Assembly: GCA_016866775.1 (NCBI GenBank)
Contig: VGLJ01000018.1
Span: 1-64,000, forward strand
Length of the DNA stretch: 64,000 nucleotides
Reading direction: 5' to 3'
Source: Candidatus Rokuibacteriota bacterium
GTDB lineage: Bacteria; Methylomirabilota; Methylomirabilia; Rokubacteriales; CSP1-6
This document shows positions 1 through 64,000 of the stretch, in pieces. The position numbers were made by a program, and so were the translations under genes. The notes under the pieces are model-generated. The model was given only the letters and a program-made list of their open reading frames with translations. It had not been told where the DNA came from and made no database searches. Numbering within the stretch: position 1 is the stretch's first letter; every line of letters begins with the position of its first letter.

Positions 1-1848
1 CAGTTGCTTCACCTCGGCGCTCGGCCTCTTCTTCACCAGCCGGACGCCCGGTGTCGCGCCGCTCGCTGCACTCACGTCGGCCGTCGATCGAGCGGCAGGT
101 GCGTCCCTGCGCGGGGCGCCGGGGGCCGCGGGCGGCGGCGCGGGCGGGTCCTGTCGCCGCTCACGGCGCCACCCGCCCGCGTCCGCGGCGCCGCCGCGCG
201 CCCCCGCCGTCTCACGCGGCGGCCGATCTTCGGTTCGATCACGCACCGAGGTCGGATCCGCGATGGCCGCCAGGTAGTCGTCGTAGCCGCCCAGGTAATC
301 CGTCAGCGTGCCGCGATCCACGTGGACGACTCGCGTCGCGATCCGGTTGATGAAGTAGCGGTCGTGAGAGATGAACACGATCGTCGCCGGGAACGCGGCG
401 AGCGCCTCCTCCAGGACTTCCCGCGACGCCAGATCCAGATGGTTCGTCGGTTCATCCAGACACAGCAGGGCCGCCGGGCGGACCAGCATCTTCGCCAGCG
501 CGACTCTCGCCTTCTCGCCGCCGGACAACACGCTGATCTTCTTTTCCACCGCGTCACCCGAGAACAGGAACGCGCCGAGAATCGTGCGCAGGCGCGTGTG
601 ACCGAGATCGGGCGCGACGCCTTCGAGCTCTTCGAGCATCGTGCGTGTCGGATCCAGCGCATCCAGCTGGTGCTGCGCGTAGTAGTGGACGTGCACGTGC
701 GTGCCGAGAATCCGATCGCCCGCGTCCGGGGCGAGCGCGCCGGCGAGCATCTTCAGCAGCGTCGACTTGCCGGCGCCGTTGACGCCGACCAGCGCCACCT
801 TCTCACCGCGCCCCACCTCGAAGTCGGCACCCCGGTAGACGACGTTGTCGCCGTACGCCTTGCGGATCCCGCGCAGCGTCGCGACCCGGCGCCCCGTCCG
901 CGGCGGCTGCGGGAACACGAGCCGGATGTGCCGCGCGTCGCGGCCGACGTCGATCCGCTCGATGCGGTCGAGCATCTTGATGCGGCTCTGGACCTGGCGC
1001 GCCTTCGTCGCCTTGTACCGGAAGCGCTCGATGAAGCGCTCGATCTCGGCGATGCGCTTCGCCTGGTTGCGCGCCTGCGCCTCGAGCAGCTCGCGCCGCG
1101 CTTCGCGCTCCACCAGGTAGTCGTCGTAGTCGCCCGGATAGACGGTGAGCCCGGCCGTGCCGAGCTCCGCGATCGACGTCACCATCCGGTTGAGGAAGTA
1201 GCGGTCGTGCGAGACGACGACCACCGTGCCGTCGTAGTCCGCGAGGAACGACTCGAGCCAGCCGAGCGATTCCAGGTCGAGGTGGTTCGTGGGCTCGTCG
1301 AGCAGCAACAGCGACGGCCGGAGCAACAGCAGACGCGCGAGCGCGGCGCGCATCCGCCAGCCGCCGGAAAACTCCGTCACGGGGCGATGGACGTCGTCCG
1401 GCCGGAAGCCGAGGCCGCCGAGAATCGTCTTCGCCTCGGTCTCGAGGCGATAGCCGCCCAGCGCCTCGAAGCGATGCTGGAGATCACCGTATCGCGCGGT
1501 GAGCGCGTCGTGATCGGGGGGCGCGGTCGCGAGCGCCGCCGCGACGGTCTCCATCTCGCGCTCGAGCTGCCACACCTCGTCGAAGCCGCTCAGCGCTTCG
1601 GCGAGCACGGACAGGTCGCCCGAGACCGTCACTTCCTGCGGGAGATACCCGACGGTCGTGCTGCGCGCCCGGCTCACGCGGCCTTCGTCGGGCTCTTCGG
1701 CGCCGGCGAGGATGCGGCAGAGCGTCGTCTTGCCGGCGCCGTTCGGGCCGACGAGGCCGATGCGCTCGCCGCCCGCGATCGTCCACGTCAGGTCACGGAA
1801 GAGGTCCTGGCCCCCGTAGCCTTTGCCGATGCTTTCGAGCTGGATCAC
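1..1848 (-). CDS. ABC-F family ATP-binding protein (Uup/YheS-like), 3' end beyond window
   Basis: Duplicated ABC ATPase without membrane segments, the hallmark of ABC-F proteins, which act on ribosomes rather than in transport. The frame opens with GTG at 1848 and stays open for 616 codons to the window edge, so the C-terminus is cut off. The first Walker A (GPNGAGKTT) is near residue 36; a helical linker follows the first DEPTNHLDLES Walker B, and a second nucleotide-binding domain has a Walker A near residue 350 and DEPTNHLDL. The last ~80 visible residues are Pro/Ala/Arg-rich and then basic, as in the C-terminal extensions of Uup-type members. Known for the family: resolving stalled ribosomes or antibiotic protection. 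Inferred: general housekeeping ABC-F; the subfamily cannot be fixed. Confidence 0.93.
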   Translation of the reverse strand, partial: MIQLESIGKGYGGQDLFRDLTWTIAGGERIGLVGPNGAGKTTLCRILAGAEEPDEGRVSRARSTTVGYLPQEVTVSGDLSVLAEALSGFDEVWQLEREMETVAAALATAPPDHDALTARYGDLQHRFEALGGYRLETEAKTILGGLGFRPDDVHRPVTEFSGGWRMRAALARLLLLRPSLLLLDEPTNHLDLESLGWLESFLADYDGTVVVVSHDRYFLNRMVTSIAELGTAGLTVYPGDYDDYLVEREARRELLEAQARNQAKRIAEIERFIERFRYKATKARQVQSRIKMLDRIERIDVGRDARHIRLVFPQPPRTGRRVATLRGIRKAYGDNVVYRGADFEVGRGEKVALVGVNGAGKSTLLKMLAGALAPDAGDRILGTHVHVHYYAQHQLDALDPTRTMLEELEGVAPDLGHTRLRTILGAFLFSGDAVEKKISVLSGGEKARVALAKMLVRPAALLCLDEPTNHLDLASREVLEEALAAFPATIVFISHDRYFINRIATRVVHVDRGTLTDYLGGYDDYLAAIADPTSVRDRTEDRPPRETAGARGGAADAGGWRRERRQDPPAPPPAAPGAPRRDAPAARSTADVSAASGATPGVRLVKKRPSAEVKQL

Positions 1849-1858
1849 TCTCCGCCGA

Positions 1859-2254
1859 CTATCCCATTCCCTGCACGCGCTCGGGGAGGACTTTCACGAT
1901 CATCCGCCGCTCGCCGGGCTTCCGGCCCGGGTACTGGTCCTTGCCGAGATACTTCTTCGCCATCTTGTCGATGTGCGGGTCGGCGCCCTGCTCGGTGACC
2001 TCGGCGACCCGGCCCTTCACCTGGACGTAGCGATACGGGTTGTCGGGATCGGACGCCGCGAGCGTGATCGTCGGGTTCCGCGCGAGGTTCGCGTCCTTCA
2101 CGCGGCCGCGCGCGGTGTTGAAGACGACGTGCGTGCCGTCGAACTCGCACCACACCGGTGTGACCTGCGGCGCCCCGTCCTTGCCGACGGTCGCCACGTA
2201 ACAGAACGTCTTCTTGTCGAAGATGTCGCGGTACTTCTGCAGGGTCGCGTCCAT
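1859..2254 (-). CDS. PPOX-class, probable F420- or FMN-dependent oxidoreductase
   Basis: 131-residue split-barrel protein of the pyridoxamine 5'-phosphate oxidase superfamily. Visible family features are the N-terminal TFCYVATVGKDGAPQVTPVW strand pair, the FNTARGRVKDANLARNP segment that binds the flavin or deazaflavin phosphate, and VQVKGRVAEV in the next strands. Its length is normal for the small single-domain class. Known for the family: FMN- or F420-dependent reduction of small molecules; the substrate cannot be read from sequence. It lies directly downstream of the AhpD-like selenoprotein (3-bp gap), so the two redox proteins are probably co-transcribed. The ATG at 2254 is the obvious start. 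Confidence 0.9.
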   Translation of the reverse strand: MDATLQKYRDIFDKKTFCYVATVGKDGAPQVTPVWCEFDGTHVVFNTARGRVKDANLARNPTITLAASDPDNPYRYVQVKGRVAEVTEQGADPHIDKMAKKYLGKDQYPGRKPGERRMIVKVLPERVQGMG

Positions 2255-2257
2255 GGA

Positions 2258-2602
2258 CTACGTGCTCCCTCCGCGGAGCTGCTCGATGACCGAAAACGCG
2301 TGCCGCACCGATTTCACCGCCAGCGTGCCGCCCATCAGCACGCCGATGTCCAGGGTCTCGTTGATCTCGTCGTCCGTCGCCCCGAGGTTGAGGACCTCCT
2401 CAACGCGGTGGTCCACTCAGTCGAAGCAGTTCTGCGAGACGGCGACCGCCAGCGCGGTCAGCTCCTTGTGCTTCTTCGACAGCGCGCCGTCGGCGAAGAC
2501 ACGCTTGCCGAGCTCGCCGTACGCCGCGTAGACCTTCATGGACGACTTGGCCATGAGGCCGTTCAGCCGCTTCTTCTCCGTGTTGCGCTCGTGGATGTGC
2601 AT
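2258..2602 (-). CDS. AhpD-like carboxymuconolactone decarboxylase family selenoprotein (Sec62)
   Basis: The frame from ATG 2602 meets a TGA at 2419-2417, then continues in the same frame to TAG at 2258, giving 114 residues, the normal length of a single CMD/AhpD domain. Read with selenocysteine, the active site is C59-F-D-U62-V-D-H65, matching the AhpD C-x-x-C-x-x-H motif with the resolving Cys replaced by Sec. The sequence after the UGA is typical CMD (VEEVLNLGATDDEINETL, then a GVLMGGTLAV helix). A SECIS-like hairpin starts 13 nt after the UGA. Known family role: peroxide or thiol redox chemistry, often with peroxiredoxin partners; AhpD-like selenoproteins have been reported from environmental sequence data. 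A pseudogene is the alternative, but the UGA position and hairpin argue against it. Confidence 0.9.
2387..2404 (-). promoter_or_regulatory. bacterial SECIS hairpin for AhpD-like selenoprotein
   Basis: Immediately 3' of the in-frame UGA, GTTGAGG (+13 to +19) pairs perfectly with CCTCAAC (+24 to +30) around an AGGT loop (+20 to +23). The short stem, apical G-G-U and distance from the UGA fit bacterial SECIS elements recognised by SelB, such as E. coli fdhF, whose loop also contains AGGU. The hairpin lies within the coding region. Confidence 0.85.
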
Positions 2603-2612
2603 CGGTGTCCTC

Positions 2613-3113
2613 CTAACCCTTCGAGGTCATCTCGTTCGCGCGTGATTCCGCCAGCGCGCGGAGCGCGAACAGCAGGCGCACGACACACTGCTGGACCAGC
2701 ACCGCGTCCTGCGTGAACGGATCCGAGAGCCACTGCGTCTTGGTGTCGCCCTTCTCGGCGGCGAAGCCGAGCGTCGGCGACAGCGCCTGCAGCCTCAGGA
2801 GCAGGTCGTCCGGCGGAAGCCCCGACGCGCGCAGCCGCGCGACGACCGCGGCGCGCACCGCCGCGTTCCAGATGCCCGTCAGGCCCTCGACGAGCGCCTG
2901 GTAGCACGTGAGGTCCGGCTTCGCCTGGAACTGCTGGAGCACGAGCGGGACCAGCGCGCTGACCGTCGGGTCGCCTTCGTCGTCGACGCCGAAGAGGGGA
3001 CCGATCACCGGATCCTTCTGCGGCTCGCGCAGGCGCTCCACGATCGCGAGCGCCTCGGACGCCGGAAGGGCCGGGAGCTGGGCCAGTCGCTCGAGCAGCG
3101 GAACATCAGGCAC
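2613..3113 (-). CDS. hypothetical protein, 166 aa
   Basis: No family recognised. The product is a mostly helical soluble protein without signal peptide or clear membrane segment. It contains two Cys residues (DLTCYQALVEG and VQQCVVRLL) but no metal-binding cluster. GTG at 3113 is chosen because GGGAGGA lies just upstream and overlaps the end of the MFS gene, whose stop is at 3117-3119. The next gene downstream is the AhpD-like selenoprotein, 10 bp away, so an MFS-hypothetical-AhpD-PPOX operon is likely. Codon usage resembles the neighbours. Confidence 0.75.
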   Translation of the reverse strand: MPDVPLLERLAQLPALPASEALAIVERLREPQKDPVIGPLFGVDDEGDPTVSALVPLVLQQFQAKPDLTCYQALVEGLTGIWNAAVRAAVVARLRASGLPPDDLLLRLQALSPTLGFAAEKGDTKTQWLSDPFTQDAVLVQQCVVRLLFALRALAESRANEMTSKG

Positions 3114-3116
3114 GCT

Positions 3117-4526
3117 TCATCCTCCCACGCGGGTCGGCTCGCTGCGAAGCTCCGGGCGCGCGAGGTCGCGCGCGCGGCCTGCCGGGACGAGGAACGCGGA
3201 CGCCAGCGCCGCGAGACAGATGATCAGCCCGACCACGAAGACCGAATGGAGCGCCCCCTCGAGCGGCACCCCGGCGTCGAGCCGCTGCGTCTTCACCGCG
3301 CCCATGACGGCGACGCCGACCGCGCCGCCGACGCTGCGGAAGAACTGCGTCAGCGACGTCGCGACGCCGAGATCGGCGCGCGACACCGCGCTCTGCACGC
3401 CGATCAGCATCGGGACCATGCTCAGCCCCATGCCCATCCCGCCGAGGAGCGCGTCGCGGATCGCCACGAGCGTCGTCAGGCCCGCGTCCCAGCGCGTCAG
3501 CAAGAGAAACGAGATCGTGAGCGACAGCATCCCGGCGGTGACCACGGGCCGGTAGCCGATCTTCAGCACGAGCCGCGCGCTCACGATCGACATCGTCACC
3601 CATCCGAGCACGAACGGCGTCAGCACGAGGCCCGCGCGCGTCGCGGAGGCGTTGGCGACGCCCTGCAGGAAGAGCGGCACGAACGACAGCGTGCCGAACA
3701 TCGCCATGCCGGAGAGGAAGCCGGTCGTGACCGCGGCACGCACCATGCGATTGCGGAAGAGCCGGAGCGGCACGATCGGCTCTTGCGCGCGGCGCTCCAC
3801 CTGGACGAAGGCGACGAGCGAGATCACGGCCGCGGCGATCGGCACGAGCGCGCCCGGCGTCGAAAACCGCTGCATGCCGCCCACGCTGACGCCGTAGAGG
3901 AGCGCGCTGATGCCGACGGTGAAGAACGCGAGCCCGCCGTAGTCGATCACCGGACGACGCTGCGACGGCGGCATTCCGCGCAGGGCGCCCGCGAGCAACG
4001 CGATGGCGACGAGGCCGAACGGCACGTTGATGTAGAAGACCCACCGCCACGAGATCTGGTCGGTGAGGAATCCGCCGAGCAGCGGGCCGACGAGTGACGC
4101 CAGGCCCCACACCCCGGAGATGTAGCCCTGCATCTTCGCGCGGCGTTCGAGGCCGAAGAGGTCGGCGACGATCGTCATGCCGATCGTCATGAGCGACCCC
4201 GCGCCGAGGCCCTGGAGCATCCGGAAGACGATCAGCTGCGTCATGTCCCGCGACACGCCCGAGAGCGCCGAGCCGACGAGAAAGATCGCGAGGCCGGTGA
4301 GGAACGTGGAGCGGCGGCCGAAGAGGTCCGAGAGCCGGCCCCAGAGCGGCATCGTGACCGTCGACGTGAGGATGAAGCCGGCGAAGACCCACGCGTAGAT
4401 CGCGAGCCCGCCGAGGCTCTTCACGATGATCGGCATCGCCGTCGCCACGACCGTGGACTCCATCGCGGCGAGGAAGACCGACAGCATCACGCCGAGGAGC
4501 GCGCGGCGCTTCAGGCGATCGTCCAT
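3117..4526 (-). CDS. MFS transporter, DHA2 (EmrB/QacA) drug:H+ antiporter family
   Basis: 469-residue integral membrane protein of the 14-TM drug exporter class. The N-terminus carries the family-specific LDxTVVxxAxP-type motif (here FLAAMESTVVATAMP), motif A between TM2 and TM3 (GRLSDLFGRR), and the antiporter motif C region (GVWGLASLVGPLLGGFL) in TM5. Known for the family: proton-driven efflux of hydrophobic compounds at the inner membrane; the substrate is unknown. ATG 4526 is preceded by the hairpin repeat at 4527-4560. Translation is probably coupled to the DUF971 gene upstream, separated only by that repeat. Confidence 0.93.
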   Translation of the reverse strand: MDDRLKRRALLGVMLSVFLAAMESTVVATAMPIIVKSLGGLAIYAWVFAGFILTSTVTMPLWGRLSDLFGRRSTFLTGLAIFLVGSALSGVSRDMTQLIVFRMLQGLGAGSLMTIGMTIVADLFGLERRAKMQGYISGVWGLASLVGPLLGGFLTDQISWRWVFYINVPFGLVAIALLAGALRGMPPSQRRPVIDYGGLAFFTVGISALLYGVSVGGMQRFSTPGALVPIAAAVISLVAFVQVERRAQEPIVPLRLFRNRMVRAAVTTGFLSGMAMFGTLSFVPLFLQGVANASATRAGLVLTPFVLGWVTMSIVSARLVLKIGYRPVVTAGMLSLTISFLLLTRWDAGLTTLVAIRDALLGGMGMGLSMVPMLIGVQSAVSRADLGVATSLTQFFRSVGGAVGVAVMGAVKTQRLDAGVPLEGALHSVFVVGLIICLAALASAFLVPAGRARDLARPELRSEPTRVGG

Positions 4527-4560
4527 CGGGGGGTTTGGGGTCCTCAGGTTCGGGGCCCCA
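4527..4560. repeat. dispersed hairpin element, family 2, copy 1
   Basis: GGGGTCC (4537-4543) pairs with GGGCCCC (4553-4559) through one G-U pair around a 9-nt loop, preceded by GGGTTTG. A near copy lies at 29811-29843 with the same flanking GGGTTTG and a 10-nt loop. Both fill short same-strand gaps between a stop codon and the next start. Function unknown; an attenuator, processing site or terminator is possible. Confidence 0.6.
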
Positions 4561-4563
4561 TGT

Positions 4564-4893
4564 TCAATGCCCGCCCATGCAGCCGGCGCAGCGACAGATG
4601 GCGCGAAGCTCCGGATAGGGATAGCGGCTGACGTGGCTGTCGGCCCACGTGACCTGCAGCGCCTCCGCCTCGCGCGCGACGTCCTTCGGCCACGCCGCGG
4701 CGGGAGCGACCTCCTCGGTCGTCGCGCAGAGGCCGCACGTGCAACTGCGCCGCAGGTGCTCGAACGGGTAGATCGATCCGTGCTGGTCGGCCCACGTCAC
4801 ACCGATCGCGTAGCGGCCGACCAGGTGAACGTCCGCGGGCACGTTCGGATCGGGCTGGCCGAGCAGTGGAATGCTGAGCTTCTTGATGGTCAC
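4564..4893 (-). CDS. DUF971 protein (gamma-butyrobetaine hydroxylase N-terminal-like domain)
   Basis: 109-residue single-domain protein. Two repeated motifs are visible: VTWADQHGSIYPFEHLR followed by CTCGLC, and VTWADSHVSRYPYPELR followed by CRCAGC. The VxWxDxHxSxYP pattern with C-x-C-x2-C clusters is the DUF971 signature. Known: the same domain forms the N-terminus of gamma-butyrobetaine hydroxylases and sits next to Fe-S assembly or chaperone genes in many bacteria; the biochemical role is unclear, and iron-sulfur or zinc binding is likely. The GTG at 4893 overlaps the TGA of alkA (GTGA), implying translational coupling. Confidence 0.88.
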   Translation of the reverse strand: MTIKKLSIPLLGQPDPNVPADVHLVGRYAIGVTWADQHGSIYPFEHLRRSCTCGLCATTEEVAPAAAWPKDVAREAEALQVTWADSHVSRYPYPELRAICRCAGCMGGH

Positions 4894-5813
4894 GAGCCGC
4901 CTCCCGTGGAGGCGCCTGCGAGACGAAGGCCGGCGAGCAGGTAGTGGATCGCGAGGTTCTGATGCGGCCCCCACGCGTCGGCCGCCCGGCGCCGGATCGC
5001 ATCTTCCGTGTACGGCCGACGGCGCGGGTAAAAGCGGTCGAAGACCTTGCGCACGGCGAGATCGCCGGCCGGGCAGACTTCGCCACGACCGAGACACCGC
5101 GCGATGAACCATTCCGCAGTCCAGCGGCCGAGCCCGTGGAGCGCGGTGAGGGTTTCGATCACGGCCTCGCTCGGTGCCGCGGCGAGGCGCGCGGCGTCGA
5201 TCGTGCCGTCGGCGATGGCGCGCCCGACGCCGCGGACGTACTCCCCCTTGCGCGTCGAGAACTTCATCGCGCGATACGTGCGCACCGGCACCCGCGCGAG
5301 CACGGCCGCCTCGGGAAACGCGTACAGCGTCTCGCCGCGAAACGGCACCGCGGTGCCGAAGCGCCGCACGAGGCTCGCGCGGAGCGCGAACGCGAACGTG
5401 AGGTTGACCTGCTGCGCGGTGATCGCGCCGACCAGCATCTCGAGGGCGGTCGGGGTCAGCGTGGGCCGCAGACCATGGAGTGGTGTCACGAGCGGCGCGA
5501 GCGACGGATCCGCCTTCGCCATCCGGTAGAAGCCGGGCAGATCGAAGTCGAGGCCGAAGATCCGCCGCACCTCGGCGGTCGCGGCATCGCCGAGGCCGCT
5601 GGCCCGCTCGCCGGGTAGGTCGATCGTGAGGCACGGCTCGTCGACCGGCCCGCTCCAGCGCACCTCGTACGGCACCAGACGCCCGTCGGCGCGGAGCACG
5701 CGGCGGAAGCTCGTGTCGGTGACGCGATTCGCCGGGTCCTCTCCCCAGATCCGGTAGCGCGCGAGCGTCGCGCCGGGATCGAGCGGACCGTCGACGGGGA
5801 GAACGACTTTCAT
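4890..5813 (-). CDS. alkA: DNA-3-methyladenine glycosylase II-like (AlkA family)
   Basis: 307-residue HhH-GPD DNA glycosylase that excises alkylated bases in base-excision repair. The helix-hairpin-helix LHGLGRWTA (about residues 225-233) is followed by AEWFIARCLGRGEVCPAGD, whose Asp251 occupies the position of the catalytic aspartate of AlkA. There is no C-terminal Fe-S Cys cluster, consistent with AlkA rather than EndoIII. The N-terminal ~100 residues resemble the AlkA TBP-like domain. ATG 5813 gives a normal-length protein. The downstream gene overlaps by 4 bp. Confidence 0.9.
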   Translation of the reverse strand: MKVVLPVDGPLDPGATLARYRIWGEDPANRVTDTSFRRVLRADGRLVPYEVRWSGPVDEPCLTIDLPGERASGLGDAATAEVRRIFGLDFDLPGFYRMAKADPSLAPLVTPLHGLRPTLTPTALEMLVGAITAQQVNLTFAFALRASLVRRFGTAVPFRGETLYAFPEAAVLARVPVRTYRAMKFSTRKGEYVRGVGRAIADGTIDAARLAAAPSEAVIETLTALHGLGRWTAEWFIARCLGRGEVCPAGDLAVRKVFDRFYPRRRPYTEDAIRRRAADAWGPHQNLAIHYLLAGLRLAGASTGGGS

Positions 5814-5825
5814 GGCGGGAGATTA

Positions 5826-5886
5826 CGCGGGTGTGGAGTGTATCACCCGCGTGGGGGGCTTGGGGGGCCGCTGCAGGCGGCCCCCC
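5826..5886. terminator. paired GC hairpins between alkA and the isocitrate lyase-family gene
   Basis: Two hairpins lie in the 82-bp gap. CGCGGGTG (5826-5833) pairs with CACCCGCG (5844-5851), and GGGGGGCCGC (5862-5871) pairs with GCGGCCCCCC (5877-5886) around a 5-nt loop. They follow the stop of the isocitrate lyase-family gene on the minus strand. No T tract is present, so termination is inferred from position and stability only. Confidence 0.45.
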
Positions 5887-5895
5887 CCGCGTCGA

Positions 5896-6867
5896 TCAAA
5901 TCAGACGGTGGTCGTCGAAGCCGTGCGACCCCCGGATGCGGTCCTCGCTGCCGGGGATGAACCGCCGCTCGAGCTCCTGGAAGTGCGCCACGCGCGCCAT
6001 CACGTGGTGGCTCTCCGTCGGATGGCCCGCCTTCGTCTTCTCGAGCATCCACTGCGCCTGCTCCTGGTTCTTCACCAGGTCCTCGAGCGCGTTCCACGCG
6101 GCATGGGTGCCGGCGTGCAGAGCGTAGAGCGTGATGAAGATGAACTTGTAGCCCAGCTCGCCGAGCTCGCGGAACAGCAGCGGGCTCGGATCGGCGTGCC
6201 ACTTGAAGGACGACGAGTAGTTGAACGCGAGCGGCAGGTTCGGATGCGTCTTCCGCATCGCCCTGGCGAACTCGATCGCCGGCTCGCGCGACGAATTGGA
6301 CAGCTCCGCCCACACGAGGTCGACGCCGGCGTCCGCGTAGGCGCGCCCGCGCCAGATCGCCTCTTCCATGCTGCCGCCGACGGCGCCGTACGCGTCGGTG
6401 CGCGCGATGAGCACGAAGTCCGGGTTCAGCCGGTTGCGCGTCTCGACCGCGGCCCGGTACTTCCCGATCGCTTCCTCGCGGCTGACGATCGTCTTGCCCG
6501 CGATGTGTCCGCAGCGCTTCGGGAAGACCTGGTCCTCCAGGTGAATGCCCGCGACGCCGGTCTTCACGTATTCCTGGACGGTGCGCATCGTCGTCAGCGC
6601 GTTCCCGTAGCCGTCGTCGGCGTCCGCGATCACCGGGATGTCGACCGCGCCGGCGACCATGGAGGCGATGCGCGTCACCTCGGTCTGCGTGAGGAAGCCC
6701 ATGTCGGGCCAGCCGTTGGCGAGCGCCATCGAGTAGCCGGACAGGTAGATCGACTTCATGCCGACGCGCTCGGCGATCTGCGCGTCGAGCGGCGAGTAGA
6801 CGCCGCCCGTGAAGAGGTACTCCTCGTCGGTCAGCAGCGCGCGGAACTTCCGGCCCATGTTCGCCAC
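5896..6867 (-). CDS. isocitrate lyase/PEP mutase superfamily protein
   Basis: TIM-barrel lyase, 323 residues from the GTG start. The metal-binding ADADDGYGN segment and the catalytic loop PKRCGH (about residues 116-121), the counterpart of KKCGH in isocitrate and methylisocitrate lyases, are both present. Known chemistry in the superfamily is cleavage or formation of C-C or P-C bonds next to a carboxylate; the KRCGH loop favours a lyase of isocitrate or 2-methylisocitrate type, but the short length leaves the substrate open. GTG 6867 is preferred over ATG 6858 because GAGGAG lies 6 nt before it. The neighbouring zinc-ribbon gene and sigma-54 activator suggest a regulated catabolic unit. Confidence 0.85.
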   Translation of the reverse strand: MANMGRKFRALLTDEEYLFTGGVYSPLDAQIAERVGMKSIYLSGYSMALANGWPDMGFLTQTEVTRIASMVAGAVDIPVIADADDGYGNALTTMRTVQEYVKTGVAGIHLEDQVFPKRCGHIAGKTIVSREEAIGKYRAAVETRNRLNPDFVLIARTDAYGAVGGSMEEAIWRGRAYADAGVDLVWAELSNSSREPAIEFARAMRKTHPNLPLAFNYSSSFKWHADPSPLLFRELGELGYKFIFITLYALHAGTHAAWNALEDLVKNQEQAQWMLEKTKAGHPTESHHVMARVAHFQELERRFIPGSEDRIRGSHGFDDHRLI

Positions 6868-6994
6868 GCGGGTCTCCTCACGCGGCGCGTCCGAGGGACG
6901 CGACGCACTCGTTGTAACTATTGTTCCTAAACGATTCGAGGGGCATGTCGCACGGGCATGCACCGTTCATGGATCGCTCCTTGACGGCCGAGGA

Positions 6995-7183
6995 CTACTG
7001 GAGGTCGAACGCGCCGGCGGGCTGGACCATCCCCGCGCCGAGCAGGGACCGGGCGCAGCTCCGGCAATACGTGACCGACTCGAGCGGCACGGCGCAGGAG
7101 GGGCAGCACGCCGCGCCGCAGTCGATGCATCCGAGCTCATACGCCGCAGCGCCGGAATCGTGAGCACACCCGCAATTCGCCAT
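6995..7183 (-). CDS. 62-aa zinc-ribbon miniprotein
   Basis: Eight cysteines in 62 residues (CGC near the N-terminus, CIDCGAACCPSC, then CRSC) suggest one or two zinc knuckles resembling B-box or DUF2180-type mini zinc fingers. The frame has a strong Shine-Dalgarno (GGAGGGAG) 3 nt before ATG 7183. No catalytic domain is visible. It lies 128 bp upstream of the isocitrate lyase-family gene on the same strand and downstream of a complex intergenic region. Function unknown; a metal-binding accessory or regulatory protein is the plain inference. Confidence 0.7.
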   Translation of the reverse strand: MANCGCAHDSGAAAYELGCIDCGAACCPSCAVPLESVTYCRSCARSLLGAGMVQPAGAFDLQ

Positions 7184-7227
7184 GACTCCCTCCGGGGGGC
7201 CGGTGGCCCCTTGTGAGACAGTCTCTC

Positions 7228-7243
7228 TACAAGACCCGTTCCA
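7228..7243 (-). promoter_or_regulatory. candidate sigma-54 (-24/-12) promoter
   Basis: On the minus strand TGGAACG-N4-TTGTA matches the TGGCACG-N4-TTGCA sigma-54 consensus at most positions, keeping the -24 GG but with GT in place of the -12 GC. It lies about 45 bp upstream of the zinc-ribbon start and about 145 bp downstream of a cluster of palindromic sites, the usual spacing for an enhancer-dependent promoter. The imperfect -12 element makes this tentative. Confidence 0.35.
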
Positions 7244-7267
7244 GCGTGTTTCCAGGATAGCTACTCA

Positions 7268-7312
7268 ATATTTCCAAATACTTAGGAAATATATGTGTCG
7301 ATATAGACACAT
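7268..7312. promoter_or_regulatory. two adjacent inverted repeats in an AT-rich island, possible operators and sigma-70 promoter
   Basis: ATATTTCC (7268-7275) is inverted as GGAAATAT (7285-7292), and ATGTGTC (7293-7299) as GACACAT (7306-7312). On the minus strand TTGATG (7315-7310) and TATATT (7293-7288), 16 bp apart, could form a sigma-70 promoter whose spacer is the second palindrome. The island is far more AT-rich than its surroundings. Operator or bending function is inferred. Confidence 0.5.
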
Positions 7313-7401
7313 CAATCAGCGTCTTACTGCGGGAGAGAATCGACATAACCATCTGAATTATCGCTGCAAAGTATAGATATTCGCTGCGAGTCGAGACCAA
7401 C

Positions 7402-8769
<1,368 letters not shown>

Positions 8770-8788
8770 GGAGGTCAGCCTACCACGC

Positions 8789-8810
8789 CATGAGTCGCGA
8801 GCGACTCATG
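8789..8810. promoter_or_regulatory. perfect palindrome upstream of the sigma-54 activator gene
   Basis: CATGAGTCGC and its exact complement GCGACTCATG are separated by GA, 20-41 bp before the GTG start. Ten-base-pair arms with 2-bp spacing are typical of a dimer operator, here probably autoregulatory. An RNA hairpin is less likely because the loop would be too small without melting part of the stem. Confidence 0.5.
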
Positions 8811-9109
8811 AGCCGGGGCTCGGGGGCTCTGCTCAATCTGATCGCGGCACGATGCTGTGGGCCTGACTCCCGATACGGCCCCTCGCTTCCACCTACCCTC
8901 CTTTCGCGCGCGTGATTGCGCCTCAAAAGCGAAAGGGCCACGCTCGTGGCGTTGGCCCTTTCTCGTGAATCTCGGGAGCTTCGGGCGGCGGCCTATCAAA
9001 AGACCGCCGCCTTGATGTGGTCACCAGCAATCAAATCCGTTTCCCCTTCTTGGGCACCCGGTTGCTTTTCTGGTCATCGGTCCTTTCCTTGGCAAAGCCG
9101 GTCGCGGCG
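8811..9109. other. intergenic region with two hairpins downstream of dnaB
   Basis: No convincing gene. On the minus strand, after the dnaB stop, GGCGGCGG/CCGCCGCC arms (8984-8991 and 9004-9011) and a 10-bp hairpin GAAAGGGCCA/TGGCCCTTTC (8931-8940 and 8953-8962) occur; the latter is followed by GCTTTTGAG on the minus strand and is the better terminator candidate. A tiny frame with an upstream AAGGAAAGG encodes only 18 residues and is not annotated. Confidence 0.5.
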
Positions 9110-12100
9110 CTAGAAAGGTTGCGGCTGGCGATGCGAGTCCGCAGCGTTCTCGAAGCGGGCGTATTCGGGAAGGAAGATCAGCTTCACCGTGCCGATCGGC
9201 CCGTTCCGCTGCTTGCCGATGATGATCTCGGCGATCTTCTCCTCGTCCGGCGGGACGTCCTCCTTGTAGACCTTCTGCCGGTAGATGAAGAGGATCAAGT
9301 CTGCGTCTTGCTCGAGCGCGCCCGAGTTATGACTCACGATGCCGTCCGCGAGCCACGATGCCGGGCCGGGCACTGTAATGTCGAAGACGTCTTCGTGCCC
9401 CCCATCTTCGATCGACACCACGCGGTCCCAGAACACCTCCGCGCGGACGCGCGCACGGAGCGTCTCGTCGTCGAGCAACTCGGCGTACTCGCTGAGCATG
9501 TCGCGGGACGGCGCGAACTTGAAATGGGACGTCCCGCCATATGCCGTGCCGCGCAGCGCGGCCATGCGCCGCTGCGAAATCCCACGGCGCCGCATCGCCG
9601 CCTTCACCGCGACGAAGTCCTCTGGTGGCCCGGTATCGACGTTGGTATTCACGCGCACGTTGTCGAGCGCTTTCAACACACGTTCCGCTTGTGCGACTCG
9701 TGGCCCGAAGGCGCCCACACGTGCGAGGAACCGGCGCTGATCGGATCCTCCGGACACATCGACCGAGAACGACGGGCGATAGCCGCGTTTCTGACTCTTG
9801 CGCAGTCTGGCGACGATGCCGAGGCGCAGCAAAAGAGCGGCGATGTCTTCCGCGAGCCTTCGACTCGTGGTGCTGTAGTACACGCGATGGGCACCACGGC
9901 CCTTCGTGCGAACCACGATGCTGCCGTCCGTTGCCCAGAGATGGCGGAGGAGCAGCGCGATCTGTCCGTTTCCGAGACGAAACGCGGCTTCGGGCACACG
10001 TTTCTGGAATGAACGCTGACCGAAGACTCCCAGGGCACGCAGCCAGGCGTTGACGCCGGCCGGCTTCCACCGCGTGCCATTGCCGCTGATGAGCAACTGG
10101 TGCCAGGTACGCCGCCCCGCATACCGCTTGACCGAACTGTCGAACTCGTGCCCCGCAGCGGCAGTGACGAGTGCGCTGTTGTCTTCGGAGCTCGTGGCAT
10201 ATCGCATGGGCTGGCCGCGCAAGTAGCTCCCGTCGCCGATGAGATGCCCGAGGAGGGCAACGCGCAGATCAGGCCAGATATCTGGGAACCGCGGTTCCGG
10301 CAAGGAACGGGCGATCGCAACGCGATCGCCGATTGCGATATCGGACAGTCGTTTCCATCCTCCCCCTGTGAAGAATTGATGACGTTCGGTGGCACGCAGC
10401 GTGCGGCCGCTTGCGAGACGCACGGACCGCACCGGTCTCGTCCCGACCTTCCAGATGCGCTCGGACTTGGCTTCGACGATCCGGGCGTCAGGTGACATTC
10501 CAAGTACTTCGGGCGCGGTATCGACGAGATCCTGGATTGGGACCCGGCGACCGTCCGCCAGCACGACGAGCGTGTCGCCCGTCACGCACTCGCGAAGATC
10601 CGAGAGCTGAGGACGGAAGTCGCGCTGTGCGCGCGCTTCGACCGCGCGCGACAGCTGCGAGAGCGCGACGACCGGGACGTTCAGCTCCTTCGCCAGCGCC
10701 TTCAGCGAGCGCGAGATCTCCGAGATCTCCTGCTGGCGGTTCTCCTGGTTGGCGCGCCCGCGCATCAGCTGGAGGTAGTCGATGATGATGAGGTCGAGCC
10801 CGTGCTCGGCCTTGAGCCGCCGCGCCTTCGCGCGCGCCTCGAGCACGGTCAGCCCGGCGCTGTCGTCGATGAAGATCTGCGCTTCCGCGAGGCGTCCCGC
10901 CGCCGCCGTCAGCCGATGCCAGTCGGCCGACGTGAGGTAGCCCGTCCGCACGGCCTGGGAGTCCACCTTCGCCTCGGAGCACAGCATGCGCTGCACGAGC
11001 TGCTGCGCCGACATCTCGAGGCTCAAAACCAGGACCTTCTGCCGGAGATGCACGCCGACGTATTGCGCGATGTTCAGCGCGAAGGCGGTGTTGTGCGTCA
11101 CCACGTAGTCGTCGGTGACGTAGAGCTTCGAGGGGTGGCTCACGGCGAGGCACTGCGTCTCGACCACGCCCACCGCCTCGATCGACACGAAGGCGGGCCG
11201 GATCGGGCGCCGTGGAGCCGTCAGCGCGCGGTGCATCTTCGCGGAGACCGAGAACAGCGCTTTCGGCTCGGGGTACGCGATCGTGCAGGCGTACGTCCGG
11301 TGCTGGCCCGCCTGGATGCTCTCGGGGGCCCTCCCGCACCACGCGCGCACCGAGCACCACCCGCCGAGCGAGCGGACGAGCATCGCGACGCCGTGCGCGA
11401 GCGGACGGCTCGGCGTGCACAGGCGGACGACGCCTCGGCGGTCGACGTCGCCGCCGACGTCGAGCATGCCCTTGAGAAGGTCGAGTCGCGCCTGGCGGTT
11501 CGCGTCGAGATAGAGGTCGGGGACGAACGTGGAGTCGGCGCTCAGCCCCCACAGCAGCAACGTTCGTAGCGCGGCGACAAACGGATGGCGCTCCGCCCCG
11601 GGGATGCCGCACCGGTGCGCCGCGCTCGCGCGAACGATCTCCCAGCCGTCGCGTCCCCGCGCGCGCAGCGTCATGTCGTCCGGGAGGCGCTCCTGCACGC
11701 GCGCGAGGATCTCGGGATCCGCGGTCGCGACGCGCACGTGAGTGCCCGCCGTGCCGCCGCCGGCGAGAAGCACGCCGAGGACCCACGGGTCGATCGGCAG
11801 CGCGGTGTCGCGCCCGAAGTCGCCGACGGGGGTATCGATCTCCACGCGTCCCTGGTACAGGCGTTTGCGCAGCAGACGCGCGATGTCGTCCGTCGTCAAC
11901 GTGCGCGGTGCGCGCCAGCTGCGGCAGTGCACGCGCCAGAGATGGTCGCCCGTGCACTCGGTCGAGCGGCCGTCGGAGAACACCACGCGAAACGCCTGCC
12001 GCCTGCCCTGCGGGAAGATCCCGCGCACCTCCGACGGCGCGCCGTCGATCGACGCGAGCGCGTCGCCGACCCGCAGCTCGCCCATGCGCGTCCACCCCGT

Positions 12101-12787
12101 CGGCGTGAGCACCTTGGCATCGAGCGGCTGCGCTTTCCCCATGCTCGGCCTCGCCGCGATGATGATGAAATCCGACGGCTGAAAGCCGGACGTCTCGAGG
12201 TCCAGCTTCTCGAACCCCGTCGCGACCCCGGTGACGTGCTCCTTCCGCTCGTACAGCCGCTCGATGTGCTCGAACGTGTCCTTGAGGATGCGGCCGACCG
12301 GCAGCGCGCTGCCTTCGAGGCGCCGCTCGGCGAGGCTGAAGATGCGCCGCTCGGCGTCGTCGACGACGGTCTGGACTTCCTCCTTCGCATCGAACGCCTG
12401 CGTGATGATCTGCGTCGACGTCTGGATGAGCTCGCGCAGGACGGCCATGTCGCGCACGATGCTCGCGTACGACATGAGGTGCGCGGCGATCGACGCCTGC
12501 TCGACGAGCAGCGCGAGCGCCGCGGGCCCGCCGACGAACTCCAGCTGATCCGTCCGCCGCAGCTCTTCGCTCAGCGTGATGAGGTCGACGGGCTCGCCGC
12601 GATCGAAGAGCCGCAGCATCGTGTCGTAGCCCGCGCGATGCGCTTCCGTGTAGAAGTCCGACGGGCGGAGGATCTCGATCACCTTCGGGACGGCTTCGCG
12701 GCCTTCGAGGAGCATCGCGCCGAGCACGGCGCGCTCGGCGTCGAGATTGTGCGGCGGAATGCGTGCGGGAATTTCCAGGGGACTCAT
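9110..12787 (-). CDS. dnaB: replicative DNA helicase DnaB precursor with two inteins
   Basis: 1225-residue precursor. The exteins (1-218, 567-733, 1155-1225) join into a 456-residue DnaB, the normal size: N-terminal primase-binding domain (PHNLDAERAVLGAMLL), P-loop ARPSMGK-TAFALN, Walker B LIIIDYLQLM, and DLRE-SGALEQDADLILFIYR. Intein 1 splits the P-loop between Lys and Thr; intein 2 splits the DLRESG motif. Known role: hexameric 5'-3' helicase at the replication fork; splicing is required to rebuild both ATPase motifs. It is the last gene of the rpsF-ssb-rpsR-rplI-dnaB neighbourhood but is preceded by an rplI terminator and its own promoter candidate. ATG 12787 follows GAGGG. Confidence 0.97.
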   Translation of the reverse strand: MSPLEIPARIPPHNLDAERAVLGAMLLEGREAVPKVIEILRPSDFYTEAHRAGYDTMLRLFDRGEPVDLITLSEELRRTDQLEFVGGPAALALLVEQASIAAHLMSYASIVRDMAVLRELIQTSTQIITQAFDAKEEVQTVVDDAERRIFSLAERRLEGSALPVGRILKDTFEHIERLYERKEHVTGVATGFEKLDLETSGFQPSDFIIIAARPSMGKAQPLDAKVLTPTGWTRMGELRVGDALASIDGAPSEVRGIFPQGRRQAFRVVFSDGRSTECTGDHLWRVHCRSWRAPRTLTTDDIARLLRKRLYQGRVEIDTPVGDFGRDTALPIDPWVLGVLLAGGGTAGTHVRVATADPEILARVQERLPDDMTLRARGRDGWEIVRASAAHRCGIPGAERHPFVAALRTLLLWGLSADSTFVPDLYLDANRQARLDLLKGMLDVGGDVDRRGVVRLCTPSRPLAHGVAMLVRSLGGWCSVRAWCGRAPESIQAGQHRTYACTIAYPEPKALFSVSAKMHRALTAPRRPIRPAFVSIEAVGVVETQCLAVSHPSKLYVTDDYVVTHNTAFALNIAQYVGVHLRQKVLVLSLEMSAQQLVQRMLCSEAKVDSQAVRTGYLTSADWHRLTAAAGRLAEAQIFIDDSAGLTVLEARAKARRLKAEHGLDLIIIDYLQLMRGRANQENRQQEISEISRSLKALAKELNVPVVALSQLSRAVEARAQRDFRPQLSDLRECVTGDTLVVLADGRRVPIQDLVDTAPEVLGMSPDARIVEAKSERIWKVGTRPVRSVRLASGRTLRATERHQFFTGGGWKRLSDIAIGDRVAIARSLPEPRFPDIWPDLRVALLGHLIGDGSYLRGQPMRYATSSEDNSALVTAAAGHEFDSSVKRYAGRRTWHQLLISGNGTRWKPAGVNAWLRALGVFGQRSFQKRVPEAAFRLGNGQIALLLRHLWATDGSIVVRTKGRGAHRVYYSTTSRRLAEDIAALLLRLGIVARLRKSQKRGYRPSFSVDVSGGSDQRRFLARVGAFGPRVAQAERVLKALDNVRVNTNVDTGPPEDFVAVKAAMRRRGISQRRMAALRGTAYGGTSHFKFAPSRDMLSEYAELLDDETLRARVRAEVFWDRVVSIEDGGHEDVFDITVPGPASWLADGIVSHNSGALEQDADLILFIYRQKVYKEDVPPDEEKIAEIIIGKQRNGPIGTVKLIFLPEYARFENAADSHRQPQPF
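9326..10588 (-). other. DnaB intein 2: class 1 intein with apparently intact LAGLIDADG endonuclease
   Basis: Precursor residues 734-1154 (421 aa). It starts with Cys (CVTGDTLV), has a block B of the T-x-x-H type (RATERHQFF), and ends with SHN before Ser. The dodecapeptides LLGHLIGDGS and LLRHLWATDG keep their acidic residues, so a functional homing endonuclease is plausible. A helical region around 1057-1085 may add DNA contacts. The insertion point is DLRE|SGALEQ. Confidence 0.9.
11090..12133 (-). other. DnaB intein 1: class 3-type intein in the P-loop with degenerate LAGLIDADG domain
   Basis: Precursor residues 219-566 (348 aa). It begins with Ala instead of Cys/Ser and ends HN before Thr. 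The three class 3 markers are visible: Trp in block B (TGDHLW), Cys in block F (VETQCLAVSHPS) and Thr at +1. The endonuclease-like motifs read VLGVLLAGGG and LLKGMLDVGG, with glycine where the catalytic aspartates are expected, so homing activity is probably lost. Known relatives: class 3 inteins in the DnaB P-loop of mycobacteria and mycobacteriophage Bethlehem. Confidence 0.88.
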
Positions 12788-12824
12788 CGACCCTCGTCAC
12801 CGCACACGAGGAGCATGCACCGCG

Positions 12825-12854
12825 ATCTTGAGCGCGGCGCCGCGAACCGGTCAA
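12825..12854 (-). promoter_or_regulatory. candidate dnaB promoter
   Basis: Minus-strand TTGACC (12854-12849) and CAAGAT (12830-12825) are 18 bp apart, placing a start point about 30 nt before the dnaB ATG. The -35 is good and the -10 weak. The rplI terminator upstream makes a separate promoter necessary. Confidence 0.4.
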
Positions 12855-12949
12855 CAAAAAACGCGCGTGTGTGACCTCCTGTGCACAGCCGCGTGGATAG
12901 TCGGTGAGTAACTCACACGCGTCGGTGGATGGCGCGTGGACGGGGAGTG

Positions 12950-12989
12950 GATGAAAAAAGGAGACCCCCGAGCATCGGTCTCGGGGGTC
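12950..12989 (-). terminator. Rho-independent terminator after rplI
   Basis: GACCCCCGAG (12963-12972) and CTCGGGGGTC (12980-12989) form a 10-bp stem with a 7-nt loop; on the minus strand the stem is followed within 3 nt by six T residues. It begins 26 bp after the rplI stop and is the clearest intrinsic terminator in the window. Confidence 0.85.
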
Positions 12990-13014
12990 GTGAGTCCCCG
13001 CGCGACGGAACGCG

Positions 13015-13461
13015 CTATTCGGTGCGAACGACGCTGACGGGAAGCTCGGCGGTCACGTCGGGATGAATCCGAATCTGGACACGCGTCTCGCCGAGCGTCT
13101 TGATCGGCTCGTCGAGATGGACGCGGCGCCGCTCGATCTTGATGCCGTTCCTGCCGAGGAATTCGACGATGTCCTGGGACGTCACCGAGCCGAACAGCTT
13201 GCCTTCCTCGGAGGCCTGGCGGCGCTCCTCGTAGGACAACGCCTCGATCCGGGCGCGGAGCCCTTCCGCGTCGGACTTGATGCGGCCCGCCTTCGCTTCC
13301 TGCTGCTTCTTGATGTGGTCGAGGTTGGTGAGGTTGCCCTGCGTGGCGCTGAGCGCGAGCTTCTTCGGGATCAGGAAGTTGCGCGCGTAGCCGTCGGACA
13401 CGTCGCGGACCTCTCCGCGCCGGCCGAGCTTCGCGACGTCGTCGAGCAGGATGACCTTCAT
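13015..13461 (-). CDS. rplI: 50S ribosomal protein L9
   Basis: 148 residues, the standard L9 length. The N-terminal MKVILLDDVAKLGRRGEVRDVSDGYARNFLIP is diagnostic in pattern (G-x-V-x-V-x2-GYARNFLIP), a long central helix follows, and the C-terminal domain has the GKLFGSVT segment. It binds domain V of 23S rRNA near the L1 stalk. It lies 4 bp after rpsR in the conserved rpsF-ssb-rpsR-rplI order and is followed by a strong terminator. Confidence 0.98.
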   Translation of the reverse strand: MKVILLDDVAKLGRRGEVRDVSDGYARNFLIPKKLALSATQGNLTNLDHIKKQQEAKAGRIKSDAEGLRARIEALSYEERRQASEEGKLFGSVTSQDIVEFLGRNGIKIERRRVHLDEPIKTLGETRVQIRIHPDVTAELPVSVVRTE

Positions 13462-13465
13462 GGCG

Positions 13466-13693
13466 CTAGTCCGTCGCGGCGTACGGCAGGAGCGCCACCG
13501 TCCGCGCGCGCTTGATGGCGTGGGTGAGCTGACGCTGATGGCGCGCGCAGCTGCCCGAGATCCGCCGGGGAATGATCTTGCCGCGCTCGGTCACGAAGCC
13601 CCGCAGCCGGCGCACGTCCTTGTAATCGACGAGATCCACCTTGTCCGCACAGAACTTGCAGACTTTCCGGCGACCGAACCGCCGGCGCTTCAC
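13466..13693 (-). CDS. rpsR: 30S ribosomal protein S18
   Basis: 75 residues. The core [23 protein letters not shown] and [19 protein letters not shown] segments are typical of S18. It retains a VCKFCADK Cys pair and a third Cys, so it is a zinc-type (C+) S18. It partners S6 on the platform of the 30S subunit, and rpsF is two genes upstream. Between ssb and rplI on the minus strand. Confidence 0.98.
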
Positions 13694-13738
13694 GGGCTTC
13701 TGCGGCGTGGGAATGGCTACTCCTCCTCTACGCGAGCA

Positions 13739-14161
13739 CTAGAACGGAACGTCGTCGTCGCCGCCCGGCGCCTCGTCGGCGAAGCCCTGGGGCGCGCCGA
13801 CCGCGGCAGGCGCGCCGGCCCCGGCGCCCTTCGTGCGACTCATGAATTGCACGCGCTCGGCGACGACCTCCGTCGCGGTGCGCTTCTGGCCGTCCTTGCC
13901 TTCCCAGTCGCGGGTCTGGATGCGCCCCTCGACGAAGATCTGGCTGCCCTTGTCGAGGTACTCGCCGCAGCTCTCCGCCTGCTTGCCCCAGACGATCACG
14001 GTGAGGAAGCACGCCTCCTCACGCTTCTCGCCCGACTGCGTGGTGTAGTTGCGGTTCACCGCCAGGCGCAGATCCGCCACGGCGGTGCCGCTGGGCGTGT
14101 AACGCAGCTCCGGGGGACGCGTCAGGTTGCCGATCAACAGGACCTTGTTGAGGCTGGCCAT
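13739..14161 (-). CDS. ssb: single-stranded DNA-binding protein
   Basis: 140-residue OB-fold protein. Seen: MASLNKVLLIGNLTRPPELRYT at the start, FLTVIVWGKQAE, and the acidic tail ending DDDVPF that binds partner proteins. The ATG at 14161 lies next to the rpsF stop and is served by the GAGGAGG within the rpsF 3' end; an in-frame upstream ATG would run back into rpsF and is rejected. Coats ssDNA during replication and repair. Confidence 0.97.
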   Translation of the reverse strand: MASLNKVLLIGNLTRPPELRYTPSGTAVADLRLAVNRNYTTQSGEKREEACFLTVIVWGKQAESCGEYLDKGSQIFVEGRIQTRDWEGKDGQKRTATEVVAERVQFMSRTKGAGAGAPAAVGAPQGFADEAPGGDDDVPF

Positions 14162-14162
14162 T

Positions 14163-14552
14163 TTACCGAACCTCCTCGAGTACTTTGTCGCCGTCTCCGA
14201 CGGGCTGGTCGCCGCCGGCGGGAGAAGCCTCTTGAGGTCGGCCACGCACCTTCTTGTGGATCGGAATCTGGGTCGACAGGAAGCGCAGCACGCTCTCGTT
14301 CAGCTTGAGCTGCCGTTCGAACTCTTTCACCATCGCGGGCTCGGCGGAGAGTTCGAGGACGGCGTACGTGCCTTCACGCTGCTTGTTGATGTCGTACGCG
14401 AGCCGGCGCTTCCCCCAGTTCTCGACTTTCGTGACCTCGGCGCCGAGGCCCTTCACGGTCTCGCCGAGCTGGGTGAGCAGCGCGGCGCTCTCTTCGTCCG
14501 TGAGCGCGGCGTTGAGGATCACGAGCATTTCATATGGTCGCAGTGCACTCAC
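14163..14552 (-). CDS. rpsF: 30S ribosomal protein S6
   Basis: 129 residues with the S6 pattern LRPYEMLVIL, a central VENWGKRRLAYDINKQREGTY-type strand/loop and LSTQIPIHKK, plus a ~25-residue variable C-terminal tail. The first usable start is GTG 14552, placed directly after GGAGGGAG, an unusually tight spacing. First gene of the rpsF-ssb-rpsR-rplI operon, with a promoter candidate 20 bp upstream. Confidence 0.96.
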   Translation of the reverse strand: MSALRPYEMLVILNAALTDEESAALLTQLGETVKGLGAEVTKVENWGKRRLAYDINKQREGTYAVLELSAEPAMVKEFERQLKLNESVLRFLSTQIPIHKKVRGRPQEASPAGGDQPVGDGDKVLEEVR

Positions 14553-14570
14553 CTCCCTCCAAAGCGCCTA

Positions 14571-14599
14571 ACGATAACAAACGCCATGTCCGGCCGCAA
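14571..14599 (-). promoter_or_regulatory. candidate promoter of the rpsF operon
   Basis: Minus-strand TTGCGG (14599-14594), 17-bp spacer, TATCGT (14576-14571). Transcription would begin about 12 nt before the S6 start, leaving a very short leader with the GGAGGGAG ribosome-binding site. Confidence 0.45.
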
Positions 14600-14622
14600 C
14601 GTCAATGCCCATAAATGGATAC

Positions 14623-14650
14623 GGCCCGGGCCGCATCTGCGACCCGGGCC
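14623..14650 (-). terminator. hairpin downstream of groEL
   Basis: GGCCCGGG (14623-14630) pairs with CCCGGGCC (14643-14650) around 12 nt, 33 bp after the groEL stop on the minus strand. No strong T tract follows, so terminator function is inferred from position and stability. Confidence 0.5.
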
Positions 14651-14683
14651 GCCCGTCCGCGCGTCGCGCGGACTGCAGTGGTC

Positions 14684-16345
<1,662 letters not shown>

Positions 16346-16639
16346 CTACTCGAGGATGGCGAGAACGTCTTCCTCGCGAAGGATCAGGTATTCCTTGTCG
16401 TCGATCTTCACTTCCGAGCCCGAGTACTTGCCGAAGAGGATCCGGTCGCCGGCCTTCACGTCGAGCGGGATCTTCTTGCCGTCCTCGGTCACCTTGCCGT
16501 TGCCCGCCGCGATGACCTTGCCCTCCTGGGGCTTTTCCTTCGCGGTGTCGGGGATGATGATGCCGCCCTTCTTGACTTCCCCTTCCTCGATCCGCTCGAC
16601 GAGGATGCGGTCGTGCAGCGGGCGAATCTTCATGGCCAT
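16346..16639 (-). CDS. groS: co-chaperonin GroES (10 kDa)
   Basis: 97 residues: [34 protein letters not shown] pattern with the mobile loop, [11 protein letters not shown], and [15 protein letters not shown]. Caps the GroEL ring. First gene of the operon, with a GGAGG-type ribosome-binding site before ATG 16639. Regulated by the CIRCE operator and promoter about 85-140 bp upstream. Confidence 0.98.
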
Positions 16640-16723
16640 AGTTCTGGTACCTCCTGGGTTAGCAGTGATGGACCCGAGCGTTGGGCTCCTGCAGAATGCA
16701 TCCGCATCATGACTCTCTGGACC

Positions 16724-16750
16724 TTAGCACTCAACAAAAGCGAGTGCTAA
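16724..16750. promoter_or_regulatory. CIRCE operator (HrcA-binding site)
   Basis: Perfect TTAGCACTC-N9-GAGTGCTAA inverted repeat, the universal CIRCE consensus. It overlaps the end of the groES -10 box, so HrcA binding would block initiation and the groES-groEL operon is induced by heat shock. Confidence 0.98.
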
Positions 16751-16777
16751 TATAGCCGCGCTCTCCAGGGGCGGCAA
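16749..16777 (-). promoter_or_regulatory. groES-groEL sigma-70 promoter
   Basis: Minus-strand TTGCCG (16777-16772), 17-bp spacer, TATATT (16754-16749), immediately followed by CIRCE. The same -35 and nearly the same -10 at identical spacing precede rpsU (32396-32424). Confidence 0.8.
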
Positions 16778-16799
16778 GCGAAAAAGTCGGGAGACCTAA

Positions 16800-17756
16800 A
16801 TGCCGAAAAGCATCTTGATTTCGAGAGGTTTGTCTCCGGAGGCGCTGACGCTCATCCCCAAGGACGTGACCGTCGATCTGAACGGCCACGAGCTGGCCTT
16901 GAGCCCTCAGGAGCTTCGCAGCCGGCTGCGCGGCAAGGCAGGCCTCATCTGCCAGATCACCGACACGATCGACGACGAGGTCCTCGCCACGCCGGGTCTG
17001 AAGGTCGTCTCGAACATCGCCGTCGGCTACAACAACATCGACGTCGCGGCCGCCAAGCGGCGCGGCGTCACGGTCACGAACACGCCCGACGTCCTCACCG
17101 AGACCACCGCCGACTTCGCGTGGACATTGCTGATGGCCACGGCGCGGCGCGTGGTCGAAGCGGACCGCTACGCGCGCTCAGGGCAGTGGACGTCGTGGAA
17201 GTGGGATCTGCTCTGGGGCGCCGACGTCCACGGCAAGACGCTCGGGGTGATCGGCTTCGGCCGCATCGGCCGGGCCGTGGCGCGCCGCGCGCACGGCTTC
17301 AACATGCGCGTGCTCTATCACGACACGCATCGCGTGTCGCCGGACGTCGAGCGCGAGCTCAACGCGACGTACGTCGACCAGGCCACGCTCCTGCGCGACG
17401 CCGACTTCGTCACGCTCCACGTGCTCCTCTCCGCGGACACGCAGCATCTGATCGACGAGCGGGCGCTGCGGGGCATGAAGAAGACGGCGATCCTCGTGAA
17501 CGCCGCGCGCGGGCCGATCGTGGACGAGGCAGCGCTGGCGCGCGCCCTTCGCGAGAAGTGGATCGCGGCCGCGGGGCTCGATGTCTTCGAGGAGGAGCCC
17601 AAGATCCATCCCGAGCTTCTGCCGCTGACGAACGTCGTGATGGCCCCTCACATCGCGAGCGCATCGCTCGAGACGCGCGTCGCGATGTCGACGCTCGCCG
17701 TGCAGAACTGCCTCGCCGTCCTCGACGGCAAGGCGGCGTTAACGCCGGTCAGCTAG
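16800..17756 (+). CDS. D-isomer-specific 2-hydroxyacid dehydrogenase (glyoxylate/hydroxypyruvate reductase-like)
   Basis: 318 residues. NAD(P)-binding GFGRIGRAVARRA is near residue 157, and the catalytic triad is visible as Arg in VNAARGPIVDE, Glu in GLDVFEEEP and His in VMAPHIASAS. The NIAVGYNNIDVAAAKRRGV and TNTPDVLTETTADFAW segments are typical of glyoxylate/hydroxypyruvate reductases. Likely reduces a 2-oxoacid with NAD(P)H in the cytoplasm. GGGAG precedes ATG 16800. Divergent from groES; its 3' end overlaps the convergent MrfB-like gene by 18 bp. Confidence 0.92.
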   Translation: MPKSILISRGLSPEALTLIPKDVTVDLNGHELALSPQELRSRLRGKAGLICQITDTIDDEVLATPGLKVVSNIAVGYNNIDVAAAKRRGVTVTNTPDVLTETTADFAWTLLMATARRVVEADRYARSGQWTSWKWDLLWGADVHGKTLGVIGFGRIGRAVARRAHGFNMRVLYHDTHRVSPDVERELNATYVDQATLLRDADFVTLHVLLSADTQHLIDERALRGMKKTAILVNAARGPIVDEAALARALREKWIAAAGLDVFEEEPKIHPELLPLTNVVMAPHIASASLETRVAMSTLAVQNCLAVLDGKAALTPVS

Positions 17757-19046
17757 GGCACTCGCGGAGGGCCGGGATTCACTCCCGGCCCGGAGCGCAG
17801 GGGGATCGGGCGGGCGTCTCGCACCCCCATGTGGATCACATCCCAGCCGGCGCTCGAGGCGCGCGAGCCGGTACGTGAACGCGTCGAGGATCCGGCCCGG
17901 CGCGCCCGCGTCGGTCGCGAGGTCCAGCGCGCGGGTGACGATGCGGCGCGCGGCGGCGAGGTCCCGCGCGCGATGCTCGTGGAACTTCGCGAGCTCCTCC
18001 CACGGCCGCGGATCGAACGTGGTCGTCCCGCCGGAGGCGGGCCTGTGGACCGTCGCCCTCTCCCACAGCGCGCGCGCCGCGGCCCAGCGTGCGCGCCGCT
18101 TCTCCCACCGCGCGAGTCGAAGCCGCACGAGCTGCGCGAGCGCACCGTCCAGGCCGGCCGCGAGCGCGGCCTCGTAGCACGCGCAGGCGCGCTCGACGTC
18201 GCTCCGCTCCCAGAGCCGCCCGACCCCCGCGTGCTCCTCGGGACGGAGCGGCACCGCCCCGTCGAGCGCGCGGGTCAGCCATCCGAGCACCCCGACCAGC
18301 GCGAGGACGTCGTGACGGTTGTGCGCGAGCACGTCGCGGAGCGGCACGGCGTTGCGCCGGCGCAGGAACTGGAAGTAGAGCGACGGGATCGCGGAGCCCG
18401 GCACGTCGCGTTCGCGCTCGACCCCGAGGACGCGCTGCTCGAGCGTGGCGAGGCGGCAGTCGTCGAGCCATGCCCCCCACACGCGACGCGAGGGGTGCAT
18501 CAGGTCGAGATGAGGCAGCGCGCCGGGCCACCGGCGACGCTGCAGGATGAAGCGCGTCTCGAGCAGGGGGACGTCGAAGCCGCCGCCGTTGAACGTCACG
18601 ATGCCGCTGGCGCCGGCGAGGCGGGGAGCGAGCGCCGCGACCAACGCCGGCTCCTCGTCGAGGTCGCGCATGAAGAACTGCGTGAGGCGCAGATGGTCGC
18701 CGTCGATCCGCGCGAGGCCGACGAGGAACGCGTACGTCCCGGTGCCACCGGCGAGCCCGGTGGTCTCGGTGTCGAGGAACACGAGCCCGCGCGGATCGAC
18801 CTGCGCGCCGACGTTCGGAGACAGGAGCGCGAGCGTGGCGGGCGCGACGGTCGTGATCTCGCCGAGGCGCACGGCGCCGTAGGACGCGGCGAGCGCGACG
18901 TCGTGCTGCACGGCCAGGATCGAGCCCGCGTCGGTTTCCAGCACCTCGCCGCCGAGCACGGTCTCGACGCGCCCGGGAGCGGGGCGCGGCGGCCGCGCGC
19001 CTTCGATGCGACGGATCACGCGGCGCAGGTCGTCGAGCGTGGGCAC
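17739..19046 (-). CDS. mrfB: MrfB/YprB-like RNase H-fold exonuclease with helical C-terminus
   Basis: 435 residues from GTG 19046. DEDD-type exonuclease core: LVFLDTETTGLAGGTGTYAFLVG (metal-binding D and E), VTFNGGGFDVPLL, and H-N-RHDVLAL late in the domain; a TPR-like helical tail follows. Known: B. subtilis YprB (MrfB) works with helicase YprA (MrfA) in repair of mitomycin C lesions; the same helicase gene lies 5 bp upstream here. The last ~30 codons are encoded by dispersed repeat copy A, so the C-terminus is probably non-conserved. A longer frame reaching into mrfA is rejected. Confidence 0.85.
   Translation of the reverse strand: MPTLDDLRRVIRRIEGARPPRPAPGRVETVLGGEVLETDAGSILAVQHDVALAASYGAVRLGEITTVAPATLALLSPNVGAQVDPRGLVFLDTETTGLAGGTGTYAFLVGLARIDGDHLRLTQFFMRDLDEEPALVAALAPRLAGASGIVTFNGGGFDVPLLETRFILQRRRWPGALPHLDLMHPSRRVWGAWLDDCRLATLEQRVLGVERERDVPGSAIPSLYFQFLRRRNAVPLRDVLAHNRHDVLALVGVLGWLTRALDGAVPLRPEEHAGVGRLWERSDVERACACYEAALAAGLDGALAQLVRLRLARWEKRRARWAAARALWERATVHRPASGGTTTFDPRPWEELAKFHEHRARDLAAARRIVTRALDLATDAGAPGRILDAFTYRLARLERRLGCDPHGGARRPPDPPALRAGSESRPSASALADRR
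17757..17829 (-). repeat. dispersed repeat family 1, copy A
   Basis: Read on the minus strand it matches copy B (43389-43460) along its length: a GGTGCGAGACGC start, a C-rich middle, the hairpin GGGCCGGGA-N5-TCCCGGCCC (17769-17791) and a CTCCGCGA-TGCC end. It lies between convergent 3' ends and codes for the tail of the MrfB-like protein. Confidence 0.75.
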
Positions 19047-19051
19047 GACGG

Positions 19052-21409
19052 TCAGGACGCGAGCAGCGCGAGGATCGCGGCGGCCGTCGCCTTCGCCCGG
19101 CGTCCGACCTCGTTCACCGGACCGACGCACGACGGGCACCCCCACGCGCACGGGCACGCGCGCAGCGTCGCGCTCGCGTGCTGGACCAGCTCCGGCAGCA
19201 CTTCGAAGAGCCGCTCGGCGAGACCGATGCCGCCCGCATGGGAGTCGTAGAGATAGATCGTCGGCTGGAACGTGTCCGCGTCGAGCAGGCGGCGGCGCGC
19301 GGACTCGCGCGTCGCGACGGTCGTCCCGGCTTCGGCCGGCGTCGTGTCACCGAGCCACGAGCCGAGATCGCGGACGTCGCAGAGCAGGAAGATCGGCGCG
19401 AGGTGGTGCAGGAGGTGCGTGACCCCGCGCAGGCCGTCGAGGAGCTCCTCGCGCGAGGGGCTCACGCGCGCGAGCGCCGCCGGGGGAACCGTCAGCCACA
19501 CGCTCGTCGTCTGCATCTCCTGCTGCGGCAGCTCGACCTCGCCGGAGCCGACGTTCTCGAGCGTCGTCATCTTGATCTTCTTGAAGCCGACGACCTTCTC
19601 CGCCACGAGCACCTCGCCCTGCTCCGCGAGGAACGAGGGCCGCGGCCGATCCTCGAGCCGGCGCAGGATCCAGACGCCCTTCGCGCTGACGGCGTCGGTG
19701 AAGTAGTCGACGTGCACGCGCTTGACGTACGCGACCTTCTCCTCGTCCTCGCGGAAGTGGAGCTCCTGGACCTCGTAGGGATCGCTCTCGACGAGGTAGA
19801 TCGCCTTGGGATAGATCGTGGCGAACGCGCTGCCCCAGTCGACCTCGGCGATGATCTGCCGCCGCTTGGTCTGCCTCTCGTCGCGCGCGGTCGTGTCGAT
19901 CACGAGGAAGTTGTCCGTCGTGACCGTGCGCAGCGAGATGTGATCGGCCGGATAGGTCTCGTTCGCCCAGTGCCACCGGGAGCCGGCGCGATGCAGCACC
20001 CCTTCGTCCTCGAGCGCCGCGAGCTCGCGCTTCACGTCGCGCTCGCCGAAGCGCTCGCCGTCCTGGAACGGGAGCTCGAACGTCGCGCACTTCAGGTGGT
20101 TCACGAGGATGAACGGGTTGTCCGGATTGATCCGCGCGTGCTCCGGGCTCGCGCCGAAGAGATAGTCGGGGTGGCTCATCATGAATTGATCGAGCGGCGC
20201 GCTGCTCGCCACGAGGATGGCGGCCGACCGCTCGCTGCGGCGGCCGGCGCGGCCCGCTTGCTGCCACAACGAGGCGATCGTCCCCGGATAGCCGGCGAGA
20301 ACCGCGGCGTCGAGATGCCCGATGTCGACGCCGAGCTCGAGCGCGTTCGTCGACACGACCCCGAGGACGTCGCCGACGCGCAATCCCTGTTCGACCGCGC
20401 GGCGGCGCGTCGGCAGGTAGCCGCCGCGGTACCCGCGCACGATGCCGCTGTCCCCGGTCTTGTCGGCGACCCCGGCCTTGATCGCGGTGAGCAGCACCTC
20501 CGTCGACAGCCGGCTCTGCGCGAAGACGATCGTCGGGATGCGCTCGCGGAGGAATCGCAGCGCGAGGTGCGCGGTCTCGCCGAGGTACGGCGCGCGGATG
20601 CCGAGCTCCGGATTGACGACGGGCGGGTTGTAGCAGATGAAGAGCTTATCGCCGGTCGGCGCCCCGCTCTCGGTGATCTCCTCGACGGGCGCGCCGATGA
20701 TCGCGCTCGCGTGCTCGCCGGGATTCGCGACCGTGGCCGACGCCATGATGAACTGCGGATCCGACCCGTAGTGCCGGCAGATGCGCCGCAGGCGCCTGAG
20801 GAGGTTCGCGACGTGGCTGCCGAAGACACCGCGATAGGCGTGCAGCTCGTCGATCACGACGAAGCGGAGGCTCTGGAAGAGCGTCGCCCACTTCGTGTGG
20901 TGCGGCAGGATCCCCGAGTGCAGCATGTCGGGGTTCGTGAGCACGAGGTTCGCGCGCGCGCGCACCGCGCGCCGCGCGTCCTGCGGCGTGTCGCCGTCGT
21001 ACGTGAACATCTTCAGCTCGGGCAGCTGCTTCGCGAGCTGCTCGAGCTCCGCGAGCTGGTCCTGCGCGAGCGCCTTCGTCGGGAACAGGTAGAGGACGCG
21101 CGCGTCGGGCTGCTGGACGAGCGCCTGCAGAACCGGCAGGTTGTAGCAGAGCGTCTTGCCGGAGGCGGTCGGCGTGACGACGACGACGTGCTCGCCCTTT
21201 TCCACGAGCTCCCAGGCGCGCGCCTGGTGCGAATAGAGCGCCGTGATCCCGCGGGCGCGCAGCGCTTCACCGAGTCGCGGATCGAGCGACGCGGGAAACG
21301 GCGCTTCGACGGCGGCGCGCGCGGGAAAGTGGCGCGTGGCGGTGATGCAGGCGCCGGTCGATCGCGACACCAGGATGTCGTCGAGGACCTGGCCCAGCAT
21401 CGCGGGCAC
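19052..21409 (-). CDS. mrfA: MrfA/YprA-like DEAD/DEAH helicase with C-terminal MZB (DUF1998) domain
   Basis: 785-residue superfamily 2 helicase. Motif I TPTASGKT (about 82-89), motif II VVIDELHAYRG, motif III SATVANP, motif VI QQAGRAGRR. The C-terminal MZB domain has LYDSHAGGIGLAERLFE and a zinc cluster C-x-C-x3-C-x2-C (CPCAWGCPSC). Known: B. subtilis YprA (MrfA) needs these cysteines and acts with YprB in mitomycin C repair independently of UvrABC; the Hrq1 family is related. GTG 21409 or ATG 21400 are both possible. Operon with mrfB. Confidence 0.92.
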   Translation of the reverse strand: MPAMLGQVLDDILVSRSTGACITATRHFPARAAVEAPFPASLDPRLGEALRARGITALYSHQARAWELVEKGEHVVVVTPTASGKTLCYNLPVLQALVQQPDARVLYLFPTKALAQDQLAELEQLAKQLPELKMFTYDGDTPQDARRAVRARANLVLTNPDMLHSGILPHHTKWATLFQSLRFVVIDELHAYRGVFGSHVANLLRRLRRICRHYGSDPQFIMASATVANPGEHASAIIGAPVEEITESGAPTGDKLFICYNPPVVNPELGIRAPYLGETAHLALRFLRERIPTIVFAQSRLSTEVLLTAIKAGVADKTGDSGIVRGYRGGYLPTRRRAVEQGLRVGDVLGVVSTNALELGVDIGHLDAAVLAGYPGTIASLWQQAGRAGRRSERSAAILVASSAPLDQFMMSHPDYLFGASPEHARINPDNPFILVNHLKCATFELPFQDGERFGERDVKRELAALEDEGVLHRAGSRWHWANETYPADHISLRTVTTDNFLVIDTTARDERQTKRRQIIAEVDWGSAFATIYPKAIYLVESDPYEVQELHFREDEEKVAYVKRVHVDYFTDAVSAKGVWILRRLEDRPRPSFLAEQGEVLVAEKVVGFKKIKMTTLENVGSGEVELPQQEMQTTSVWLTVPPAALARVSPSREELLDGLRGVTHLLHHLAPIFLLCDVRDLGSWLGDTTPAEAGTTVATRESARRRLLDADTFQPTIYLYDSHAGGIGLAERLFEVLPELVQHASATLRACPCAWGCPSCVGPVNEVGRRAKATAAAILALLAS

Positions 21410-21440
21410 TCTATCACGTCATCTGTATAGTGTCGCAGGA

Positions 21441-21608
21441 ATGCGTCGTCTGACGATCTTCCTCTTATGGGTCGCCACCTTGGGCGGAGCCGGCCTCCTC
21501 GCGCTCGACCTGGCCGCCGGGGTCGGCGCCGGGGTGCTCTGGGTCTCCGTCCCGGCCGCCGCCGTGGCCCTCGTCCTCGCGCGGCGGCGGGCGAAGCCTA
21601 GACCTTGA
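21441..21608 (+). CDS. small predicted membrane protein, 55 aa
   Basis: Two hydrophobic stretches (LTIFLLWVATLGGAGLLAL and AGVLWVSVPAAAVALVL) end in a basic RRRAKPRP tail, the layout of a two-TM inner membrane protein. GCAGGA precedes ATG 21441. It reads away from the mrfA promoter and overlaps the 3' end of the permease gene by 11 bp. No family recognised. Coding status is supported only by hydropathy and the ribosome-binding site. Confidence 0.5.
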   Translation: MRRLTIFLLWVATLGGAGLLALDLAAGVGAGVLWVSVPAAAVALVLARRRAKPRP

Positions 21609-22545
21609 GCCGCGGATCCAGCGTATCGCGCAGGCCGTCGCCGAAGAGGTTGATGCCGAGCACGGTCACGAGGATCGCGAGGCCCGGGAACGTCGCGAGC
21701 CACCAGGCCGTGGAGATGTAGACGCGGCCGTCGGCGAGCATCCCGCCCCACGTCGGCGTCGGCGGCTGCACGCCGAGCCCGAGGAACGAGAGCGCGGACT
21801 CGATCACGATCACGCGCGCCATGTCGAGCGTGGCGACGACGAGCCACGGCGTGAACGCGTTCGGCAGGATGTGGCGCAGCACCACGCGGCCGTCGCGGCT
21901 CCCCAGCGCCTGCGCGGCCTGCACGAACTCGCGCTCGCGGAGCGAGAAGACGGCGGCGCGCACCACGCGCGCGTAGACCACCCAGCTCGACACGCCGATG
22001 ACGATGATGATCGTCTGCAGGCTGGCCCCGAGCACGCCGATCACGGCGATCGCGAGCAGGATGAACGGGAACGCGAGCTGGATGTCGGCCAGCCGCATCA
22101 GGACGTCGTCGATCCAGCCGCCGAAGTATCCGCCGGTGAGTCCCGCCAGCATGCCGAGCAACCCGGAGATCACGACGGCCGCGAAGCCGACCAGCAGCGC
22201 CGGCTGCGCGCCGTAGATCACCCGCGCGAGCAGGTCGCGGCCGAGATGATCGGTGCCGAGCGGATGGAGGCGGCCCGCCGCGTCGCGCGCGCCGGGCGCC
22301 TTGAGGCGCTGCGTGATGTCCTGCTCGATCGGATCGAACGGCGTGAGCAAGGGCGCGGCGACGGACGTCACGATCACGAGCGCAACGACGACGAGTCCGA
22401 AGAGCGCCGTGCGCCGGCGCGCCAGCCGCCCGAGGAACGTGATCCAGTCGTTGAGCTCGCGGGCGCCCGGGCGCTCGAGCGCCCGCCATTTGGACTCGCG
22501 GGCGCCCGGGCGCTCGAGCGCCCGCCCGCTCGGGTGCCGGCTCAT
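21598..22545 (-). CDS. peptide/nickel-type ABC transporter permease (DppC family)
   Basis: 315 residues, five to six TM segments after a charged N-terminus. The DppC hallmarks are HPLGTDHLGRDLLARVIYGAQ, and the EAA loop REREFVQAAQALGSRDGRVVLRHILPN. Pairs with the DppB-like permease just upstream (ATGA overlap at 22542-22545). No substrate-binding protein or ATPase is adjacent here. The N-terminal ~30 residues are encoded by a duplicated 39-bp palindromic unit (RALERPGARE twice), which is absent from usual DppC sequences. Confidence 0.92.
   Translation of the reverse strand: MSRHPSGRALERPGARESKWRALERPGARELNDWITFLGRLARRRTALFGLVVVALVIVTSVAAPLLTPFDPIEQDITQRLKAPGARDAAGRLHPLGTDHLGRDLLARVIYGAQPALLVGFAAVVISGLLGMLAGLTGGYFGGWIDDVLMRLADIQLAFPFILLAIAVIGVLGASLQTIIIVIGVSSWVVYARVVRAAVFSLREREFVQAAQALGSRDGRVVLRHILPNAFTPWLVVATLDMARVIVIESALSFLGLGVQPPTPTWGGMLADGRVYISTAWWLATFPGLAILVTVLGINLFGDGLRDTLDPRLKV
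22456..22533. repeat. 39-bp tandem repeat of a palindrome inside dppC
   Basis: Two units (22456-22494 and 22495-22533) share their first 32 bases exactly. Each contains the perfect palindrome GGGCGCTCGAGCGCCC (22469-22484 and 22508-22523). In frame with dppC, each unit adds 13 residues. It looks like a REP-type palindrome that entered the 5' end of the gene and duplicated. Confidence 0.8.
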
Positions 22546-23459
22546 CGCAGGCGGATCCGCGGGTCGAGGTAGGTGTAGAGCACGTCGACGACCAGGTTCA
22601 CGAGCACGAACGTCGCGGAGAGCGTGAAGACCGCGGCCTGCACGACGGGATAGTCGCGGTTGTAGATCGCCTGCACCGAGAGGCGGCCGACGCCGGGCCA
22701 CGCGAAGATCGTCTCGGTGATCACGGACCCGCCGAGCAAGGTGCCGAGCTCGATGCCGACGATCGTGACGATCGGGATCGCCGCGTTCTTCAGCGCGTGC
22801 TTCCAGACGACCGGTGGATTCGCGACGCCCTTGGCGCGCGCCGTCCGGATGTAGTCCTGGCTCAGCACCTCGAGCATGCCCGAGCGCGTGAGCCGCGTGA
22901 TCCGCGCGGTCGTGAACAGGCCCAGCGTGATCGCGGGGAGCAGCAGGTTCTGCCAGTCACCGCGCCCCGACGAGGGCAACAGATTGAGCTGCACCGAGAA
23001 CAGCAGGATCAGCATGATGCCGAGCCAGAACGTCGGCATCGACTGGCCCAGCAGCGCCACGACCGTCGAGACGTAGTCGAGCACGGTGTTGCGCCGCACG
23101 GCGGAGACGATCCCCGCTGGAATCGCCAGACACAGGGCGAGCGCCAGCGCGGCCCCCGAGAGCTCGAACGTCGCGGGCATCCGTTCCATCACGAGATCGA
23201 ACGCCGGCTCGCCGTGCCGCACGGACTGCCCGAAGTCGCCGCGGAGCGCGCCGAAGAGGAACCGCCCGTACTGCACGAGGAACGGGTCGTTGAAGCCCAT
23301 CGTCTGGCGGAACTTCGCGACGTCCTCGGCGCTCGCGTCGGGCGGCAGGAGCACGAGCGCCGGATCGCCGGTCAGGAAGAGGATCCCGAAGACGACGAAC
23401 GAGACCCCGAGGAGCACGAGCACCGACTGCAGGAGGCGTCGGAGGAGATAGACCCTCAT
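22542..23459 (-). CDS. peptide/nickel-type ABC transporter permease (DppB family)
   Basis: 305 residues with six TM segments. DppB features: YLLRRLLQSVLVLLGVSFVVF first helix, the AEDVAKFRQTMGFNDPFLVQYGRFL periplasmic segment, the EAA loop QDYIRTARAKGV--WKHALKNAAIPIVT, and the ending VVDVLYTYLDPRIRLR. Forms the heterodimeric channel with the downstream DppC. ATG 23459 overlaps the rlmD stop by 4 bp, an odd partnership that suggests operon reshuffling. Confidence 0.94.
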   Translation of the reverse strand: MRVYLLRRLLQSVLVLLGVSFVVFGILFLTGDPALVLLPPDASAEDVAKFRQTMGFNDPFLVQYGRFLFGALRGDFGQSVRHGEPAFDLVMERMPATFELSGAALALALCLAIPAGIVSAVRRNTVLDYVSTVVALLGQSMPTFWLGIMLILLFSVQLNLLPSSGRGDWQNLLLPAITLGLFTTARITRLTRSGMLEVLSQDYIRTARAKGVANPPVVWKHALKNAAIPIVTIVGIELGTLLGGSVITETIFAWPGVGRLSVQAIYNRDYPVVQAAVFTLSATFVLVNLVVDVLYTYLDPRIRLR

Positions 23460-24829
23460 GCCCGCCGCAGACGGGCCACCGCCTCGATGTGCGGCGTCTG
23501 CGGGAACATGTCGACGGGCTGCACCCACTCGAGCGCGTATCCCTGGCGCACGAGATCGCCGACGTCGCGCGCGAGCGTGGCGGGATTGCACGAGACGTAG
23601 ACGAGCCGCGCGGGCGCCAGGGCGGCAAGCGTCGCCAGCGCCTTCGGATGAAAGCCGGCGCGCGGCGGATCGGCGACCACCACGTCGGGCTTCACACCCT
23701 GACGAACCAGCTCGGGGAGCGCGTGACGCACCTCGCCCGCGAGGAACGCGCAGTTCTCGATCCCGTTCGCGCGCGCGTTGCGCACGGCGTCCGCGACGGC
23801 GGCCGCGGCCAGCTCGATGCCGTACACGTGGCGGCTCTTCCGCGCGAGCAGCAGGCTGATCGCGCCGGTCCCGGAGTAGAGATCGATCACGGTCTCCGTG
23901 CCGGTCAGCGCGCACGCGTCGTCGACGAGCGCGAAGAGCCGCTCGGCCTGGACGGTGTTCGTCTGGAAGAACGAGTTCGCGGAGATCTCGAAGACGACGT
24001 CGTCGAGCCGCTCGGTGATGGTGTCGCGCCCGAGCAGGAGATGCTCCTCCGTTCCGACGGCCACGCTCGCCTTCGTGTCGTTCACGTTCAGGACGACGCT
24101 CGCGGTCGCGGGCACACGGGCGTGCACCTCGGTCGCCACAGGCGCGAGCGCCTGGACGTCCGGCGCCGAGACCACGACGTTCACCATCGCCTGCCCCGTG
24201 CGGCGGCCTTCGCGGAGCGTGACGAAGCGGAGCAGCCCGCGCCCCTCGCCGTCGGCGCCCGTCTCGTAGACGCTGAGCCCACGGGCGCGCAGGGCCTGGC
24301 GTGTCTCCGCGAGCAGCGTGTTCATCACGTCCGACTGGAGCAGGCACCGCTCGATGTCGAGCACGGAATCGTACCGCTCGGCTTCGTGGAGCCCGAGCGC
24401 CGGCCCCGCGGCCGACGGCGCCACGGTGAACTCCATTTTGTTGCGGTAGCCCAGCACCTCGGGCGCGGGCAGGATCGGCCGCAGCTCGAACGGCGGCAGC
24501 CCGCCGATCCGCTCGAGGCAGTCGCGGACTTGCTTCTCCTTGAACGCGAGCTGCGCCGGATACGCGACGTGCTGCAGGCGGCATCCGCCGCAGCGGCCGA
24601 AGTACGCGCACGGCGCGTCGACACGATCCGGCGACGGGGTCTCGATCGCCTCGATCACCCCGCGGCCGAAGCGCGACCGTGCCTCGACGAGCCGGACACG
24701 CAGCGTGTCGCCGGGGATGCCGCCGCGCACGAAGACGACGTACCCGTTGACCCGACCGACGCCTTCACCGCCGAACGCGAGATCGTCGATGGAGACACTG
24801 AGAGTGTCGCCACGGCGGGGTCTGCTCAT
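23456..24829 (-). CDS. rlmD: 23S rRNA (uracil-5-)-methyltransferase RlmD/RumA-like
   Basis: 457 residues. N-terminal TRAM domain (GDTLSVSIDDLAFGGEGVGRVNG), 4Fe-4S cysteines CAYFGRCGGC with a fourth Cys further on, then a SAM-binding domain (IDLYSGTGAISLLLA, VVADPPRAG) and the catalytic Cys in YVSCNPATLARD. Methylates C5 of uridine in 23S rRNA or, in TrmA-like paralogues, tRNA; the exact site cannot be assigned. ATG 24829 is chosen because upstream residues show no TRAM similarity. Divergent from the DciA-TPR gene with a 21-bp gap. Confidence 0.92.
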   Translation of the reverse strand: MSRPRRGDTLSVSIDDLAFGGEGVGRVNGYVVFVRGGIPGDTLRVRLVEARSRFGRGVIEAIETPSPDRVDAPCAYFGRCGGCRLQHVAYPAQLAFKEKQVRDCLERIGGLPPFELRPILPAPEVLGYRNKMEFTVAPSAAGPALGLHEAERYDSVLDIERCLLQSDVMNTLLAETRQALRARGLSVYETGADGEGRGLLRFVTLREGRRTGQAMVNVVVSAPDVQALAPVATEVHARVPATASVVLNVNDTKASVAVGTEEHLLLGRDTITERLDDVVFEISANSFFQTNTVQAERLFALVDDACALTGTETVIDLYSGTGAISLLLARKSRHVYGIELAAAAVADAVRNARANGIENCAFLAGEVRHALPELVRQGVKPDVVVADPPRAGFHPKALATLAALAPARLVYVSCNPATLARDVGDLVRQGYALEWVQPVDMFPQTPHIEAVARLRRA

Positions 24830-24850
24830 ACAGGAGTATGATAACTGTCT

Positions 24851-27040
24851 ATGAAGAGGCCCGCCCCGCGCGCTGTGGGGGACCTGCTGCCGAGCGCGCT
24901 GCCCCAGATCGCGGACCGGCTCACCCACTTCCGTCTTCGCCAGGCCTGGACCTCCCTCCTCGGGCGCGACGCGGCCCGGCGGTCGCGACCGGAGAGCTTC
25001 ACCGCCGGCACGCTGCGCGTGGTCGTCGACAATTCGCCGTGGCTGCACGAGCTGACGTTGCGCCACGCCGAGATCGTCGCCACGATCCGCTCACGCTTCC
25101 CCGAGGTGAGCGCGCTGCGCTTCACGCTCGGCGCGGTCGAGACCGAGCCCGCGGCCACGCGGGCGACGGAACCGCGGCCGGTCGCCCTGACCGCCGAGGA
25201 CCGCGCTGACATCGAAGCGGCGACCGCCGCCATCGCCGACGGGCACGTCGCCGACGCCGCGCGACGGCTCCTCGTGACCGCCCGACGCTTTCCGCGCGTC
25301 CGCGCCGCGCTCTCCGGCGTCCTCGCCGCCACGCTCGCCGCGGGCTGCGCGACCTCGGGAGCGAGCCGCGGCATATCCGAAGAGACGCCGCGCCGCATGG
25401 TCGTCGCGCCGGACGCGAAGACGCACGCGTATTTCCACTATGCGGTCGCGCAGATGCTGGCGCAGGGCGGCCACTTCAAGGACGCGATCGAGCCCCTGCG
25501 CGAGGCGATCAAGCGCGATCCCGAGTCGGCGTTCCTCTGGACTCAGCTCGCGCAGTGGCTGGCGCGCACCGACGCGCCCGAGGAAGCGACGCAGGCGGCG
25601 CGGCGCGCGGTCGAGCTGGCGCCCAATCAGCCGGGGCCGCACCTGGCGCTCGCCGAGCTGCTCCGCGCGCAGAAGAAGTGGCCCGAAGCGGAAGCCGCGC
25701 TCGAGCGCGTGATCGCGCTCAACCCCGCGGCGGAAGACGCGTACCTCACGCTCGCGCGCTACCAGGTCGAGCAGAAGCAGTTCGCGCGCGCGCGCGCCGT
25801 GCTGCTGCGCCTGGCGGAACGCTACCCGAGCTCGGCACAGGCGCAGTTCCTCCTCGGCCGGCTCGCCATCGAGGCGGAGTCGTGGGACGAGGCGACGACG
25901 CGCCTGAAGCGCGCGGTCGAGCTCGACGCCGATCACGACGGCGCGTGGACCGCGCTCGGCTACGTCTACGAATCGCAGCGCAACCCGGAGGCGGCGGTCG
26001 ACGTGTACCGCCGCGCCGCGCGCGCCAATCCGGAGAACCCGGCGTTCATCGAGCGTCTCGGCGATCTCCTCATCCGGCTCGGGCGCTACGACGAGGCGCG
26101 CGCGGAGATCGAGAGCCTCGCGGAAGCGTCGCCGCGCGATCCGCAGCTCTGGATGAAGCTCGGCGCGGTCTACTACGAGCAGAAGCAGTGGGACCGCGCG
26201 ACCGAGGCGTTCCGCCGCGTGCTCGCGCTCGAGCCGGGCAACGTTCGCGCCCGCTACTTCCTCGCGACGACGTACATGGACGCCGGCCGCGACGCGGACG
26301 CGCGGGGCGAGCTCGAGCGGATCCTGCGCGTCGATCCGCGCTCCATCGACGCGCGCGTGCAGCTCGGCTTCCTGCACGGGCGCGCCAAGCGCTACGACGA
26401 GGCGATCGCGATCCTGCGCGAGGCGGCGAACCTCGACCCCAAGAAGCCGGACCTCTTCCTCTACCTCGGCACCGCGTACTTCCGCGCGAAGCAGTACGAC
26501 CGCGCGGTGGAGACGCTGACGGAGGGCCTCGGGCTCGACGAGAAGCACAAGGATCTCCACTTCCAGGTCGGCGTCGTCAAGGAGAAGCAGGGCAAGTTCG
26601 ACGAAGCGGTCACCGCGTTCCGCCGCGTGATCAGCCTCGATCCGAAGCACGCCGAGGCCTACAACTACGTCGGCTACATGTACGCGGAGAAAGGTCAGAA
26701 CCTCGAGGAAGCCATCACGCTGATCACCAAGGCCCTCGAGCTCGAGCCCGAGAACGGGTATTTCATCGACAGCCTCGGCTGGGCGTACTACCAGCAGGGC
26801 AAGTATCCCGAAGCGCTGCGCGAGTTGAAGCGCGCCGTCGAGCGCGCCAAGGAAGATCCCGTCATCCTCGAGCATCTCGGCGACGCGTACGTGAAGAACG
26901 GCCTGGACCTCGAGGCGATCGCGGCGTGGCAGAAGGCCATCAGCATCGACCCGACGGCCGACGGCGTGAAGAAGAAGCTCGACGACCTGCAGGACCGCCG
27001 TGGCCGCGCCAAGAGCGATCGCTCGAAAGCTTCGCAGTAG
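24851..27040 (+). CDS. DUF721/DciA-like domain fused in frame to a TPR lipoprotein
   Basis: 729 residues in one open frame. Residues 1-145 form a DUF721 (DciA-like) domain with the typical WTSLLGRDAARRSRP and VVVDNSPWLHELTLR segments and the usual C-terminal LTAEDRADIEAA helix. At 150-166 there is a basic, then hydrophobic stretch ending in a lipobox (LAAGC, Cys166), followed by about 14 TPR repeats to the end. A GTG at 25274 (Val142) would give a perfect lipoprotein signal peptide for the TPR part alone. Known: DciA loads DnaB; TPR lipoproteins scaffold envelope complexes. Inferred: either a real fusion or two overlapping products from one frame. Confidence 0.85.
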   Translation: MKRPAPRAVGDLLPSALPQIADRLTHFRLRQAWTSLLGRDAARRSRPESFTAGTLRVVVDNSPWLHELTLRHAEIVATIRSRFPEVSALRFTLGAVETEPAATRATEPRPVALTAEDRADIEAATAAIADGHVADAARRLLVTARRFPRVRAALSGVLAATLAAGCATSGASRGISEETPRRMVVAPDAKTHAYFHYAVAQMLAQGGHFKDAIEPLREAIKRDPESAFLWTQLAQWLARTDAPEEATQAARRAVELAPNQPGPHLALAELLRAQKKWPEAEAALERVIALNPAAEDAYLTLARYQVEQKQFARARAVLLRLAERYPSSAQAQFLLGRLAIEAESWDEATTRLKRAVELDADHDGAWTALGYVYESQRNPEAAVDVYRRAARANPENPAFIERLGDLLIRLGRYDEARAEIESLAEASPRDPQLWMKLGAVYYEQKQWDRATEAFRRVLALEPGNVRARYFLATTYMDAGRDADARGELERILRVDPRSIDARVQLGFLHGRAKRYDEAIAILREAANLDPKKPDLFLYLGTAYFRAKQYDRAVETLTEGLGLDEKHKDLHFQVGVVKEKQGKFDEAVTAFRRVISLDPKHAEAYNYVGYMYAEKGQNLEEAITLITKALELEPENGYFIDSLGWAYYQQGKYPEALRELKRAVERAKEDPVILEHLGDAYVKNGLDLEAIAAWQKAISIDPTADGVKKKLDDLQDRRGRAKSDRSKASQ

Positions 27041-27785
27041 CATCGTGGCGCTCGCGGCCCTCGCGGCCGCGGGCTGCGCGATCGCTCCACCGCCGCCGCG
27101 CGCGGCGATTGCAGCCCCGAGCCGCCAGGCGGTCGAGCTCCTCGCCGCGCGCGCGCGCGAGTTCACCGACGTGCGGACGCTGGCCGACGTCGCCGTGCAG
27201 CGCACGGGCGAGCGTTACCGCGTGCGCGGCGTGATCCTTGCGAAGTCGCCGTCGTCCGTGCGCTTCGAAGCGCTCTCGCCGCTCGGGCCGCCGCTCATGG
27301 TCGCGACGATCCACGAAGGAACGATCACCGCGTACGACGCGGCGAACGACGAGGTCACGACGGGCCCCGCCACCGCCGAAGCCGCGGCGCGGCTCTTGAG
27401 CCTGCCGTTCGAGCCCGAGGACCTGGTCGGTGTGCTCTCGGGGCGTCCCGTCCCCCCGAAAGATTTGCGTGAGGCGGAGATCATGCCGCCGGACGGCAAC
27501 GGGCCCTCGGTCCAGCTCGTCGGCGCGATCAACACGCAGCGCGTGTGGATGGACTTCGGCACGGGCGTCGTGAAGCAGCTCCAGATCTCCGGCGGGCGCG
27601 GCGACGCCGTCATCGTCTTCCGGCGCGAGCCCGACGGCACGATGACCGGCTTCGAGCTCTCCGCCGGGATGGGGCTCGTGCGCAGCACGGTCCGCTACGA
27701 ACGGCCGGCGTTCGGGGCGGGCATCGAGACCGAGCGGTTTGTGTTTACCCCGCCCAAAGGCGCGAAAACACGGCCGATCCGTTGA
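27000..27785 (+). CDS. LolB/DUF4292-like outer-membrane lipoprotein
   Basis: 261 residues. Lipoprotein signal: basic ARKLRSS, hydrophobic IVALAALAAAGC lipobox. The rest has LolB-like features: an early helix (AVELLAARAREFTDVRTLADV), strands with VRFEALSPLGPPLMVATIHEG and later TETERF-type terminal strands. Known: LolB accepts lipoproteins at the outer membrane; DUF4292 proteins are distant relatives. GTG 27000 overlaps the TPR gene by 41 bp, a strong sign of coupled expression. A hairpin with a T-rich tail follows. Confidence 0.78.
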   Translation: MAAPRAIARKLRSSIVALAALAAAGCAIAPPPPRAAIAAPSRQAVELLAARAREFTDVRTLADVAVQRTGERYRVRGVILAKSPSSVRFEALSPLGPPLMVATIHEGTITAYDAANDEVTTGPATAEAAARLLSLPFEPEDLVGVLSGRPVPPKDLREAEIMPPDGNGPSVQLVGAINTQRVWMDFGTGVVKQLQISGGRGDAVIVFRREPDGTMTGFELSAGMGLVRSTVRYERPAFGAGIETERFVFTPPKGAKTRPIR

Positions 27786-27813
27786 CGCCGCCGTCGGCGG
27801 CGTGCTAGCTTTT
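27785..27813 (+). terminator. terminator-like hairpin between the LolB-like gene and ispE
   Basis: ACGCCGCC-GTC-GGCGGCGT (27785-27803) is a perfect 8-bp stem followed by GCTAGCTTTT. It covers the upstream candidate start of ispE (GTG 27802), so it may attenuate transcription into ispE or occlude its start. Confidence 0.5.
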
Positions 27814-28716
27814 CCCGTCTTGCCGACTCGGCCGGGACGCCACCGTCGCCTCACGCTCACCGCGTCGGGCAAGGTGAACCTGGCGCTCGAAGTGCTGGGC
27901 AAGCGCGCCGACGGCTATCACGAGCTCGCCACGGTCATGCAGACCATCGACCTCGCGGACCGGCTGACCCTCGAAGACGCGGACGAGCTCGCGCTGACGA
28001 CGACGTCGGCCGAGGTGCCGGCGAACGCCGACAACCTCGCGCTGCGCGCGGCCGGGGCGTTGCGTGAGGCCGCGAAGGTGGATCGCGGCGTCCGGGTCCG
28101 GCTCGACAAGCGGATTCCCGTGGCCGCGGGGTTGGGCGGAGGGTCGTCGGACGCGGCGGCGGTGCTGCTGGGGCTCAACCGTCTCTGGGGGCTTCGCTGG
28201 CCGCTCGCGCGCCTGGCCGAGGTCGCGGTGACGCTGGGGATGGACGTCCCCTTTTTCTTGCGGGGCGGCCTCGCGCTGGGGACCGGCCGCGGCGAGCGGC
28301 TGACGCCGATTCCCGGGACACCGCTGGCGCTCGTGCTCGTGAATCCGGGCGAGCCGCTCAGCACGGCGGCGGTGTACGGGCGGGTGACCCCGGCGATGTA
28401 TTCGGACGGCGGGCGGGCCCGGACGATGACCGAGGCGCTCCGCGCGCGGAAGCCCACTCGCGTGGCCGCGAGCCTCTACAATGGGCTGGAGGCCGCCGCC
28501 ATGGGCGTCCGGCCGGACCTGGTCCGGATGCGCGCGGCGCTCGTCGCCGCGGGCGCGCTCGGGGCCGCGATGTCGGGCAGCGGGCCCACGGTCTTCGGCG
28601 TGGCGCGCTCGTTCGAGCAGGCCCGGCAGATCCGCGCGCGGCTCGCGCGCGCGTCGTGGGGGTGCTGGGCGGTGCGGACCGTGAGCGGTCCGGCGGTGCG
28701 GATGCGGGCGGCATGA
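27802..28716 (+). CDS. ispE: 4-diphosphocytidyl-2-C-methyl-D-erythritol kinase
   Basis: About 300-residue GHMP kinase of the MEP isoprenoid pathway. Seen: ASGKVNLALEVLGKRADGYHEL at the N-terminus, the P-loop-like PVAAGLGGGSSDAAAVLL, MDVPFFLRGG and the C-terminal MSGSGPTVFGV motif. Phosphorylates the 2-OH of CDP-ME. The start is uncertain: GTG 27802 or TTG 27820, neither with a clear ribosome-binding site; the conserved part begins about 40 nt later. ispE-tRNA-prs-rplY-pth is a common bacterial order. Confidence 0.93.
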   Translation: MLAFPVLPTRPGRHRRLTLTASGKVNLALEVLGKRADGYHELATVMQTIDLADRLTLEDADELALTTTSAEVPANADNLALRAAGALREAAKVDRGVRVRLDKRIPVAAGLGGGSSDAAAVLLGLNRLWGLRWPLARLAEVAVTLGMDVPFFLRGGLALGTGRGERLTPIPGTPLALVLVNPGEPLSTAAVYGRVTPAMYSDGGRARTMTEALRARKPTRVAASLYNGLEAAAMGVRPDLVRMRAALVAAGALGAAMSGSGPTVFGVARSFEQARQIRARLARASWGCWAVRTVSGPAVRMRAA

Positions 28717-28764
28717 CGGAGAACAGTTGACGGCACATGGGCCGGCACGGTTCAGACGACTCGA

Positions 28765-28839
28765 TGGGGCGTGGCCAAGCGGCAAGGCGCGGGACTTTGG
28801 ATCCCGTATTCGGAGGTTCGAATCCTCCCGCCCCAACCA
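28765..28839 (+). tRNA. tRNA-Gln (anticodon TTG), CCA encoded
   Basis: Cloverleaf is complete: acceptor TGGGGCG/CGCCCCA, anticodon stem GGGA/TCCC around CTTTGGA with anticodon TTG, T arm GGAGG-TTCGAAT-CCTCC. The 3' CCA is encoded at 28837-28839. It lies between ispE and prs. Confidence 0.95.
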
Positions 28840-28866
28840 CATGACGAACGACCAGCGAGGCGGCCG

Positions 28867-29808
28867 ATGACGAAAGAGCTGAAGCTCTTCTCGGGGAACG
28901 CGAACCGCGCGCTCGCCACGGAGATCGCGGGATACCTCAGGATCCCGCTCGGCGCGGCGGACGTGACGCACTTCTCCGACGGCGAGGTCTTCGTCCAGAT
29001 CAACGAGAACGTGCGCGGCACCGACGTGTTCGTCGTCCAGCCGACGTGTCCTCCGGTGAACGACAACATCATGGAGCTGCTCGTGATGATCGACGCGTTC
29101 AAGCGCGCGTCGGCGGAGCGGATCACCGCGGTGCTCCCGTACTACGGCTACGGCCGCCAGGACCGGAAGGTCCAGGGCCGCGTGCCGATCACGGCGAAGC
29201 TCATCGCCGACCTGCTCACCGCGGCGGGCGTCGACCGCGTGCTCTCGCTCGACCTGCACGCGGGACAGATCCAGGGCTTCTTCAACATCCCCGTCGATCA
29301 CCTCTTCGCGGGCCCGCCGGTCATCGTCGAGTACCTCGGCAAGAAGGATCTGCGCGATCCCGTGGTCGTCGCCCCCGACGCGGGCGGCGTGGAGCGCGCG
29401 CGCGCCATCGCGAAGCGCCTCAACGCGAACCTCGCCATCATCGACAAGCGGCGCGACCGGCCCAACGTCGCGGTGATGATGCACCTGATCGGCGACGTGA
29501 AGGACAAGGACGCGCTCGTGATCGACGACATGATCGACACCGCGGGCACGCTCGTGCAGGCCGTCACCGCGCTGGAGCGCGAGGGCGCGCGCCGCATCAT
29601 CGCGTGCGGCGTGCACGCGGTGCTCTCCGGACCGGCGGTCGACCGGCTCAAGGCGGCGCCGCTCGAGGAGATCGTCGTCACCAACTCGATTCCGCTGCCG
29701 CCCGACAAGCGGCTGCCCCACATGACCGTGCTCACCGTCGCGCCGCTGCTCGGCGAAGCGATCCGGCGCATCCACGACGAGGAGTCGGTCTCCACGATGT
29801 TCGCGTAA
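28867..29808 (+). CDS. prs: ribose-phosphate pyrophosphokinase
   Basis: 313 residues. Seen: LKLFSGNANRALATEIAGYLRIPLG, the GYGRQDRKVQGRVPITAKL catalytic region, HAGQIQGFF, and the PRPP-binding loop LVIDDMIDTAGTLVQA. Makes PRPP from ribose 5-phosphate and ATP for nucleotide and amino-acid synthesis. ATG 28867 (MTKELK) is chosen; an in-frame upstream start would lie inside tRNA-Gln. Followed by hairpin element family 2 and rplY. Confidence 0.98.
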   Translation: MTKELKLFSGNANRALATEIAGYLRIPLGAADVTHFSDGEVFVQINENVRGTDVFVVQPTCPPVNDNIMELLVMIDAFKRASAERITAVLPYYGYGRQDRKVQGRVPITAKLIADLLTAAGVDRVLSLDLHAGQIQGFFNIPVDHLFAGPPVIVEYLGKKDLRDPVVVAPDAGGVERARAIAKRLNANLAIIDKRRDRPNVAVMMHLIGDVKDKDALVIDDMIDTAGTLVQAVTALEREGARRIIACGVHAVLSGPAVDRLKAAPLEEIVVTNSIPLPPDKRLPHMTVLTVAPLLGEAIRRIHDEESVSTMFA

Positions 29809-29810
29809 CG

Positions 29811-29843
29811 AGGGGTTTGGGGTCCGCCAGTTGCGGGGCCCCG
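29811..29843. repeat. dispersed hairpin element, family 2, copy 2
   Basis: GGGGTCC (29819-29825) and GGGCCCC (29836-29842) around a 10-nt loop, preceded by GGGTTTG as in the copy at 4527-4560. It fills the prs-rplY gap. Relative to transcription, it is in the opposite orientation to copy 1. Confidence 0.6.
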
Positions 29844-29860
29844 TGGACAAGGAGCCAGCA

Positions 29861-30562
29861 ATGGACATGCAGGAACTCACGGTCACACCGCGCGACGGCA
29901 AGGGCAAGCAGGCGGCAAAGCGCCTGCGACGCTCCGGCCGGATCCCCGCGGTGCTCTACGGCGGCAAAGCGCCGCAGGACATCTCGATCGACCCCAAGGC
30001 CGTGCTGAAGATGATCCACGGCCACGAGGGCAGCACGCAGCTCCTGAGCCTGAAGTTCGACGGCGCCGCCGCGAGCGGGACGATGGCGATCATCCGCGAC
30101 ATGCAGTTCGATCCCGTCTCCGAAGACCTGCTGCACGTCGATCTCCAGGAAGTCTCGGCGGACCGCGCGATCAATGTCCGCGTCGCCGTGCATCCCGTGG
30201 GTGAGGCGGTCGGTGTCCGGGACACGAAGGGCATCCTCAACCTCGTGCTCCACGAGCTCGACATCTCGTGTCTGCCGACGAACATCCCGCAGCGCATCGA
30301 CGCCGACGTCTCCGAGCTCGCGATCGGCGACGTGCTCGCGGTGCGCGACCTCACCCCGCCTCCGGGCGTGCGCATCCTGAACGATCCGGGTCAGGCCGTG
30401 GCGACCGTGTCGCCGCCGATGGCGGAGGAGGAAGTGGCGCCTGCGGCCGCCGCGGCGACCGTGGCCGCGACGCCGGAGCCGGAGGTCCTCACCGAGCGGA
30501 AGCCGAAGGAAGAAGCCGCACCCGCCGCCGAGGAAGGCAAGAAGCCGGCGGCCAAGAAGTAG
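29861..30562 (+). CDS. rplY: 50S ribosomal protein L25 (TL5/CTC form)
   Basis: 233 residues: N-terminal L25 domain (GKQAAKRLRRSGRIPAVLYGG, LLHVDLQEV) plus the C-terminal beta domain found in CTC/TL5 proteins, ending in an Ala/Glu/Lys-rich tail. Binds 5S rRNA. AAGGAG stands 7 nt before ATG 29861; an upstream in-frame TTG lies in the hairpin element and is rejected. In the prs-rplY-pth operon. Confidence 0.97.
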   Translation: MDMQELTVTPRDGKGKQAAKRLRRSGRIPAVLYGGKAPQDISIDPKAVLKMIHGHEGSTQLLSLKFDGAAASGTMAIIRDMQFDPVSEDLLHVDLQEVSADRAINVRVAVHPVGEAVGVRDTKGILNLVLHELDISCLPTNIPQRIDADVSELAIGDVLAVRDLTPPPGVRILNDPGQAVATVSPPMAEEEVAPAAAAATVAATPEPEVLTERKPKEEAAPAAEEGKKPAAKK

Positions 30563-30577
30563 GCGCGAGGGACCCGG

Positions 30578-31111
30578 GTGGCCCAGGTCGTCGTCGGACT
30601 GGGAAACCCGGGTCCCGAGTATCAGGACACCCGCCACAACGTCGGCCAGCGCGTGCTGGACGTCCTCGCGGATCGCCTGCGCGGCACGTACGCGCGCGAG
30701 GGCGACACGGTCTCCGCGGCGGTGCGCTGGCGCGGCGACACCGTGTACCTCGTCAAGCCGCAAGCGTTCATGAACGTCAGCGGGCCCGCCGTGCGTCGCG
30801 CGCTCGCGCGGCTCGGCGCCGCGCCGATCGAGCTCGTGCTCGTCTACGACGACATCGACCTGCCGCTCGGCACCATCCGCATCCGCATGAAGGGCGGGCA
30901 CGGCGGCCACAACGGCGTGCGCTCGGTCATCGAGACGCTCGGCACGGAGGAGATCCGGCGCGTGAAGGTCGGGATCGGGCGGCCCGAGCACAAGGGCGAC
31001 GTGCCCGACCACGTGCTGACCGGCTTCGATCCGGAGGAAGGCGAGATGGTGGTGAAGGCCGTCGAGGCGGCGGCCGACCGCGTGCTCGAGCTGCTCACGA
31101 AGCCGCGCTGA
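30578..31111 (+). CDS. pth: peptidyl-tRNA hydrolase
   Basis: 177 residues. Seen: VVGLGNPGPEYQDTRHNVGQRVLD with the catalytic His of the RHN motif, KPQAFMNVSGPAV, YDDIDLPLGTIRIR and GHGGHNGVRSVI. Recycles peptidyl-tRNA dropped by ribosomes. GTG 30578 is the start, 15 bp after rplY. The convergent antiporter gene ends 4 bp away. Confidence 0.98.
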   Translation: MAQVVVGLGNPGPEYQDTRHNVGQRVLDVLADRLRGTYAREGDTVSAAVRWRGDTVYLVKPQAFMNVSGPAVRRALARLGAAPIELVLVYDDIDLPLGTIRIRMKGGHGGHNGVRSVIETLGTEEIRRVKVGIGRPEHKGDVPDHVLTGFDPEEGEMVVKAVEAAADRVLELLTKPR

Positions 31112-31115
31112 GCCT

Positions 31116-32351
31116 TCAGCGGAAGAAGAGCAGGGTCACGAGCACGAAGAGCGGAATCAGGATCGCGCCGCTATAGGCCATGTAGCCGAAGAAGCTCGGC
31201 ATCTTCACGCCGGCTTCCTCGGCGATCGCCTTCACCATGAAGTTCGGCGCGTTGCCGATGTACGTGTTCGCGCCCATCGCGACCGCGCCGACGCTGATCG
31301 CGGTGAGAATCGCCGCGGGCACGCCCACGATGTCGGCCTGCAGGCGCAGCCCCTGGGCGAGCGCGAGGAACGTCAGATACGTCGGCGCGTTGTCGAGGAA
31401 CGAGGACAGGCTCCCGCTCGCCCAGAAGAACTGCCACGGCTCGCGGACGCCGAGCTCGCCGCCGCGCAGGCGCAGGAGCTCGAGGGCGGGAATCATCGTG
31501 AGGAAGATGCCCGCGAACAGCACCGCCACTTCGACCATCGGTCCGGCGGAGAAGCCGTTCGCGCGACGGACGGCGGTCGGGGTCGTCTTCACGGACACCG
31601 CGGCGAGGACGACGATGACGGCTTCGCGCCACGGTGCCCCCAGAAACGCGACGGCGAGCACCACACCGGCGAGCCACACACCGTTCGGCATACCGTCGAT
31701 GCGTAACGGCTCCACGCGCGCGCGGTCGCGGCGGATGGCGGCCAGCGGCTCACGGCTGAACGCGATCGAGTCGTGGACGAAGTACGCGCCGAGGAGCACC
31801 ACCAGCATCAGGCCCCAGTGCCGCCACAGCGAGAAGGTCCACGCGAAGGGCACGCCCGCGAGATAGCCGAGGAACAGCGGCGGATCCCCGAGCGGCGTCA
31901 GCATCCCGCCGATGTTGGACACGACGAAGATGAAGAACACGACCGTGTGTTTCACCCGCGTGCGCTCGCGATTGGTCTGCAGGAGCGCGCGGATCAGGAG
32001 CATCGAGGCGCCCGTCGTCCCGATGAACGACGCGAGCAGGGCGCCGAGCGCGAGGAAGCCCGTGTTCGTCGCCGGCGTCGCCACCAGATCGCCCCGCAGC
32101 CAGATGCCGCCGGAGATCACGTACAGCCCGGCCAGGAGGATGATGAAGGAGACATAGTCCTGCGCGGTGTGGGCCAGGGTGGCGGGGTGCCGGACGCCAT
32201 AGAGCGCCAGAACGGGCAGTCCCAGCACGGCGGAGGCGATCAGCTTGTTCCGGTTCGACTCCCACCAGTGCGGGACCCAGAGGGGGCAGACGGCGATGGC
32301 CAGGAGCATCGCGACGAACGGCAGCAGCGTGTAGATCGGCGGGGAGGCCAT
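31116..32351 (-). CDS. Na+/H+ antiporter-like permease (NhaD/CitMHS, ion-transporter superfamily)
   Basis: 411 residues with about 11-12 hydrophobic segments. Seen: IGTTGASMLLIRALL in the first half and its counterpart SFLDNAPTYLTFLALAQG in the second, plus NIGGMLTPLGDPPLFLGYL and AMGANTYIGNAPNFMVKAIA, the paired motifs of NhaD-like sodium:proton antiporters. Likely exchanges Na+ for H+ at the inner membrane; a carboxylate substrate is an alternative. ATG 32351 is 45 bp from the rpsU promoter on the other strand. Confidence 0.88.
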   Translation of the reverse strand: MASPPIYTLLPFVAMLLAIAVCPLWVPHWWESNRNKLIASAVLGLPVLALYGVRHPATLAHTAQDYVSFIILLAGLYVISGGIWLRGDLVATPATNTGFLALGALLASFIGTTGASMLLIRALLQTNRERTRVKHTVVFFIFVVSNIGGMLTPLGDPPLFLGYLAGVPFAWTFSLWRHWGLMLVVLLGAYFVHDSIAFSREPLAAIRRDRARVEPLRIDGMPNGVWLAGVVLAVAFLGAPWREAVIVVLAAVSVKTTPTAVRRANGFSAGPMVEVAVLFAGIFLTMIPALELLRLRGGELGVREPWQFFWASGSLSSFLDNAPTYLTFLALAQGLRLQADIVGVPAAILTAISVGAVAMGANTYIGNAPNFMVKAIAEEAGVKMPSFFGYMAYSGAILIPLFVLVTLLFFR

Positions 32352-32395
32352 GGTGCTCCGGCGGGACTCTAGCAGCCCCGTGTGACGGGGCCCGA

Positions 32396-32424
32396 TTGCC
32401 GGTGGGTGGGGCGCGTGGTATATA
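32396..32424 (+). promoter_or_regulatory. rpsU sigma-70 promoter
   Basis: TTGCCG (32396-32401), 17-bp spacer, TATATA (32419-32424). It mirrors the groES promoter in -35 sequence and spacing. The transcript would have a leader of about 50 nt before the rpsU GTG. Confidence 0.7.
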
Positions 32425-32483
32425 GTTATCGTTTATCCAGAAGCTCTTGACGGGCGCCGCAGTCCGGAGGGGGGACAAGCCCA

Positions 32484-32678
32484 GTGACCAAGGTCATCGT
32501 AGAGCCCGACGAGTCCTTCGAAAGCGCGCTCAAGCGCTTCAAGAAGCAGTGCGAGAAGGCCGGGCTCCTGTCGGAGTTCAAGAAGCGGCAGCACTACGAA
32601 AAGCCCAGCGTCCGGCGGAAGCGCAAGGCGCTGGCAGCCCGCAAGAAGGCCAAGCGCCGCGAGCGGATGTCCGATTAG
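32484..32678 (+). CDS. rpsU: 30S ribosomal protein S21
   Basis: 64 residues; [37 protein letters not shown] pattern and the lysine/arginine-rich C-terminus are diagnostic. Supports initiation at the 30S decoding platform. GTG 32484 follows GGAGGGGGGA by about 8 nt. Heads the macromolecular-synthesis-type cluster rpsU, mutS2, dnaG, rpoD. Confidence 0.97.
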
Positions 32679-32735
32679 TCGCGGAGCGCTCCTGTCTTCC
32701 CCGCCGCGCCAACCCGAGGTTTCTGGCGGGAGGCA

Positions 32736-35141
32736 ATGAGGCGAAGGATGGAGCCAGGCCGGATCTGGGGCCGGGGTATCGAGTGGGACGCGGTGCGGGA
32801 TCTTCTGGCCCGTGAGACCCGCACCGTGATGGGGCGTGAACGGGCCCTCGAAGCCTCCCCCTTCACGGACCTCGCCGCGATCCGCGCCGAGCTCGCGCTG
32901 ACCCGCGAGGCCCGGGCCGCGCTCACGACCGCCGGCCCCCCCGCTCTCGAGAATGTCCCCGACGTGCGCGCGGCGCTCGATCGCTGCCGCGCCCCGGGCA
33001 CCGTCCTCGACGGCCCGGATCTCGTCCAGGTGATTCCGGTCCTCGCGACGGCGCGCGCGCTCTCGTCGTGGGCGCGCGGCATCGCGACCGTCGCGCCGAC
33101 CCTGTCGCGGCGCGCCGCCGCACTGCCTGCGCTCGGCGACCTGCACGATCTGCTGCGCCGCGCGCTCGACGACGACGGCGCGGTGGTCGATCACGCGAGC
33201 CGCCGCCTCGGGACTCTGCGGCGCGAGGTCCTCGAGCGCCGCAAGCGCATCGTCCACGATCTCGAGCGCCTGTGGGACGGCAAGGACACCGAGCGTGTCT
33301 TCGCGGATCGCTACGTCACGGTTCGTCACGGCCGCTACGTCGTGCCGGTCCGCGCCGAGGCGCGGGCGCGCGTGCGCGGCATCGTCCACGATCGCTCCCA
33401 GAGCGGCCAGACGCTGTTCGTCGAGCCGGAGAGCGCGGTCGAGCCCAACAACGATCTCGTGCAGCTCCAGCGCGAGGAGGAGGCGGAGGTCGCGCGCATC
33501 CTCGCGGAGCTCACGGACGCGCTGCGCGCGCGGCTCGACGACGTGACGACACTCGTCGACGTCATCGGCGCGGTCGACTGGGTGCTCGCGCGCGCGGAAG
33601 CCGCCGCGCGCATGAACGCGGTCGAGCCCGACGTCGTCGACGCGCGCACGGTGGACGTGGCGGCCGCGCGCCACCCGCTGCTGCTCGCGCAGTCGTGGCG
33701 CGACGAGACGCGGCCCGTCGTGCCCGTCGAGCTCCGGCTCGGTGACGATCGGCCGCTGCTCCTGATCACCGGCCCCAACGCCGGCGGCAAGACGATCGCG
33801 CTCAAGACGCTCGCCCTCTTCGTGCTGATGGCGCAGGTCGGCTGTCACGTGCCCGCCGCCGAAGGGGCCAGACTCCCCTTCGTCTCGCGGCTCTTCGCGA
33901 TCATCGGGGACGACCAGAGCGTCAGCGAGAACCTCTCCACGTTCTCCGCGTTCGTGAAGCAGGTGCGCGAGATCCTCGCCGAGGCCGACGCTCGCTCGCT
34001 CGTCCTCCTCGACGAGCTGGGCGCCGGCACCGACCCCGACGAGGGCGCGGCGCTCGCGCAGGCGATCCTCGAGGAGCTCGACGCGCGCGGCGCGCTGGTC
34101 GCCGCGACCACGCACCTCGAGCCGCTGAAGGCCTTCGCCAGCACGCACGCGCGGGCGCGCAACGCATCGGTGGAGTTCGACACCGCAACGCTCGCGCCCA
34201 CGTTCCGCCTCCGCTACGGCCAGCCCGGCCAGAGCTACGCGCTCAACATCGCGGCGCGGCTGGGGCTCGGCGCCGACCTCATCGCGCGCGCGCAGAGTCA
34301 CCGCACGGCGCAGCAGGCGCGGATGTCGGAACTCCTGGCGTGGCTCGACGAGCACACGCGCTCCGAAGCGGAGCGCACGCTGGCGATCGAGCAGCGCGAG
34401 CAGGAAGCCGTGGCGCGCCTGACGGCGGCGCGCGAAGCGGAAGCCGCCGCGCGCACGCGCGCCGAGGAGCTGGTGGCGCGCGCCCGCGCCGAAGCGAGCG
34501 CGATGGTCGCGGAGATCAAGCGCGCGATCAACAGCGAGTGGGAGCGTCTGCGCCGGACCGATCGCTCGCGCGAGACGCTGAAGGACAGCCGCCAGCGCGT
34601 GAGCGATACCGCTGCGCGCGTGAGCGCCACAGTCGACGGCCTCGTCGCGCCCGCGACGCCCGCCGCACCGGTCGATGCGATCACCCCGGGCACGCGCGTG
34701 CGGGCGGAGCATCTCGGCATCGAGGGCGACGTCGTCTCCGTGAGCGGGGCGACCGCGACGATCCAGTCGGGCACCATCACGGTCCGCGTGCCTCTCAACG
34801 GCCTGCGGCTGGCGACGGCGCCGCCCGGGCCCGCGCGCGGCGCCCAGGCTCCTCGGCGCGACGCGCGGATCTCCCTCCCCGACAAGGCCGCCCCTCACCC
34901 CGAGCTCCACCTGATCGGACGCACCACCGACGAGGCGCGGGACCTGATCGAGCAGTATCTCGACGACGCGTTCCTCGCCGGCCTCGGCCGTGTCCGCCTC
35001 GTGCACGGCAAGGGCACGGGCGCGCTCCGCAAGGCCGTGCGCGACCTCCTCGCGGGTCACCCGCTCGTCGATTCGTTCCGTGACGGCGAGCCGGCGGAGG
35101 GGGGCAGCGGCGCCACCGTCGCCGCCCTCAAGGTGAGCTAG
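32736..35141 (+). CDS. mutS2: endonuclease MutS2 / Smr-domain ribosome-splitting ATPase
   Basis: 801 residues. MutS-type ATPase with Walker A GPNAGGKT (about 344-351), Walker B LVLLDELGAGTDPDEG and TTHLEPLKAFA; no mismatch-recognition domain; a long coiled coil with Ala/Glu/Arg repeats; KOW-like core; C-terminal Smr domain with HLIGRTTDEARDLIEQYL and HGKGTGALRKAVRDLL. Known roles: suppression of recombination and, in Firmicutes, splitting collided ribosomes. GGGAGG precedes ATG 32736. Its TAG overlaps the dnaG GTG by one base. Confidence 0.95.
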   Translation: MRRRMEPGRIWGRGIEWDAVRDLLARETRTVMGRERALEASPFTDLAAIRAELALTREARAALTTAGPPALENVPDVRAALDRCRAPGTVLDGPDLVQVIPVLATARALSSWARGIATVAPTLSRRAAALPALGDLHDLLRRALDDDGAVVDHASRRLGTLRREVLERRKRIVHDLERLWDGKDTERVFADRYVTVRHGRYVVPVRAEARARVRGIVHDRSQSGQTLFVEPESAVEPNNDLVQLQREEEAEVARILAELTDALRARLDDVTTLVDVIGAVDWVLARAEAAARMNAVEPDVVDARTVDVAAARHPLLLAQSWRDETRPVVPVELRLGDDRPLLLITGPNAGGKTIALKTLALFVLMAQVGCHVPAAEGARLPFVSRLFAIIGDDQSVSENLSTFSAFVKQVREILAEADARSLVLLDELGAGTDPDEGAALAQAILEELDARGALVAATTHLEPLKAFASTHARARNASVEFDTATLAPTFRLRYGQPGQSYALNIAARLGLGADLIARAQSHRTAQQARMSELLAWLDEHTRSEAERTLAIEQREQEAVARLTAAREAEAAARTRAEELVARARAEASAMVAEIKRAINSEWERLRRTDRSRETLKDSRQRVSDTAARVSATVDGLVAPATPAAPVDAITPGTRVRAEHLGIEGDVVSVSGATATIQSGTITVRVPLNGLRLATAPPGPARGAQAPRRDARISLPDKAAPHPELHLIGRTTDEARDLIEQYLDDAFLAGLGRVRLVHGKGTGALRKAVRDLLAGHPLVDSFRDGEPAEGGSGATVAALKVS

Positions 35142-37016
35142 TGGCGACCTATTCGCAGACGATCCTCGACGACGTGCGCGCGGGCATCGACATCGTCGAT
35201 CTCGTGGGCCGCTTCGTGAATCTCAAGAAGGCGGGCGTGAACTGGAAGGGCCTCTGCCCCTTCCACGCCGAGAAGACGCCGTCGTTCATGGTCAACCCGA
35301 AGAAGGGGATCTTCCACTGCTTCGGCTGCGGCGTCGGCGGCGACGCGTTCGGCTTCGTCATGCGACAGGACAAGCTCACGTTCCCCGAAGCCGTGCGCGC
35401 GCTCGCCAAGCAGGCGAACGTCGCGCTGCCCGAGGACCGCACGCCCGGTGATTCCGGGCGCGAGGAGCTCGTGCGGGCGATGGACCTGGCCGCGCGCTTC
35501 TACGCGGAGGCGCTCGCGAAGCCCGGCGGCGCGCGCGCGCGCACGTATCTCGAGGGCCGCGGCGTCGATCCCGAGGTCGCGCGCCGCTTCCTGCTCGGCT
35601 ACGCCCCCGAGGGCTGGGACAACCTCCGGGACTTCATGCGCGGCGAGCACGTCGCCGAAGACGTGCTGTTGACGGCCGGGCTCGTGGTGAAGCGCGAGAG
35701 CGGCAGCGGTGGCTACGACCGGTTCCGCGGGCGCCTGATGTTCGCGATCCGCGACCTGCAGGGCCGCGTGGTCGCGTTCGGCGGCCGCGCGCTCGGCGAC
35801 GAGCAGCCGAAATACCTGAACTCGCCCGAGACGCCGCTCTACACGAAGGGCAACCTGCTCTACGCGGCGGACGTGGCGCGCGAGAGCATCCGCGGCAAGA
35901 ACCGCGCGCTGATCGTCGAGGGCTACGTCGATTGCCTGATGGCGCACCAGTACGGGTTCGGCGAGACGGTGGCCGCGCTCGGCACCGCGTTCACGCCGGC
36001 CCAGCTCGGCCTCCTCCATCGCTATTGCGACGAGGTCGTCACGTTCTTCGACGCGGACGCGGCGGGCCAGAAGGCCGCCGAGCGCGCCGAGCAGCTGCTG
36101 GAGCCGACGAGTGGCGGCGCGGCGTGGGCGGTGAACCGTTCCGGAAACTTCGAGGCGCCCGGCGCGTTCCGAGTGAAAGTGGCGTTGCTGCCGGCCGGAC
36201 ACGACCCCGACACGTTCCTGCGCGCCGAGGGCGCGGCGGCGTTCACCGAGCGCATCGACCAGGCGCGGAGCCTCCTCGCGTACGCGCTCGATCGCGTCAT
36301 CGCCGACCCCGAGGGCGGCGCGGGCCCGCGCGCCCGCGCCAACGCGTTCGCGCGCGCCGCGCTGATGCTCGCGAAGGTGCCGGACGCGCAGGAGGCGGCG
36401 GCGCTCTCGCGCGACGCCGCGCGCAAGCTCGGGGTGGACCCGACACAGCTGTGGATCGAGGCGCAGAAGCTCCAGGCCGCGCTGCGCAAGCCGGTCGCGA
36501 GCGCCGCGCCGCGCGCGGAGCTCTCACGCCCGGCCGCGGCCTCCACGACGCGCGAGCGCGACCTCGTGACGTTCCTCCTCCACGCGAAGGACGCGCGCCC
36601 CGAGCTCCTGCCGTTCGTCGAGGTCGCCGACGTCCGCGACGAGCGCCTGCGTCGCATCGTGGTGGCGCTCGCCGCGCGGCCCGAGGCCGAGGCCGAAGCA
36701 CTCATGCCGGATCTCCCCGACGAGGGGACACGCGGACTGCTCGCCGCGCTGCTCGTCGAGGACCGGGCGCCGGAGAATCCCGCGGCGCTCGTGGGACAGT
36801 TCAGGGTTCACCTCGAGCGCGAGCAGCGCTTGAAGCGCCAGCGAGAGCTCGCCCGCCGGATCGCCGACGACCAGGCGACGACCGGGCAGGCCGCCGCTGT
36901 CCATGACGACCAGTTCCGCGCCCTGCACGCCGAGAGCAAAATCGTGTACGGGATCGCGGGCGGCGTCGCGCAGTCGCTGGAACACGGCCCCCGAGGCCCT
37001 CAAGGAGTCGAGACGA

Positions 37017-37024
<8 letters not shown>
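35141..37024 (+). CDS. dnaG: DNA primase
   Basis: 627 residues. CHC2 zinc-binding domain with Cys39, His42, Cys60, Cys63 (CPFH and CFGC); catalytic core with [14 protein letters not shown] and the TOPRIM residues EGYVD and [16 protein letters not shown]-terminal DnaB-binding helical region. An extra segment of about 20 residues ([20 protein letters not shown]) interrupts the TOPRIM domain between its DxD motif and [12 protein letters not shown]. Makes RNA primers with DnaB. GTG 35141 overlaps the mutS2 stop; rpoD overlaps its end by 8 bp. Confidence 0.96.
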
Positions 37025-38861
<1,837 letters not shown>

Positions 38862-38873
38862 ACAAGAACCCGA

Positions 38874-38948
38874 GGGCCCATAGCTCAACGGCAGAGCGCC
38901 CGGCTCATAACCGGTCAGGTCTTGGTTCGAATCCAGGTGGGCCCACCA
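38874..38948 (+). tRNA. tRNA-Met (anticodon CAT), CCA encoded
   Basis: Acceptor GGGCCCA/TGGGCCC, anticodon stem CCGG/CCGG around CTCATAA, T loop TTCGAAT, encoded CCA at 38946-38948. The fully paired acceptor end and absence of three G-C pairs in the anticodon stem argue for elongator Met; an Ile tRNA with lysidine-modified CAT cannot be excluded. Confidence 0.92.
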
Positions 38949-38961
38949 GCGTGGAGAACGT

Positions 38962-39678
38962 GTGAATCAGGAACTCACGACGCTCATCGACCTGCAGGGC
39001 TTCGACTCCAGGATCGCCACCCTGGAGACGGAGGCGGCACGGTTGCCGAAGCAGATAGAGGCGATCCAGGCCTCGCTCGCGGAGGCGAAGAAGACGGTCG
39101 ACGCCTTCAAGACGAAGATCGACCAGACGCGCAAAGATCTGAGGTCCAAGGAGAAGGACCTCGAGGTCCACGCGCTCAAGCGCTCGAAGGAAGAGGCGCG
39201 GCTCTACGAGGTGAAGACGAACAAGGAATACTCCGCCGTCCTCCTCGAGATCGAGGAGATCAAGCAGATCAAGGCGAAGACGGAGGAAGAGATCCTCGCG
39301 CTCATGGAGATGCAGGAGCGCCTCGCCGTCGACGTGAAGGAGGCGGAGGCGCGGCTCAAGACCCGCGAGGAGCAGGCGAAGCAGGACGAGGGCGTCGTGC
39401 GCGGCAAGCTCGCGAAGGTCGAGCAGGAGCTCGCGGGCGTGCGCTCCGACCGCCTCGTGCGCGCGAAGGAGCTCCCGGCCAGCCTGCTCGCGAGCTACGA
39501 GCGGATCATGAAGGCGCGCGGCGGCACCGCGGTGGCGTCCGTCGGCGGCGCGTCGATCTGCGGCGGCTGCCGGATGAGCATCCGTCCGCAGGCGCTGCTC
39601 GAGCTGCGCAACGCGACGGACCTCATGACCTGCGAGAGCTGCGGCCGCTACCTCTACTGGCAAGAGACCCCGCAATAG
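38962..39678 (+). CDS. coiled-coil protein with C-terminal C4 zinc ribbon (DUF164/CdsZ-like)
   Basis: 238 residues. A long helical hairpin (about 1-180, heptads rich in Glu/Lys) is followed by a C4 zinc ribbon, CGGC ... CESC, near 198-230. This is the DUF164 or HP0958/CT398 fold. Known members bind flagellar mRNA (HP0958) or act as peptidoglycan/chaperone-like factors; no flagellar genes are nearby. GTG 38962 starts 13 bp after tRNA-Met. Its stop overlaps the proposed start of rnhA. Confidence 0.88.
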   Translation: MNQELTTLIDLQGFDSRIATLETEAARLPKQIEAIQASLAEAKKTVDAFKTKIDQTRKDLRSKEKDLEVHALKRSKEEARLYEVKTNKEYSAVLLEIEEIKQIKAKTEEEILALMEMQERLAVDVKEAEARLKTREEQAKQDEGVVRGKLAKVEQELAGVRSDRLVRAKELPASLLASYERIMKARGGTAVASVGGASICGGCRMSIRPQALLELRNATDLMTCESCGRYLYWQETPQ

Positions 39679-40124
39679 CCGAGCCCGAGGTCGTCCTCTA
39701 CACGGACGGCGCGTGCAGCGGGAATCCCGGTCCTGGCGGCTGGGCGGCGCTGATCGTCGACGGCGCCGGCGAGCGCGCGATCTCCGGCGCCGAGCCCCAC
39801 ACGACGAACCAGCGGATGGAGCTGCGCGCGGCCATCGAAGGCCTCGCCACGATTGGCGGCGCCCGTGACGTCGCGCTCTACACGGACTCGACCTACGTCA
39901 TGCATTGCTTCCGCGATCGCTGGTGGGCGAAGTGGGAAGCGAACGGGTGGCTCAACGCGGCCCGGCAGCCCGTGAGCAATCGCGATCTCTGGGCGCGCCT
40001 GATCGCCGAGACGCGCCGCCACGCCGTCACGTGGCACTGGGTCAAGGGCCACAGCGGGCGCCCGCAGAACGATCGCGTCGATCTGCTCGCGCGCCAGGCG
40101 ATCCTGACCCTCGCCGCGCGCTGA
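39675..40124 (+). CDS. rnhA: ribonuclease HI (start codon not ATG/GTG/TTG)
   Basis: About 149 residues. All four catalytic carboxylates are visible: Asp in VVLYTDGACSGNPGPGGW, Glu in MELRAAIEGL, Asp in YTDSTYV, Asp in NDRVDLLAR. Removes RNA from RNA:DNA hybrids. No ATG, GTG or TTG exists in frame between the upstream gene body and the catalytic core; the likeliest start is ATA 39675, overlapping the TAG of the zinc-ribbon gene, or CTG 39657. This suggests a non-canonical start with translational coupling, or a base error in ATA. Confidence 0.9.
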   Translation: MAEPEVVLYTDGACSGNPGPGGWAALIVDGAGERAISGAEPHTTNQRMELRAAIEGLATIGGARDVALYTDSTYVMHCFRDRWWAKWEANGWLNAARQPVSNRDLWARLIAETRRHAVTWHWVKGHSGRPQNDRVDLLARQAILTLAAR

Positions 40125-40157
40125 GCGCGGGTGATCGCCGCGCTACAATCGCGTCGC

Positions 40158-41999
40158 ATGCACGTGCGCCCCCGCCGCCTCTCGGCCGCCTCCACGCTGC
40201 TCGTCGCGGTGGTCATCGTCACGCTGGTGCTCGGCGGCTGCGCGACGGTCCGCCGCACGACGGCCGTTCCCGACCTGGTCAAGATCACGGTGCTGCAGAT
40301 CAACGACGCGTACCAGCTCGAGCCCGTGGACGACGGCCGACGCGGCGGGATGGCGCGGCTGGCCACGCTGGTGAAGCGGCTGCGCGCGGCGAACCCGAAC
40401 ACGCTGTTCGTCATCGCCGGCGACTTCCTGTCGCCCTCGGTGCTCTCGACGTACCTGAAGGGCCGCCAGATGATCGCGGTGCTCGACGCGATCGGGCTCG
40501 ACGCCGCCACGTTCGGCAACCACGAGTTCGACTTCGGCGCCGCGGTGCTGGTCGAGCGCATGCGCGAGTCGCGCTTCACGTGGATCTCGTCGAACGTGCG
40601 CGACCCGAGGACGGGCGGCGCGCTCGGCGGCGCGCAGCACGACCGCATCGTCACGCTCGGCGGCATCCGCGTGGGGTTGCTCGGGCTGACGCTCACCGAG
40701 ACCGCGCACCGCGCGGTCGGCGGCCACGAGGTGCGCTTCGACGACACGCTCAAGACCGGCACGGCGACCGCGGACGCCCTGCGGCGCCGCGGCGCCCAGC
40801 TGGTGATCGCGATCACCCACCAGGACATGGCCGCGGACATCGAGCTCGGCGCCAAGGCCGCGATCGATCTCATCGTCGGCGGCCACGAGCACGAGCCGCT
40901 CGTCGCCGAGAGCGCGAAGGCCGTGATCACGAAGGGCGGCAGCGACGCGCGCTACCTCGTGCAGATCGACCTCTGGGTCACGCGCGAGGGCAAGCTCGTC
41001 GAGCGCTCGTGGACCTTTCACGAGGTGAGCGCGCGCATCCCGCCCGATCCCGCGATCGAGACGCTGATCGCGCGCTACACCGCGGAGCTCGACCGCGAGC
41101 TCAACGTGCCCGTCGGGCGCACCGGGGTCGTGCTCGACGCGCGACGCCAGATCCTTCGCACGCAGGAGACCGGCCTCGGGAACTTCATCGCCGACGTGAT
41201 GCGCGAGGCGCACCAGGCGGACGTGGCGGTGATGAACGGCGGCGGAATCCGCGGCGACAAGATCATCCCGCCCGGCGAGCTCACCCGGCGCGACGTCTAC
41301 ACGCTGGTCCCGTTCAGCAACGCGGTGGTGAAGGTCGAGGTCACGGGCGCGGCGCTCCGCCAGATGCTCGAGCACGGCCTGGCGCAGGCCGACAACCAGG
41401 GCGGCGGCTTCCTGCAGGTGTCCGGGTTGCGGGCCACCTACGCCCCCGCGCGGCCGGCCGGGCAACGCGTCGTGAGTCTCGAGGTGGGCGGCAAGCCCGT
41501 CGACCCCGGCGCGCGGTACACCGTCGCGACGATCGAGTTCATCGCGAACGGCGGCGACGGGCAGCCCGCGTTCCGCGGCGCGCGCGTGCTCGTCCCGATG
41601 ACGAACGCGCCGGACCTGCCCACGCTGACGCTGCAGGCGATCGAAGCGCGCAAGACGATCGCGCCCGCGGTCGAAGGGCGCCTCCGCGCGGTCACGTCGT
41701 CCTCGTCACGATCGCGCTTCGGCGATCAGCGCGACGATCGCGAGGACCGCGAGCGCGCCGCCGAGGATGAAGCGGCCGTCTTCGTGCGATCCGTGGGCGA
41801 CGGGCTCCGGCACGGACGTATACTGAATCCCGCGCCAGAGAAGATCGGACGGTCGCCGGTCACTTCGCGTGACGGGAGGAAAGTCCGGGCTCCGCAGGGC
41901 AGGGTGCTGGCTAACGGCCAGGGGGGGCGACCCCACGGACAGTGCCACAGAAAACAAACCGCCGCGGTGGCAACACACGCGGTAAGGGTGAAACGGTGA
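40158..41999 (+). CDS. 5'-nucleotidase/metallophosphatase lipoprotein (UshA family); frame runs into rnpB
   Basis: Lipoprotein signal (basic RPRRLS, hydrophobic core, LVLGGC lipobox), then metallophosphoesterase motifs LQINDAY, AGDFLSPS, FGNHEFDFG, AITHQD and GGHEHEP, and the C-terminal UshA-type domain (ETGLGNFIADVMREA, NGGGIRG, VPFSNAVV). Cleaves nucleotides or UDP-sugars in the periplasm. Family similarity ends near 41695, but the frame stays open to 41999, adding ~100 Arg-rich residues and overlapping the first 169 nt of rnpB. ATG 40158 is preferred over GTG 40131 because it begins the signal peptide. Confidence 0.88.
   Translation: MHVRPRRLSAASTLLVAVVIVTLVLGGCATVRRTTAVPDLVKITVLQINDAYQLEPVDDGRRGGMARLATLVKRLRAANPNTLFVIAGDFLSPSVLSTYLKGRQMIAVLDAIGLDAATFGNHEFDFGAAVLVERMRESRFTWISSNVRDPRTGGALGGAQHDRIVTLGGIRVGLLGLTLTETAHRAVGGHEVRFDDTLKTGTATADALRRRGAQLVIAITHQDMAADIELGAKAAIDLIVGGHEHEPLVAESAKAVITKGGSDARYLVQIDLWVTREGKLVERSWTFHEVSARIPPDPAIETLIARYTAELDRELNVPVGRTGVVLDARRQILRTQETGLGNFIADVMREAHQADVAVMNGGGIRGDKIIPPGELTRRDVYTLVPFSNAVVKVEVTGAALRQMLEHGLAQADNQGGGFLQVSGLRATYAPARPAGQRVVSLEVGGKPVDPGARYTVATIEFIANGGDGQPAFRGARVLVPMTNAPDLPTLTLQAIEARKTIAPAVEGRLRAVTSSSSRSRFGDQRDDREDRERAAEDEAAVFVRSVGDGLRHGRILNPAPEKIGRSPVTSRDGRKVRAPQGRVLANGQGGRPHGQCHRKQTAAVATHAVRVKR
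41819..41824 (+). promoter_or_regulatory. -10 box of rnpB
   Basis: TATACT lies 6 nt before the first base of the P1 helix at 41831, the expected transcription start. No good -35 is seen 16-18 bp upstream. Confidence 0.55.
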
Positions 42000-42200
42000 G
42001 GTAAGAGCTCACCAGCGGCGCGGGTGACCGCGCCGGCTCGGCAAACCCCACCCGGAGCAAGGCTGAATAGGGGAGCGATGGGATGGCCCGTCCCGCTCCC
42101 GGGTCAAGCCGCTCGAGACGCCGGGTAACCGGCGTCCTAGAGAAATGACCGTCACCTCGCAAGAGGGACAGAACCCGGCTTACAGATCTTCTCTGGCGCG
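41831..42200 (+). ncRNA. rnpB: RNase P RNA (bacterial type A)
   Basis: The ends form a perfect 16-bp P1 helix: CGCGCCAGAGAAGATC (41831-41846) with GATCTTCTCTGGCGCG (42185-42200). Conserved core segments are present: GAGGAAAGTCCGGGCTC (P3/P4 side), ACAGAAAACAAACCGCC, AAGGGTGAAACGGTGAGGTAA, and AGAGGGACAGAACCCGGCTTA near the 3' end. About 370 nt, a normal type A length. Ribozyme component for 5' maturation of tRNAs. Confidence 0.97.
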
Positions 42201-42232
42201 ATTTCCCACTTCTCACACGTAACGGGTGACGC

Positions 42233-42688
42233 ATGAGCGAGCAACGCGCGGATGGGCCGCGGCCACTACCGGTCGACCAGCTCTACCAGTTCTATCGCTA
42301 CGAGGTGAAGCACGAGGACGACCTGATCGGCCAGCGGATCAACTGGTTCATGGCGGGGCAGGCGTTCCTGCTCGTCGCGCTCGCCATCGTGCACAAGGGT
42401 GACGCGGCGATGCCGTCGCCGATCAACAACCCGTTCTTTCCCATGGTGCCGATCGTCGCGCTGATCGCCTCGGTCTTCATCTTCGCCGGGGTGATCGCGG
42501 GCACCGTCGCGCTGGGCCACTGGCGGACCGCGGTCCGGAAGCTCGTGCGCGAGTACCCCGACTTGCCCTACGTCCAGAACGAAGCCTGGATCGTCCCCGC
42601 GGCGTGGAGCGGGCCGCTGGTCACGCCGCTCGCGTTCATCGCCGCCTGGCTCTATCTTCTCGCGCACGGATACGGCATCCTGGGCTGA
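42233..42688 (+). CDS. hypothetical membrane protein, 151 aa, three TM segments
   Basis: Begins with a charged cytoplasmic stretch (LYQFYRYEVKHEDDLIGQRINW), then TM segments near 38-56, 70-94 and 125-148. The N-terminal pattern is seen in small unnamed membrane proteins of many bacteria. No catalytic motif. Starts 32 bp after rnpB with ATG 42233. Function unknown. Confidence 0.7.
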   Translation: MSEQRADGPRPLPVDQLYQFYRYEVKHEDDLIGQRINWFMAGQAFLLVALAIVHKGDAAMPSPINNPFFPMVPIVALIASVFIFAGVIAGTVALGHWRTAVRKLVREYPDLPYVQNEAWIVPAAWSGPLVTPLAFIAAWLYLLAHGYGILG

Positions 42689-42730
42689 GCAGCGGCGACC
42701 TCGCGGCCTGACGGCGAGCGGCGCGCGCGC

Positions 42731-43294
42731 TCAGGCCGCGCGGCGGCGCGGCATCGCGCGCGGCGCGGCGGTCTCGACCACGACCTCGCGCAGCCGCGCG
42801 TCGACGCGCTGCAGATAGAGCGCGAGCATCGGCGCGAAGGCGAGCGCGTGGGCGGCGAGCTGCGCGATCGGGCCGGCGCGCCGCGGGAACCAGTCCCACC
42901 CGAAGGGCGGCGCGATCACGTACGCGTTGACGGCCCAGAGCCCGCAGCCGTACGGCATCGCGGCGAGCAGCATCAGGGCCGTGCTGCGTCGTCGCGGGCG
43001 GCGCTCCATCATCGACGCGAACAGGAGCCCGAACGCCGCCGAGAGCGTCACGTGCACGAGCAGGCCGGCAATGACGATCGGCATGGCCGGCGTCGCCGGA
43101 TCCACCGCGCCGGAACCGAGCAGGATGCCGGCGGCCATGCGCAGCGGCAGGAGCGCCGCGCTCGTCCCGAAGGCGGCGACCGCGAGCGCGCTCTCGACGA
43201 TCAGCAGCGCGGCGCCGCCGAGCAGTCCACCCACCGCGCCGTGCCCGACCCAGGCGCCGTCCGCGATGTCCGGCCGCACGAGTACCGTCGCCAT
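42731..43294 (-). CDS. hypothetical membrane protein, 187 aa
   Basis: Four hydrophobic segments (GLLGGAALLIVESALAVAAF, PIVIAGLLVHVTLSAAFGLLFA, ALMLLAAMPYGCGLWAVNAYV, LAAHALAFAPMLALYLQ) and a basic C-terminus. No family recognised. ATG 43294 is chosen over an upstream in-frame start because the intervening residues lack coding character. It lies between the convergent gene at 42233 and dispersed repeat copy B. Confidence 0.65.
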   Translation of the reverse strand: MATVLVRPDIADGAWVGHGAVGGLLGGAALLIVESALAVAAFGTSAALLPLRMAAGILLGSGAVDPATPAMPIVIAGLLVHVTLSAAFGLLFASMMERRPRRRSTALMLLAAMPYGCGLWAVNAYVIAPPFGWDWFPRRAGPIAQLAAHALAFAPMLALYLQRVDARLREVVVETAAPRAMPRRRAA

Positions 43295-43388
43295 CGCGCG
43301 ATCGACGTTGCAGCCGCAGTGCCACCGAGATCCGCCGCCCACGCGGGCACGCCTGATGCAAAAGTGCCCGGCATCCGACGTGAGAACG

Positions 43389-43460
43389 TGGGGTGTGCGA
43401 GACGCACCCCCAAGCCCCCTCGGTGCGGGCCGGGAGTGAATCCCGGCCCTCCGCGACTGC
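43389..43460 (+). repeat. dispersed repeat family 1, copy B
   Basis: Full-length copy: GTGTGCGAGACGCACC mini-hairpin, C-rich middle, perfect hairpin GGGCCGGGA-N5-TCCCGGCCC (43426-43448), then CTCCGCGACTGCC. The last 35 bases differ from copy A (17757-17829, inverted) at one position. It sits directly after the stop of the deoxyhypusine synthase-like gene. Confidence 0.75.
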
Positions 43461-43461
43461 C

Positions 43462-44502
43462 CTACGACTCGAGAAATTCTCCGAACGCGTCACCGATATG
43501 CCCGCGCGTGCGGCGGTGCGACGGGCCGTAGTGCTCCGCGAGCCCCTGACAGATCAGCGGGAGCGCGATCGTCGCGTCGGTGAAGCACATCACGTTCACG
43601 CCGTCCGGCGTCTCCTTGCCCCACGAGATGCACTCGCTGGCGACGCTCGCGCCGCCCAGCCCGCCGAACACCGTGTTGTCCGTGGTGATCTGGATGGCGG
43701 CGCGATGCGGGCTCGCCTCGCCCCCGCGGATCGCGCAGACGCTGGTCGCGGTGATCTGGATGAAGTCCTTCGGGACGCCGCCACCGAGGAAGATCGCGGA
43801 GGTGCCTCGGCCGGGCGCCATGTAGCGCTCCATGACCTTGAGCGCGATGTCGTAGTCGCGGAAGAAGTCGACGGCAGGGCCGCGCACGCCGCTCTCGCGA
43901 TAGCCCTCGGCCAGCGGCCCGTCGTGCGCGGCGGGAACGAAGAGCGGGACGGCGTGGCGGGCGCAGGTCGCGGCCACCGAGCCGCCGAGGCCGTGCGACT
44001 CGAGCCACCGGCCGTACTCGGTCATGAAGCGCGCGCCGCTGATCGTCGCGTGCTTCCACGAGCCCGCGAGGTGGCGGAAGAAGTCCGCGGTGAACGACTC
44101 CATCGCGTCGTACTCCACCGCGCTCACGACGTGGTCGTAGAAGCGGTAGCGGCGTGCGTCCCAGAGCGCGGTGTCGTCGACGTGCTCGGGATCGACCTGG
44201 TAGAGCTCGGCGCCACGCAGCTCGAGGACATCCTCCGTGACGTTGGCGCACGTCGAGGCGACGAGATCGGCATAGCCGCGCTCGACGAGCCACGCCACGA
44301 GCGGCCAGAGGCCGGCGCTGGCGAGCGAGCCCGCGAGCCCGAGGCAGATCAGACTCTCGCCGTCGATCATGCCCTTCCACGCCTCGAACGCCTCGCCGAG
44401 CTTCCGTCCCTGAAACGCCGACCGCTGCATCCGTGAGAGGATCGCGCTCACCGAGCGGGCGCCGTTCTCCTCCACGCGCATCGCTACGCGCCGATTCGAC
44501 AT
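43462..44502 (-). CDS. deoxyhypusine synthase-like protein
   Basis: 346 residues. NAD-binding features of the deoxyhypusine synthase fold are visible: SLICLGLAGSLASAGLWP, STCANVTEDVLELRG, and IFLGGGVPKDFIQ with a lysine at the position that forms the enamine in the eukaryotic enzyme, then ITTDNTVFGGLGGAS. Bacteria have no eIF5A; characterised bacterial relatives make homospermidine or related polyamines, so a polyamine role is inferred. ATG 44502. Divergent from a SAM methyltransferase. Confidence 0.88.
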   Translation of the reverse strand: MSNRRVAMRVEENGARSVSAILSRMQRSAFQGRKLGEAFEAWKGMIDGESLICLGLAGSLASAGLWPLVAWLVERGYADLVASTCANVTEDVLELRGAELYQVDPEHVDDTALWDARRYRFYDHVVSAVEYDAMESFTADFFRHLAGSWKHATISGARFMTEYGRWLESHGLGGSVAATCARHAVPLFVPAAHDGPLAEGYRESGVRGPAVDFFRDYDIALKVMERYMAPGRGTSAIFLGGGVPKDFIQITATSVCAIRGGEASPHRAAIQITTDNTVFGGLGGASVASECISWGKETPDGVNVMCFTDATIALPLICQGLAEHYGPSHRRTRGHIGDAFGEFLES

Positions 44503-44544
44503 TCGGGCCTCCCTTTCCCCTCGATCGTGCTAGAGCATCGCACG

Positions 44545-45405
44545 ATGGCGACGCCCGCCGAGATCTTCGACGCGATGGCTCCCGAGTACGACGTGCTCGA
44601 GCCGTGGTACGAGCACCTCTACGCCCGGCTGCACGCGATCCTCGCGCACGCGCTCGCGCCTTCGGCCGGGCCGCGCGGCCGCGCCCTCGACGCGGGCTGC
44701 GGCCACGGCTTCCAGACGGTCCTGCTCCAGCGCCTCGGCTACGTGACCCACGGCGTGGATCTCGCGGCCGCGCTGCTGGCGCTCGCGCGACAGCGCGTGC
44801 CGGCGGCGGCGCTCGCCCGCGGCGATCTCACGGCGCTGCCCTATGCCGACGGAAGCTTCGACGTGGTCAGCTGCTGCGGCAGCACGCTGAGCTTCGTCGA
44901 CGATCCCGACCGGGCGCTCGCCGAGATCGCGCGCGTGCTCCGTCCCGGCGGCCGCGTCGTGCTCGAGTACGAGCACAAGTGGAGCTTCGACCTCGCGTGG
45001 ACCGCCGCGAGCGCGCTCACGCGGGACGCGCTCGGGTACGGGATCTCCGCCGGGACGCTGTGGCGCGCGCTGCGCCGGCCTTCGCGCGCCCCGCTGGTGC
45101 TGTCCTATCCGGGGTACGGAACGCTGACGCTCTTCAGCCGCCGCGATCTCGTGCGGCGCCTGGCGGCGGCGGGACTCCGGACGCAGCGCGCGTGGGGGAT
45201 CCACGCCTTCACGAACCTGATCCCGTCCACCACGCTGCACCAGCCGCGTCTGTCGCGAGGGCTCGCCGCGGTCTATCGCGCGCTCCGCGCCATCGAGACC
45301 GTCTGGACGCCGGCCGCGCTCGCGAACAGCGTGGTCGTCCTCGCCGTCAAGCCTCACACGGCCTCGACCGCGACCGGCGCGCCGCCGCGCGAGGCCGAGC
45401 GATAG
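44545..45405 (+). CDS. class I SAM-dependent methyltransferase
   Basis: 286 residues. Motif I ALDAGCGHGFQT, motif II THGVDLAAALL, post-motif segments ARGDLTALPYADGSFDVVSCCGSTLSFV, and IARVLRPGGRVVLEYEHKWS, typical of small-molecule or lipid/quinone methyltransferases. The substrate is unknown. ATG 44545 is used; a GTG six codons upstream is possible. The 3' end overlaps the convergent oxidoreductase gene by 52 bp. Confidence 0.87.
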   Translation: MATPAEIFDAMAPEYDVLEPWYEHLYARLHAILAHALAPSAGPRGRALDAGCGHGFQTVLLQRLGYVTHGVDLAAALLALARQRVPAAALARGDLTALPYADGSFDVVSCCGSTLSFVDDPDRALAEIARVLRPGGRVVLEYEHKWSFDLAWTAASALTRDALGYGISAGTLWRALRRPSRAPLVLSYPGYGTLTLFSRRDLVRRLAAAGLRTQRAWGIHAFTNLIPSTTLHQPRLSRGLAAVYRALRAIETVWTPAALANSVVVLAVKPHTASTATGAPPREAER

Positions 45406-46334
45406 CCCGCTTCGACGATGGCCACCGCCCGGAGGCCCTCCTCGACGGGCACGGGCACGGCCCCGCCGGTGCGCACGCTGCTGACGAACGCGCGCAAGAC
45501 TTCGCGGACCGTCGGGACCGCGGGCTCGACCCGGAGCGGCGTGCTCGTCCGACCCCGGATCAGCGACGCCGTTCCCTGGACGTGGTCCGCGACGATCGTG
45601 CCGCCGGCGCCGGCGACCTCGATGGTGCCGACGCGCCCACCCGCCGCGCGCGACCCCGACACCTGGCCGAGCAGCTCGGGCGCGTCGAAGCGCGCGAGCA
45701 TCACGAAGTTGTCCTCGGTCTCGGTGGCGGTGACCCGCGTCGTGGTACACGCGACCGAGGTCACCTCGCGGCCCGTCAGGACCCGGAGCAGGTCGATGCT
45801 GTGGACGCCGGTGTGGAGCAGCACACCGCCGCCGCTCTCCGCGCTGCGATCGAGCCACGCCAGCGGCGACGGCTCGAAGCGCTGGCTCAGCATCAGGGCG
45901 TGGACCGGGGCGATGCCGGGGAGCTCCGCGCGCACCGCCGCCACCGTCGCATCGTAGCGAAGCGTCTGGGCGACCATCGCGCGGACGCCGGAGGCCTTGA
46001 CCGCCTCGGCGATCCGCCGACCGGCCTCCACCGTCGGCGCGAGCGGCTTCTCGAGCAGCAGGGGCTTGCCCGCCGCGCACACCGCTTCGGCGATCGGCGC
46101 GTTGAGGGTCGGCGGCACGACGACGACGACCGCGTCGACGGCGGGATCCTTCACGAGCGCGCGCCAGTCGTCGTGGAACGCGCAGCCGTGGGCGCGCGCG
46201 ACCGCGACCCCTTCGTCGCGGTCGCGGCGGGACACCGCGACGAGCCGCGCATCGTCGACCTCCTCCGTGAGGTGGTGGACGTAGCGCAGCCCGTGCTTGC
46301 CGATCCCGATGATGCCGATGCCGAGCGCGGCCAT
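45354..46334 (-). CDS. Gfo/Idh/MocA family oxidoreductase
   Basis: 326 residues. N-terminal Rossmann (GIGIIGIGKHGLRYVHHL), VVVVPPTLNAPIAEAVCAAGKPLLLEKPLAPT with the family EKP motif, and the substrate domain with GGGVLLHTGVHSIDLLRVLTG. NAD(P)-dependent dehydrogenase or reductase of sugars or related compounds; substrate unknown. ATG 46334. Convergent overlap with the methyltransferase gene. Confidence 0.9.
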   Translation of the reverse strand: MAALGIGIIGIGKHGLRYVHHLTEEVDDARLVAVSRRDRDEGVAVARAHGCAFHDDWRALVKDPAVDAVVVVVPPTLNAPIAEAVCAAGKPLLLEKPLAPTVEAGRRIAEAVKASGVRAMVAQTLRYDATVAAVRAELPGIAPVHALMLSQRFEPSPLAWLDRSAESGGGVLLHTGVHSIDLLRVLTGREVTSVACTTTRVTATETEDNFVMLARFDAPELLGQVSGSRAAGGRVGTIEVAGAGGTIVADHVQGTASLIRGRTSTPLRVEPAVPTVREVLRAFVSSVRTGGAVPVPVEEGLRAVAIVEAGYRSASRGGAPVAVEAV

Positions 46335-46456
46335 GCAGACGGCGAACTATAGAAACAACCAAATGCTCCACGTCGTCAATGGAAACGAAACGGCCGTGGG
46401 GGCTCGCCGACGGGTTCCGCGCGGCCGCCCGAGATGAGAGAATGCGTGGCCACGCG

Positions 46457-47005
46457 ATGACCGACGTCCAGCGCGCGGCGCGTGATCGAGACGTGAGCCC
46501 GAAGCCTCGGCGACGCGCGCGCGGGCGGCTTCGCATTCGCGCGGGGACACGCCGCGACGCGCCGACGATCCTGGCGCTGATCCGCGGCCTCGCGGACTAC
46601 GAGCGCCTCGCGCACGAGGTCGACGCCACGCTCCCGCGCATCCTGCGCCACGGCTTCGGCACGCCGCGCTACTTCGAGACGTTGCTCTGCTTCGACGGCC
46701 GCCGCGCGGTGGGCTTCGCGCTCTACTTCTTCACGTACTCCACGTTCCTCGCCCGTCCCACGCTCTACCTGGAGGACCTCTTCGTCTCGCCGGACGCCCG
46801 CGGTCGCGGAGCCGGCAAGGCCCTGCTCGCCGCGCTGGCGCGGATCGCCACGCGCCGCGGCTGCGGCCGGATGGAGTGGACGGTGCTCGACTGGAACACG
46901 CCCGCGATCGGCTTCTACGAACGCCTGGGCGCGCGTCTGCGAAAGGATTGGATCCTGACCCGCCTCAGCGGCCCGGCGCTACGACGCCTGGGCCGCTCCC
47001 GCTGA
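46457..47005 (+). CDS. GNAT N-acetyltransferase (diamine acetyltransferase-like)
   Basis: 182 residues from ATG 46457; GTG 46493 is an alternative start. GNAT motifs: IRAGTRRDAPTILALIRGLADYERL, the VGFALYFFTYSTFLARPTLYLEDLFVSPDARGRGAGKALL acetyl-CoA loop (R-G-R-G-A-G), and WTVLDWNTPAIGFYERLGA. This pattern resembles spermidine/spermine N1-acetyltransferase relatives. A deoxyhypusine synthase-like gene 2 kb away could fit polyamine metabolism, but that link is only suggestive. Confidence 0.88.
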   Translation: MTDVQRAARDRDVSPKPRRRARGRLRIRAGTRRDAPTILALIRGLADYERLAHEVDATLPRILRHGFGTPRYFETLLCFDGRRAVGFALYFFTYSTFLARPTLYLEDLFVSPDARGRGAGKALLAALARIATRRGCGRMEWTVLDWNTPAIGFYERLGARLRKDWILTRLSGPALRRLGRSR

Positions 47006-47022
47006 AGGCGAGGCCGTCCGCA

Positions 47023-47062
47023 GCGCAGGGGGGAAATGGGCGGTGCGAGACGCACCCCCCAT
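47023..47062 (+). repeat. dispersed repeat family 1, partial copy C
   Basis: GCGCAGGGGG..., GGGC and the hairpin GGTGCG-AGA-CGCACC (47042-47056) followed by CCCCAT match the corresponding part of copy A; the GGGCCGGGA hairpin is missing. It lies between convergent gene ends, like copy A. Confidence 0.6.
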
Positions 47063-47067
47063 TGCGA

Positions 47068-47271
47068 TCAATTACGGCCGGCGAGCAGGGAGGTGTGGAC
47101 GAGGTCGTGGCGCGCGTCCGCCGGGGTCACCCAGCGGTCGAGCACGGCCCCGCAGGGGCAGGCGACGTGGATGCGGTAGCCGTCCACGCTCGGACGACCC
47201 GCCTCCTTGGTCACCTCTCCGCACTTCTCATGCGTTTCCAGAAACCGCTGAACCTCGGGATAGATGCCCAT
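47068..47271 (-). CDS. hypothetical protein, 67 aa, CxC-containing
   Basis: A small acidic/neutral protein (IYPEVQRFLETHEKCGEVTKEAG; VACPCGAVLDRWVTPADARHDLVHTSLLA). Three cysteines (C17 and CPC) might bind a metal. GAGGAG stands 3 nt before ATG 47271. No family recognised. It follows the ferredoxin-like gene on the same strand. Confidence 0.65.
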   Translation of the reverse strand: MGIYPEVQRFLETHEKCGEVTKEAGRPSVDGYRIHVACPCGAVLDRWVTPADARHDLVHTSLLAGRN

Positions 47272-47334
47272 TGGCTCCTCTGGGATGGAGCTAGGTGCAA
47301 TCCCGACGCCATCGATTTCATAGTGACCCCGCCG

Positions 47335-47718
47335 TCAAGGTGCGATGGGCGGCGAGGGGCCCCGGCCGCCGCCGGTCCAGGTAAACGACCTTTTCGCGAG
47401 CTCCGGGGGAAGGGACGGCCTGGCACCGTTCGTCAGCGCCGCGCGGAGCCACGCGAAGAACGCGTCGTAGAGCGGCTCCGTGTTCATGCGCCGTAGCCAC
47501 ACCGGCTCTCCGTCGATGAAGAGAAACACGACGTTGGCCTCGCTGCAGGGCCCCAGGCAGTCGGTGAAGGCGACACGCGCCAGCCCGTCGAGCTGCGCCC
47601 CCTTCATCCGCCGTCGGATCGCGGGCTTCAGCGTGCGAGGCGGCGTCTTCGGGCCCCCGCTCTCGGGGTGGCCGCAGCAGCAGCCCGCACAGACCGCGAT
47701 GAGCGCACGGTCGGCCAT
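47335..47718 (-). CDS. thioredoxin-like [2Fe-2S] ferredoxin family protein
   Basis: 127 residues. Cysteines in VCAGCCCGHP at the N-terminus and FTDCLGPCSEANVVFLFIDGEPVWL match the spacing of thioredoxin-fold [2Fe-2S] proteins. Probable electron carrier or Fe-S sensor. Nearest neighbour is the response regulator 6 bp upstream. The C-terminal tail is Pro/Gly-rich and likely disordered. ATG 47718. Confidence 0.75.
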   Translation of the reverse strand: MADRALIAVCAGCCCGHPESGGPKTPPRTLKPAIRRRMKGAQLDGLARVAFTDCLGPCSEANVVFLFIDGEPVWLRRMNTEPLYDAFFAWLRAALTNGARPSLPPELAKRSFTWTGGGRGPSPPIAP

Positions 47719-47724
47719 TTTTTC

Positions 47725-48156
47725 CTAGTCGACGGGACGCTCGCGCAGGAGCCGGTCGACTTCGGCGGCGAGGAAGCGGTGGTCCACCGGCTTCGACAGC
47801 GTGCCATCCGCGCCGGCTTCCCAGGCGTCGTGGAGCACGTCCTGCGGCGACCCGCCGCTCACGATCTGCAGCTTCAGGTGCCAGCCCGCGGAGACGGCGA
47901 GGATGCGAATGCGCTGATCGGTGGCGCGCATCGTGCGAATGACTTCGACGCCGTCACGGCCGGGCATGAAGATGTCGATCAGCGCGACGTCCGGACGCTG
48001 CCGCTCGAACAGGGTCAGCGCCTGCAGGCCGTCCGCCGCTTCGAGCACTTCGTGCCCCGCGTCGCGCAAGACGGACGCGAAGACGCTCCGCGCGTCGTCG
48101 TGGTCGTCGGCCACGAGAATTCTCGCCACGGCGGCGAGATTGTAGCCTGAGTCCAT
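47725..48156 (-). CDS. single-domain response regulator receiver
   Basis: 143 residues. RILVADDHDDARSVF (acidic pair), phosphoacceptor Asp in VALIDIFMPG, Thr/Ser and Lys in LSKPVD. No output domain, so it acts like a CheY-type signal carrier or within a phosphorelay. An insert (HLKLQIVSGGSPQDVLHDAW) separates the last two strands. ATG 48156 or an internal GTG just before ARILV are possible. No histidine kinase nearby. Confidence 0.88.
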   Translation of the reverse strand: MDSGYNLAAVARILVADDHDDARSVFASVLRDAGHEVLEAADGLQALTLFERQRPDVALIDIFMPGRDGVEVIRTMRATDQRIRILAVSAGWHLKLQIVSGGSPQDVLHDAWEAGADGTLSKPVDHRFLAAEVDRLLRERPVD

Positions 48157-48181
48157 GGGACCGGCGCGGGTGAGCCGCGCG

Positions 48182-48493
48182 TCAGCGGCCGGCCGGCGTC
48201 CCGCCCGCCGCGTCCTCGAGCACTTCGAGCCGCACGGTGACCACCCCGGTTCCGAGAACCCCGAGCTCGCGCGCCGCCGCGCGTGACAGGTCGATGATCC
48301 TTCCATCGACGAACGGCCCCCGATCATTGATGCGCACGACGATGGACTTCGCGTTGGCGACGTTGGTGACTCTGACACGCGTGCCGAAGGGCCACGTCCG
48401 GTGCGCCGCCGTCATCCCCTTCATGTCGTAGATCTCACCACTGGCGGTCCGGCGCCCCTGATGCGCGTCGCCATACCACGACGCCTTCCCCAT
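48182..48493 (-). CDS. RlpA-like double-psi beta-barrel protein without signal peptide
   Basis: 103 residues, almost exactly one RlpA domain: KASWYGDAHQGRRTASGE, FGTRVRVTNVANAKSIVVRINDRGPF and GRIIDLSRAAARELG. Known: RlpA family members are septal lytic transglycosylases cutting denuded glycan. No signal peptide or lipobox can be found from ATG 48493, and no start lies upstream in frame, because the region is the 3' end of the PBP gene. Either secretion is lost, or a frameshift removed the N-terminus as also seen in the neighbour. Confidence 0.8.
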   Translation of the reverse strand: MGKASWYGDAHQGRRTASGEIYDMKGMTAAHRTWPFGTRVRVTNVANAKSIVVRINDRGPFVDGRIIDLSRAAARELGVLGTGVVTVRLEVLEDAAGGTPAGR

Positions 48494-50549
48494 GACGACG
48501 GAAGTGGCTCGGTCGCCGGGGCGGGGTCGTGCGGGCGACTCCGCGCTCCTGACACGGCGGCGGCTCGGTGCCCGCGAGGAACGTCTCGCGCACGACCGCC
48601 GGACAGTGGCGCGTCGCGAGGCGGCCGTTCGTCGTGTCGACCTCCGCGAACGCGATGCCCGCCGGAACGGCGAACGACTGCACCGGCACGTTCAGCTCGA
48701 GCGCCTGCTTCATGAAGTCCGACCAGATCGGCAGCGCGCCCTCGGAACCCGGCAGACCGTGCGGCTCGTTGCTGTCGAAGCCGACCCACACCAGCGCGAG
48801 CAGCGTCGGCGAGTAGCCGACGAACCACGCGTCGCGGCCGTCGTTGGTGGTGCCGGTCTTGCCCGCGATCGCGCCGGGCACGCCGAGCCCTCGCGCCGCG
48901 GCGCCCGTCCCGCTCGTCACGACGCTCTCCGGCAACGACGTCATCAGGTACGCCTCGGCCGGTGACATCGCCACCGTCGGCTCGGCCGTGTCGAGCTCCC
49001 ACGTGTCGCCGTTGCCGGCGTACGCGGCGACGAGCGCCGTCGCCCCGCGCGGGCTCTGCCCGCCGTTCGCGAACGCGACGTACGCGCGCGCCAGCTCGAG
49101 CGGCGTCACCTCGAACGCGCCGAGCGCGAGCGCGGGCACCGGCGAGAGCGGGCTCTCGATGCCCAGCGCCCGCGCGGCGTCGACCACGGCGGGCAGGCCG
49201 GTCGCCGTGGCCACGCGCACGGCCGCGCTGTTGAGCGAGCTCGAGCGCGCGCCGCACCGTCACCTGGCCTTCGTACTTGTCGTCGTAGTTGCGGGGGCTC
49301 CACGGGTCGCGCCCCACGTGGATCGTCAGCGGCGAGTCGTCGACGAGCGACGCCGCCGTGAACACCGCGCTGTTGCGCTGCGGGCTGAGCGCGGCGAGGT
49401 ACACGAACGGCTTGAACGCGGAACCCGGCTGACGGCGCGCGAAGATCGCGCGGTTGAACTGGCTCGTGCGGTAGTCGCGCCCGCCGACGAGCGCCTTCAC
49501 CTGCCCCGTGCGCGGATCGAGCGCGACGAGAGCGGCCTGCAGCCGATCACCGTTCGGGCGGCGCAGGCGCGGCAGGCGGCTCTCGAGCCGGTCGATCCCG
49601 CGCGCGATCGCCGCTTCGGCGAAGCGCTGGAGATTGACGTCGAGGCTCGAGTAGAGCCGGGCGCCCGGCGCGTCGCTCAGCTCGTCGGCCCCGAGCTCCT
49701 CGATCTCACGCCGCAGGTGGTCCACGAAGTACGCCGCGAGCTGGCCCGGCGCCGGACGCGCGACGACGGCCTGCCCCTGCGCCTCGCGCAGGTCGGCGTC
49801 GTTGATCATCCCGATGTCCTTCATCCGCGCGAGCACGACGTTGCGGCGCTCGCGCGCGCGCGCGGGGTTCGCCGCCGGCGAGTAGAGGTTCGGCGCGCGT
49901 GTCATCCCGCGAGGACTGCTCCCTCTCCGAGCGTGAGCTGATGCGGTTCCTCGCCGAAGTACGAGCGCGCGGCCGCGCCGATGCCGCGGACGGCGATGGC
50001 GCCGCGCTGGCCCAGGTAGATCTCGTTGAGATACGCCTCGAGGATCCGCTCCTTCGAGTAGCGCCACTCGATCACCGTCGACAGCCACGCCTCGTTGAGC
50101 TTGCGCATGACCGTGCGCTGTGGCGTGAGCAGGCGGTTCTTCACGAGCTGCTGCGTGATCGTGCTGCCGCCCTGGAGGACGCGGCCGCCGCGGAGATTGG
50201 TCCACGCCGCGCGCAGGAGCCCGCGGACGTCCACGCCCCCGTGATCGAAGACGCGGTGGTCTTCGGCGGCGAGCACGGCCTGGATGAGCACCGGCGGGAC
50301 GTCGGCGAGCTTGACCGGGTGATACGCCTCGCCGCGATGGTCACCGACGGACGTCAGGACTTCGGGCTCGAGCGCCGCCGCGCCGATGTCCCGGCCAGGG
50401 TGATCGTGGACCACGTGCCGAAGCGGCCGAGGTGGATCGAGCGGGGCAGCCGCCTGAGCCGGTGTCGGAGGCCAGCGGCCGAGGCGAGCAGCCAGTCGCC
50501 GGCGACCCGGAGCCACGCCTTCATACAACCAGTATGCCGATAGGGTCAC
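48435..50549 (-). pseudogene. class A penicillin-binding protein (PBP1) with two frameshifts
   Basis: Three segments in frames A-B-A. The first (50549-49902) carries the transglycosylase domain (AEDHRVFDHGGVDVRG, GGSTITQQLVKN, YLNEIYLGQRG) and ends at TGA 49902; adding one base to a GGG run would join it to AGMTRAPNLYSPAANP. The middle segment carries the SxxK Ser (GSAFKPF). A second indel near 49236-49246 restores the original frame at the SxN motif (SSLNSAAV), leading to KTGTTND. Either two consensus errors, a true pseudogene, or split expression via the ATGA overlap at 49902-49905. The N-terminal TM helix is not evident, so a further lesion is possible. Confidence 0.75.
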
Positions 50550-50609
50550 GCGCGGAGCCTCGCGCTCCCGGCGGCGAAGCTTCGACCGGCCGACGCGCTG
50601 CGCCGCGTC

Positions 50610-50637
50610 ATGACAGGTCGGGCAAGTTGGCGATAAT
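50610..50637 (+). promoter_or_regulatory. candidate promoter of the oligopeptide transporter operon
   Basis: ATGACA (50610-50615), 16-bp spacer, GATAAT (50632-50637). It starts transcription about 30 nt before the strong AGGAGG ribosome-binding site of the substrate-binding protein gene. Confidence 0.5.
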
Positions 50638-50674
50638 GACGCACATTTTGCTCACCCGCCCAGGAGGACATCGG

Positions 50675-52201
50675 ATGCCGATCGCTCGTGCGCTGGTCGC
50701 TGCACTCGCTCTCTGGACTGTTACCGTTACGCCGGCTTACGCAGCACCTGAAGGGCAGCTCACGTGGGGCGTGCACATCACGCTCGCTCCGACATGGTTC
50801 GATCCGGCCGAGACGCCGAACCTGATCACCCCGTACATGGTGATGTACGCGCTGCACGACAGCATGGTGAAGGCCATGCCCGAGCACCCGATGGTGCCGA
50901 GCCTCGCGGAGTCGTGGAAGGCCTCGCCCGACGGCAAGACGTACGAGTTCACGCTGCGCAAGAACGTCAAGTTCCACGACGGCAGCCCGCTCACCGCGGA
51001 GGACGTGAAGTACTCGTTCGAGCGCTACCGCGGCACCGCGGCCAAGAGCCTCAAGGAGCGCGTGGCGAGCGTGGAGACGGTGGGCGCGAACCAGGTGCGC
51101 TTCAAGCTGAAGAACCCGTGGCCCGACTTCCTCACGTTCTACGCGCTCTCGAGCGGCGCGGGGTGGATCGTGCCGAAGAAGTACGTCGAGAAGGTCGGCG
51201 AGGACGGCTACAAGAAGGCGCCCGTCGGCGCCGGGCCGTACAAGTTCGTCTCGTTCAACCCGGGCGTGGAGCTCGTGTTCGAGGCGTTCGACCAGTACTG
51301 GCGCAAGAGCCCGAGCGTGAAGCGGCTCGTGTTCAAGATGATCCCCGACGAGACCACGCGGCTGGCGGCGCTCAAGCGCGGCGAGATCGACATCGTGTAC
51401 TCGATCCGCGGCGAGCTGGCCGAAGAGCTCCAGCGGACGCCCGGCCTCACGCTGAAGCCGACCATCATCCAGGCGCCGCAGTGGGTCGCGATGCTCGACC
51501 AGTGGGACCCGAAGTCGCCGTGGCACGACCGCCGCGTGCGCCTCGCGGCGAACCTGGTGGTCGATCGGAACGCGATCAACCAGGCCGTCACGCTCGGGCA
51601 TTCGCGGATCACGCATAGCCTGATCCCGAGCACGTTCGACTTCTCCTGGAAGCCCCCGGCCTACAAGGTCGACGTCGCCCAGGCCAAGAAGCTCATGGCC
51701 GAGGCCGGCTATGCGAACGGCTTCGACGCCGGCGACTACTACATGGACATCTCCTACGCCAACGTGCAGGAGATCGTCGCCGGCATGCTGCAGCAGCAGC
51801 TCGGGATCAAGACCCGGATGAAGAACGTCGAGCGGGCCGCGTACTGGAGCGGCTACACCGACAAGAAGTACAAGAACCTCGCGTACACGGCGAGCGGCGC
51901 CTTCGGGAACGCGGCGACGCGGCTCGAGAGCTTCGTCGTCAAGGGCGGCCCGTTCGTCTACGGCAGCTACCCGGACATCGACGGGCTCTTCGCCGAGCAG
52001 GCCGCCGAGCTCGATCGCAAGAAGCGTGAAGCCATCCTCCACAAGATCCAGCAGCTCGTGCACGAGAAGGCGATGATCATCCCGATCTGGGAGCTCGGCT
52101 TCCTGAACGGCCAGGGCCAGCGGGTGCAAGAATCCGGGCTCGGGTTGATCCCGGGTCATGCATACTCGGCGCCTTACGAGGACGTGCGACTCAAGAAGTA
52201 G
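50675..52201 (+). CDS. ABC transporter substrate-binding protein, family 5 (oligopeptide/dipeptide/nickel)
   Basis: 508 residues. Sec signal peptide MPIARALVAALALWTVTVTPAYA with cleavage after AYA; family 5 features PSLAESWKASPDGKTYEFTLRKNVKFHDGSPLTAEDVKYSFERY and GAGPYKFVSF. Captures peptides or similar ligands in the periplasm; the ligand cannot be named. AGGAGG is 7 nt before ATG 50675. First gene of a five-gene operon with two permeases and two ATPases. Confidence 0.95.
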   Translation: MPIARALVAALALWTVTVTPAYAAPEGQLTWGVHITLAPTWFDPAETPNLITPYMVMYALHDSMVKAMPEHPMVPSLAESWKASPDGKTYEFTLRKNVKFHDGSPLTAEDVKYSFERYRGTAAKSLKERVASVETVGANQVRFKLKNPWPDFLTFYALSSGAGWIVPKKYVEKVGEDGYKKAPVGAGPYKFVSFNPGVELVFEAFDQYWRKSPSVKRLVFKMIPDETTRLAALKRGEIDIVYSIRGELAEELQRTPGLTLKPTIIQAPQWVAMLDQWDPKSPWHDRRVRLAANLVVDRNAINQAVTLGHSRITHSLIPSTFDFSWKPPAYKVDVAQAKKLMAEAGYANGFDAGDYYMDISYANVQEIVAGMLQQQLGIKTRMKNVERAAYWSGYTDKKYKNLAYTASGAFGNAATRLESFVVKGGPFVYGSYPDIDGLFAEQAAELDRKKREAILHKIQQLVHEKAMIIPIWELGFLNGQGQRVQESGLGLIPGHAYSAPYEDVRLKK

Positions 52202-52216
52202 AGGGAGCGAGCGGAG

Positions 52217-53137
52217 ATGAAAAAATTCATCCTGCAACGGCTGACGTATTCCCTGATCTCTCTGTTCTTGCTTTCCCTCACGATCTTCCTCTTCGTCCGC
52301 CTCACGGGGGACCCGACGGTCCTCCTCGTCGAGCCGGGGGCGAGCAAAGAGGACATGGCGATGATCCGCGAGCAGCTCGGGCTCGACCGGTCGCTCGCGG
52401 TGCAGTACGCCAGCTTCGTCAAGGACATCGTCCGCGGCGACTTCGGCAAGTCGTTCTACTACCGCACGCCCGTGCTCGAGCTCTACCTGTCGCGCCTGCC
52501 GAGCTCGCTCTTCCTCGCGGCGGCCGCGATGGTCTTCTCGCTCGTCATCGGCATCCCCAGCGGGATCATCGCCGCGGTGAAGGTCGGGAAGTTCTGGGAC
52601 AACTTCGGCAAGGTGTTCGCGCTGCTCGGGCTCTCGATGCCGCAGTTCTGGGTCGGGTTGCTGCTGATCCTCTTCTTCTCCGTGTACCTCGGCTGGCTGC
52701 CGTCGTCCGGCTCGGGCACGATCTGGCACGTCATCATGCCGGCCTTCGCGCTCGGCTGGTTCTTCGCCGCGGCGCACATGCGGATCACCCGCTCGTCGAT
52801 GCTCGAGGTGCTCGGGTCCGAGTACGTGAAGCTCGCGCGTCTCAAGGGCCTCCCCGAGAAGCGCGTCATCGTGAAGCACGCGCTGAAGAACGCGCTCATC
52901 CCCGTGCTCACGCTCGCCGGCATCAACCTCGTGCTCATGGTCAACGTCGCGGTCGTGGTCGAGACCGTGTTCGCGTGGCCCGGCATCGGGCGACTGCTCT
53001 ACGAAGGCATCGCGTTCCGTGACTTCCCGGTCGTCCAGACGACCGTCCTGCTCAGCGGCTCCATGATCGTCGTCGTCAACCTCGTCGTGGACGTGCTCTA
53101 CGCGGTGATCGATCCGCGTATCCGTCTGGGAGCATAG
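52217..53137 (+). CDS. oligopeptide-type ABC permease (DppB family)
   Basis: 306 residues, six TM segments. LTYSLISLFLLSLTIFLFVRLTGDPT first helix; EDMAMIREQLGLDRSLAVQYASFV; EAA loop SEYVKLARLKGLPEKRVIVKHALKNALIPVLT; ending VVDVLYAVIDPRIRLGA. Pairs with the next gene. ATG 52217 follows GGGAGCGAGCGGAG. Confidence 0.95.
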   Translation: MKKFILQRLTYSLISLFLLSLTIFLFVRLTGDPTVLLVEPGASKEDMAMIREQLGLDRSLAVQYASFVKDIVRGDFGKSFYYRTPVLELYLSRLPSSLFLAAAAMVFSLVIGIPSGIIAAVKVGKFWDNFGKVFALLGLSMPQFWVGLLLILFFSVYLGWLPSSGSGTIWHVIMPAFALGWFFAAAHMRITRSSMLEVLGSEYVKLARLKGLPEKRVIVKHALKNALIPVLTLAGINLVLMVNVAVVVETVFAWPGIGRLLYEGIAFRDFPVVQTTVLLSGSMIVVVNLVVDVLYAVIDPRIRLGA

Positions 53138-53139
53138 CC

Positions 53140-54021
53140 ATGGCCAGCCGCGCCGCCACCCTCACCTTCGAGTGGACGATGTCCACCCTTCGGATGAAGG
53201 GGTTCCCGTGGTTCCCGGTCGTGATCCTCGGCACGCTGGCGCTCGCCGCGATCTTCGCGGACGTGCTGGCGCCGCACTCGCCCGAAGTCGGCCAGCTCGG
53301 GCAGCGCTTCAAGCCCCCCGCGTGGCAGCAGGGCGGGGCCTCGCAGTTCCTGCTCGGCACGGACCACCTCGGCCGTGATGTGCTCTCCCGGCTGATCTTC
53401 GGCGCCCGCGTCTCGATGGTGGTCGGTCTGCTCGCCGTCTTCGTCGCGGGCACGATCGGCACCTTCCTCGGCATCCTGTCGGGCTACATGGGCAAGTGGA
53501 CGGACCAGCTGATCATGCGCGTGACCGACACGTGGCTCGCGATCCCGGCGCTGACGTTCGCGATCTTCCTCGCGGCCATCCTCGGCCCGAGCGAGATGAA
53601 CATCGTCATCATCCTGTCGGCGGTCTACTGGACGCGCTATGCGCGCGTCATCCGCGGGGAGGTGCTCTCGCTGCGCGAGCGCGAGTTCGTGCGGCTCGCG
53701 ATCGTCGCCGGCTGCTCCAAGTGGACGATCATGAAGCGGCACATCCTGCCGAACGTGCTCAACACGGCCATCGTCATCGCCTCGCTCCAGCTCGGCGTCG
53801 TCATCGTCGCCGAGGCCGCGCTGTCGTTCCTCGGCGTGGGCGTGCCGCCGCCGAAGCCGGCGTGGGGCCTCATGCTCGCCGACGGCAAGAAGGGCCTGAT
53901 GGCGGGCTACTGGTGGCTCACGGTGACGCCGGGCATGTGCATCATGCTGATGGTGCTGTCGGCCAACCTGCTCGGTGACTGGCTTCGCGTGAAGCTCGAT
54001 CCCCAGCTGAGGCAGCTCTAG
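53140..54021 (+). CDS. oligopeptide-type ABC permease (DppC family)
   Basis: 293 residues. FLLGTDHLGRDVLSRLIFGARVSMVVG and the EAA loop REREFVRLAIVAGCSKWTIMKRHILPNVLNT identify DppC. The N-terminus is short with one TM before the conserved core. Starts 2 bp after dppB. The encoded partner of the 52217 permease. Confidence 0.95.
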   Translation: MASRAATLTFEWTMSTLRMKGFPWFPVVILGTLALAAIFADVLAPHSPEVGQLGQRFKPPAWQQGGASQFLLGTDHLGRDVLSRLIFGARVSMVVGLLAVFVAGTIGTFLGILSGYMGKWTDQLIMRVTDTWLAIPALTFAIFLAAILGPSEMNIVIILSAVYWTRYARVIRGEVLSLREREFVRLAIVAGCSKWTIMKRHILPNVLNTAIVIASLQLGVVIVAEAALSFLGVGVPPPKPAWGLMLADGKKGLMAGYWWLTVTPGMCIMLMVLSANLLGDWLRVKLDPQLRQL

Positions 54022-54022
54022 C

Positions 54023-54994
54023 GTGGCGCCCCTCCTCGAGCTCAAGAACTATTCGACGCACTACGTGAGCGCGCGCGGCACGCGCGTCGTCAAGGCGGTG
54101 GACACCGTCTCGCTCGTGCTGAACTCGGGCGAGACGCTCGGCATCGTCGGCGAGTCGGGCTCGGGCAAGACCACGCTCGCGCTGTCGATCCTGCGCCTCC
54201 TGCCGATGGCGGCGCGGAAGACGGACGGCGAGATCCTCTTCGAGGGCGAGGACCTCCTCAAGAAGTCGACCGAGGAGATGCGTCAGATCCGCGGCAAGCG
54301 GATCGCCATGATCCTGCAGGATCCGATGGCGTCATTGAACCCGCTGTTCACCATCGGCGACCAGGTCTCGGAGCCGCTGCGCGTGCACGAGGGCACGCCG
54401 CGCCGGACCGCGTGGCAAAAGGCCACCGCGCTCCTGAAGGCCGTGCGCATCACCGCGCCCGAGACGCGCGTGCGCGAGTACCCGCACCAGATGTCGGGCG
54501 GCATGCGGCAGCGGATCGTCGGGGCGATGGGCATCGCCTGCGAGCCGCGTCTCCTCATCGCCGACGAGCCCACGACGAGCCTCGACCTCACGATCCAGGC
54601 GCAGTACCTGGCCCTGCTGCGCGACCTCCAGCGCGAGCACGGGCTGGCGCTGATCTTCATCACCCACAACCTCGGGATCGTGGCGAAGATGTGCGACCGC
54701 GTCGCGGTGATGTACGCGGGGCGCCTCGTGGAGTTCGGGCCGGTACGGAAGATCTTCGACCAGCCCCGGCATCCGTACACGCGCGCGCTGCTGCAGTCGA
54801 TCCCGCGCTTCGCCGACTCGCGCAACCGGCTCACGGCCATCGGCGGGCAGCCGCCCGACCTCTCGGCGCCGCCGCTGGGCTGCGCGTTCCACCCGCGATG
54901 CCCCGACGCGATCGACCGCTGTCGCGGCGAGGCGCCGCCGGAGACGGGCACGACCAACGGTCACACGGTCCGCTGCTGGGTGGCCGGGTCATGA
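54023..54994 (+). CDS. oligopeptide ABC transporter ATP-binding protein (DppD family)
   Basis: 323 residues. Walker [10 protein letters not shown] (about 42-50), signature MSGGMRQRI, Walker [13 protein letters not shown], and the C-terminal Oligo_HPY region with a Cys cluster ([15 protein letters not shown]) that may bind Fe-S, as in DppD/OppD. GTG 54023 lies one base after the permease stop. Works as a heterodimer with the next ATPase. Confidence 0.95.
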
Positions 54995-55947
54995 CGGCGC
55001 TGCTGGAGGCCGTCGACCTCTTCAAGCACTTCCCGGTACGGCGCGGCGTGTTCGGGAAGGCGCACGGCGCCGTGCGCGCGGTCGACGGGATCTCGTTCAC
55101 CATCGAGAAGGGCAAGACGCTCGGCGTGGTCGGCGAGTCCGGGTGCGGCAAGACGACGACGGCGAAGCTCGTCCTCGGGCTCGAGGATCCGACCGGTGGG
55201 GCGCTGCGATTCAACGGCGAGGACGTCGCGTCGCTCGATGCGGCCGGCCGCCGGCGCTATCGCCGCGGGATCCAGGCCGTGTTCCAGGATCCGTACGCCT
55301 CGTTGAATCCGCGCATGCGTGTCGGCGAGATCATCATGGAGCCGCTGATCACGCACGAGCGCCACGACACGCCGGAGCTCAAGAGACGGCTCGAGCGCCT
55401 GCTCGACCTGGTGGGACTCCCCGCGAGGGCGGCGGCGCTCTTCCCGCACGAGTTCTCGGGCGGACAGCGGCAGCGCATCGCCATCGCGCGCTCGCTCGCG
55501 CTCTCGCCGTCGCTGGTGGTGCTCGACGAGCCGGTGTCGGCGCTCGACGTGTCGATCCGCGCGCAGATCCTCAACCTGCTCCGCGATCTCCAGGCCGAGC
55601 TCGGCCTGGCGTATCTCTTCATCGCGCACGACCTGGCCGCGGTGGCGCACATGAGCCACACGATCGCGGTCATGTACCTCGGGCGCGTCGTCGAGCTCGG
55701 GGACGCGAACACCGTGGCGACGGCGGCACGCCACCCGTACACGCGCGCGCTGTTCGCCGCCGCGCTCCCGTCGCACCCCGACGAGAAGCGCGAGGAGATC
55801 GTGCTGGCGGGCGAGGTCCCGAGCCCGCTCAACCCGCCGGCGGGCTGTCATTTCCATCCGCGCTGCCCGAGCGTGATGGAACGCTGCCGGGGCGAGGAGC
55901 CAAAGCTCCGCACTGGCATCCGCGTCGCCTGCCACCTCTACGAGTAA
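54991..55947 (+). CDS. oligopeptide ABC transporter ATP-binding protein (DppF family)
   Basis: 318 residues. KHFPVRRGVFGKAHGAVRAVDGISF is typical of DppF/OppF; Walker A GESGCGKTTT, signature FSGGQRQRIAIARSLA, Walker B LVVLDEPVSALD, C-terminal GCHFHPRCPSVMERC. ATG 54991 overlaps the previous stop (ATGA). The operon ends here; a long inverted repeat follows. Confidence 0.95.
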   Translation: MTALLEAVDLFKHFPVRRGVFGKAHGAVRAVDGISFTIEKGKTLGVVGESGCGKTTTAKLVLGLEDPTGGALRFNGEDVASLDAAGRRRYRRGIQAVFQDPYASLNPRMRVGEIIMEPLITHERHDTPELKRRLERLLDLVGLPARAAALFPHEFSGGQRQRIAIARSLALSPSLVVLDEPVSALDVSIRAQILNLLRDLQAELGLAYLFIAHDLAAVAHMSHTIAVMYLGRVVELGDANTVATAARHPYTRALFAAALPSHPDEKREEIVLAGEVPSPLNPPAGCHFHPRCPSVMERCRGEEPKLRTGIRVACHLYE

Positions 55948-55952
55948 GGCCC

Positions 55953-56056
55953 CCGGCGGCGGCCGCGGGGCACGCGCGCGCTATCCGGCCGACATCCGCA
56001 GGCTCTGCGAGGACAGGAGCCCGGATAGCGCGCGCGTGCCCCGCGGTCGCCGCCGG
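55953..56056. repeat. 36-bp inverted repeat between convergent dppF and murD2
   Basis: Arms 55953-55988 and 56021-56056 are complementary at 35 of 36 positions, separated by 32 nt. It begins 5 bp after the dppF stop and ends 4 bp before the murD2 stop, so transcripts from either side would fold into it. A bidirectional terminator is the plain reading; arms this long also recall MITE-like or REP-doublet elements. Confidence 0.85.
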
Positions 56057-56060
56057 CGCG

Positions 56061-57497
56061 CTACTGCTGGCCGAGGCGGCGGACACAGTCGCGGAATTGC
56101 GCGCCGCGGTCCGCGTAGTCCTTGAAGAGCCCGCCGCGGCTCGGCGCGGCCGGCGAGTGCAGGCAGATGCTGCCCGAGGGCGTGAGCACGTAGGCCTCGC
56201 GCCCCGCCGTCTCCATGTCGGTCACGTCGATGTGGCGCGGGGCGGGCCGTGAGCGCGCCGCGGCTTCCTTCGTCACCGCTTCCCACAGGCGGGTGCCCGT
56301 CTCCGGGAACAGGATGAGCGTCGCCACGCGGTCGTCGAGCAGCCGGCGCGCGAGCGCGTCGTAGTCGACCCCCCGGTCCACGCCGCCGAGGATCACCGTC
56401 GACACGCGCGGCGCCAGCGCCGCGAGGTGGGCGATCGTCGCCTCCGGGACCGTCGCGATCGACGCGTTGTAGAACGTGATCCCGCGGAACGTGCCGACGT
56501 TCTCGAAGCGGTCGCGCAGCGGCTGGAAGCCGCGCAACCCGCGGATGATCACGTCGTTGTCGAGGGACAGGATGCGCGCCACGCCGACCGCCGGCAGCAC
56601 GTTGCGCAGGTTGAAGCGGCCGGGCAGCGCACGCGAGACCTCGGCGACGTCGACGATGTCCTCGCGCCCGAACGCCGCGGCGAAGACGATCCGGTAGTTC
56701 TCCTCGATGAACACGCCGCGCTCCACGGGCCCGTCGATGCGGCAGGGCATGAGCTGCGCGGGGCTGCGCTCGGCGACGGCGCTCGCCGTCGCCGAGAGCG
56801 CGTCGTAGACGAACCAGTCGCGCGTCCGCTGGTGCCGCGTGATGTTGGTCTTCGCGTCGAGGTACGCCTCGAAGCTCCCGTGGTGATCGAGGTGCTCGGG
56901 CACCACGTCGAGCATCACCGCGACGTCGGGGCTCCGGTCGAGACCCTCGAGCTGGAAGCTCGACAGCTCGTACACGAACAGCGCCTCGTCGCCGGCGCGG
57001 GTCAGCGCGAGCAGCGGCGAGACGCCGCCCAGGTCCGGCCCGATGTTGCCGACGAGATGCACCTCGCGCGCGTGCGCGGAGAGGATCGAGTGGATCAAGA
57101 CGCTCGTCGTGCTCTTGCCCTTCGTGCCGGTGACGCCGATCACGCGGTGGCGGCAGAGCGCGAAGAAGAGCGCGGTCTGCGACGTGAGCTCGGTGCCGCG
57201 CGCCTTCGCCTCCTGCAGCGCGCGCCCGCGCAGCGGAATCCCGGGCGAGCGGAACGCCACCTGGTACTCGCCGATGTGGCGCAGGTGATCGGCGCCGAGA
57301 TGCACGCGCACGTGCGGGTCGCCTTCGAGGAGCGCGCGGCCCTCGGCCGGCAGCTCGTCGAGCGCGAGCGTCTCCGCGACGGCGAGCTCCTTGTCGGGGA
57401 ACCGCGCGCGCAGGAAGCGGAAGACGTCGCGTCCTTCGACGCCGAGGCCCATGATGAGGACCGACTTCCGTTCGAGGCCGTCGAGCGGATCAGCCAC
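56061..57497 (-). CDS. murD2: Mur ligase family: UDP-MurNAc-L-Ala:L-Glu ligase (MurD2-like)
   Basis: 478 residues. N-terminal Rossmann-like domain (VLIMGLGVEGRDVFRFL), ATP site GVTGTKGKSTTS (121-132), ELSSFQLEGLDRSPDVAVMLDVVPEHLDHHGSFEAY, and FNLRNVLPAVGVA. It replaces the usual MurD DSKATN motif with YNASIATVP. Known: MurD2 of Xanthomonas adds L-Glu instead of D-Glu to UDP-MurNAc-L-Ala, followed by epimerisation by MurL, whose gene overlaps this one by 8 bp. L-Glu specificity is inferred from that neighbour. GTG 57497. Confidence 0.85.
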   Translation of the reverse strand: MADPLDGLERKSVLIMGLGVEGRDVFRFLRARFPDKELAVAETLALDELPAEGRALLEGDPHVRVHLGADHLRHIGEYQVAFRSPGIPLRGRALQEAKARGTELTSQTALFFALCRHRVIGVTGTKGKSTTSVLIHSILSAHAREVHLVGNIGPDLGGVSPLLALTRAGDEALFVYELSSFQLEGLDRSPDVAVMLDVVPEHLDHHGSFEAYLDAKTNITRHQRTRDWFVYDALSATASAVAERSPAQLMPCRIDGPVERGVFIEENYRIVFAAAFGREDIVDVAEVSRALPGRFNLRNVLPAVGVARILSLDNDVIIRGLRGFQPLRDRFENVGTFRGITFYNASIATVPEATIAHLAALAPRVSTVILGGVDRGVDYDALARRLLDDRVATLILFPETGTRLWEAVTKEAAARSRPAPRHIDVTDMETAGREAYVLTPSGSICLHSPAAPSRGGLFKDYADRGAQFRDCVRRLGQQ

Positions 57498-58881
57498 GCG
57501 GTCGGGACAGGCGCGCGCGGAGCGCGTCGGCGTACGCGGCAGGCACGCCGTGCCGATCGCTCCAGTCGTCGAGGATCCGGGCGGCGGTGACGGCGAGGTC
57601 GGGATGGCGCGGCGCGACGTCCTCGGCGAACCACGCGAGCACGGGCGGCAGCGGCCGGCCCGCGCCCGCGGCTTTCTCGCGGCTCAGGTGGAACGCGGCC
57701 AGCGTCTCGTCGATCGCGCCCACGCATTCGAGCGGGCGCGTCTCCGTGAGACCCACGAGCGCGCGCGCGAGCGGGACGAGATCGGCGCGCGCGAACAGGT
57801 CGGCGCCGAAGATCCCGCGGATCTCGGCGTCCGAGACGAACGGATAGAGCGCGGTGTAGATCGAGAGGCACTTCGCGCACTCGCCGCACCACGTGTTGGC
57901 TTTCGACCCCCGGTTGCAGCTCCGGAAGACCGGGAACTGCCGCGGAAACGCGCTGAAGAGCTTCACGACCTGCAGCTCGTACAGCGGGCGCAGGAGGCTC
58001 CAGAGGAGCACCTCGCGCGCGAGGTGACGCCGGAGGTAATCGGCCACCAGCGCCTCGAAGCGATACGTCTTCGAGTACTGGTGGATGACGTCCGCGCCGA
58101 GGTAGTGCGCCGCCGGCTCGTCGCAGCTCCGCTCGTTCGACACCACGACGTTGCGATGGCCGTAGACCACCGCGCACGCCGCGCCGAGGAACGCGAGGTA
58201 CGCCGAGAACGGCGTGTGGCCGTTCAGGTAGCCCGCCTTGTTCAGCGCGAGCATCGCCGGATCGAGCGTCCGCGCGACGATCAGAGACCTGGCGCAGCCC
58301 GCCACCCGCGCGACGTCGCGCGCGGCCGGCGCGGGGTTGAGGAAGAGCGCGCGCACCGCGTGGCCGCGCTCGCGCAGGAACTCGAGCGTGAACGCGGAGT
58401 CCTTGCCGCCGCTCACGAGCACGAGGTCCTCGGCGTCGGGCAACGCGGCGTCGAAGCGGGCGGTCGGCCGTCCGGCGCGCGGCGAGGTCACGAGCGTGAA
58501 CAGATCGTCGCGCCGGAAGTCGATCCCGTTGACGAAGAAGAACTCGCGCATCCCGTGGAGGACGAGGTCGCGCCACCACGCGACCTGCTCCGCGTCGAGC
58601 GCGCCCGCCTTGATGACGATCTCCGGCGCGCACGCGGTCTTCCAGTAGCTCAGGAGCTCGATCATCCCGAGGTGGAACGCGAGGTTGTCGAGGGCTTCGG
58701 CGGGCAGCGACGCGAGCCGCGTGGCGTCGGCGGCGTGCAGCGTGGTCGTCGGCGCGAACGCGACGTCCGGCGCCATCGTGAAGCTGAACGTGAGCGTCAG
58801 ATCCTCACCCCTGCGCTCGACCGCGTAGTCCTCGTACGTGAAGCGCGGGTGACGCGCGCGGAGATGCTCGAAGCGGCTCAC
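57490..58881 (-). CDS. murL: UDP-MurNAc-tripeptide glutamate epimerase MurL-like
   Basis: 463 residues. A PP-loop/HUP ATP-binding domain with LVLVSGGKDSAFTLEFL (SGGKDS at 157-162), RNVVVSNERSCDEPAAHYLGADVIHQYSKTYRFE, and a C-terminal Cys cluster WCGECAKC (332, 335, 338). Known: MurL uses ATP to adenylate and epimerise the terminal L-Glu of UDP-MurNAc-L-Ala-L-Glu. Its pairing with a MurD2-like gene is the recognised signature. GTG 58881 overlaps the DUF4392 stop (GTGA). Confidence 0.88.
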   Translation of the reverse strand: MSRFEHLRARHPRFTYEDYAVERRGEDLTLTFSFTMAPDVAFAPTTTLHAADATRLASLPAEALDNLAFHLGMIELLSYWKTACAPEIVIKAGALDAEQVAWWRDLVLHGMREFFFVNGIDFRRDDLFTLVTSPRAGRPTARFDAALPDAEDLVLVSGGKDSAFTLEFLRERGHAVRALFLNPAPAARDVARVAGCARSLIVARTLDPAMLALNKAGYLNGHTPFSAYLAFLGAACAVVYGHRNVVVSNERSCDEPAAHYLGADVIHQYSKTYRFEALVADYLRRHLAREVLLWSLLRPLYELQVVKLFSAFPRQFPVFRSCNRGSKANTWCGECAKCLSIYTALYPFVSDAEIRGIFGADLFARADLVPLARALVGLTETRPLECVGAIDETLAAFHLSREKAAGAGRPLPPVLAWFAEDVAPRHPDLAVTAARILDDWSDRHGVPAAYADALRARLSRPRG

Positions 58882-59711
58882 GCGACGAGCCTCCGCAGAT
58901 CCGTGAGGATCTCGGCGGTCACGGGCGGATCGAAGCCGTCCACTTTGCCGTCGGCCTCGCCCGTCGTGCCGTCGACCGCGCCGAGCGCCGCCGTGCGCTC
59001 GACGAGCCGCCGCTCGTCCTCGACCGTCGGCAGGAGATCGCGACCCGTCAACGCGGAGAGCGCCGCGACGAGCCCGTAGCCGCCCCAGTTCGACACGCTC
59101 GCGATGACGAGCCGGCTCACGGACGTCACGCACGGATCGCTGACGAGCTTGCCCGACGCCGCGACGGCGTCGGCCACGTTGCCCATGCCGATCTCGTTGC
59201 CACCGTCGCCGATGCCCACGCTCGGAATGATGCCTTCGAAGAGAAAATCGATCTGCGCGGTCTCGGCGGAGACGTCGAGGCCGCGCATGTTGAGATACCG
59301 GCCGTTCGCCGTGCGTCCGCACCGCTCGATCGAGATCAGGAGCGATGGCCGGTGACGGTCGAGCACCTCTTTCGCGAATCGCACGCTGGCCAGGGCGTCG
59401 GTGACCGGGAAGCCGATCACCTGGCCGGGAGCCGTGAGCCCTTGCATGAGGGGCTCGCACACCCGGTCGGTGACGTACAGCGGGCGCCAGCCGAGCCGCT
59501 CGAGGGCGTGTCCGATGGCCACCGCACCGGGGGGTCCGTCCGTCTCCGGGGTCCCGGTCCTCAGGATGTAGAACCCGGTGGTGATGAGGGCCACCCCGGG
59601 CGGGCCGGCCAGTAACTGCGCGGCCTGATGGCAGAAATCCTTCGGCAGGTGGGGGCGGAGGTCCGAGACCCCCCGCTTGTCGTGCCGGAGGACGACGTCT
59701 TCGATGGTCAC
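58878..59711 (-). CDS. DUF4392 / D-glutamate cyclase-like domain protein
   Basis: 277 residues. Seen: GVALITTGFYILRTGTPETDGPPGAVAIGHALERLGWRPLYVTD, SLLISIERCGRTANGRYLNMRG, and VGIGDGGNEIGMGNVADAV, the DUF4392 signature. Known: the homologous domain of mammalian DGLUCY is a D-glutamate cyclase converting D-Glu to 5-oxo-D-proline. First gene of a DUF4392-MurL-MurD2 unit; here it could remove free D-Glu or act on a related D-glutamyl group. GTG 59711 has no clear ribosome-binding site; a start further upstream is possible. Confidence 0.8.
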   Translation of the reverse strand: MTIEDVVLRHDKRGVSDLRPHLPKDFCHQAAQLLAGPPGVALITTGFYILRTGTPETDGPPGAVAIGHALERLGWRPLYVTDRVCEPLMQGLTAPGQVIGFPVTDALASVRFAKEVLDRHRPSLLISIERCGRTANGRYLNMRGLDVSAETAQIDFLFEGIIPSVGIGDGGNEIGMGNVADAVAASGKLVSDPCVTSVSRLVIASVSNWGGYGLVAALSALTGRDLLPTVEDERRLVERTAALGAVDGTTGEADGKVDGFDPPVTAEILTDLRRLVA

Positions 59712-59766
59712 GGGCCGAGGATATACCAGCCAGGCCCGAGAGCCCGCGTGGTCAGTTCGGCACAAC

Positions 59767-59796
59767 TTGCGGGCAAGTCCACATCGGGTGTAGGAT
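59767..59796 (+). promoter_or_regulatory. candidate promoter of the RRM gene
   Basis: TTGCGG (59767-59772), 18-bp spacer, TAGGAT (59791-59796). The implied leader is about 125 nt, long for this window, as found in cold-shock genes. Confidence 0.45.
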
Positions 59797-59928
59797 TTCT
59801 CTTGTCTGGGGCGGTAGTCGATTCAGGGCGAACGATCATCCTCGCTGGACCGCGTCTCCGGTTCTCCTTCCGCGTTCTGGGACGTGCAGCAAAGACTAAG
59901 GGCGGAAGAGTACTAAAGGAGGCGCCTC

Positions 59929-60264
59929 ATGGCGCACAAACTGTTCGTCGGTGGCTTGAACTTCGCGACTTCCAACGAGCGTCTGCGCGAGCTGTTCGCG
60001 GAGTGTGGGCAGGTCGAGTCGGCCACCGTGGTGACCGATCGCGACACGGGCCGTTCCCGTGGCTTCGGTTTCGTGGAGATGGGCTCGGCGGAGGAAGCCG
60101 AGCAGGCCATCTCCAAGTTCAATGGTCAGGAGATCGACGGTCGCCGTCTTCAGGTCGAGAAGGCCAAGGAAGGCGGCTCGGGTGGCGCGCGTCGGAGCGG
60201 CAGCTTCGGCGGCGGTTCTCGCGGCGGTTACGGAGGCGGAGGCGGCGGCTCGCGCCGCTGGTAA
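59929..60264 (+). CDS. RRM-type glycine-rich RNA-binding protein
   Basis: 111 residues: one RRM with RNP2 (KLFVGGLNF) and RNP1 (SRGFGFVEM), followed by a Gly/Arg/Ser tail of about 35 residues (GGSRGGYGGGGGG). Like cyanobacterial Rbp proteins, such tails bind single-stranded RNA and often respond to cold. AAAGGAGG lies 7 nt before ATG 59929. A cold-shock role is inferred. Confidence 0.93.
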   Translation: MAHKLFVGGLNFATSNERLRELFAECGQVESATVVTDRDTGRSRGFGFVEMGSAEEAEQAISKFNGQEIDGRRLQVEKAKEGGSGGARRSGSFGGGSRGGYGGGGGGSRRW

Positions 60265-60354
60265 TCCGGCTCTCGACAGGCGTGGCGGGACGGCGGTGAC
60301 GCCGTCCCGCCACATGGCCGTTCACTTCGTCACCGGGAGCTCGAGGAGCGCTCG

Positions 60355-60573
60355 ATGCACGTGATCGCGTACTCCACGCCCAACCGCCCCGATTGGACGT
60401 GGCGCATCATCAACAACGCCGGGGAAGTGGTCGAAGAGTCCCGCACGCGGTATCCGACGATCTCCGCCGCCGTGTCCGAAGGCACGGGGCGCATGAAGTC
60501 GCTGAACATCAAGGACACGTCCACGGCCGCCAAGCCGGGTCGCCGCTCGACCTCGCACCTGAGACGCCGCTGA
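60355..60573 (+). CDS. hypothetical protein, 72 aa
   Basis: Begins HVIAYSTPNRPDWTWRIINNAGEVVEESRTRYPTISAAVSEG, an alpha+beta pattern like small DUF2188-type stress proteins (W-R-I-x-N-x-x-G-E-V-x-E-x-S). The C-terminus is basic. GAGGAG precedes ATG 60355 by 7 nt. It lies between the RRM gene and the CTG-initiated gene on the same strand. Confidence 0.65.
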   Translation: MHVIAYSTPNRPDWTWRIINNAGEVVEESRTRYPTISAAVSEGTGRMKSLNIKDTSTAAKPGRRSTSHLRRR

Positions 60574-60866
60574 GCCCCCGCCGGAACTACGGCTTCGAGC
60601 GGCGACGACGGCAGGACCTCGCGAAGGCCAAGCAGGAAGCGAAGCGCGCACGAAAGACCGAACGCTCCGAGTCCGGCGAAGTAGGCCCGGAGATGGGCGA
60701 GGCTCAGGACGCGGGCGCGCCGAGCGGGCTGTGGGAATGGTTCTCGCCGAGTCGCAGCCGGACGATCACGTCCGAGCCCAACACCCGGCCCGCCGTCGAC
60801 GGCGTGGACGATCTGGTGTTGCTCACCGACGTGCCGCCCGGCACCGAGATTCCGCCCGCGCCCTGA
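60570..60866 (+). CDS. small basic/acidic protein with probable CTG start
   Basis: 98 residues starting SPRRNYGFERRRRQDLAKAKQEAKRARKTER, closely resembling a common unnamed bacterial family that begins with M-x-[KR]-[RK]-N-Y-x-F-E-[KR]-[RK]-x-[KR]-E-L-A-K. In that family Met precedes this segment; here CTG 60570 occupies its place, overlapping the previous TGA (CTGA). The C-terminal half is acidic. Function unknown. Confidence 0.6.
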   Translation: MSPRRNYGFERRRRQDLAKAKQEAKRARKTERSESGEVGPEMGEAQDAGAPSGLWEWFSPSRSRTITSEPNTRPAVDGVDDLVLLTDVPPGTEIPPAP

Positions 60867-60906
60867 GAGCACGACGTGTCGTCCCGAGAGGGGCCGCGCG
60901 GGCTAC

Positions 60907-61122
60907 TTACTTCTTCTGCGCGGCGGCGACCTCGGCCGCCTGGAAGCCGACCTTGTTGTGGGTCCCGTCGCAGTAGGGCTTCGTGACGGAGCTGCCGCAG
61001 CGGCAGAGCGCGGTGCGCGGCTTGTCGCTCGTGTCGATCCTGTTCCCGTCGACGTCGATCAGCTCGACCTCGCCTTCCACCACGTACGGCCCATTCGGAC
61101 GGATCGTGATCTTCACTGCCAT
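60907..61122 (-). CDS. CDGSH-type [2Fe-2S] protein
   Basis: 71 residues. C-x-C-x2-(S/T)-x3-P-x-C-D-G-x-H appears as CRCGSSVTKPYCDGTH, binding one [2Fe-2S] cluster through three Cys and one His; the N-terminal half is MAVKITIRPNGPYVVEGEVEL. Electron transfer or cluster transfer role. ATG 61122 has GGAGGAG upstream. Divergent from the radical SAM selenoprotein gene. Confidence 0.95.
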   Translation of the reverse strand: MAVKITIRPNGPYVVEGEVELIDVDGNRIDTSDKPRTALCRCGSSVTKPYCDGTHNKVGFQAAEVAAAQKK

Positions 61123-61180
61123 GGGGGTCTCCTCCGGACGGTGAGAGTGGCCAGCGCCCTCACGATACACTGAGACTCCC

Positions 61181-62572
61181 ATGCGCGGGCCCGGCGAGAT
61201 TCTACTGATCGCGTGCTACGAGCTCGGCCACCAGCCGCTGGCGGTGGCGTGGCCCGCGGCCGCGCTCGAGCGCGCGGGCTACGCGCCGGCGACGCTCGAC
61301 GTGTCCGTGGAGCCGTTCGATCCGGAGCGCGCGCGGGGGGCGCGGCTCGTCACGATCTCCGTGCCGATGCACACCGCGCTCAGGCTCGGCGTGAAAGTCG
61401 CCGCGCGCGTGCGCGCCGCGAATCCCACGTGTCACATCGCGTTCTACGGGCTCTACGCGACGTTGAACGCGGAGTACCTGCTCGCGCACGGCGCCGATTC
61501 GGTCACGAGTGGCGAGATCGAAGCGCCGCTGGTGGAGCTCGCGCGGCGGCTCGAGCGCGGCGAGACCGTCGAGCGCGCGCGGGCGCCACACCTCGCGCGT
61601 CCGGACGTGCCCGTGCCGAGCCGCGCGGCGCTGCCGAAGCTCACGCGCTACGCGAAGCTCGAGCGCGACGGCCAGCTGACGCTCGCGGGCTACGTCGAGG
61701 CGAGCCGCGGGTGCAAGCATCTCTGCCGGCACTGCCCGATCCCGCCCGTCTACGGCGGGCGCTTCTTCGTGATCCCGGCCGACGTCGTGCAGGCGGACAT
61801 CCGCCAGCTCGTCGCCGCGGGCGCCGGACACATCACGTTCGGCGATCCGGATTTTCTCAACGGCCCGCGCCACGCGCTCGCGGTCGCGCGCGCGCTCCAC
61901 GCGGAGTTCCCGCGGCTCACGTTCGGCGTCACGGCGAAGGTCGAGCACCTGCTCGCGCGGCGCGCCGACCTGCCGGAGCTCGGGGCACTCGGCTGCCTGT
62001 TCATCGTCTCGGCGGTGGAGTCGCTGAGCGACACCGTGCTCGGGCATCTCGACAAGGGCCACACCGCGGGCGACGTGCGTGAAGCGCTCGCGGTCGTCCG
62101 CGCGGCAGGGATCGCGCTCCGCCCGACGTGGGTGGCGTTCACGCCGTGGACGACGCTCGACGACTACCGCGCGATGCTCGAGTTCATCGACACGGAAGGC
62201 CTCGTGTCTCACGTCGATCCGGTGCAGCTCTCCGTCCGTCTGCTCGTGCCGCCGGGCTCCCTGCTCCTCGACACGCCCGCGCTGCGCCCGCATCTCGGCC
62301 CGCTGATGGCGGACGCGTTCCACTACCACTGGCGGCATCCGGATCCGCGCATGGATCAGCTCCACGCCGACGTCTCGGCCCTCGTCGCCGAGGCGGCGGA
62401 AAAGAAGGAGGACGCGGCGGTGACGTTCCGTCGCATCCGCGGTCTGGCGGGTCTGGGCGACGGCGCTGAGACGGTGGCCGCGCGCGCCGCCCCGAGACTC
62501 ACCGAGCCGTGGTTCTGCTGAAGCGAGCCCACGGAGGGCCAGGTGGCCCTCGCCGAGCGCGCGCTGCCGTAG
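61181..62572 (+). CDS. B12-binding-type radical SAM selenoprotein with CUSEP tail (Sec447)
   Basis: The frame reaches TGA 62519-62521 after Cys446 and continues to TAG 62570, giving 463 residues with Sec447: ...EPWFC-U-S-E-P-TEGQVALAERALP. From memory, an NCBI family is named for a CUAEP/CCAEP tail on radical SAM (seleno)proteins; C-U-S-E-P fits. The N-terminus resembles a cobalamin-binding domain (residues 1-115, no obvious DxHxxG), the radical SAM cluster is C178-x3-C182-x2-C185 (SRGCKHLCRHC), and a TIM-barrel core follows. The product is unknown; known relatives transfer or rearrange carbon groups. A SECIS hairpin follows the UGA. Divergent from the CDGSH gene. Confidence 0.85.
62534..62551 (+). 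promoter_or_regulatory. bacterial SECIS hairpin for radical SAM selenoprotein
   Basis: GAGGGCC (+13 to +19 after UGA) pairs with GGCCCTC (+24 to +30) around an AGGT loop (+20 to +23). Stem length, loop and distance are identical to those of the AhpD-like selenoprotein SECIS at 2387-2404, though the stems differ in sequence. Confidence 0.88.
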
Positions 62573-62690
62573 GCCACGCGCGCGCACGGCATTGCGCAGT
62601 CCGCCGCGCCCCACGAATGGACCGCACGGCCTGCACCTGGGAGGTGGCTGAGGACGGCCCGGTCGTGTAGATTACGGGGGAGGTGATGCC

Positions 62691-62981
62691 ATGACCACCG
62701 AGACGCCGGACCTCCGCTCCAAGGTACAGGAGCTGATCGACACGATGATCAACCCCGCGGTCGCCGGGCACGGCGGCTTCGTGGAGCTGGTCGACATCCA
62801 GGACAACCGCGTCTATCTGACGATGGGCGGCGGCTGCCAGGGCTGCGGGGCCGCGGATGTCACGCTCAAGGCGGGCATCGAGCGCCTGATCAAGGAAGAG
62901 ATCCCGGAAGTCGTCGAAGTGCTCGACGCCACCGATCACTCGCAGGGCACCAACCCGTACTACTCGGCCGGCAAAGCGTAA
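62691..62981 (+). CDS. NifU C-terminal domain protein (Fe-S scaffold/Nfu-like)
   Basis: 96 residues. LIDTMINPAVAGHGGFVELVDI and the C-x-x-C motif in GGGCQGCGAADVTLKAGIERLI are diagnostic. Holds and delivers an Fe-S cluster. Downstream of the radical SAM gene on the same strand; a GGGGGAGGTG site precedes ATG 62691. It ends in TAA, which overlaps the proposed ACG start of the ATP-grasp gene. Confidence 0.93.
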   Translation: MTTETPDLRSKVQELIDTMINPAVAGHGGFVELVDIQDNRVYLTMGGGCQGCGAADVTLKAGIERLIKEEIPEVVEVLDATDHSQGTNPYYSAGKA

Positions 62982-64000
62982 CGAGACTTCTTCTCCTCCT
63001 TCCGACCTCGACGTACCGCACGGAAGACTTCGTCGACGCCGCCACCACGCTGGGCGTCGATCTCGTCTGCGCGTCCGAGAAGCCGAGCACCTTCGAGCGC
63101 TCGGTCCCCGATCACCTCCTGACGCTCGATTTCTCCGATCCCGGCGCCGCGGCGGAGACGGCCGCGACGTTCGCCGCGCGGCGGCCGCTCGACGCGGTCG
63201 TGGGCGTGGACGATCTCACCGCGGTCACCGCCGCGGCGATCGCCGAGCGGCTCGGCCTGCGCGCGAACGTCGTGGCGGCCGTCAGTGCCGCGCGCGACAA
63301 GTTCCAGATGCGCCAGTGTCTGCGTGCTGCCGGCGTGCGCGTGCCGCGCTTCCGCCGGATCGCGCTGAAGGACGATCCGTTCCTGGCCGCGCGCGGTGTC
63401 GCGTTTCCCTGCGTCCTGAAGCCGCTGGCGCTCTCCGCCAGCCGCGGCGTCATCCGCGCCGACACCATCGACCAGTTCATGGCCGCCTTCCGCCGCATCT
63501 CGGCGCTCCTCGCGCGCGACGACGTCGCCGTCACCGGCGATGCCGCGCAGTTCTTGCTCGCCGAGGAATACATCCCGGGCATCGAAGTCGCGCTGGAGGG
63601 CTTGCTCGTGGACGGCGCGCTCCAGACGCTCGCGCTCTTCGACAAGCCCGACCCGCTCGTCGGGCCCTTCTTCGAGGAGACGCTCTACGTCACGCCGTCA
63701 CGCCTCCCGGCGGAGGTGCAGCAAGCGATCGTCCGCACGACCGCCGACGCGTGCGCCGCGCTCGGTCTGCGTGAAGGGCCGGTGCACGCCGAGCTCCGCG
63801 TGAACGAGGCGGGGCCGTGGATCCTCGAGGTCGCCGCGCGCTCGATCGGCGGCCTCTGCTCGCGCACGCTGCGCTTCGGAACGGGCATGACGCTCGAGGA
63901 AGTGATCCTGCGTCAGGCGCTGGGGCTGCCGATCGCGTCGCTGGAGCGCGAGGGCCAAGCCGCGGGCGTGATGATGTTGCCGATCCCGCGTGCCGGCACG
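62981..64000 (+). CDS. ATP-grasp domain protein, truncated by window end; probable ACG start
   Basis: 340 codons visible. The N-terminal RLLLLLPTSTYRTEDFVDAATTLGVDLV is a pre-ATP-grasp Rossmann start; then ARDKFQMRQCLRAAGVRVPRF, FPCVLKPLALSASRGVIRA, and the EVAARSIGGLC metal site of biotin carboxylase-like ATP-grasp ligases. The ligation partner is unknown. No ATG/GTG/TTG precedes this conserved start; ACG 62981, overlapping the NifU TAA (TAACG), is the only reasonable one. Continues past 64000. Confidence 0.85.

Follow-up and report, generated by a model that had tools for sequence, protein, structure and literature searches.

The locus described here raises the question whether a DUF4392 gene that is coupled to the genes for MurL and MurD2 is the third part of a MurL-MurD2 peptidoglycan route, as a sequence-only reading had proposed, or a neighbour of a two-gene system. 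In the window, by which we mean the whole stretch of 64,000 nt that was analysed, the genes for DUF4392, MurL and MurD2 follow each other in that order, all on the minus strand. They overlap by 4 nt (58878-58881) and by 8 nt (57490-57497), which bears out the layout given in that reading, and the family matches of all three lie far beyond chance. The features are as follows.

58878..59711, minus strand: DUF4392 gene, 277 aa, first in the cluster, GTG start at 59711
57490..58881, minus strand: MurL gene (NF041275; predicted QatC/QueC-type PP-loop fold)
58396..58413, minus strand: PP-loop motif SGGKDS, MurL residues 157-162; GG[KR]DS in 38 of 38 aligned MurLs
57868..57918, minus strand: four Cys of MurL (C322, C332, C335, C338), SCN...WCGECAKC; invariant in 40 aligned MurLs
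56061..57497, minus strand: MurD2 gene (MurD-like); 268.8 bits with TIGR01087 (cut-off 212), 30-47% identity to seven MurDs adjoining murL
57108..57128, minus strand: ATP loop GTKGKST, MurD2 residues 124-130, intact
56895..56897, minus strand: MurD2 E201 (in PEHLD), at the position of E197 in X. oryzae MurD2; E. coli MurD has Asp here
56373..56375, minus strand: MurD2 R375 (in GGVDRG), at the position of R358 in X. oryzae MurD2; E. coli MurD has Lys here

For the DUF4392 gene an alternative TTG start upstream at 59765 is also possible. The host assembly consists of 159 contigs and is 97.5% complete. In the open-licence literature nothing was found on a DUF4392-MurL-MurD2 three-gene unit, on the MurD remnant described below or on the fold of MurL.

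Identification of MurL and MurD2

The window MurL scores 226.6 bits (E 4e-67) with NF041275, which is below the cut-off of 700 of that model. Since the model is specific for Xanthomonadales, the name MurL is used here in a wider sense that refers to the murL-murD2 gene pair. The protein shares 30% identity with the Xanthomonas MurL and 32-50% with 37 relatives, and no Pfam family was found in it at E 0.001. In 73 of 80 loci murL is followed by murD or murD2 on the same strand, 63 of these pairs touch or overlap, and one further locus among the 80 carries a murL-murD fusion. The window MurD2 is a MurD-family ligase with an intact ATP loop and has Glu and Arg at positions 197 and 358 (X. oryzae numbering), the two residues which set the specificity for L-Glu in MurD2 of Xanthomonas oryzae (PMC8788868). 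Because of the pair order and the presence of both specificity residues we regard the identification of MurL-MurD2 as sound, and the names given earlier to both proteins can stand.

With the MurD2-MurL system of X. oryzae (XOO_1320/XOO_1319; PMC8788868, PMC5808125) the window has the gene pair, its order, the overlap and the specificity residues in common, and no MurI over the cut-off is found in either. In contrast to the X. oryzae pathway, a DUF4392 gene is coupled in front of the pair and a decayed murD is kept in the dcw cluster. The phylum of the window is not in the published MurL list that was consulted for this comparison. In the published work the pair was tested by its ability to complement E. 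coli WM335, a D-Glu auxotroph (PMC8788868).

Predicted fold of MurL

MurL is predicted to be a PP-loop enzyme of the QatC/QueC type. Its AF2 model (pLDDT 95.4), the fold of which was compared by Foldseek and VIA, can be superposed on QatC with Z 18.5 across 333 residues and on QueC with Z 13.9, at a sequence identity of 12-17% in these structural alignments; a common fold is no proof of function. MurL combines a PP-loop fold, as a predicted model, with a motif of the SGGxDS type, and the four invariant Cys are listed among the features that it has in common with QatC/QueC. The sequences lend weak support: the PADLOC QueC model matches the window MurL with E 7e-5 and 3 of 38 MurL members in all, TtuA matches with E 1.5e-5, and the score of Pfam QueC on MurL is below cut-off. 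Both QatC, which belongs to the qatABCD defence system, and QueC, which acts in 7-deazaguanine synthesis, share the motif and the predicted fold with MurL but differ from it in substrate. AMP is a product of MurL (PMC8788868), and a PP-loop enzyme of the predicted type would account for its use of ATP. Placing MurL with these adenylating enzymes would offer a testable mechanism for this unexplained step, and the kinship with QatC would tie cell wall synthesis to an anti-phage defence protein.

Distribution of the murL-murD2 pair

MurL was found in only one of the 95 genomes of the phylum, that of the window. In the tree it groups with proteins from Acidobacteriota and Pseudomonadota MAGs (support 97/92), and no MurL relative was found in viral contigs. 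In Patescibacteria the murL-murD2 pair occupies murD's own place. On the assumption that only few genera possess MurL-MurD2, the route has been put forward as a target for narrow-spectrum drugs (PMC8788868); the relatives found here, which by their record labels belong to at least eight phylum-level groups, do not fit that view.

The DUF4392 protein and its gene neighbourhood

The naming of the DUF4392 protein was confirmed, as Pfam assigns it to PF14336 (GLUCM-like_C) with 243 bits (cut-off 27.9, E 4e-72). PF14336 is the only family in a Pfam scan of the protein, and a DUF1445 domain is absent. The match to TON_0340 (4dwz) has an E-value of 2.5e-32, and all six acids of the TON_0340 dimetal site are present (E56, D58, E129, D169, E173, D258); the metal-site columns were checked in 14 homologues. 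Judged from these residues, the protein is an intact dimetal enzyme. It has the six metal ligands in common with TON_0340, a Mn-dependent DUF4392 phosphatase (4DWZ, 5GL4), but differs in gene neighbourhood, and a phosphatase activity of the window protein is only putative. The DUF4392 domain is also found at the C-terminus of mammalian D-glutamate cyclase, which, unlike the window protein, has a DUF1445 part. The window protein may have a role in the disposal of D-Glu.

Within the retrieved flanks DUF4392 is close to murL in one of the 80 MurL loci, and it occurs anywhere in the genome in 4 of the 48 MurL genomes examined. DUF4392 was found in 66 genomes of the phylum, and 65 of them are without any MurL match. 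Co-occurrence of DUF4392 with murL/murD2 is thus rare, and the idea of a conserved three-part DUF4392-MurL-MurD2 system is rejected. The sequence-only reading had named functional murI and murD elsewhere, together with a neighbourhood that is not conserved in relatives, as the observations that would speak against it; the latter was made, the former was not. The DUF4392 gene looks like a local neighbour of the pair and not like a conserved part of the route. Its 4-nt overlap with the MurL gene is some sign of co-expression with the pair.

The usual neighbours of DUF4392 genes encode an aminotransferase, GGT and HyuA/HyuB. Among the 30 loci L010-L039, 29 have a class-III aminotransferase gene after DUF4392, and HyuA/HyuB genes adjoin DUF4392 in 7 of 7 genomes of family f6. 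Such neighbours fit a function in D-Glu/5-oxoproline metabolism, although this context comes from more distant homologues (33-48% identity), and the closest homologue (G006, 53% identity) shows neither of the two.

Possible sources of D-Glu

MurI over the cut-off was found neither in the window genome, nor in any of the 95 genomes of the phylum, nor in any of the 48 MurL genomes examined. MurD exceeds its cut-off in 92 of the 95 genomes, if MurD2 of the window is counted. Since MurI stays below the cut-off throughout the phylum, its absence from the window genome says little and is not tied to MurL; the argument that MurL is there for want of MurI is weakened accordingly. No functional murI or canonical murD was found elsewhere in the window genome (for murD see below), but the lack of MurI is no property of the MurL genome in particular.

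Free D-Glu may be made in the window genome, as an amino-acid racemase (TIGR00035, 109.6 bits, cut-off 93.1) and class-IV aminotransferase-like proteins, which reach 137 and 135 bits against a TIGR01121 cut-off of 277, are encoded. As to a D-amino-acid aminotransferase as a possible D-Glu source of the phylum, in none of the 95 genomes does a protein pass TIGR01121; the nearest, in G043, reaches 262 bits. The aminotransferase adjoining DUF4392, termed AMT3, has an orthologue of at least 72% identity in 49 of the 57 genomes of family f1, among which the window genome is the only one with DUF4392 but without AMT3 (best match 53%). That this aminotransferase is the D-Glu source of the phylum, and was lost in the window genome on the gain of MurL-MurD2, is a weak idea, because G006 and G007 (100% complete by listing) are without AMT3 yet have kept a canonical MurD. 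AMT3 scores below the HemL cut-offs (358 versus 398 and 336 versus 527); it may still have a HemL-type role, since none of three G059 paralogues tested passes TIGR00713 either.

Decay of the canonical murD

Where murD would lie within the dcw cluster, the window genome has the following ORF.

L040, 9103-10113: ORF in the place of murD, canonical MurD features lost

Its ATP loop reads GARDVRAAV instead of GTNGKTTT, 99 of 203 aligned invariant columns are kept, the C-terminal domain is absent, and there is no Pfam match at E 0.01. The GTNGKTTT loop, DHLDRH region and C-terminal domain that together mark a canonical MurD are thus not found in it. Identity to the MurD of relatives is 34-40%; for RsmH, FtsI, MurE, MurF, MraY, FtsW, MurC and MurB it is about 68-86% and for MraZ 45-50% against the clusters of the same relatives. 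In a neutral simulation with substitutions only, the frame stayed open in 27 of 400 runs, so that selection on the remnant is at most suggested. The open frame as proof of selection was set aside for this reason.

Competing explanations for the locus

We consider it fairly likely that MurL-MurD2 came in by transfer and now serves as a working route, with DUF4392 as a lineage-specific neighbour. The pair would most likely have been gained horizontally, after which the dcw murD would have decayed. MurL-MurD2 would then bring D-Glu into the wall, probably as the only route of this genome, because the dcw murD has lost ATP loop and C-terminal domain and no MurI is over the cut-off. The DUF4392 gene would have become coupled to the pair in the window lineage only, and its product would most likely act in D-Glu/5-oxoproline salvage, not in a step of wall synthesis. 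Observations counted against this explanation are the racemase and the class-IV aminotransferase-like matches, by which free D-Glu may be made, the score of MurL under the family cut-off, the incomplete assembly, in which an unbinned murD or murI may be missing, the 4-nt overlap of DUF4392 and the distance of the homologues that provide the DUF4392 context. DUF4392 could instead be a dedicated partner which destroys free D-Glu from wall turnover, since this could neither be reused (MurD2 takes L-Glu) nor racemised (no MurI). The overlapping genes, the intact metal site, the lack of MurI over the cut-off and the D-Glu cyclase activity described for the mouse DUF1445-DUF4392 protein (PMC5339696) are in line with such a partnership, as is a Levybacteria locus (L092) with a DUF4392 gene about 0.6 kb past murD2 on the opposite strand. 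It is nevertheless rather unlikely in view of the rarity of DUF4392 at MurL loci and in MurL genomes, the 65 relatives that have DUF4392 without MurL, and the nearest homologue, which adjoins a HlyD-like gene in a genome without MurL.

A TON_0340-like Mn-dependent phosphatase that clears the AMP made by MurL would agree with the six metal ligands and with the weak Mn-dependent activity of TON_0340, for which AMP is the best substrate, with a kcat/KM of 1.9e2 per M per s (PMC5132392). That activity is very low, however, and its authors leave the natural substrate open; most MurL genomes are without DUF4392, and the usual neighbours of DUF4392 point elsewhere, which makes this explanation very improbable. 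Hardly more probable is a silent or redundant status of an imported MurL-MurD2 pair, with wall synthesis relying on a different MurD and a D-Glu source missing from the assembly. The assembly is incomplete, so that an unbinned murD or murI is possible, the racemase is present, and some other MurL genomes have kept a second full MurD (for example G110, G120, G125, G119 and G138); against this stand the decay of murD between intact dcw neighbours and the invariant residues kept in MurL and MurD2.

Retained fragments of MurD

We suggest, tentatively, that MurD may have a non-ligase role, linked to the location of its gene, with mraY and ftsW on either side, for which part of murD is kept after MurD2-MurL has taken over the chemistry. 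A conserved but catalytically dead fragment would set a structural role of this classic drug target apart from its enzymatic one. The window remnant comprises the N-terminal and central region with the dead ATP loop. In three Bacteroidota MurL genomes the place of murD holds a MurD C-terminal domain of exactly 182 residues, under purifying selection, and this fragment and the predicted MurL fold look more novel than the other results.

The canonical murD of the window genome

The sequence-only reading described three genes with two overlaps, and both are found in the window sequence. Their products are assigned to GLUCM-like_C (DUF4392), MurL and MurD by Pfam and NCBIfam, the MurL score being under the cut-off of an NCBIfam model that is based on Xanthomonadales. 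The window is contig C18 of an assembly of 5.13 Mb (159 contigs, 97.5% complete). Next upstream of the cluster and on the opposite strand, a small RNA-recognition-motif protein is encoded (59929-60264).

The ATP loop GTKGKST is intact in the window MurD. Mutations reported in PMC8788868 show that E197 and R358 set the L-Glu specificity of X. oryzae MurD2, and in the alignment E201 and R375 of the window MurD are the Glu and Arg at these sites. The X. sacchari MurD adjoining murL has the same residues at 206 and 367, which are 161 positions apart, just like the X. oryzae pair. A second murD-related frame could be identified in the division/cell-wall (dcw) cluster of the same genome:

L040 9103-10113 (contig C102), murD remnant, 336-aa open frame between mraY and ftsW

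This remnant is 34-40% identical to the MurD proteins of relatives (best E 8e-55). The RsmH, FtsI, MurE, MurF, MraY, FtsW, MurC and MurB proteins of the same cluster reach about 68-86%, MraZ 45-50%, and the canonical MurDs of family f1 (n=5) are 69-87% identical to that of locus L049. For MurE, MurF and MraY, locus L181 was set aside, as its contig begins within mraY; its MurE and MurF matches of 31-35% are other Mur ligases and its MraY match spans 37 residues. The TGTNGKTTTT loop, the DHLDRH motif and the C-terminal domain are all gone from the remnant, and 99 of the 203 aligned invariant columns (272 in all) are kept. Judged by its sequence, the remnant is catalytically dead. By codon position, its composition still resembles that of a gene (GC3 0.90). 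The open frame alone is weak proof that it is used, because the frame also stays open in 27 of 400 runs of a neutral simulation in which insertions and deletions are not counted. Only the window holds a TIGR01087 match above the cut-off in this genome.

Distribution of MurL and its pairing with MurD2

Genome contigs were scanned with a four-sequence MurL alignment, which gave at least 569 confirmed relatives, the best 80 of which were kept. According to record labels and lineages these 80, in the majority from MAGs, belong to Acidobacteriota, Pseudomonadota, Bipolaricaulota, Planctomycetota (Anammoxibacter), Patescibacteria/CPR, Bacteroidota, Campylobacterota and Bacillota. The range described in PMC8788868 and PMC5808125 comprises Gammaproteobacteria, Alphaproteobacteria and actinobacteria, and orthologues of low similarity in a fungus, cyanobacteria and an amoeba.

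Among these best 80 of at least 569, a same-strand MurD gene lies directly 3' of murL in 73 loci, touching or overlapping it in 63. One further locus, from a Bacteroidales MAG, encodes both proteins in one frame:

L139 951-3710, MurL-MurD2 fusion, 920 aa

In two loci (L100, L103) the contig edge is reached after murL, which also cuts L100 in the comparison of dcw gene order. MurD lies 1.2 kb further downstream in L093, on the opposite strand in L102, and is absent from the fetched flank in L086 and L149. Six CPR-labelled loci (L090, L093, L094, L095, L097, L116) show the order mraY-murL-murD2-ftsW-murG, so that within the dcw cluster the pair takes the position of murD itself. The order in a Bacilli locus (L146) is mraY-ftsW-murL-murD2-murG.

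The window MurL clusters with sequences from Acidobacteriota (L081) and Pseudomonadota (L082, L084; support 97/92), and among 95 genomes of its phylum MurL is found in the window genome only. Both observations suggest a horizontal gain.

On Pseudonocardia plasmids, MurL-like genes without a MurD neighbour adjoin a gene of about 3.9 kb, annotated as WD40 in two of three cases:

L043 5764-7173, MurL-like gene
L044 5764-7164, MurL-like gene
L045 5764-7158, MurL-like gene

A retained MurD fragment in Bacteroidota

The window genome has probably switched to MurL-MurD2 and kept a murD that is dead by sequence; a parallel and better supported case is that of the Bacteroidota. When TIGR01087 was run on 48 other MurL genomes, three Bacteroidota genomes (G113/L099, G122/L108, G128/L114) were found to have, in murD's dcw place between mraY and ftsW, no more of MurD than its C-terminal part:

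L182 3938-4486, 182-aa MurD C-terminal-domain gene
L183 6803-7351, 182-aa MurD C-terminal-domain gene
L184 6495-7043, minus strand, 182-aa MurD C-terminal-domain gene

The open frame is exactly 182 aa long and contains PF02875 in all three. The NDSKATN and GGKDKG residues are retained in L182 and altered in L183 and L184. Between the latter two, pN is 0.120, pS 0.717 and dN/dS 0.056, with dS near saturation. This ratio lies between the extremes obtained for six neighbouring frames (0.024-0.105), and the fragment is therefore, on codon comparison, under purifying selection. No description of it was found in a literature search. The three genomes form one MurL clade (100/98) inside a group with L096, L106 and L111, the genomes of which (G110, G120, G125) encode a full second MurD (394-406 bits). 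The truncation was therefore probably a single event, after which the fragment was retained.

Supply of D-glutamate

MurI (TIGR00067) is above the cut-off in none of 95 phylum genomes and none of 48 MurL genomes, while 8 of 14 controls pass. MurD (TIGR01087) passes in 92 of the 95 phylum genomes, D-amino-acid aminotransferase (TIGR01121) in none. Most of the phylum therefore appears to have MurD and no D-Glu source that the racemase and aminotransferase models recognise. A divergent racemase could be the supplier; in Chlamydia, D-Glu is supplied by DapF. In the window genome, one racemase above the cut-off might provide free D-amino acids:

L041 2985-3674 (contig C13), asp_race-type amino-acid racemase

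Neighbours of DUF4392

The proposal that DUF4392 belongs to the MurL neighbourhood did not hold: it is found in 1 of the 80 loci within the fetched flanks (best 80 of at least 569; flanks often short, at least 3 kb on both sides in 48) and in 4 of 48 MurL genomes. In that one locus (L092), about 0.6 kb separates murD2 from the DUF4392 gene, which follows it in opposite orientation. Within the phylum, DUF4392 occurs in 66 of 95 genomes, in contrast to MurL in one. As a unit, the three genes represent a junction specific to this lineage.

In the window DUF4392, the six metal ligands described for the phosphatase TON_0340 are all conserved. Of 30 loci (L010-L039, chosen as the highest-scoring matches and not a random sample), 29 have a class-III aminotransferase gene directly after DUF4392. 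The exception, L036 of G006, holds the nearest homologue of the window protein (53%) and has no MurL. In family f6, HyuB is encoded upstream in 7/7 genomes (G008-G014; L167, L186-L191), and HyuA as well in those fetched pieces that extend far enough; the nearest NCBIfam model for the pair is caprolactamase, with a score far under the cut-off. The neighbour families are PF00202, PF01019, PF01968 and PF02538. Neither context is present in 11 additional loci from other groups (L166, L192-L201) or in five from MurL genomes (L173-L177), and the window genome has no orthologue of the linked aminotransferase. By association, the aminotransferase and HyuA/HyuB contexts suit amino-acid or lactam chemistry, and hence D-Glu/5-oxoproline, better than a phosphatase.

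Fold of MurL

MurL is described as having no known domains and as producing AMP (PMC5808125, PMC8788868). The AlphaFold2 model of the window protein (57490-58881; mean pLDDT 95.4, pTM 0.93) matched QatC (2.8e-5) and QueC (5.2e-5) in Foldseek, followed by a sulfurtransferase, Cap9, argininosuccinate synthase and TtuA. With VIA-align, Z was 18.5 for QatC (333 residues, 4.1 A, model residues 10-421), 13.9 over 202 residues for QueC and 12.8 over 169 for Cap9; the following match had 9.8. The GG[KR]DS motif is present in 38/38 aligned MurLs. The predicted fold thus places MurL with PP-loop proteins of the QatC/QueC type. As PP-loop enzymes adenylate their substrates and release PPi, such a fold would explain its use of ATP. 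Invariant in 40 MurLs are C322, C332, C335, C338, C386, H222, H267, K271, E250 and E276, among which C386 is one candidate for a proton-moving residue.

What the first reader, a model, noticed from the sequence alone, without database searches (positions are those of the whole stretch)
61181..62572. Second selenoprotein: radical SAM protein with C-U-S-E-P tail
Seen: after Cys446 a TGA is followed by 16 sense codons in frame and a TAG; the junction reads C-U-S-E-P. From memory, a CUAEP/CCAEP-tail radical SAM (seleno)protein family exists, so this is likely an S-variant. The tail would be dropped by standard gene calling. The function of this tail-modified family is, as far as I know, undefined; nearby Fe-S genes (CDGSH, NifU-like) fit a redox enzyme.
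Basis: partly seen in the sequence, partly recalled or inferred. Interest (0 to 1): 0.85.

Follow-up and report, generated by a model that had tools for sequence, protein, structure and literature searches.

The report
Selenocysteine-tailed radical SAM enzyme, CUAEP family
This gene encodes a real selenium-containing enzyme of a known but uncharacterised family (CUAEP/CCAEP-tail radical SAM), whose closest characterised relative, ArsL, makes an arsenic-containing antibiotic; so its selenium-bearing tail probably grips a soft element such as arsenic while the enzyme builds an unusual amino acid.

Summary
ORF 61181-62521 reads C446-TGA, then 16 sense codons to TAG at 62570. The full protein matches NCBIfam NF040546 (rSAM_CUAEP; 664 bits, cut-off 500), so the family is known and was correctly recalled.

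Evidence that TGA encodes selenocysteine:
- 73 of 80 homologues from several phyla have TGA there and 7 have TGC/TGT; the following residues [AS]-E-P are conserved.
- A hairpin after the TGA keeps 5.85 of 6 pairs by paired changes (synonymous null 4.14).
- The genome has SelA, SelB, SelD and tRNA-Sec.
- SelB is present in 13 of 14 Sec-form genomes and 1 of 7 Cys-form genomes.

Function is inferred. The closest relative is ArsL (arsinothricin synthesis; 35-36% identity), which ends in CC-LKC where this family has C-U/C-C. An ATP-grasp ligase follows the gene in several phyla and co-occurs with it (60/6/5/24 genomes). ArsL-type clusters also carry an ATP-grasp; used as a query, it finds only this neighbour in the genome. 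I propose ArsL-like 3-amino-3-carboxypropyl transfer to a soft acceptor held by Cys-Sec, then ligation. Against arsenic specifically: no ars genes were found nearby. New member of a known kind, function open.

The parts
61181..62572 (+). CUAEP-family radical SAM selenoprotein, 463 aa with Sec447
   Evidence: translation; NF040546 663.9 bits vs cut-off 500, residues 7-456; Pfam Radical_SAM 41 bits
61712..61735 (+). C178-x3-C182-x2-C185 motif for the SAM-binding [4Fe-4S] cluster
   Evidence: Sequence; the three Cys are invariant in 34 homologues of several phyla; CX3CX2C as described for ArsL (PMC8552651)
62516..62521 (+). Cys446-Sec447 (TGC TGA), vicinal pair; aligns with the CC of ArsL's C-terminal RCCLKC
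   Evidence: 73 TGA / 7 TGY / 0 other in 80 sequences; alignment with four ArsL/RCCLKC proteins
62522..62572 (+). C-terminal tail SEPTEGQVALAERALP and TAG stop
   Evidence: E449, P450 and Q454 invariant in 34 homologues; variation almost only at third codon positions
62534..62551 (+). bSECIS-like hairpin, 7 bp, loop AGGU, starting 12 nt after the TGA
   Evidence: Fold; covarying stem in 73 loci vs synonymous-codon null and Cys loci. Fold energy alone is unremarkable (z -1.2)
62691..62981 (+). Nfu/NifU-like Fe-S carrier, likely supplies the cluster
   Evidence: Matches NfuA C-terminal domain, 92.5 bits; homologous ORF just downstream of the rSAM in 41 of 81 loci
62981..64000 (+). ATP-grasp ligase (L-amino-acid-ligase type), runs past the window end to about C18:64207
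   Evidence: PF13535 106 bits and ATPgrasp_N; LAL_C2 in homologue L057; downstream of the rSAM in 46 of 81 loci; start codon not certain (no ATG/GTG at the conserved start)
60907..61182 (-). CDGSH Fe-S protein gene, divergent neighbour
   Evidence: PF09360 71 bits; in 25 loci; true start probably about 61123

Best explanation
Shown by sequence evidence: 61181-62572 encodes a 463-aa selenoprotein of the CUAEP/CCAEP-tail radical SAM family, with UGA447 read as selenocysteine through a hairpin just downstream (probability about 0.97). Inferred: it works like ArsL, its nearest characterised relative. [quoted passage not shown] The flexible C-terminal tail brings the Cys446-Sec447 pair to the active site, where it holds a soft, thiophilic acceptor (arsenite or another metalloid or soft metal) that receives the ACP group, giving an amino acid with a carbon-metalloid bond. 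The ATP-grasp ligase encoded downstream joins that amino acid to another molecule, and the Nfu protein supplies Fe-S clusters. The confidence given is for the ArsL-like ACP-transfer mechanism; arsenic as the acceptor is less likely still, about 0.3.
For: Selenoprotein. Sec/Cys at 447 tracks SelB: over cut-off in 13 of 14 Sec-form genomes and 1 of 7 Cys-form genomes. ArsL relation: NF040542 is second best at 317 bits and the next family scores 51; 35-36% identity over about 400 aa, E about 1e-76, with RCCLKC-tail/ArsL proteins. In a full-length alignment ArsL's terminal CC falls on C446-U447. ArsL transfers ACP to As(III) (PMC8552651; Yao et al. 2024 as cited in PMC12159101). Partner: an ATP-grasp gene follows in 46 of 81 loci of several phyla and co-occurs in the phylum (60 both, 6 and 5 single, 24 neither; Fisher p 2e-12, and 4e-7 without family f10). 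ArsL-type clusters of Priestia, Alicyclobacillus and Klebsiella also hold an ATP-grasp. The Priestia one used as query finds exactly one match at E<=1e-3 in this genome: the gene next to the CUAEP gene.
Against: This protein is below the ArsL cut-off (317 vs 450 bits), and the third Cys of RCCLKC is absent (E-P instead of K-C). No homologue of ArsR, ArsM, ArsB, ArsC, ArsI, ArsN1, ArsQ or aquaporin from ArsL clusters lies in the 81 loci, which argues against arsenic as the routine substrate. The ATP-grasp is not obligate: no orthologue was found in planctomycete genomes of L098, L100 and L107, and similarity to the ArsL-cluster ATP-grasps is only 23-28%. The tail was modelled with low confidence (block 441-450 about 65 pLDDT), so its approach to the active site is not shown.
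Confidence: 0.45

Rival explanations
1. Canonical radical SAM enzyme (5'-deoxyadenosyl radical) in which the Cys-Sec pair is a redox pair, a selenenylsulfide giving electrons or hydrogen to the substrate or product radical.
For: Vicinal Cys-Sec is a classic redox pair (established knowledge); Cys/Sec interchange at 447; CDGSH and Nfu neighbours; the closest solved fold is AprD4, a diol dehydratase, which also appears.
Against: By sequence ArsL is far closer than AprD4 (317 vs 22.5 bits), and ArsL's tail has the same CC at the same place.
Confidence: 0.25
2. Cobalamin-dependent radical SAM methyltransferase or alkyltransferase using the N-terminal B12-binding-like domain.
For: B12-binding Pfam hit 31.5 bits (cut-off 32.1); fold matches to TsrM, OxsB, TokK, MgmA.
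Against: Just below the Pfam cut-off; no D-x-H-x-x-G motif in the N-terminal 150 residues (read directly); AprD4, the best fold match, is a diol dehydratase rather than a methylase.
Confidence: 0.1
3. The tail is itself a substrate: the enzyme modifies its own Sec or the E-P tail, or hands the modified tail to a partner.
For: Extreme conservation of W-F-C-U-A-E-P at a flexible C-terminus.
Against: Residues after Q454 vary in length and sequence; the ArsL tail is shorter and ends at the Cys.
Confidence: 0.08
4. TGA is a plain stop and the downstream frame is chance.
For: Only 16 codons remain; the fold energy of the hairpin alone is not unusual.
Against: TGA/TGY-only column, coding constraint after the TGA, covarying hairpin, SelA/B/D and tRNA-Sec present, Sec/Cys tracks SelB.
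Confidence: 0.02

Closest known systems
NCBIfam NF040546, CUAEP/CCAEP-tail radical SAM (seleno)protein (e.g. Thermomicrobium roseum WP_012643191.1)
   Same: Full-length match well over cut-off, same tail and Sec position; the T. roseum homologue also has the TGA before AEP.
   Different: Ser in place of Ala after Sec; no function has been assigned to the family in the sources searched.
ArsL, arsinothricin biosynthesis radical SAM protein / RCCLKC-tail radical SAM (NF040542)
   Same: Same architecture, 35-36% identity, vicinal CC in the C-terminal tail, ATP-grasp neighbour in several clusters.
   Different: Below ArsL cut-off; lacks the third tail Cys; has about 40 extra residues before the tail; no ars genes nearby.
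AprD4 radical SAM diol dehydratase (PDB 6fd2)
   Same: Closest solved fold, TM about 0.68.
   Different: Very weak sequence similarity (22.5 bits); different tail.
Other radical SAM selenoproteins: TIGR04167 rSAM_SeCys and TrsS NF045646
   Same: Radical SAM proteins with Sec (listed in PMC13188914).
   Different: Different families; neither appears among the hits of this protein.

Membership tests
NF040546 rSAM_CUAEP | Whole-protein HMM score over curated cut-off (500 bits) | tested here: met
   663.9 bits
NF040546 rSAM_CUAEP | C-terminal C-[UC]-A-E-P tail | tested here: met
   C-U-S-E-P; A to S at one position, shared with L065
NF040546 rSAM_CUAEP | CX3CX2C radical SAM motif | tested here: met
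   C178/C182/C185, invariant in 34 homologues
Bacterial selenoprotein | In-frame TGA aligned with Cys in homologues, both sides conserved | tested here: met
   73 TGA / 7 TGY / 0 other
Bacterial selenoprotein | bSECIS hairpin directly downstream with G in the first two loop positions | tested here: met
   7-bp stem, loop AGGU/AGUU, covarying
Bacterial selenoprotein | selA, selB, selC, selD in the genome | tested here: met
   SelB 380.8 bits, tRNA-Sec 70 bits, SelD 335.5 bits with its own in-frame TGA, SelA 592.3 bits
Bacterial selenoprotein | Sec present in the expressed protein | not testable with these tools
   Needs 75Se labelling or mass spectrometry
ArsL (NF040542) | HMM score over cut-off (450 bits) | tested here: not met
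   317 bits
ArsL (NF040542) | C-terminal R-C-C-L-K-C | tested here: not met
   C-U-S-E-P; only the vicinal pair is shared
ArsL (NF040542) | Linkage to arsQ/arsM/arsenic genes | tested here: not met
   None among 81 loci by tblastn at 1e-8 with queries from ArsL clusters
ArsL-like mechanism | ACP radical transfer to an acceptor | not testable with these tools
   Needs enzymology
B12-dependent radical SAM | Cobalamin-binding domain with D-x-H-x-x-G | tested here: inconclusive
   Domain hit 31.5 bits, just below 32.1; motif absent in the sequence, but from general knowledge some B12 radical SAM enzymes lack it

The most novel reading that the evidence does not exclude
CUAEP enzymes are radical SAM selenoenzymes that build a carbon-metalloid (As, Sb, Se or Hg) bond, using a tail Cys-Sec pair to hold the element. 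With the ATP-grasp ligase they make a still unknown organometalloid amino acid or peptide that is common in soil and groundwater phyla (Methylomirabilota, Gemmatimonadota, Planctomycetota, Nitrospirota, Acidobacteria, Poribacteria).
Probability: 0.25. Interest if true: 0.82.

Novelty: new member of a known kind. Interest (0 to 1): 0.48.

Why it matters
The family is widespread (541 relatives in one scan; 63 of 95 genomes of the phylum) and usually mis-called because its tail follows a TGA. The position-for-position match of its Cys-Sec/Cys-Cys tail with the Cys pair of ArsL, plus a shared ATP-grasp partner, turns 'function undefined' into a testable idea: a selenoenzyme for carbon-metalloid bond formation.

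Tried and rejected
Viral contigs: no relatives. Papers: 'CUAEP' and 'RCCLKC' occur in no paper of the library; Haft and Tolstoy 2025 (PMC12013261) is not held, so whether it describes CUAEP was not checked. The double-Sec protein next to planctomycete CUAEP genes was considered as a universal partner or substrate and rejected: absent from 95 Methylomirabilota genomes and found in 1 of 199 genomes of the planctomycete group sampled, the one it came from. DUF169 was considered as a partner: it recurs in Nitrospirota and Planctomycetota but in only 17 of 81 loci. Hairpin fold energy alone was not significant; covariation against a synonymous null was used instead, allowing two registers because the loop is 4 or 5 nt. 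PDB sequence search gave only weak hits. The whole genome was not available as a file.

Full report
What is there. The ORF from ATG 61181 runs to Cys446, then TGA (62519-62521), 16 sense codons and TAG (62570-62572); the read-through protein is 463 aa and ends ...RLTEPWFC-U-SEPTEGQVALAERALP. A normal caller ends it at 446 aa. It matches NF040546, 'CUAEP/CCAEP-tail radical SAM (seleno)protein', with 663.9 bits against a cut-off of 500.

TGA is selenocysteine. In 95 genomes of the same phylum, 63 have a match above the cut-off; every match reaching the tail has exactly one in-frame TGA, and the one match without it is a fragment that stops at profile position 215. A scan of GTDB contigs gave 541 relatives, of which 80 were kept. 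They come from Candidatus Rokubacteria/Methylomirabilota, Gemmatimonadetes, Planctomycetota, Poribacteria, Acidobacteria, Nitrospirae and a Tectomicrobia bin. With the window added and one truncated locus (L119) left out, the codon at position 447 is TGA in 73 and TGC/TGT in 7, nothing else. W-F-C before it and E-P after it are invariant, and codon positions 1, 2, 3 after the TGA differ from the majority in 1.6, 2.2 and 26.9%. Ser448 is shared only with L065.

The downstream hairpin is under selection as RNA. Its stem varies as GAGGGCC/GGCCC, GAGAGCC/GGCTC and GAGGGTC/GACCC in different phyla, with the amino acids changing along (G-Q-L-A-L, S-Q-L-G-S, G-Q-L-D-P). With a loop of 4 or 5 nt allowed, Sec loci keep 5.85 of 6 pairs on average, synonymous redraws 4.14 (maximum 4.44 of 300), and the seven Cys loci 3.57. 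The loop is AGUU or AGGU, G in the second position, with 12 nt of linker after the UGA, as expected for a bacterial SECIS (established knowledge). Fold energy alone would not have shown it.

The machinery is present. The genome has SelB and tRNA-Sec about 2 kb apart on contig C43, SelA between them (ORF, identified) and SelD with its own in-frame TGA. Across 21 genomes reached through loci, SelB is over its cut-off in 13 of 14 with the Sec form and in 1 of 7 with the Cys form; the exceptions are L092's genome (Sec form, no SelB found in a draft) and L126's genome (Cys form with SelB). Within the own phylum SelB is near-universal (83 of 95), so there it says little about CUAEP specifically.

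Nearest relatives. After its own family the next NCBIfam model is NF040542, ArsL, at 317 bits (cut-off 450, so not a member), and the one after that scores 51 bits. Against plasmids, the hits are a CUAEP protein in Thermomicrobium roseum and RCCLKC-tail/ArsL proteins at 32-37% identity. Aligned over full length, ArsL ends ...KR-CC-LKC and the CUAEP family has ...WF-C-[UC]-AEP at the same columns. ArsL moves the 3-amino-3-carboxypropyl group of SAM to As(III) to make the precursor of arsinothricin (PMC8552651; PMC12159101). From memory, not checked here, the RCCLKC motif has been implicated in arsenite binding.

Structure. AlphaFold2 with 34 homologues gives mean pLDDT 90.3, pTM 0.90; the tail block 441-450 is about 65. 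The fold is a B12-binding-like domain plus a radical SAM barrel, closest to AprD4 and cobalamin radical SAM enzymes. The usual D-x-H-x-x-G motif is absent from the sequence. The tail's position could not be measured.

Neighbours. Downstream in the window lie an Nfu-like gene (62691-62981) and an ATP-grasp ligase (from about 62981 past the window end). Clustering ORFs around 81 loci, the ATP-grasp recurs in 46 on the same strand downstream, including Nitrospirota and Acidobacteria, plus one on the opposite strand; the Nfu-like ORF in 41; CDGSH upstream in 25; DUF169 in 17 (Nitrospirota and Planctomycetota chiefly). In the phylum, rSAM and ATP-grasp occur together in 60 genomes, singly in 6 and 5, and neither in 24 (Fisher p 2e-12; 4e-7 after leaving out family f10, which almost wholly lacks both). 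Relatedness is not otherwise corrected for.

The ATP-grasp links back to ArsL. Priestia, Alicyclobacillus and Klebsiella RCCLKC clusters include an ATP-grasp gene beside arsM, aquaporin and arsinothricin-resistance genes in varying combinations; the Pseudomonas amygdali arsQLM cluster does not. The Priestia ATP-grasp searched against this genome finds one match only, the gene next to CUAEP (E 2e-14, 25% identity). This suggests that both enzymes feed an amino-acid product to a ligase. Arsenic genes themselves were not found near CUAEP genes, so the acceptor may be something else.

Mechanism. Shown by sequence: selenoprotein, family, hairpin, machinery, partner association. Inferred: non-canonical SAM cleavage, acceptor bound by Cys446-Sec447, ACP transfer, ligation. 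A canonical redox role of the Cys-Sec pair is the main rival and is not excluded.

Novelty. The family is already named by NCBI; this is a new member. I found no paper describing it in the library, but a key paper on new selenoprotein neighbourhoods was not held. The proposed Cys-Sec counterpart of the ArsL tail and the shared ATP-grasp are, as far as I could check, not described.

Noticed in passing
Best NCBIfam hits are arsenosugar-associated peroxidase-like and ArsM/AhpD selenoprotein models, both below cut-off.
   Followed up: partly
L098:12161-12763, L107, L114, L096, L095, L100, L112: Planctomycete CUAEP loci carry a secreted protein of about 200 aa with two consecutive in-frame TGA codons, GAEM[HKS]-U-U-[AG]G, with conservation on both sides; no Pfam or NCBIfam family found.
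   Followed up: partly
L098:15296-16290, L107, L112, L114: Same planctomycete loci: MerT-like protein with an HMA domain carrying several TGA (ASSUCWLP, GMTUHTU) and a separate HMA protein (ILUGDUPNKV), plus an Orn/DAP decarboxylase-like and an FGE-sulfatase protein; a multi-selenoprotein, metal-related cluster.
   Followed up: partly
L108, L117, L131, L106, L098, L114 downstream of rSAM: DUF169 gene recurs directly after CUAEP genes in Nitrospirota and Planctomycetota (17 of 81 loci).
   Followed up: partly
L054, L057, L062, L067 and others, 3' end of the rSAM gene: Many Rokubacteria share a DNA string near TTCGGGTACAGT at the end of the tail (residues SGTV), conserved more than the distal tail protein needs; could be a promoter or operator for the downstream gene.
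   Followed up: no
G000:C31:24695-25639: selD of this genome has an in-frame TGA itself, i.e. a Sec-containing selenophosphate synthetase.
   Followed up: no
L118:2660-3586: In the Manganitrophaceae (Nitrospirota) locus the ATP-grasp gene lies on the opposite strand about 1 kb downstream of the rSAM gene, so the association outlives the operon order.
   Followed up: no
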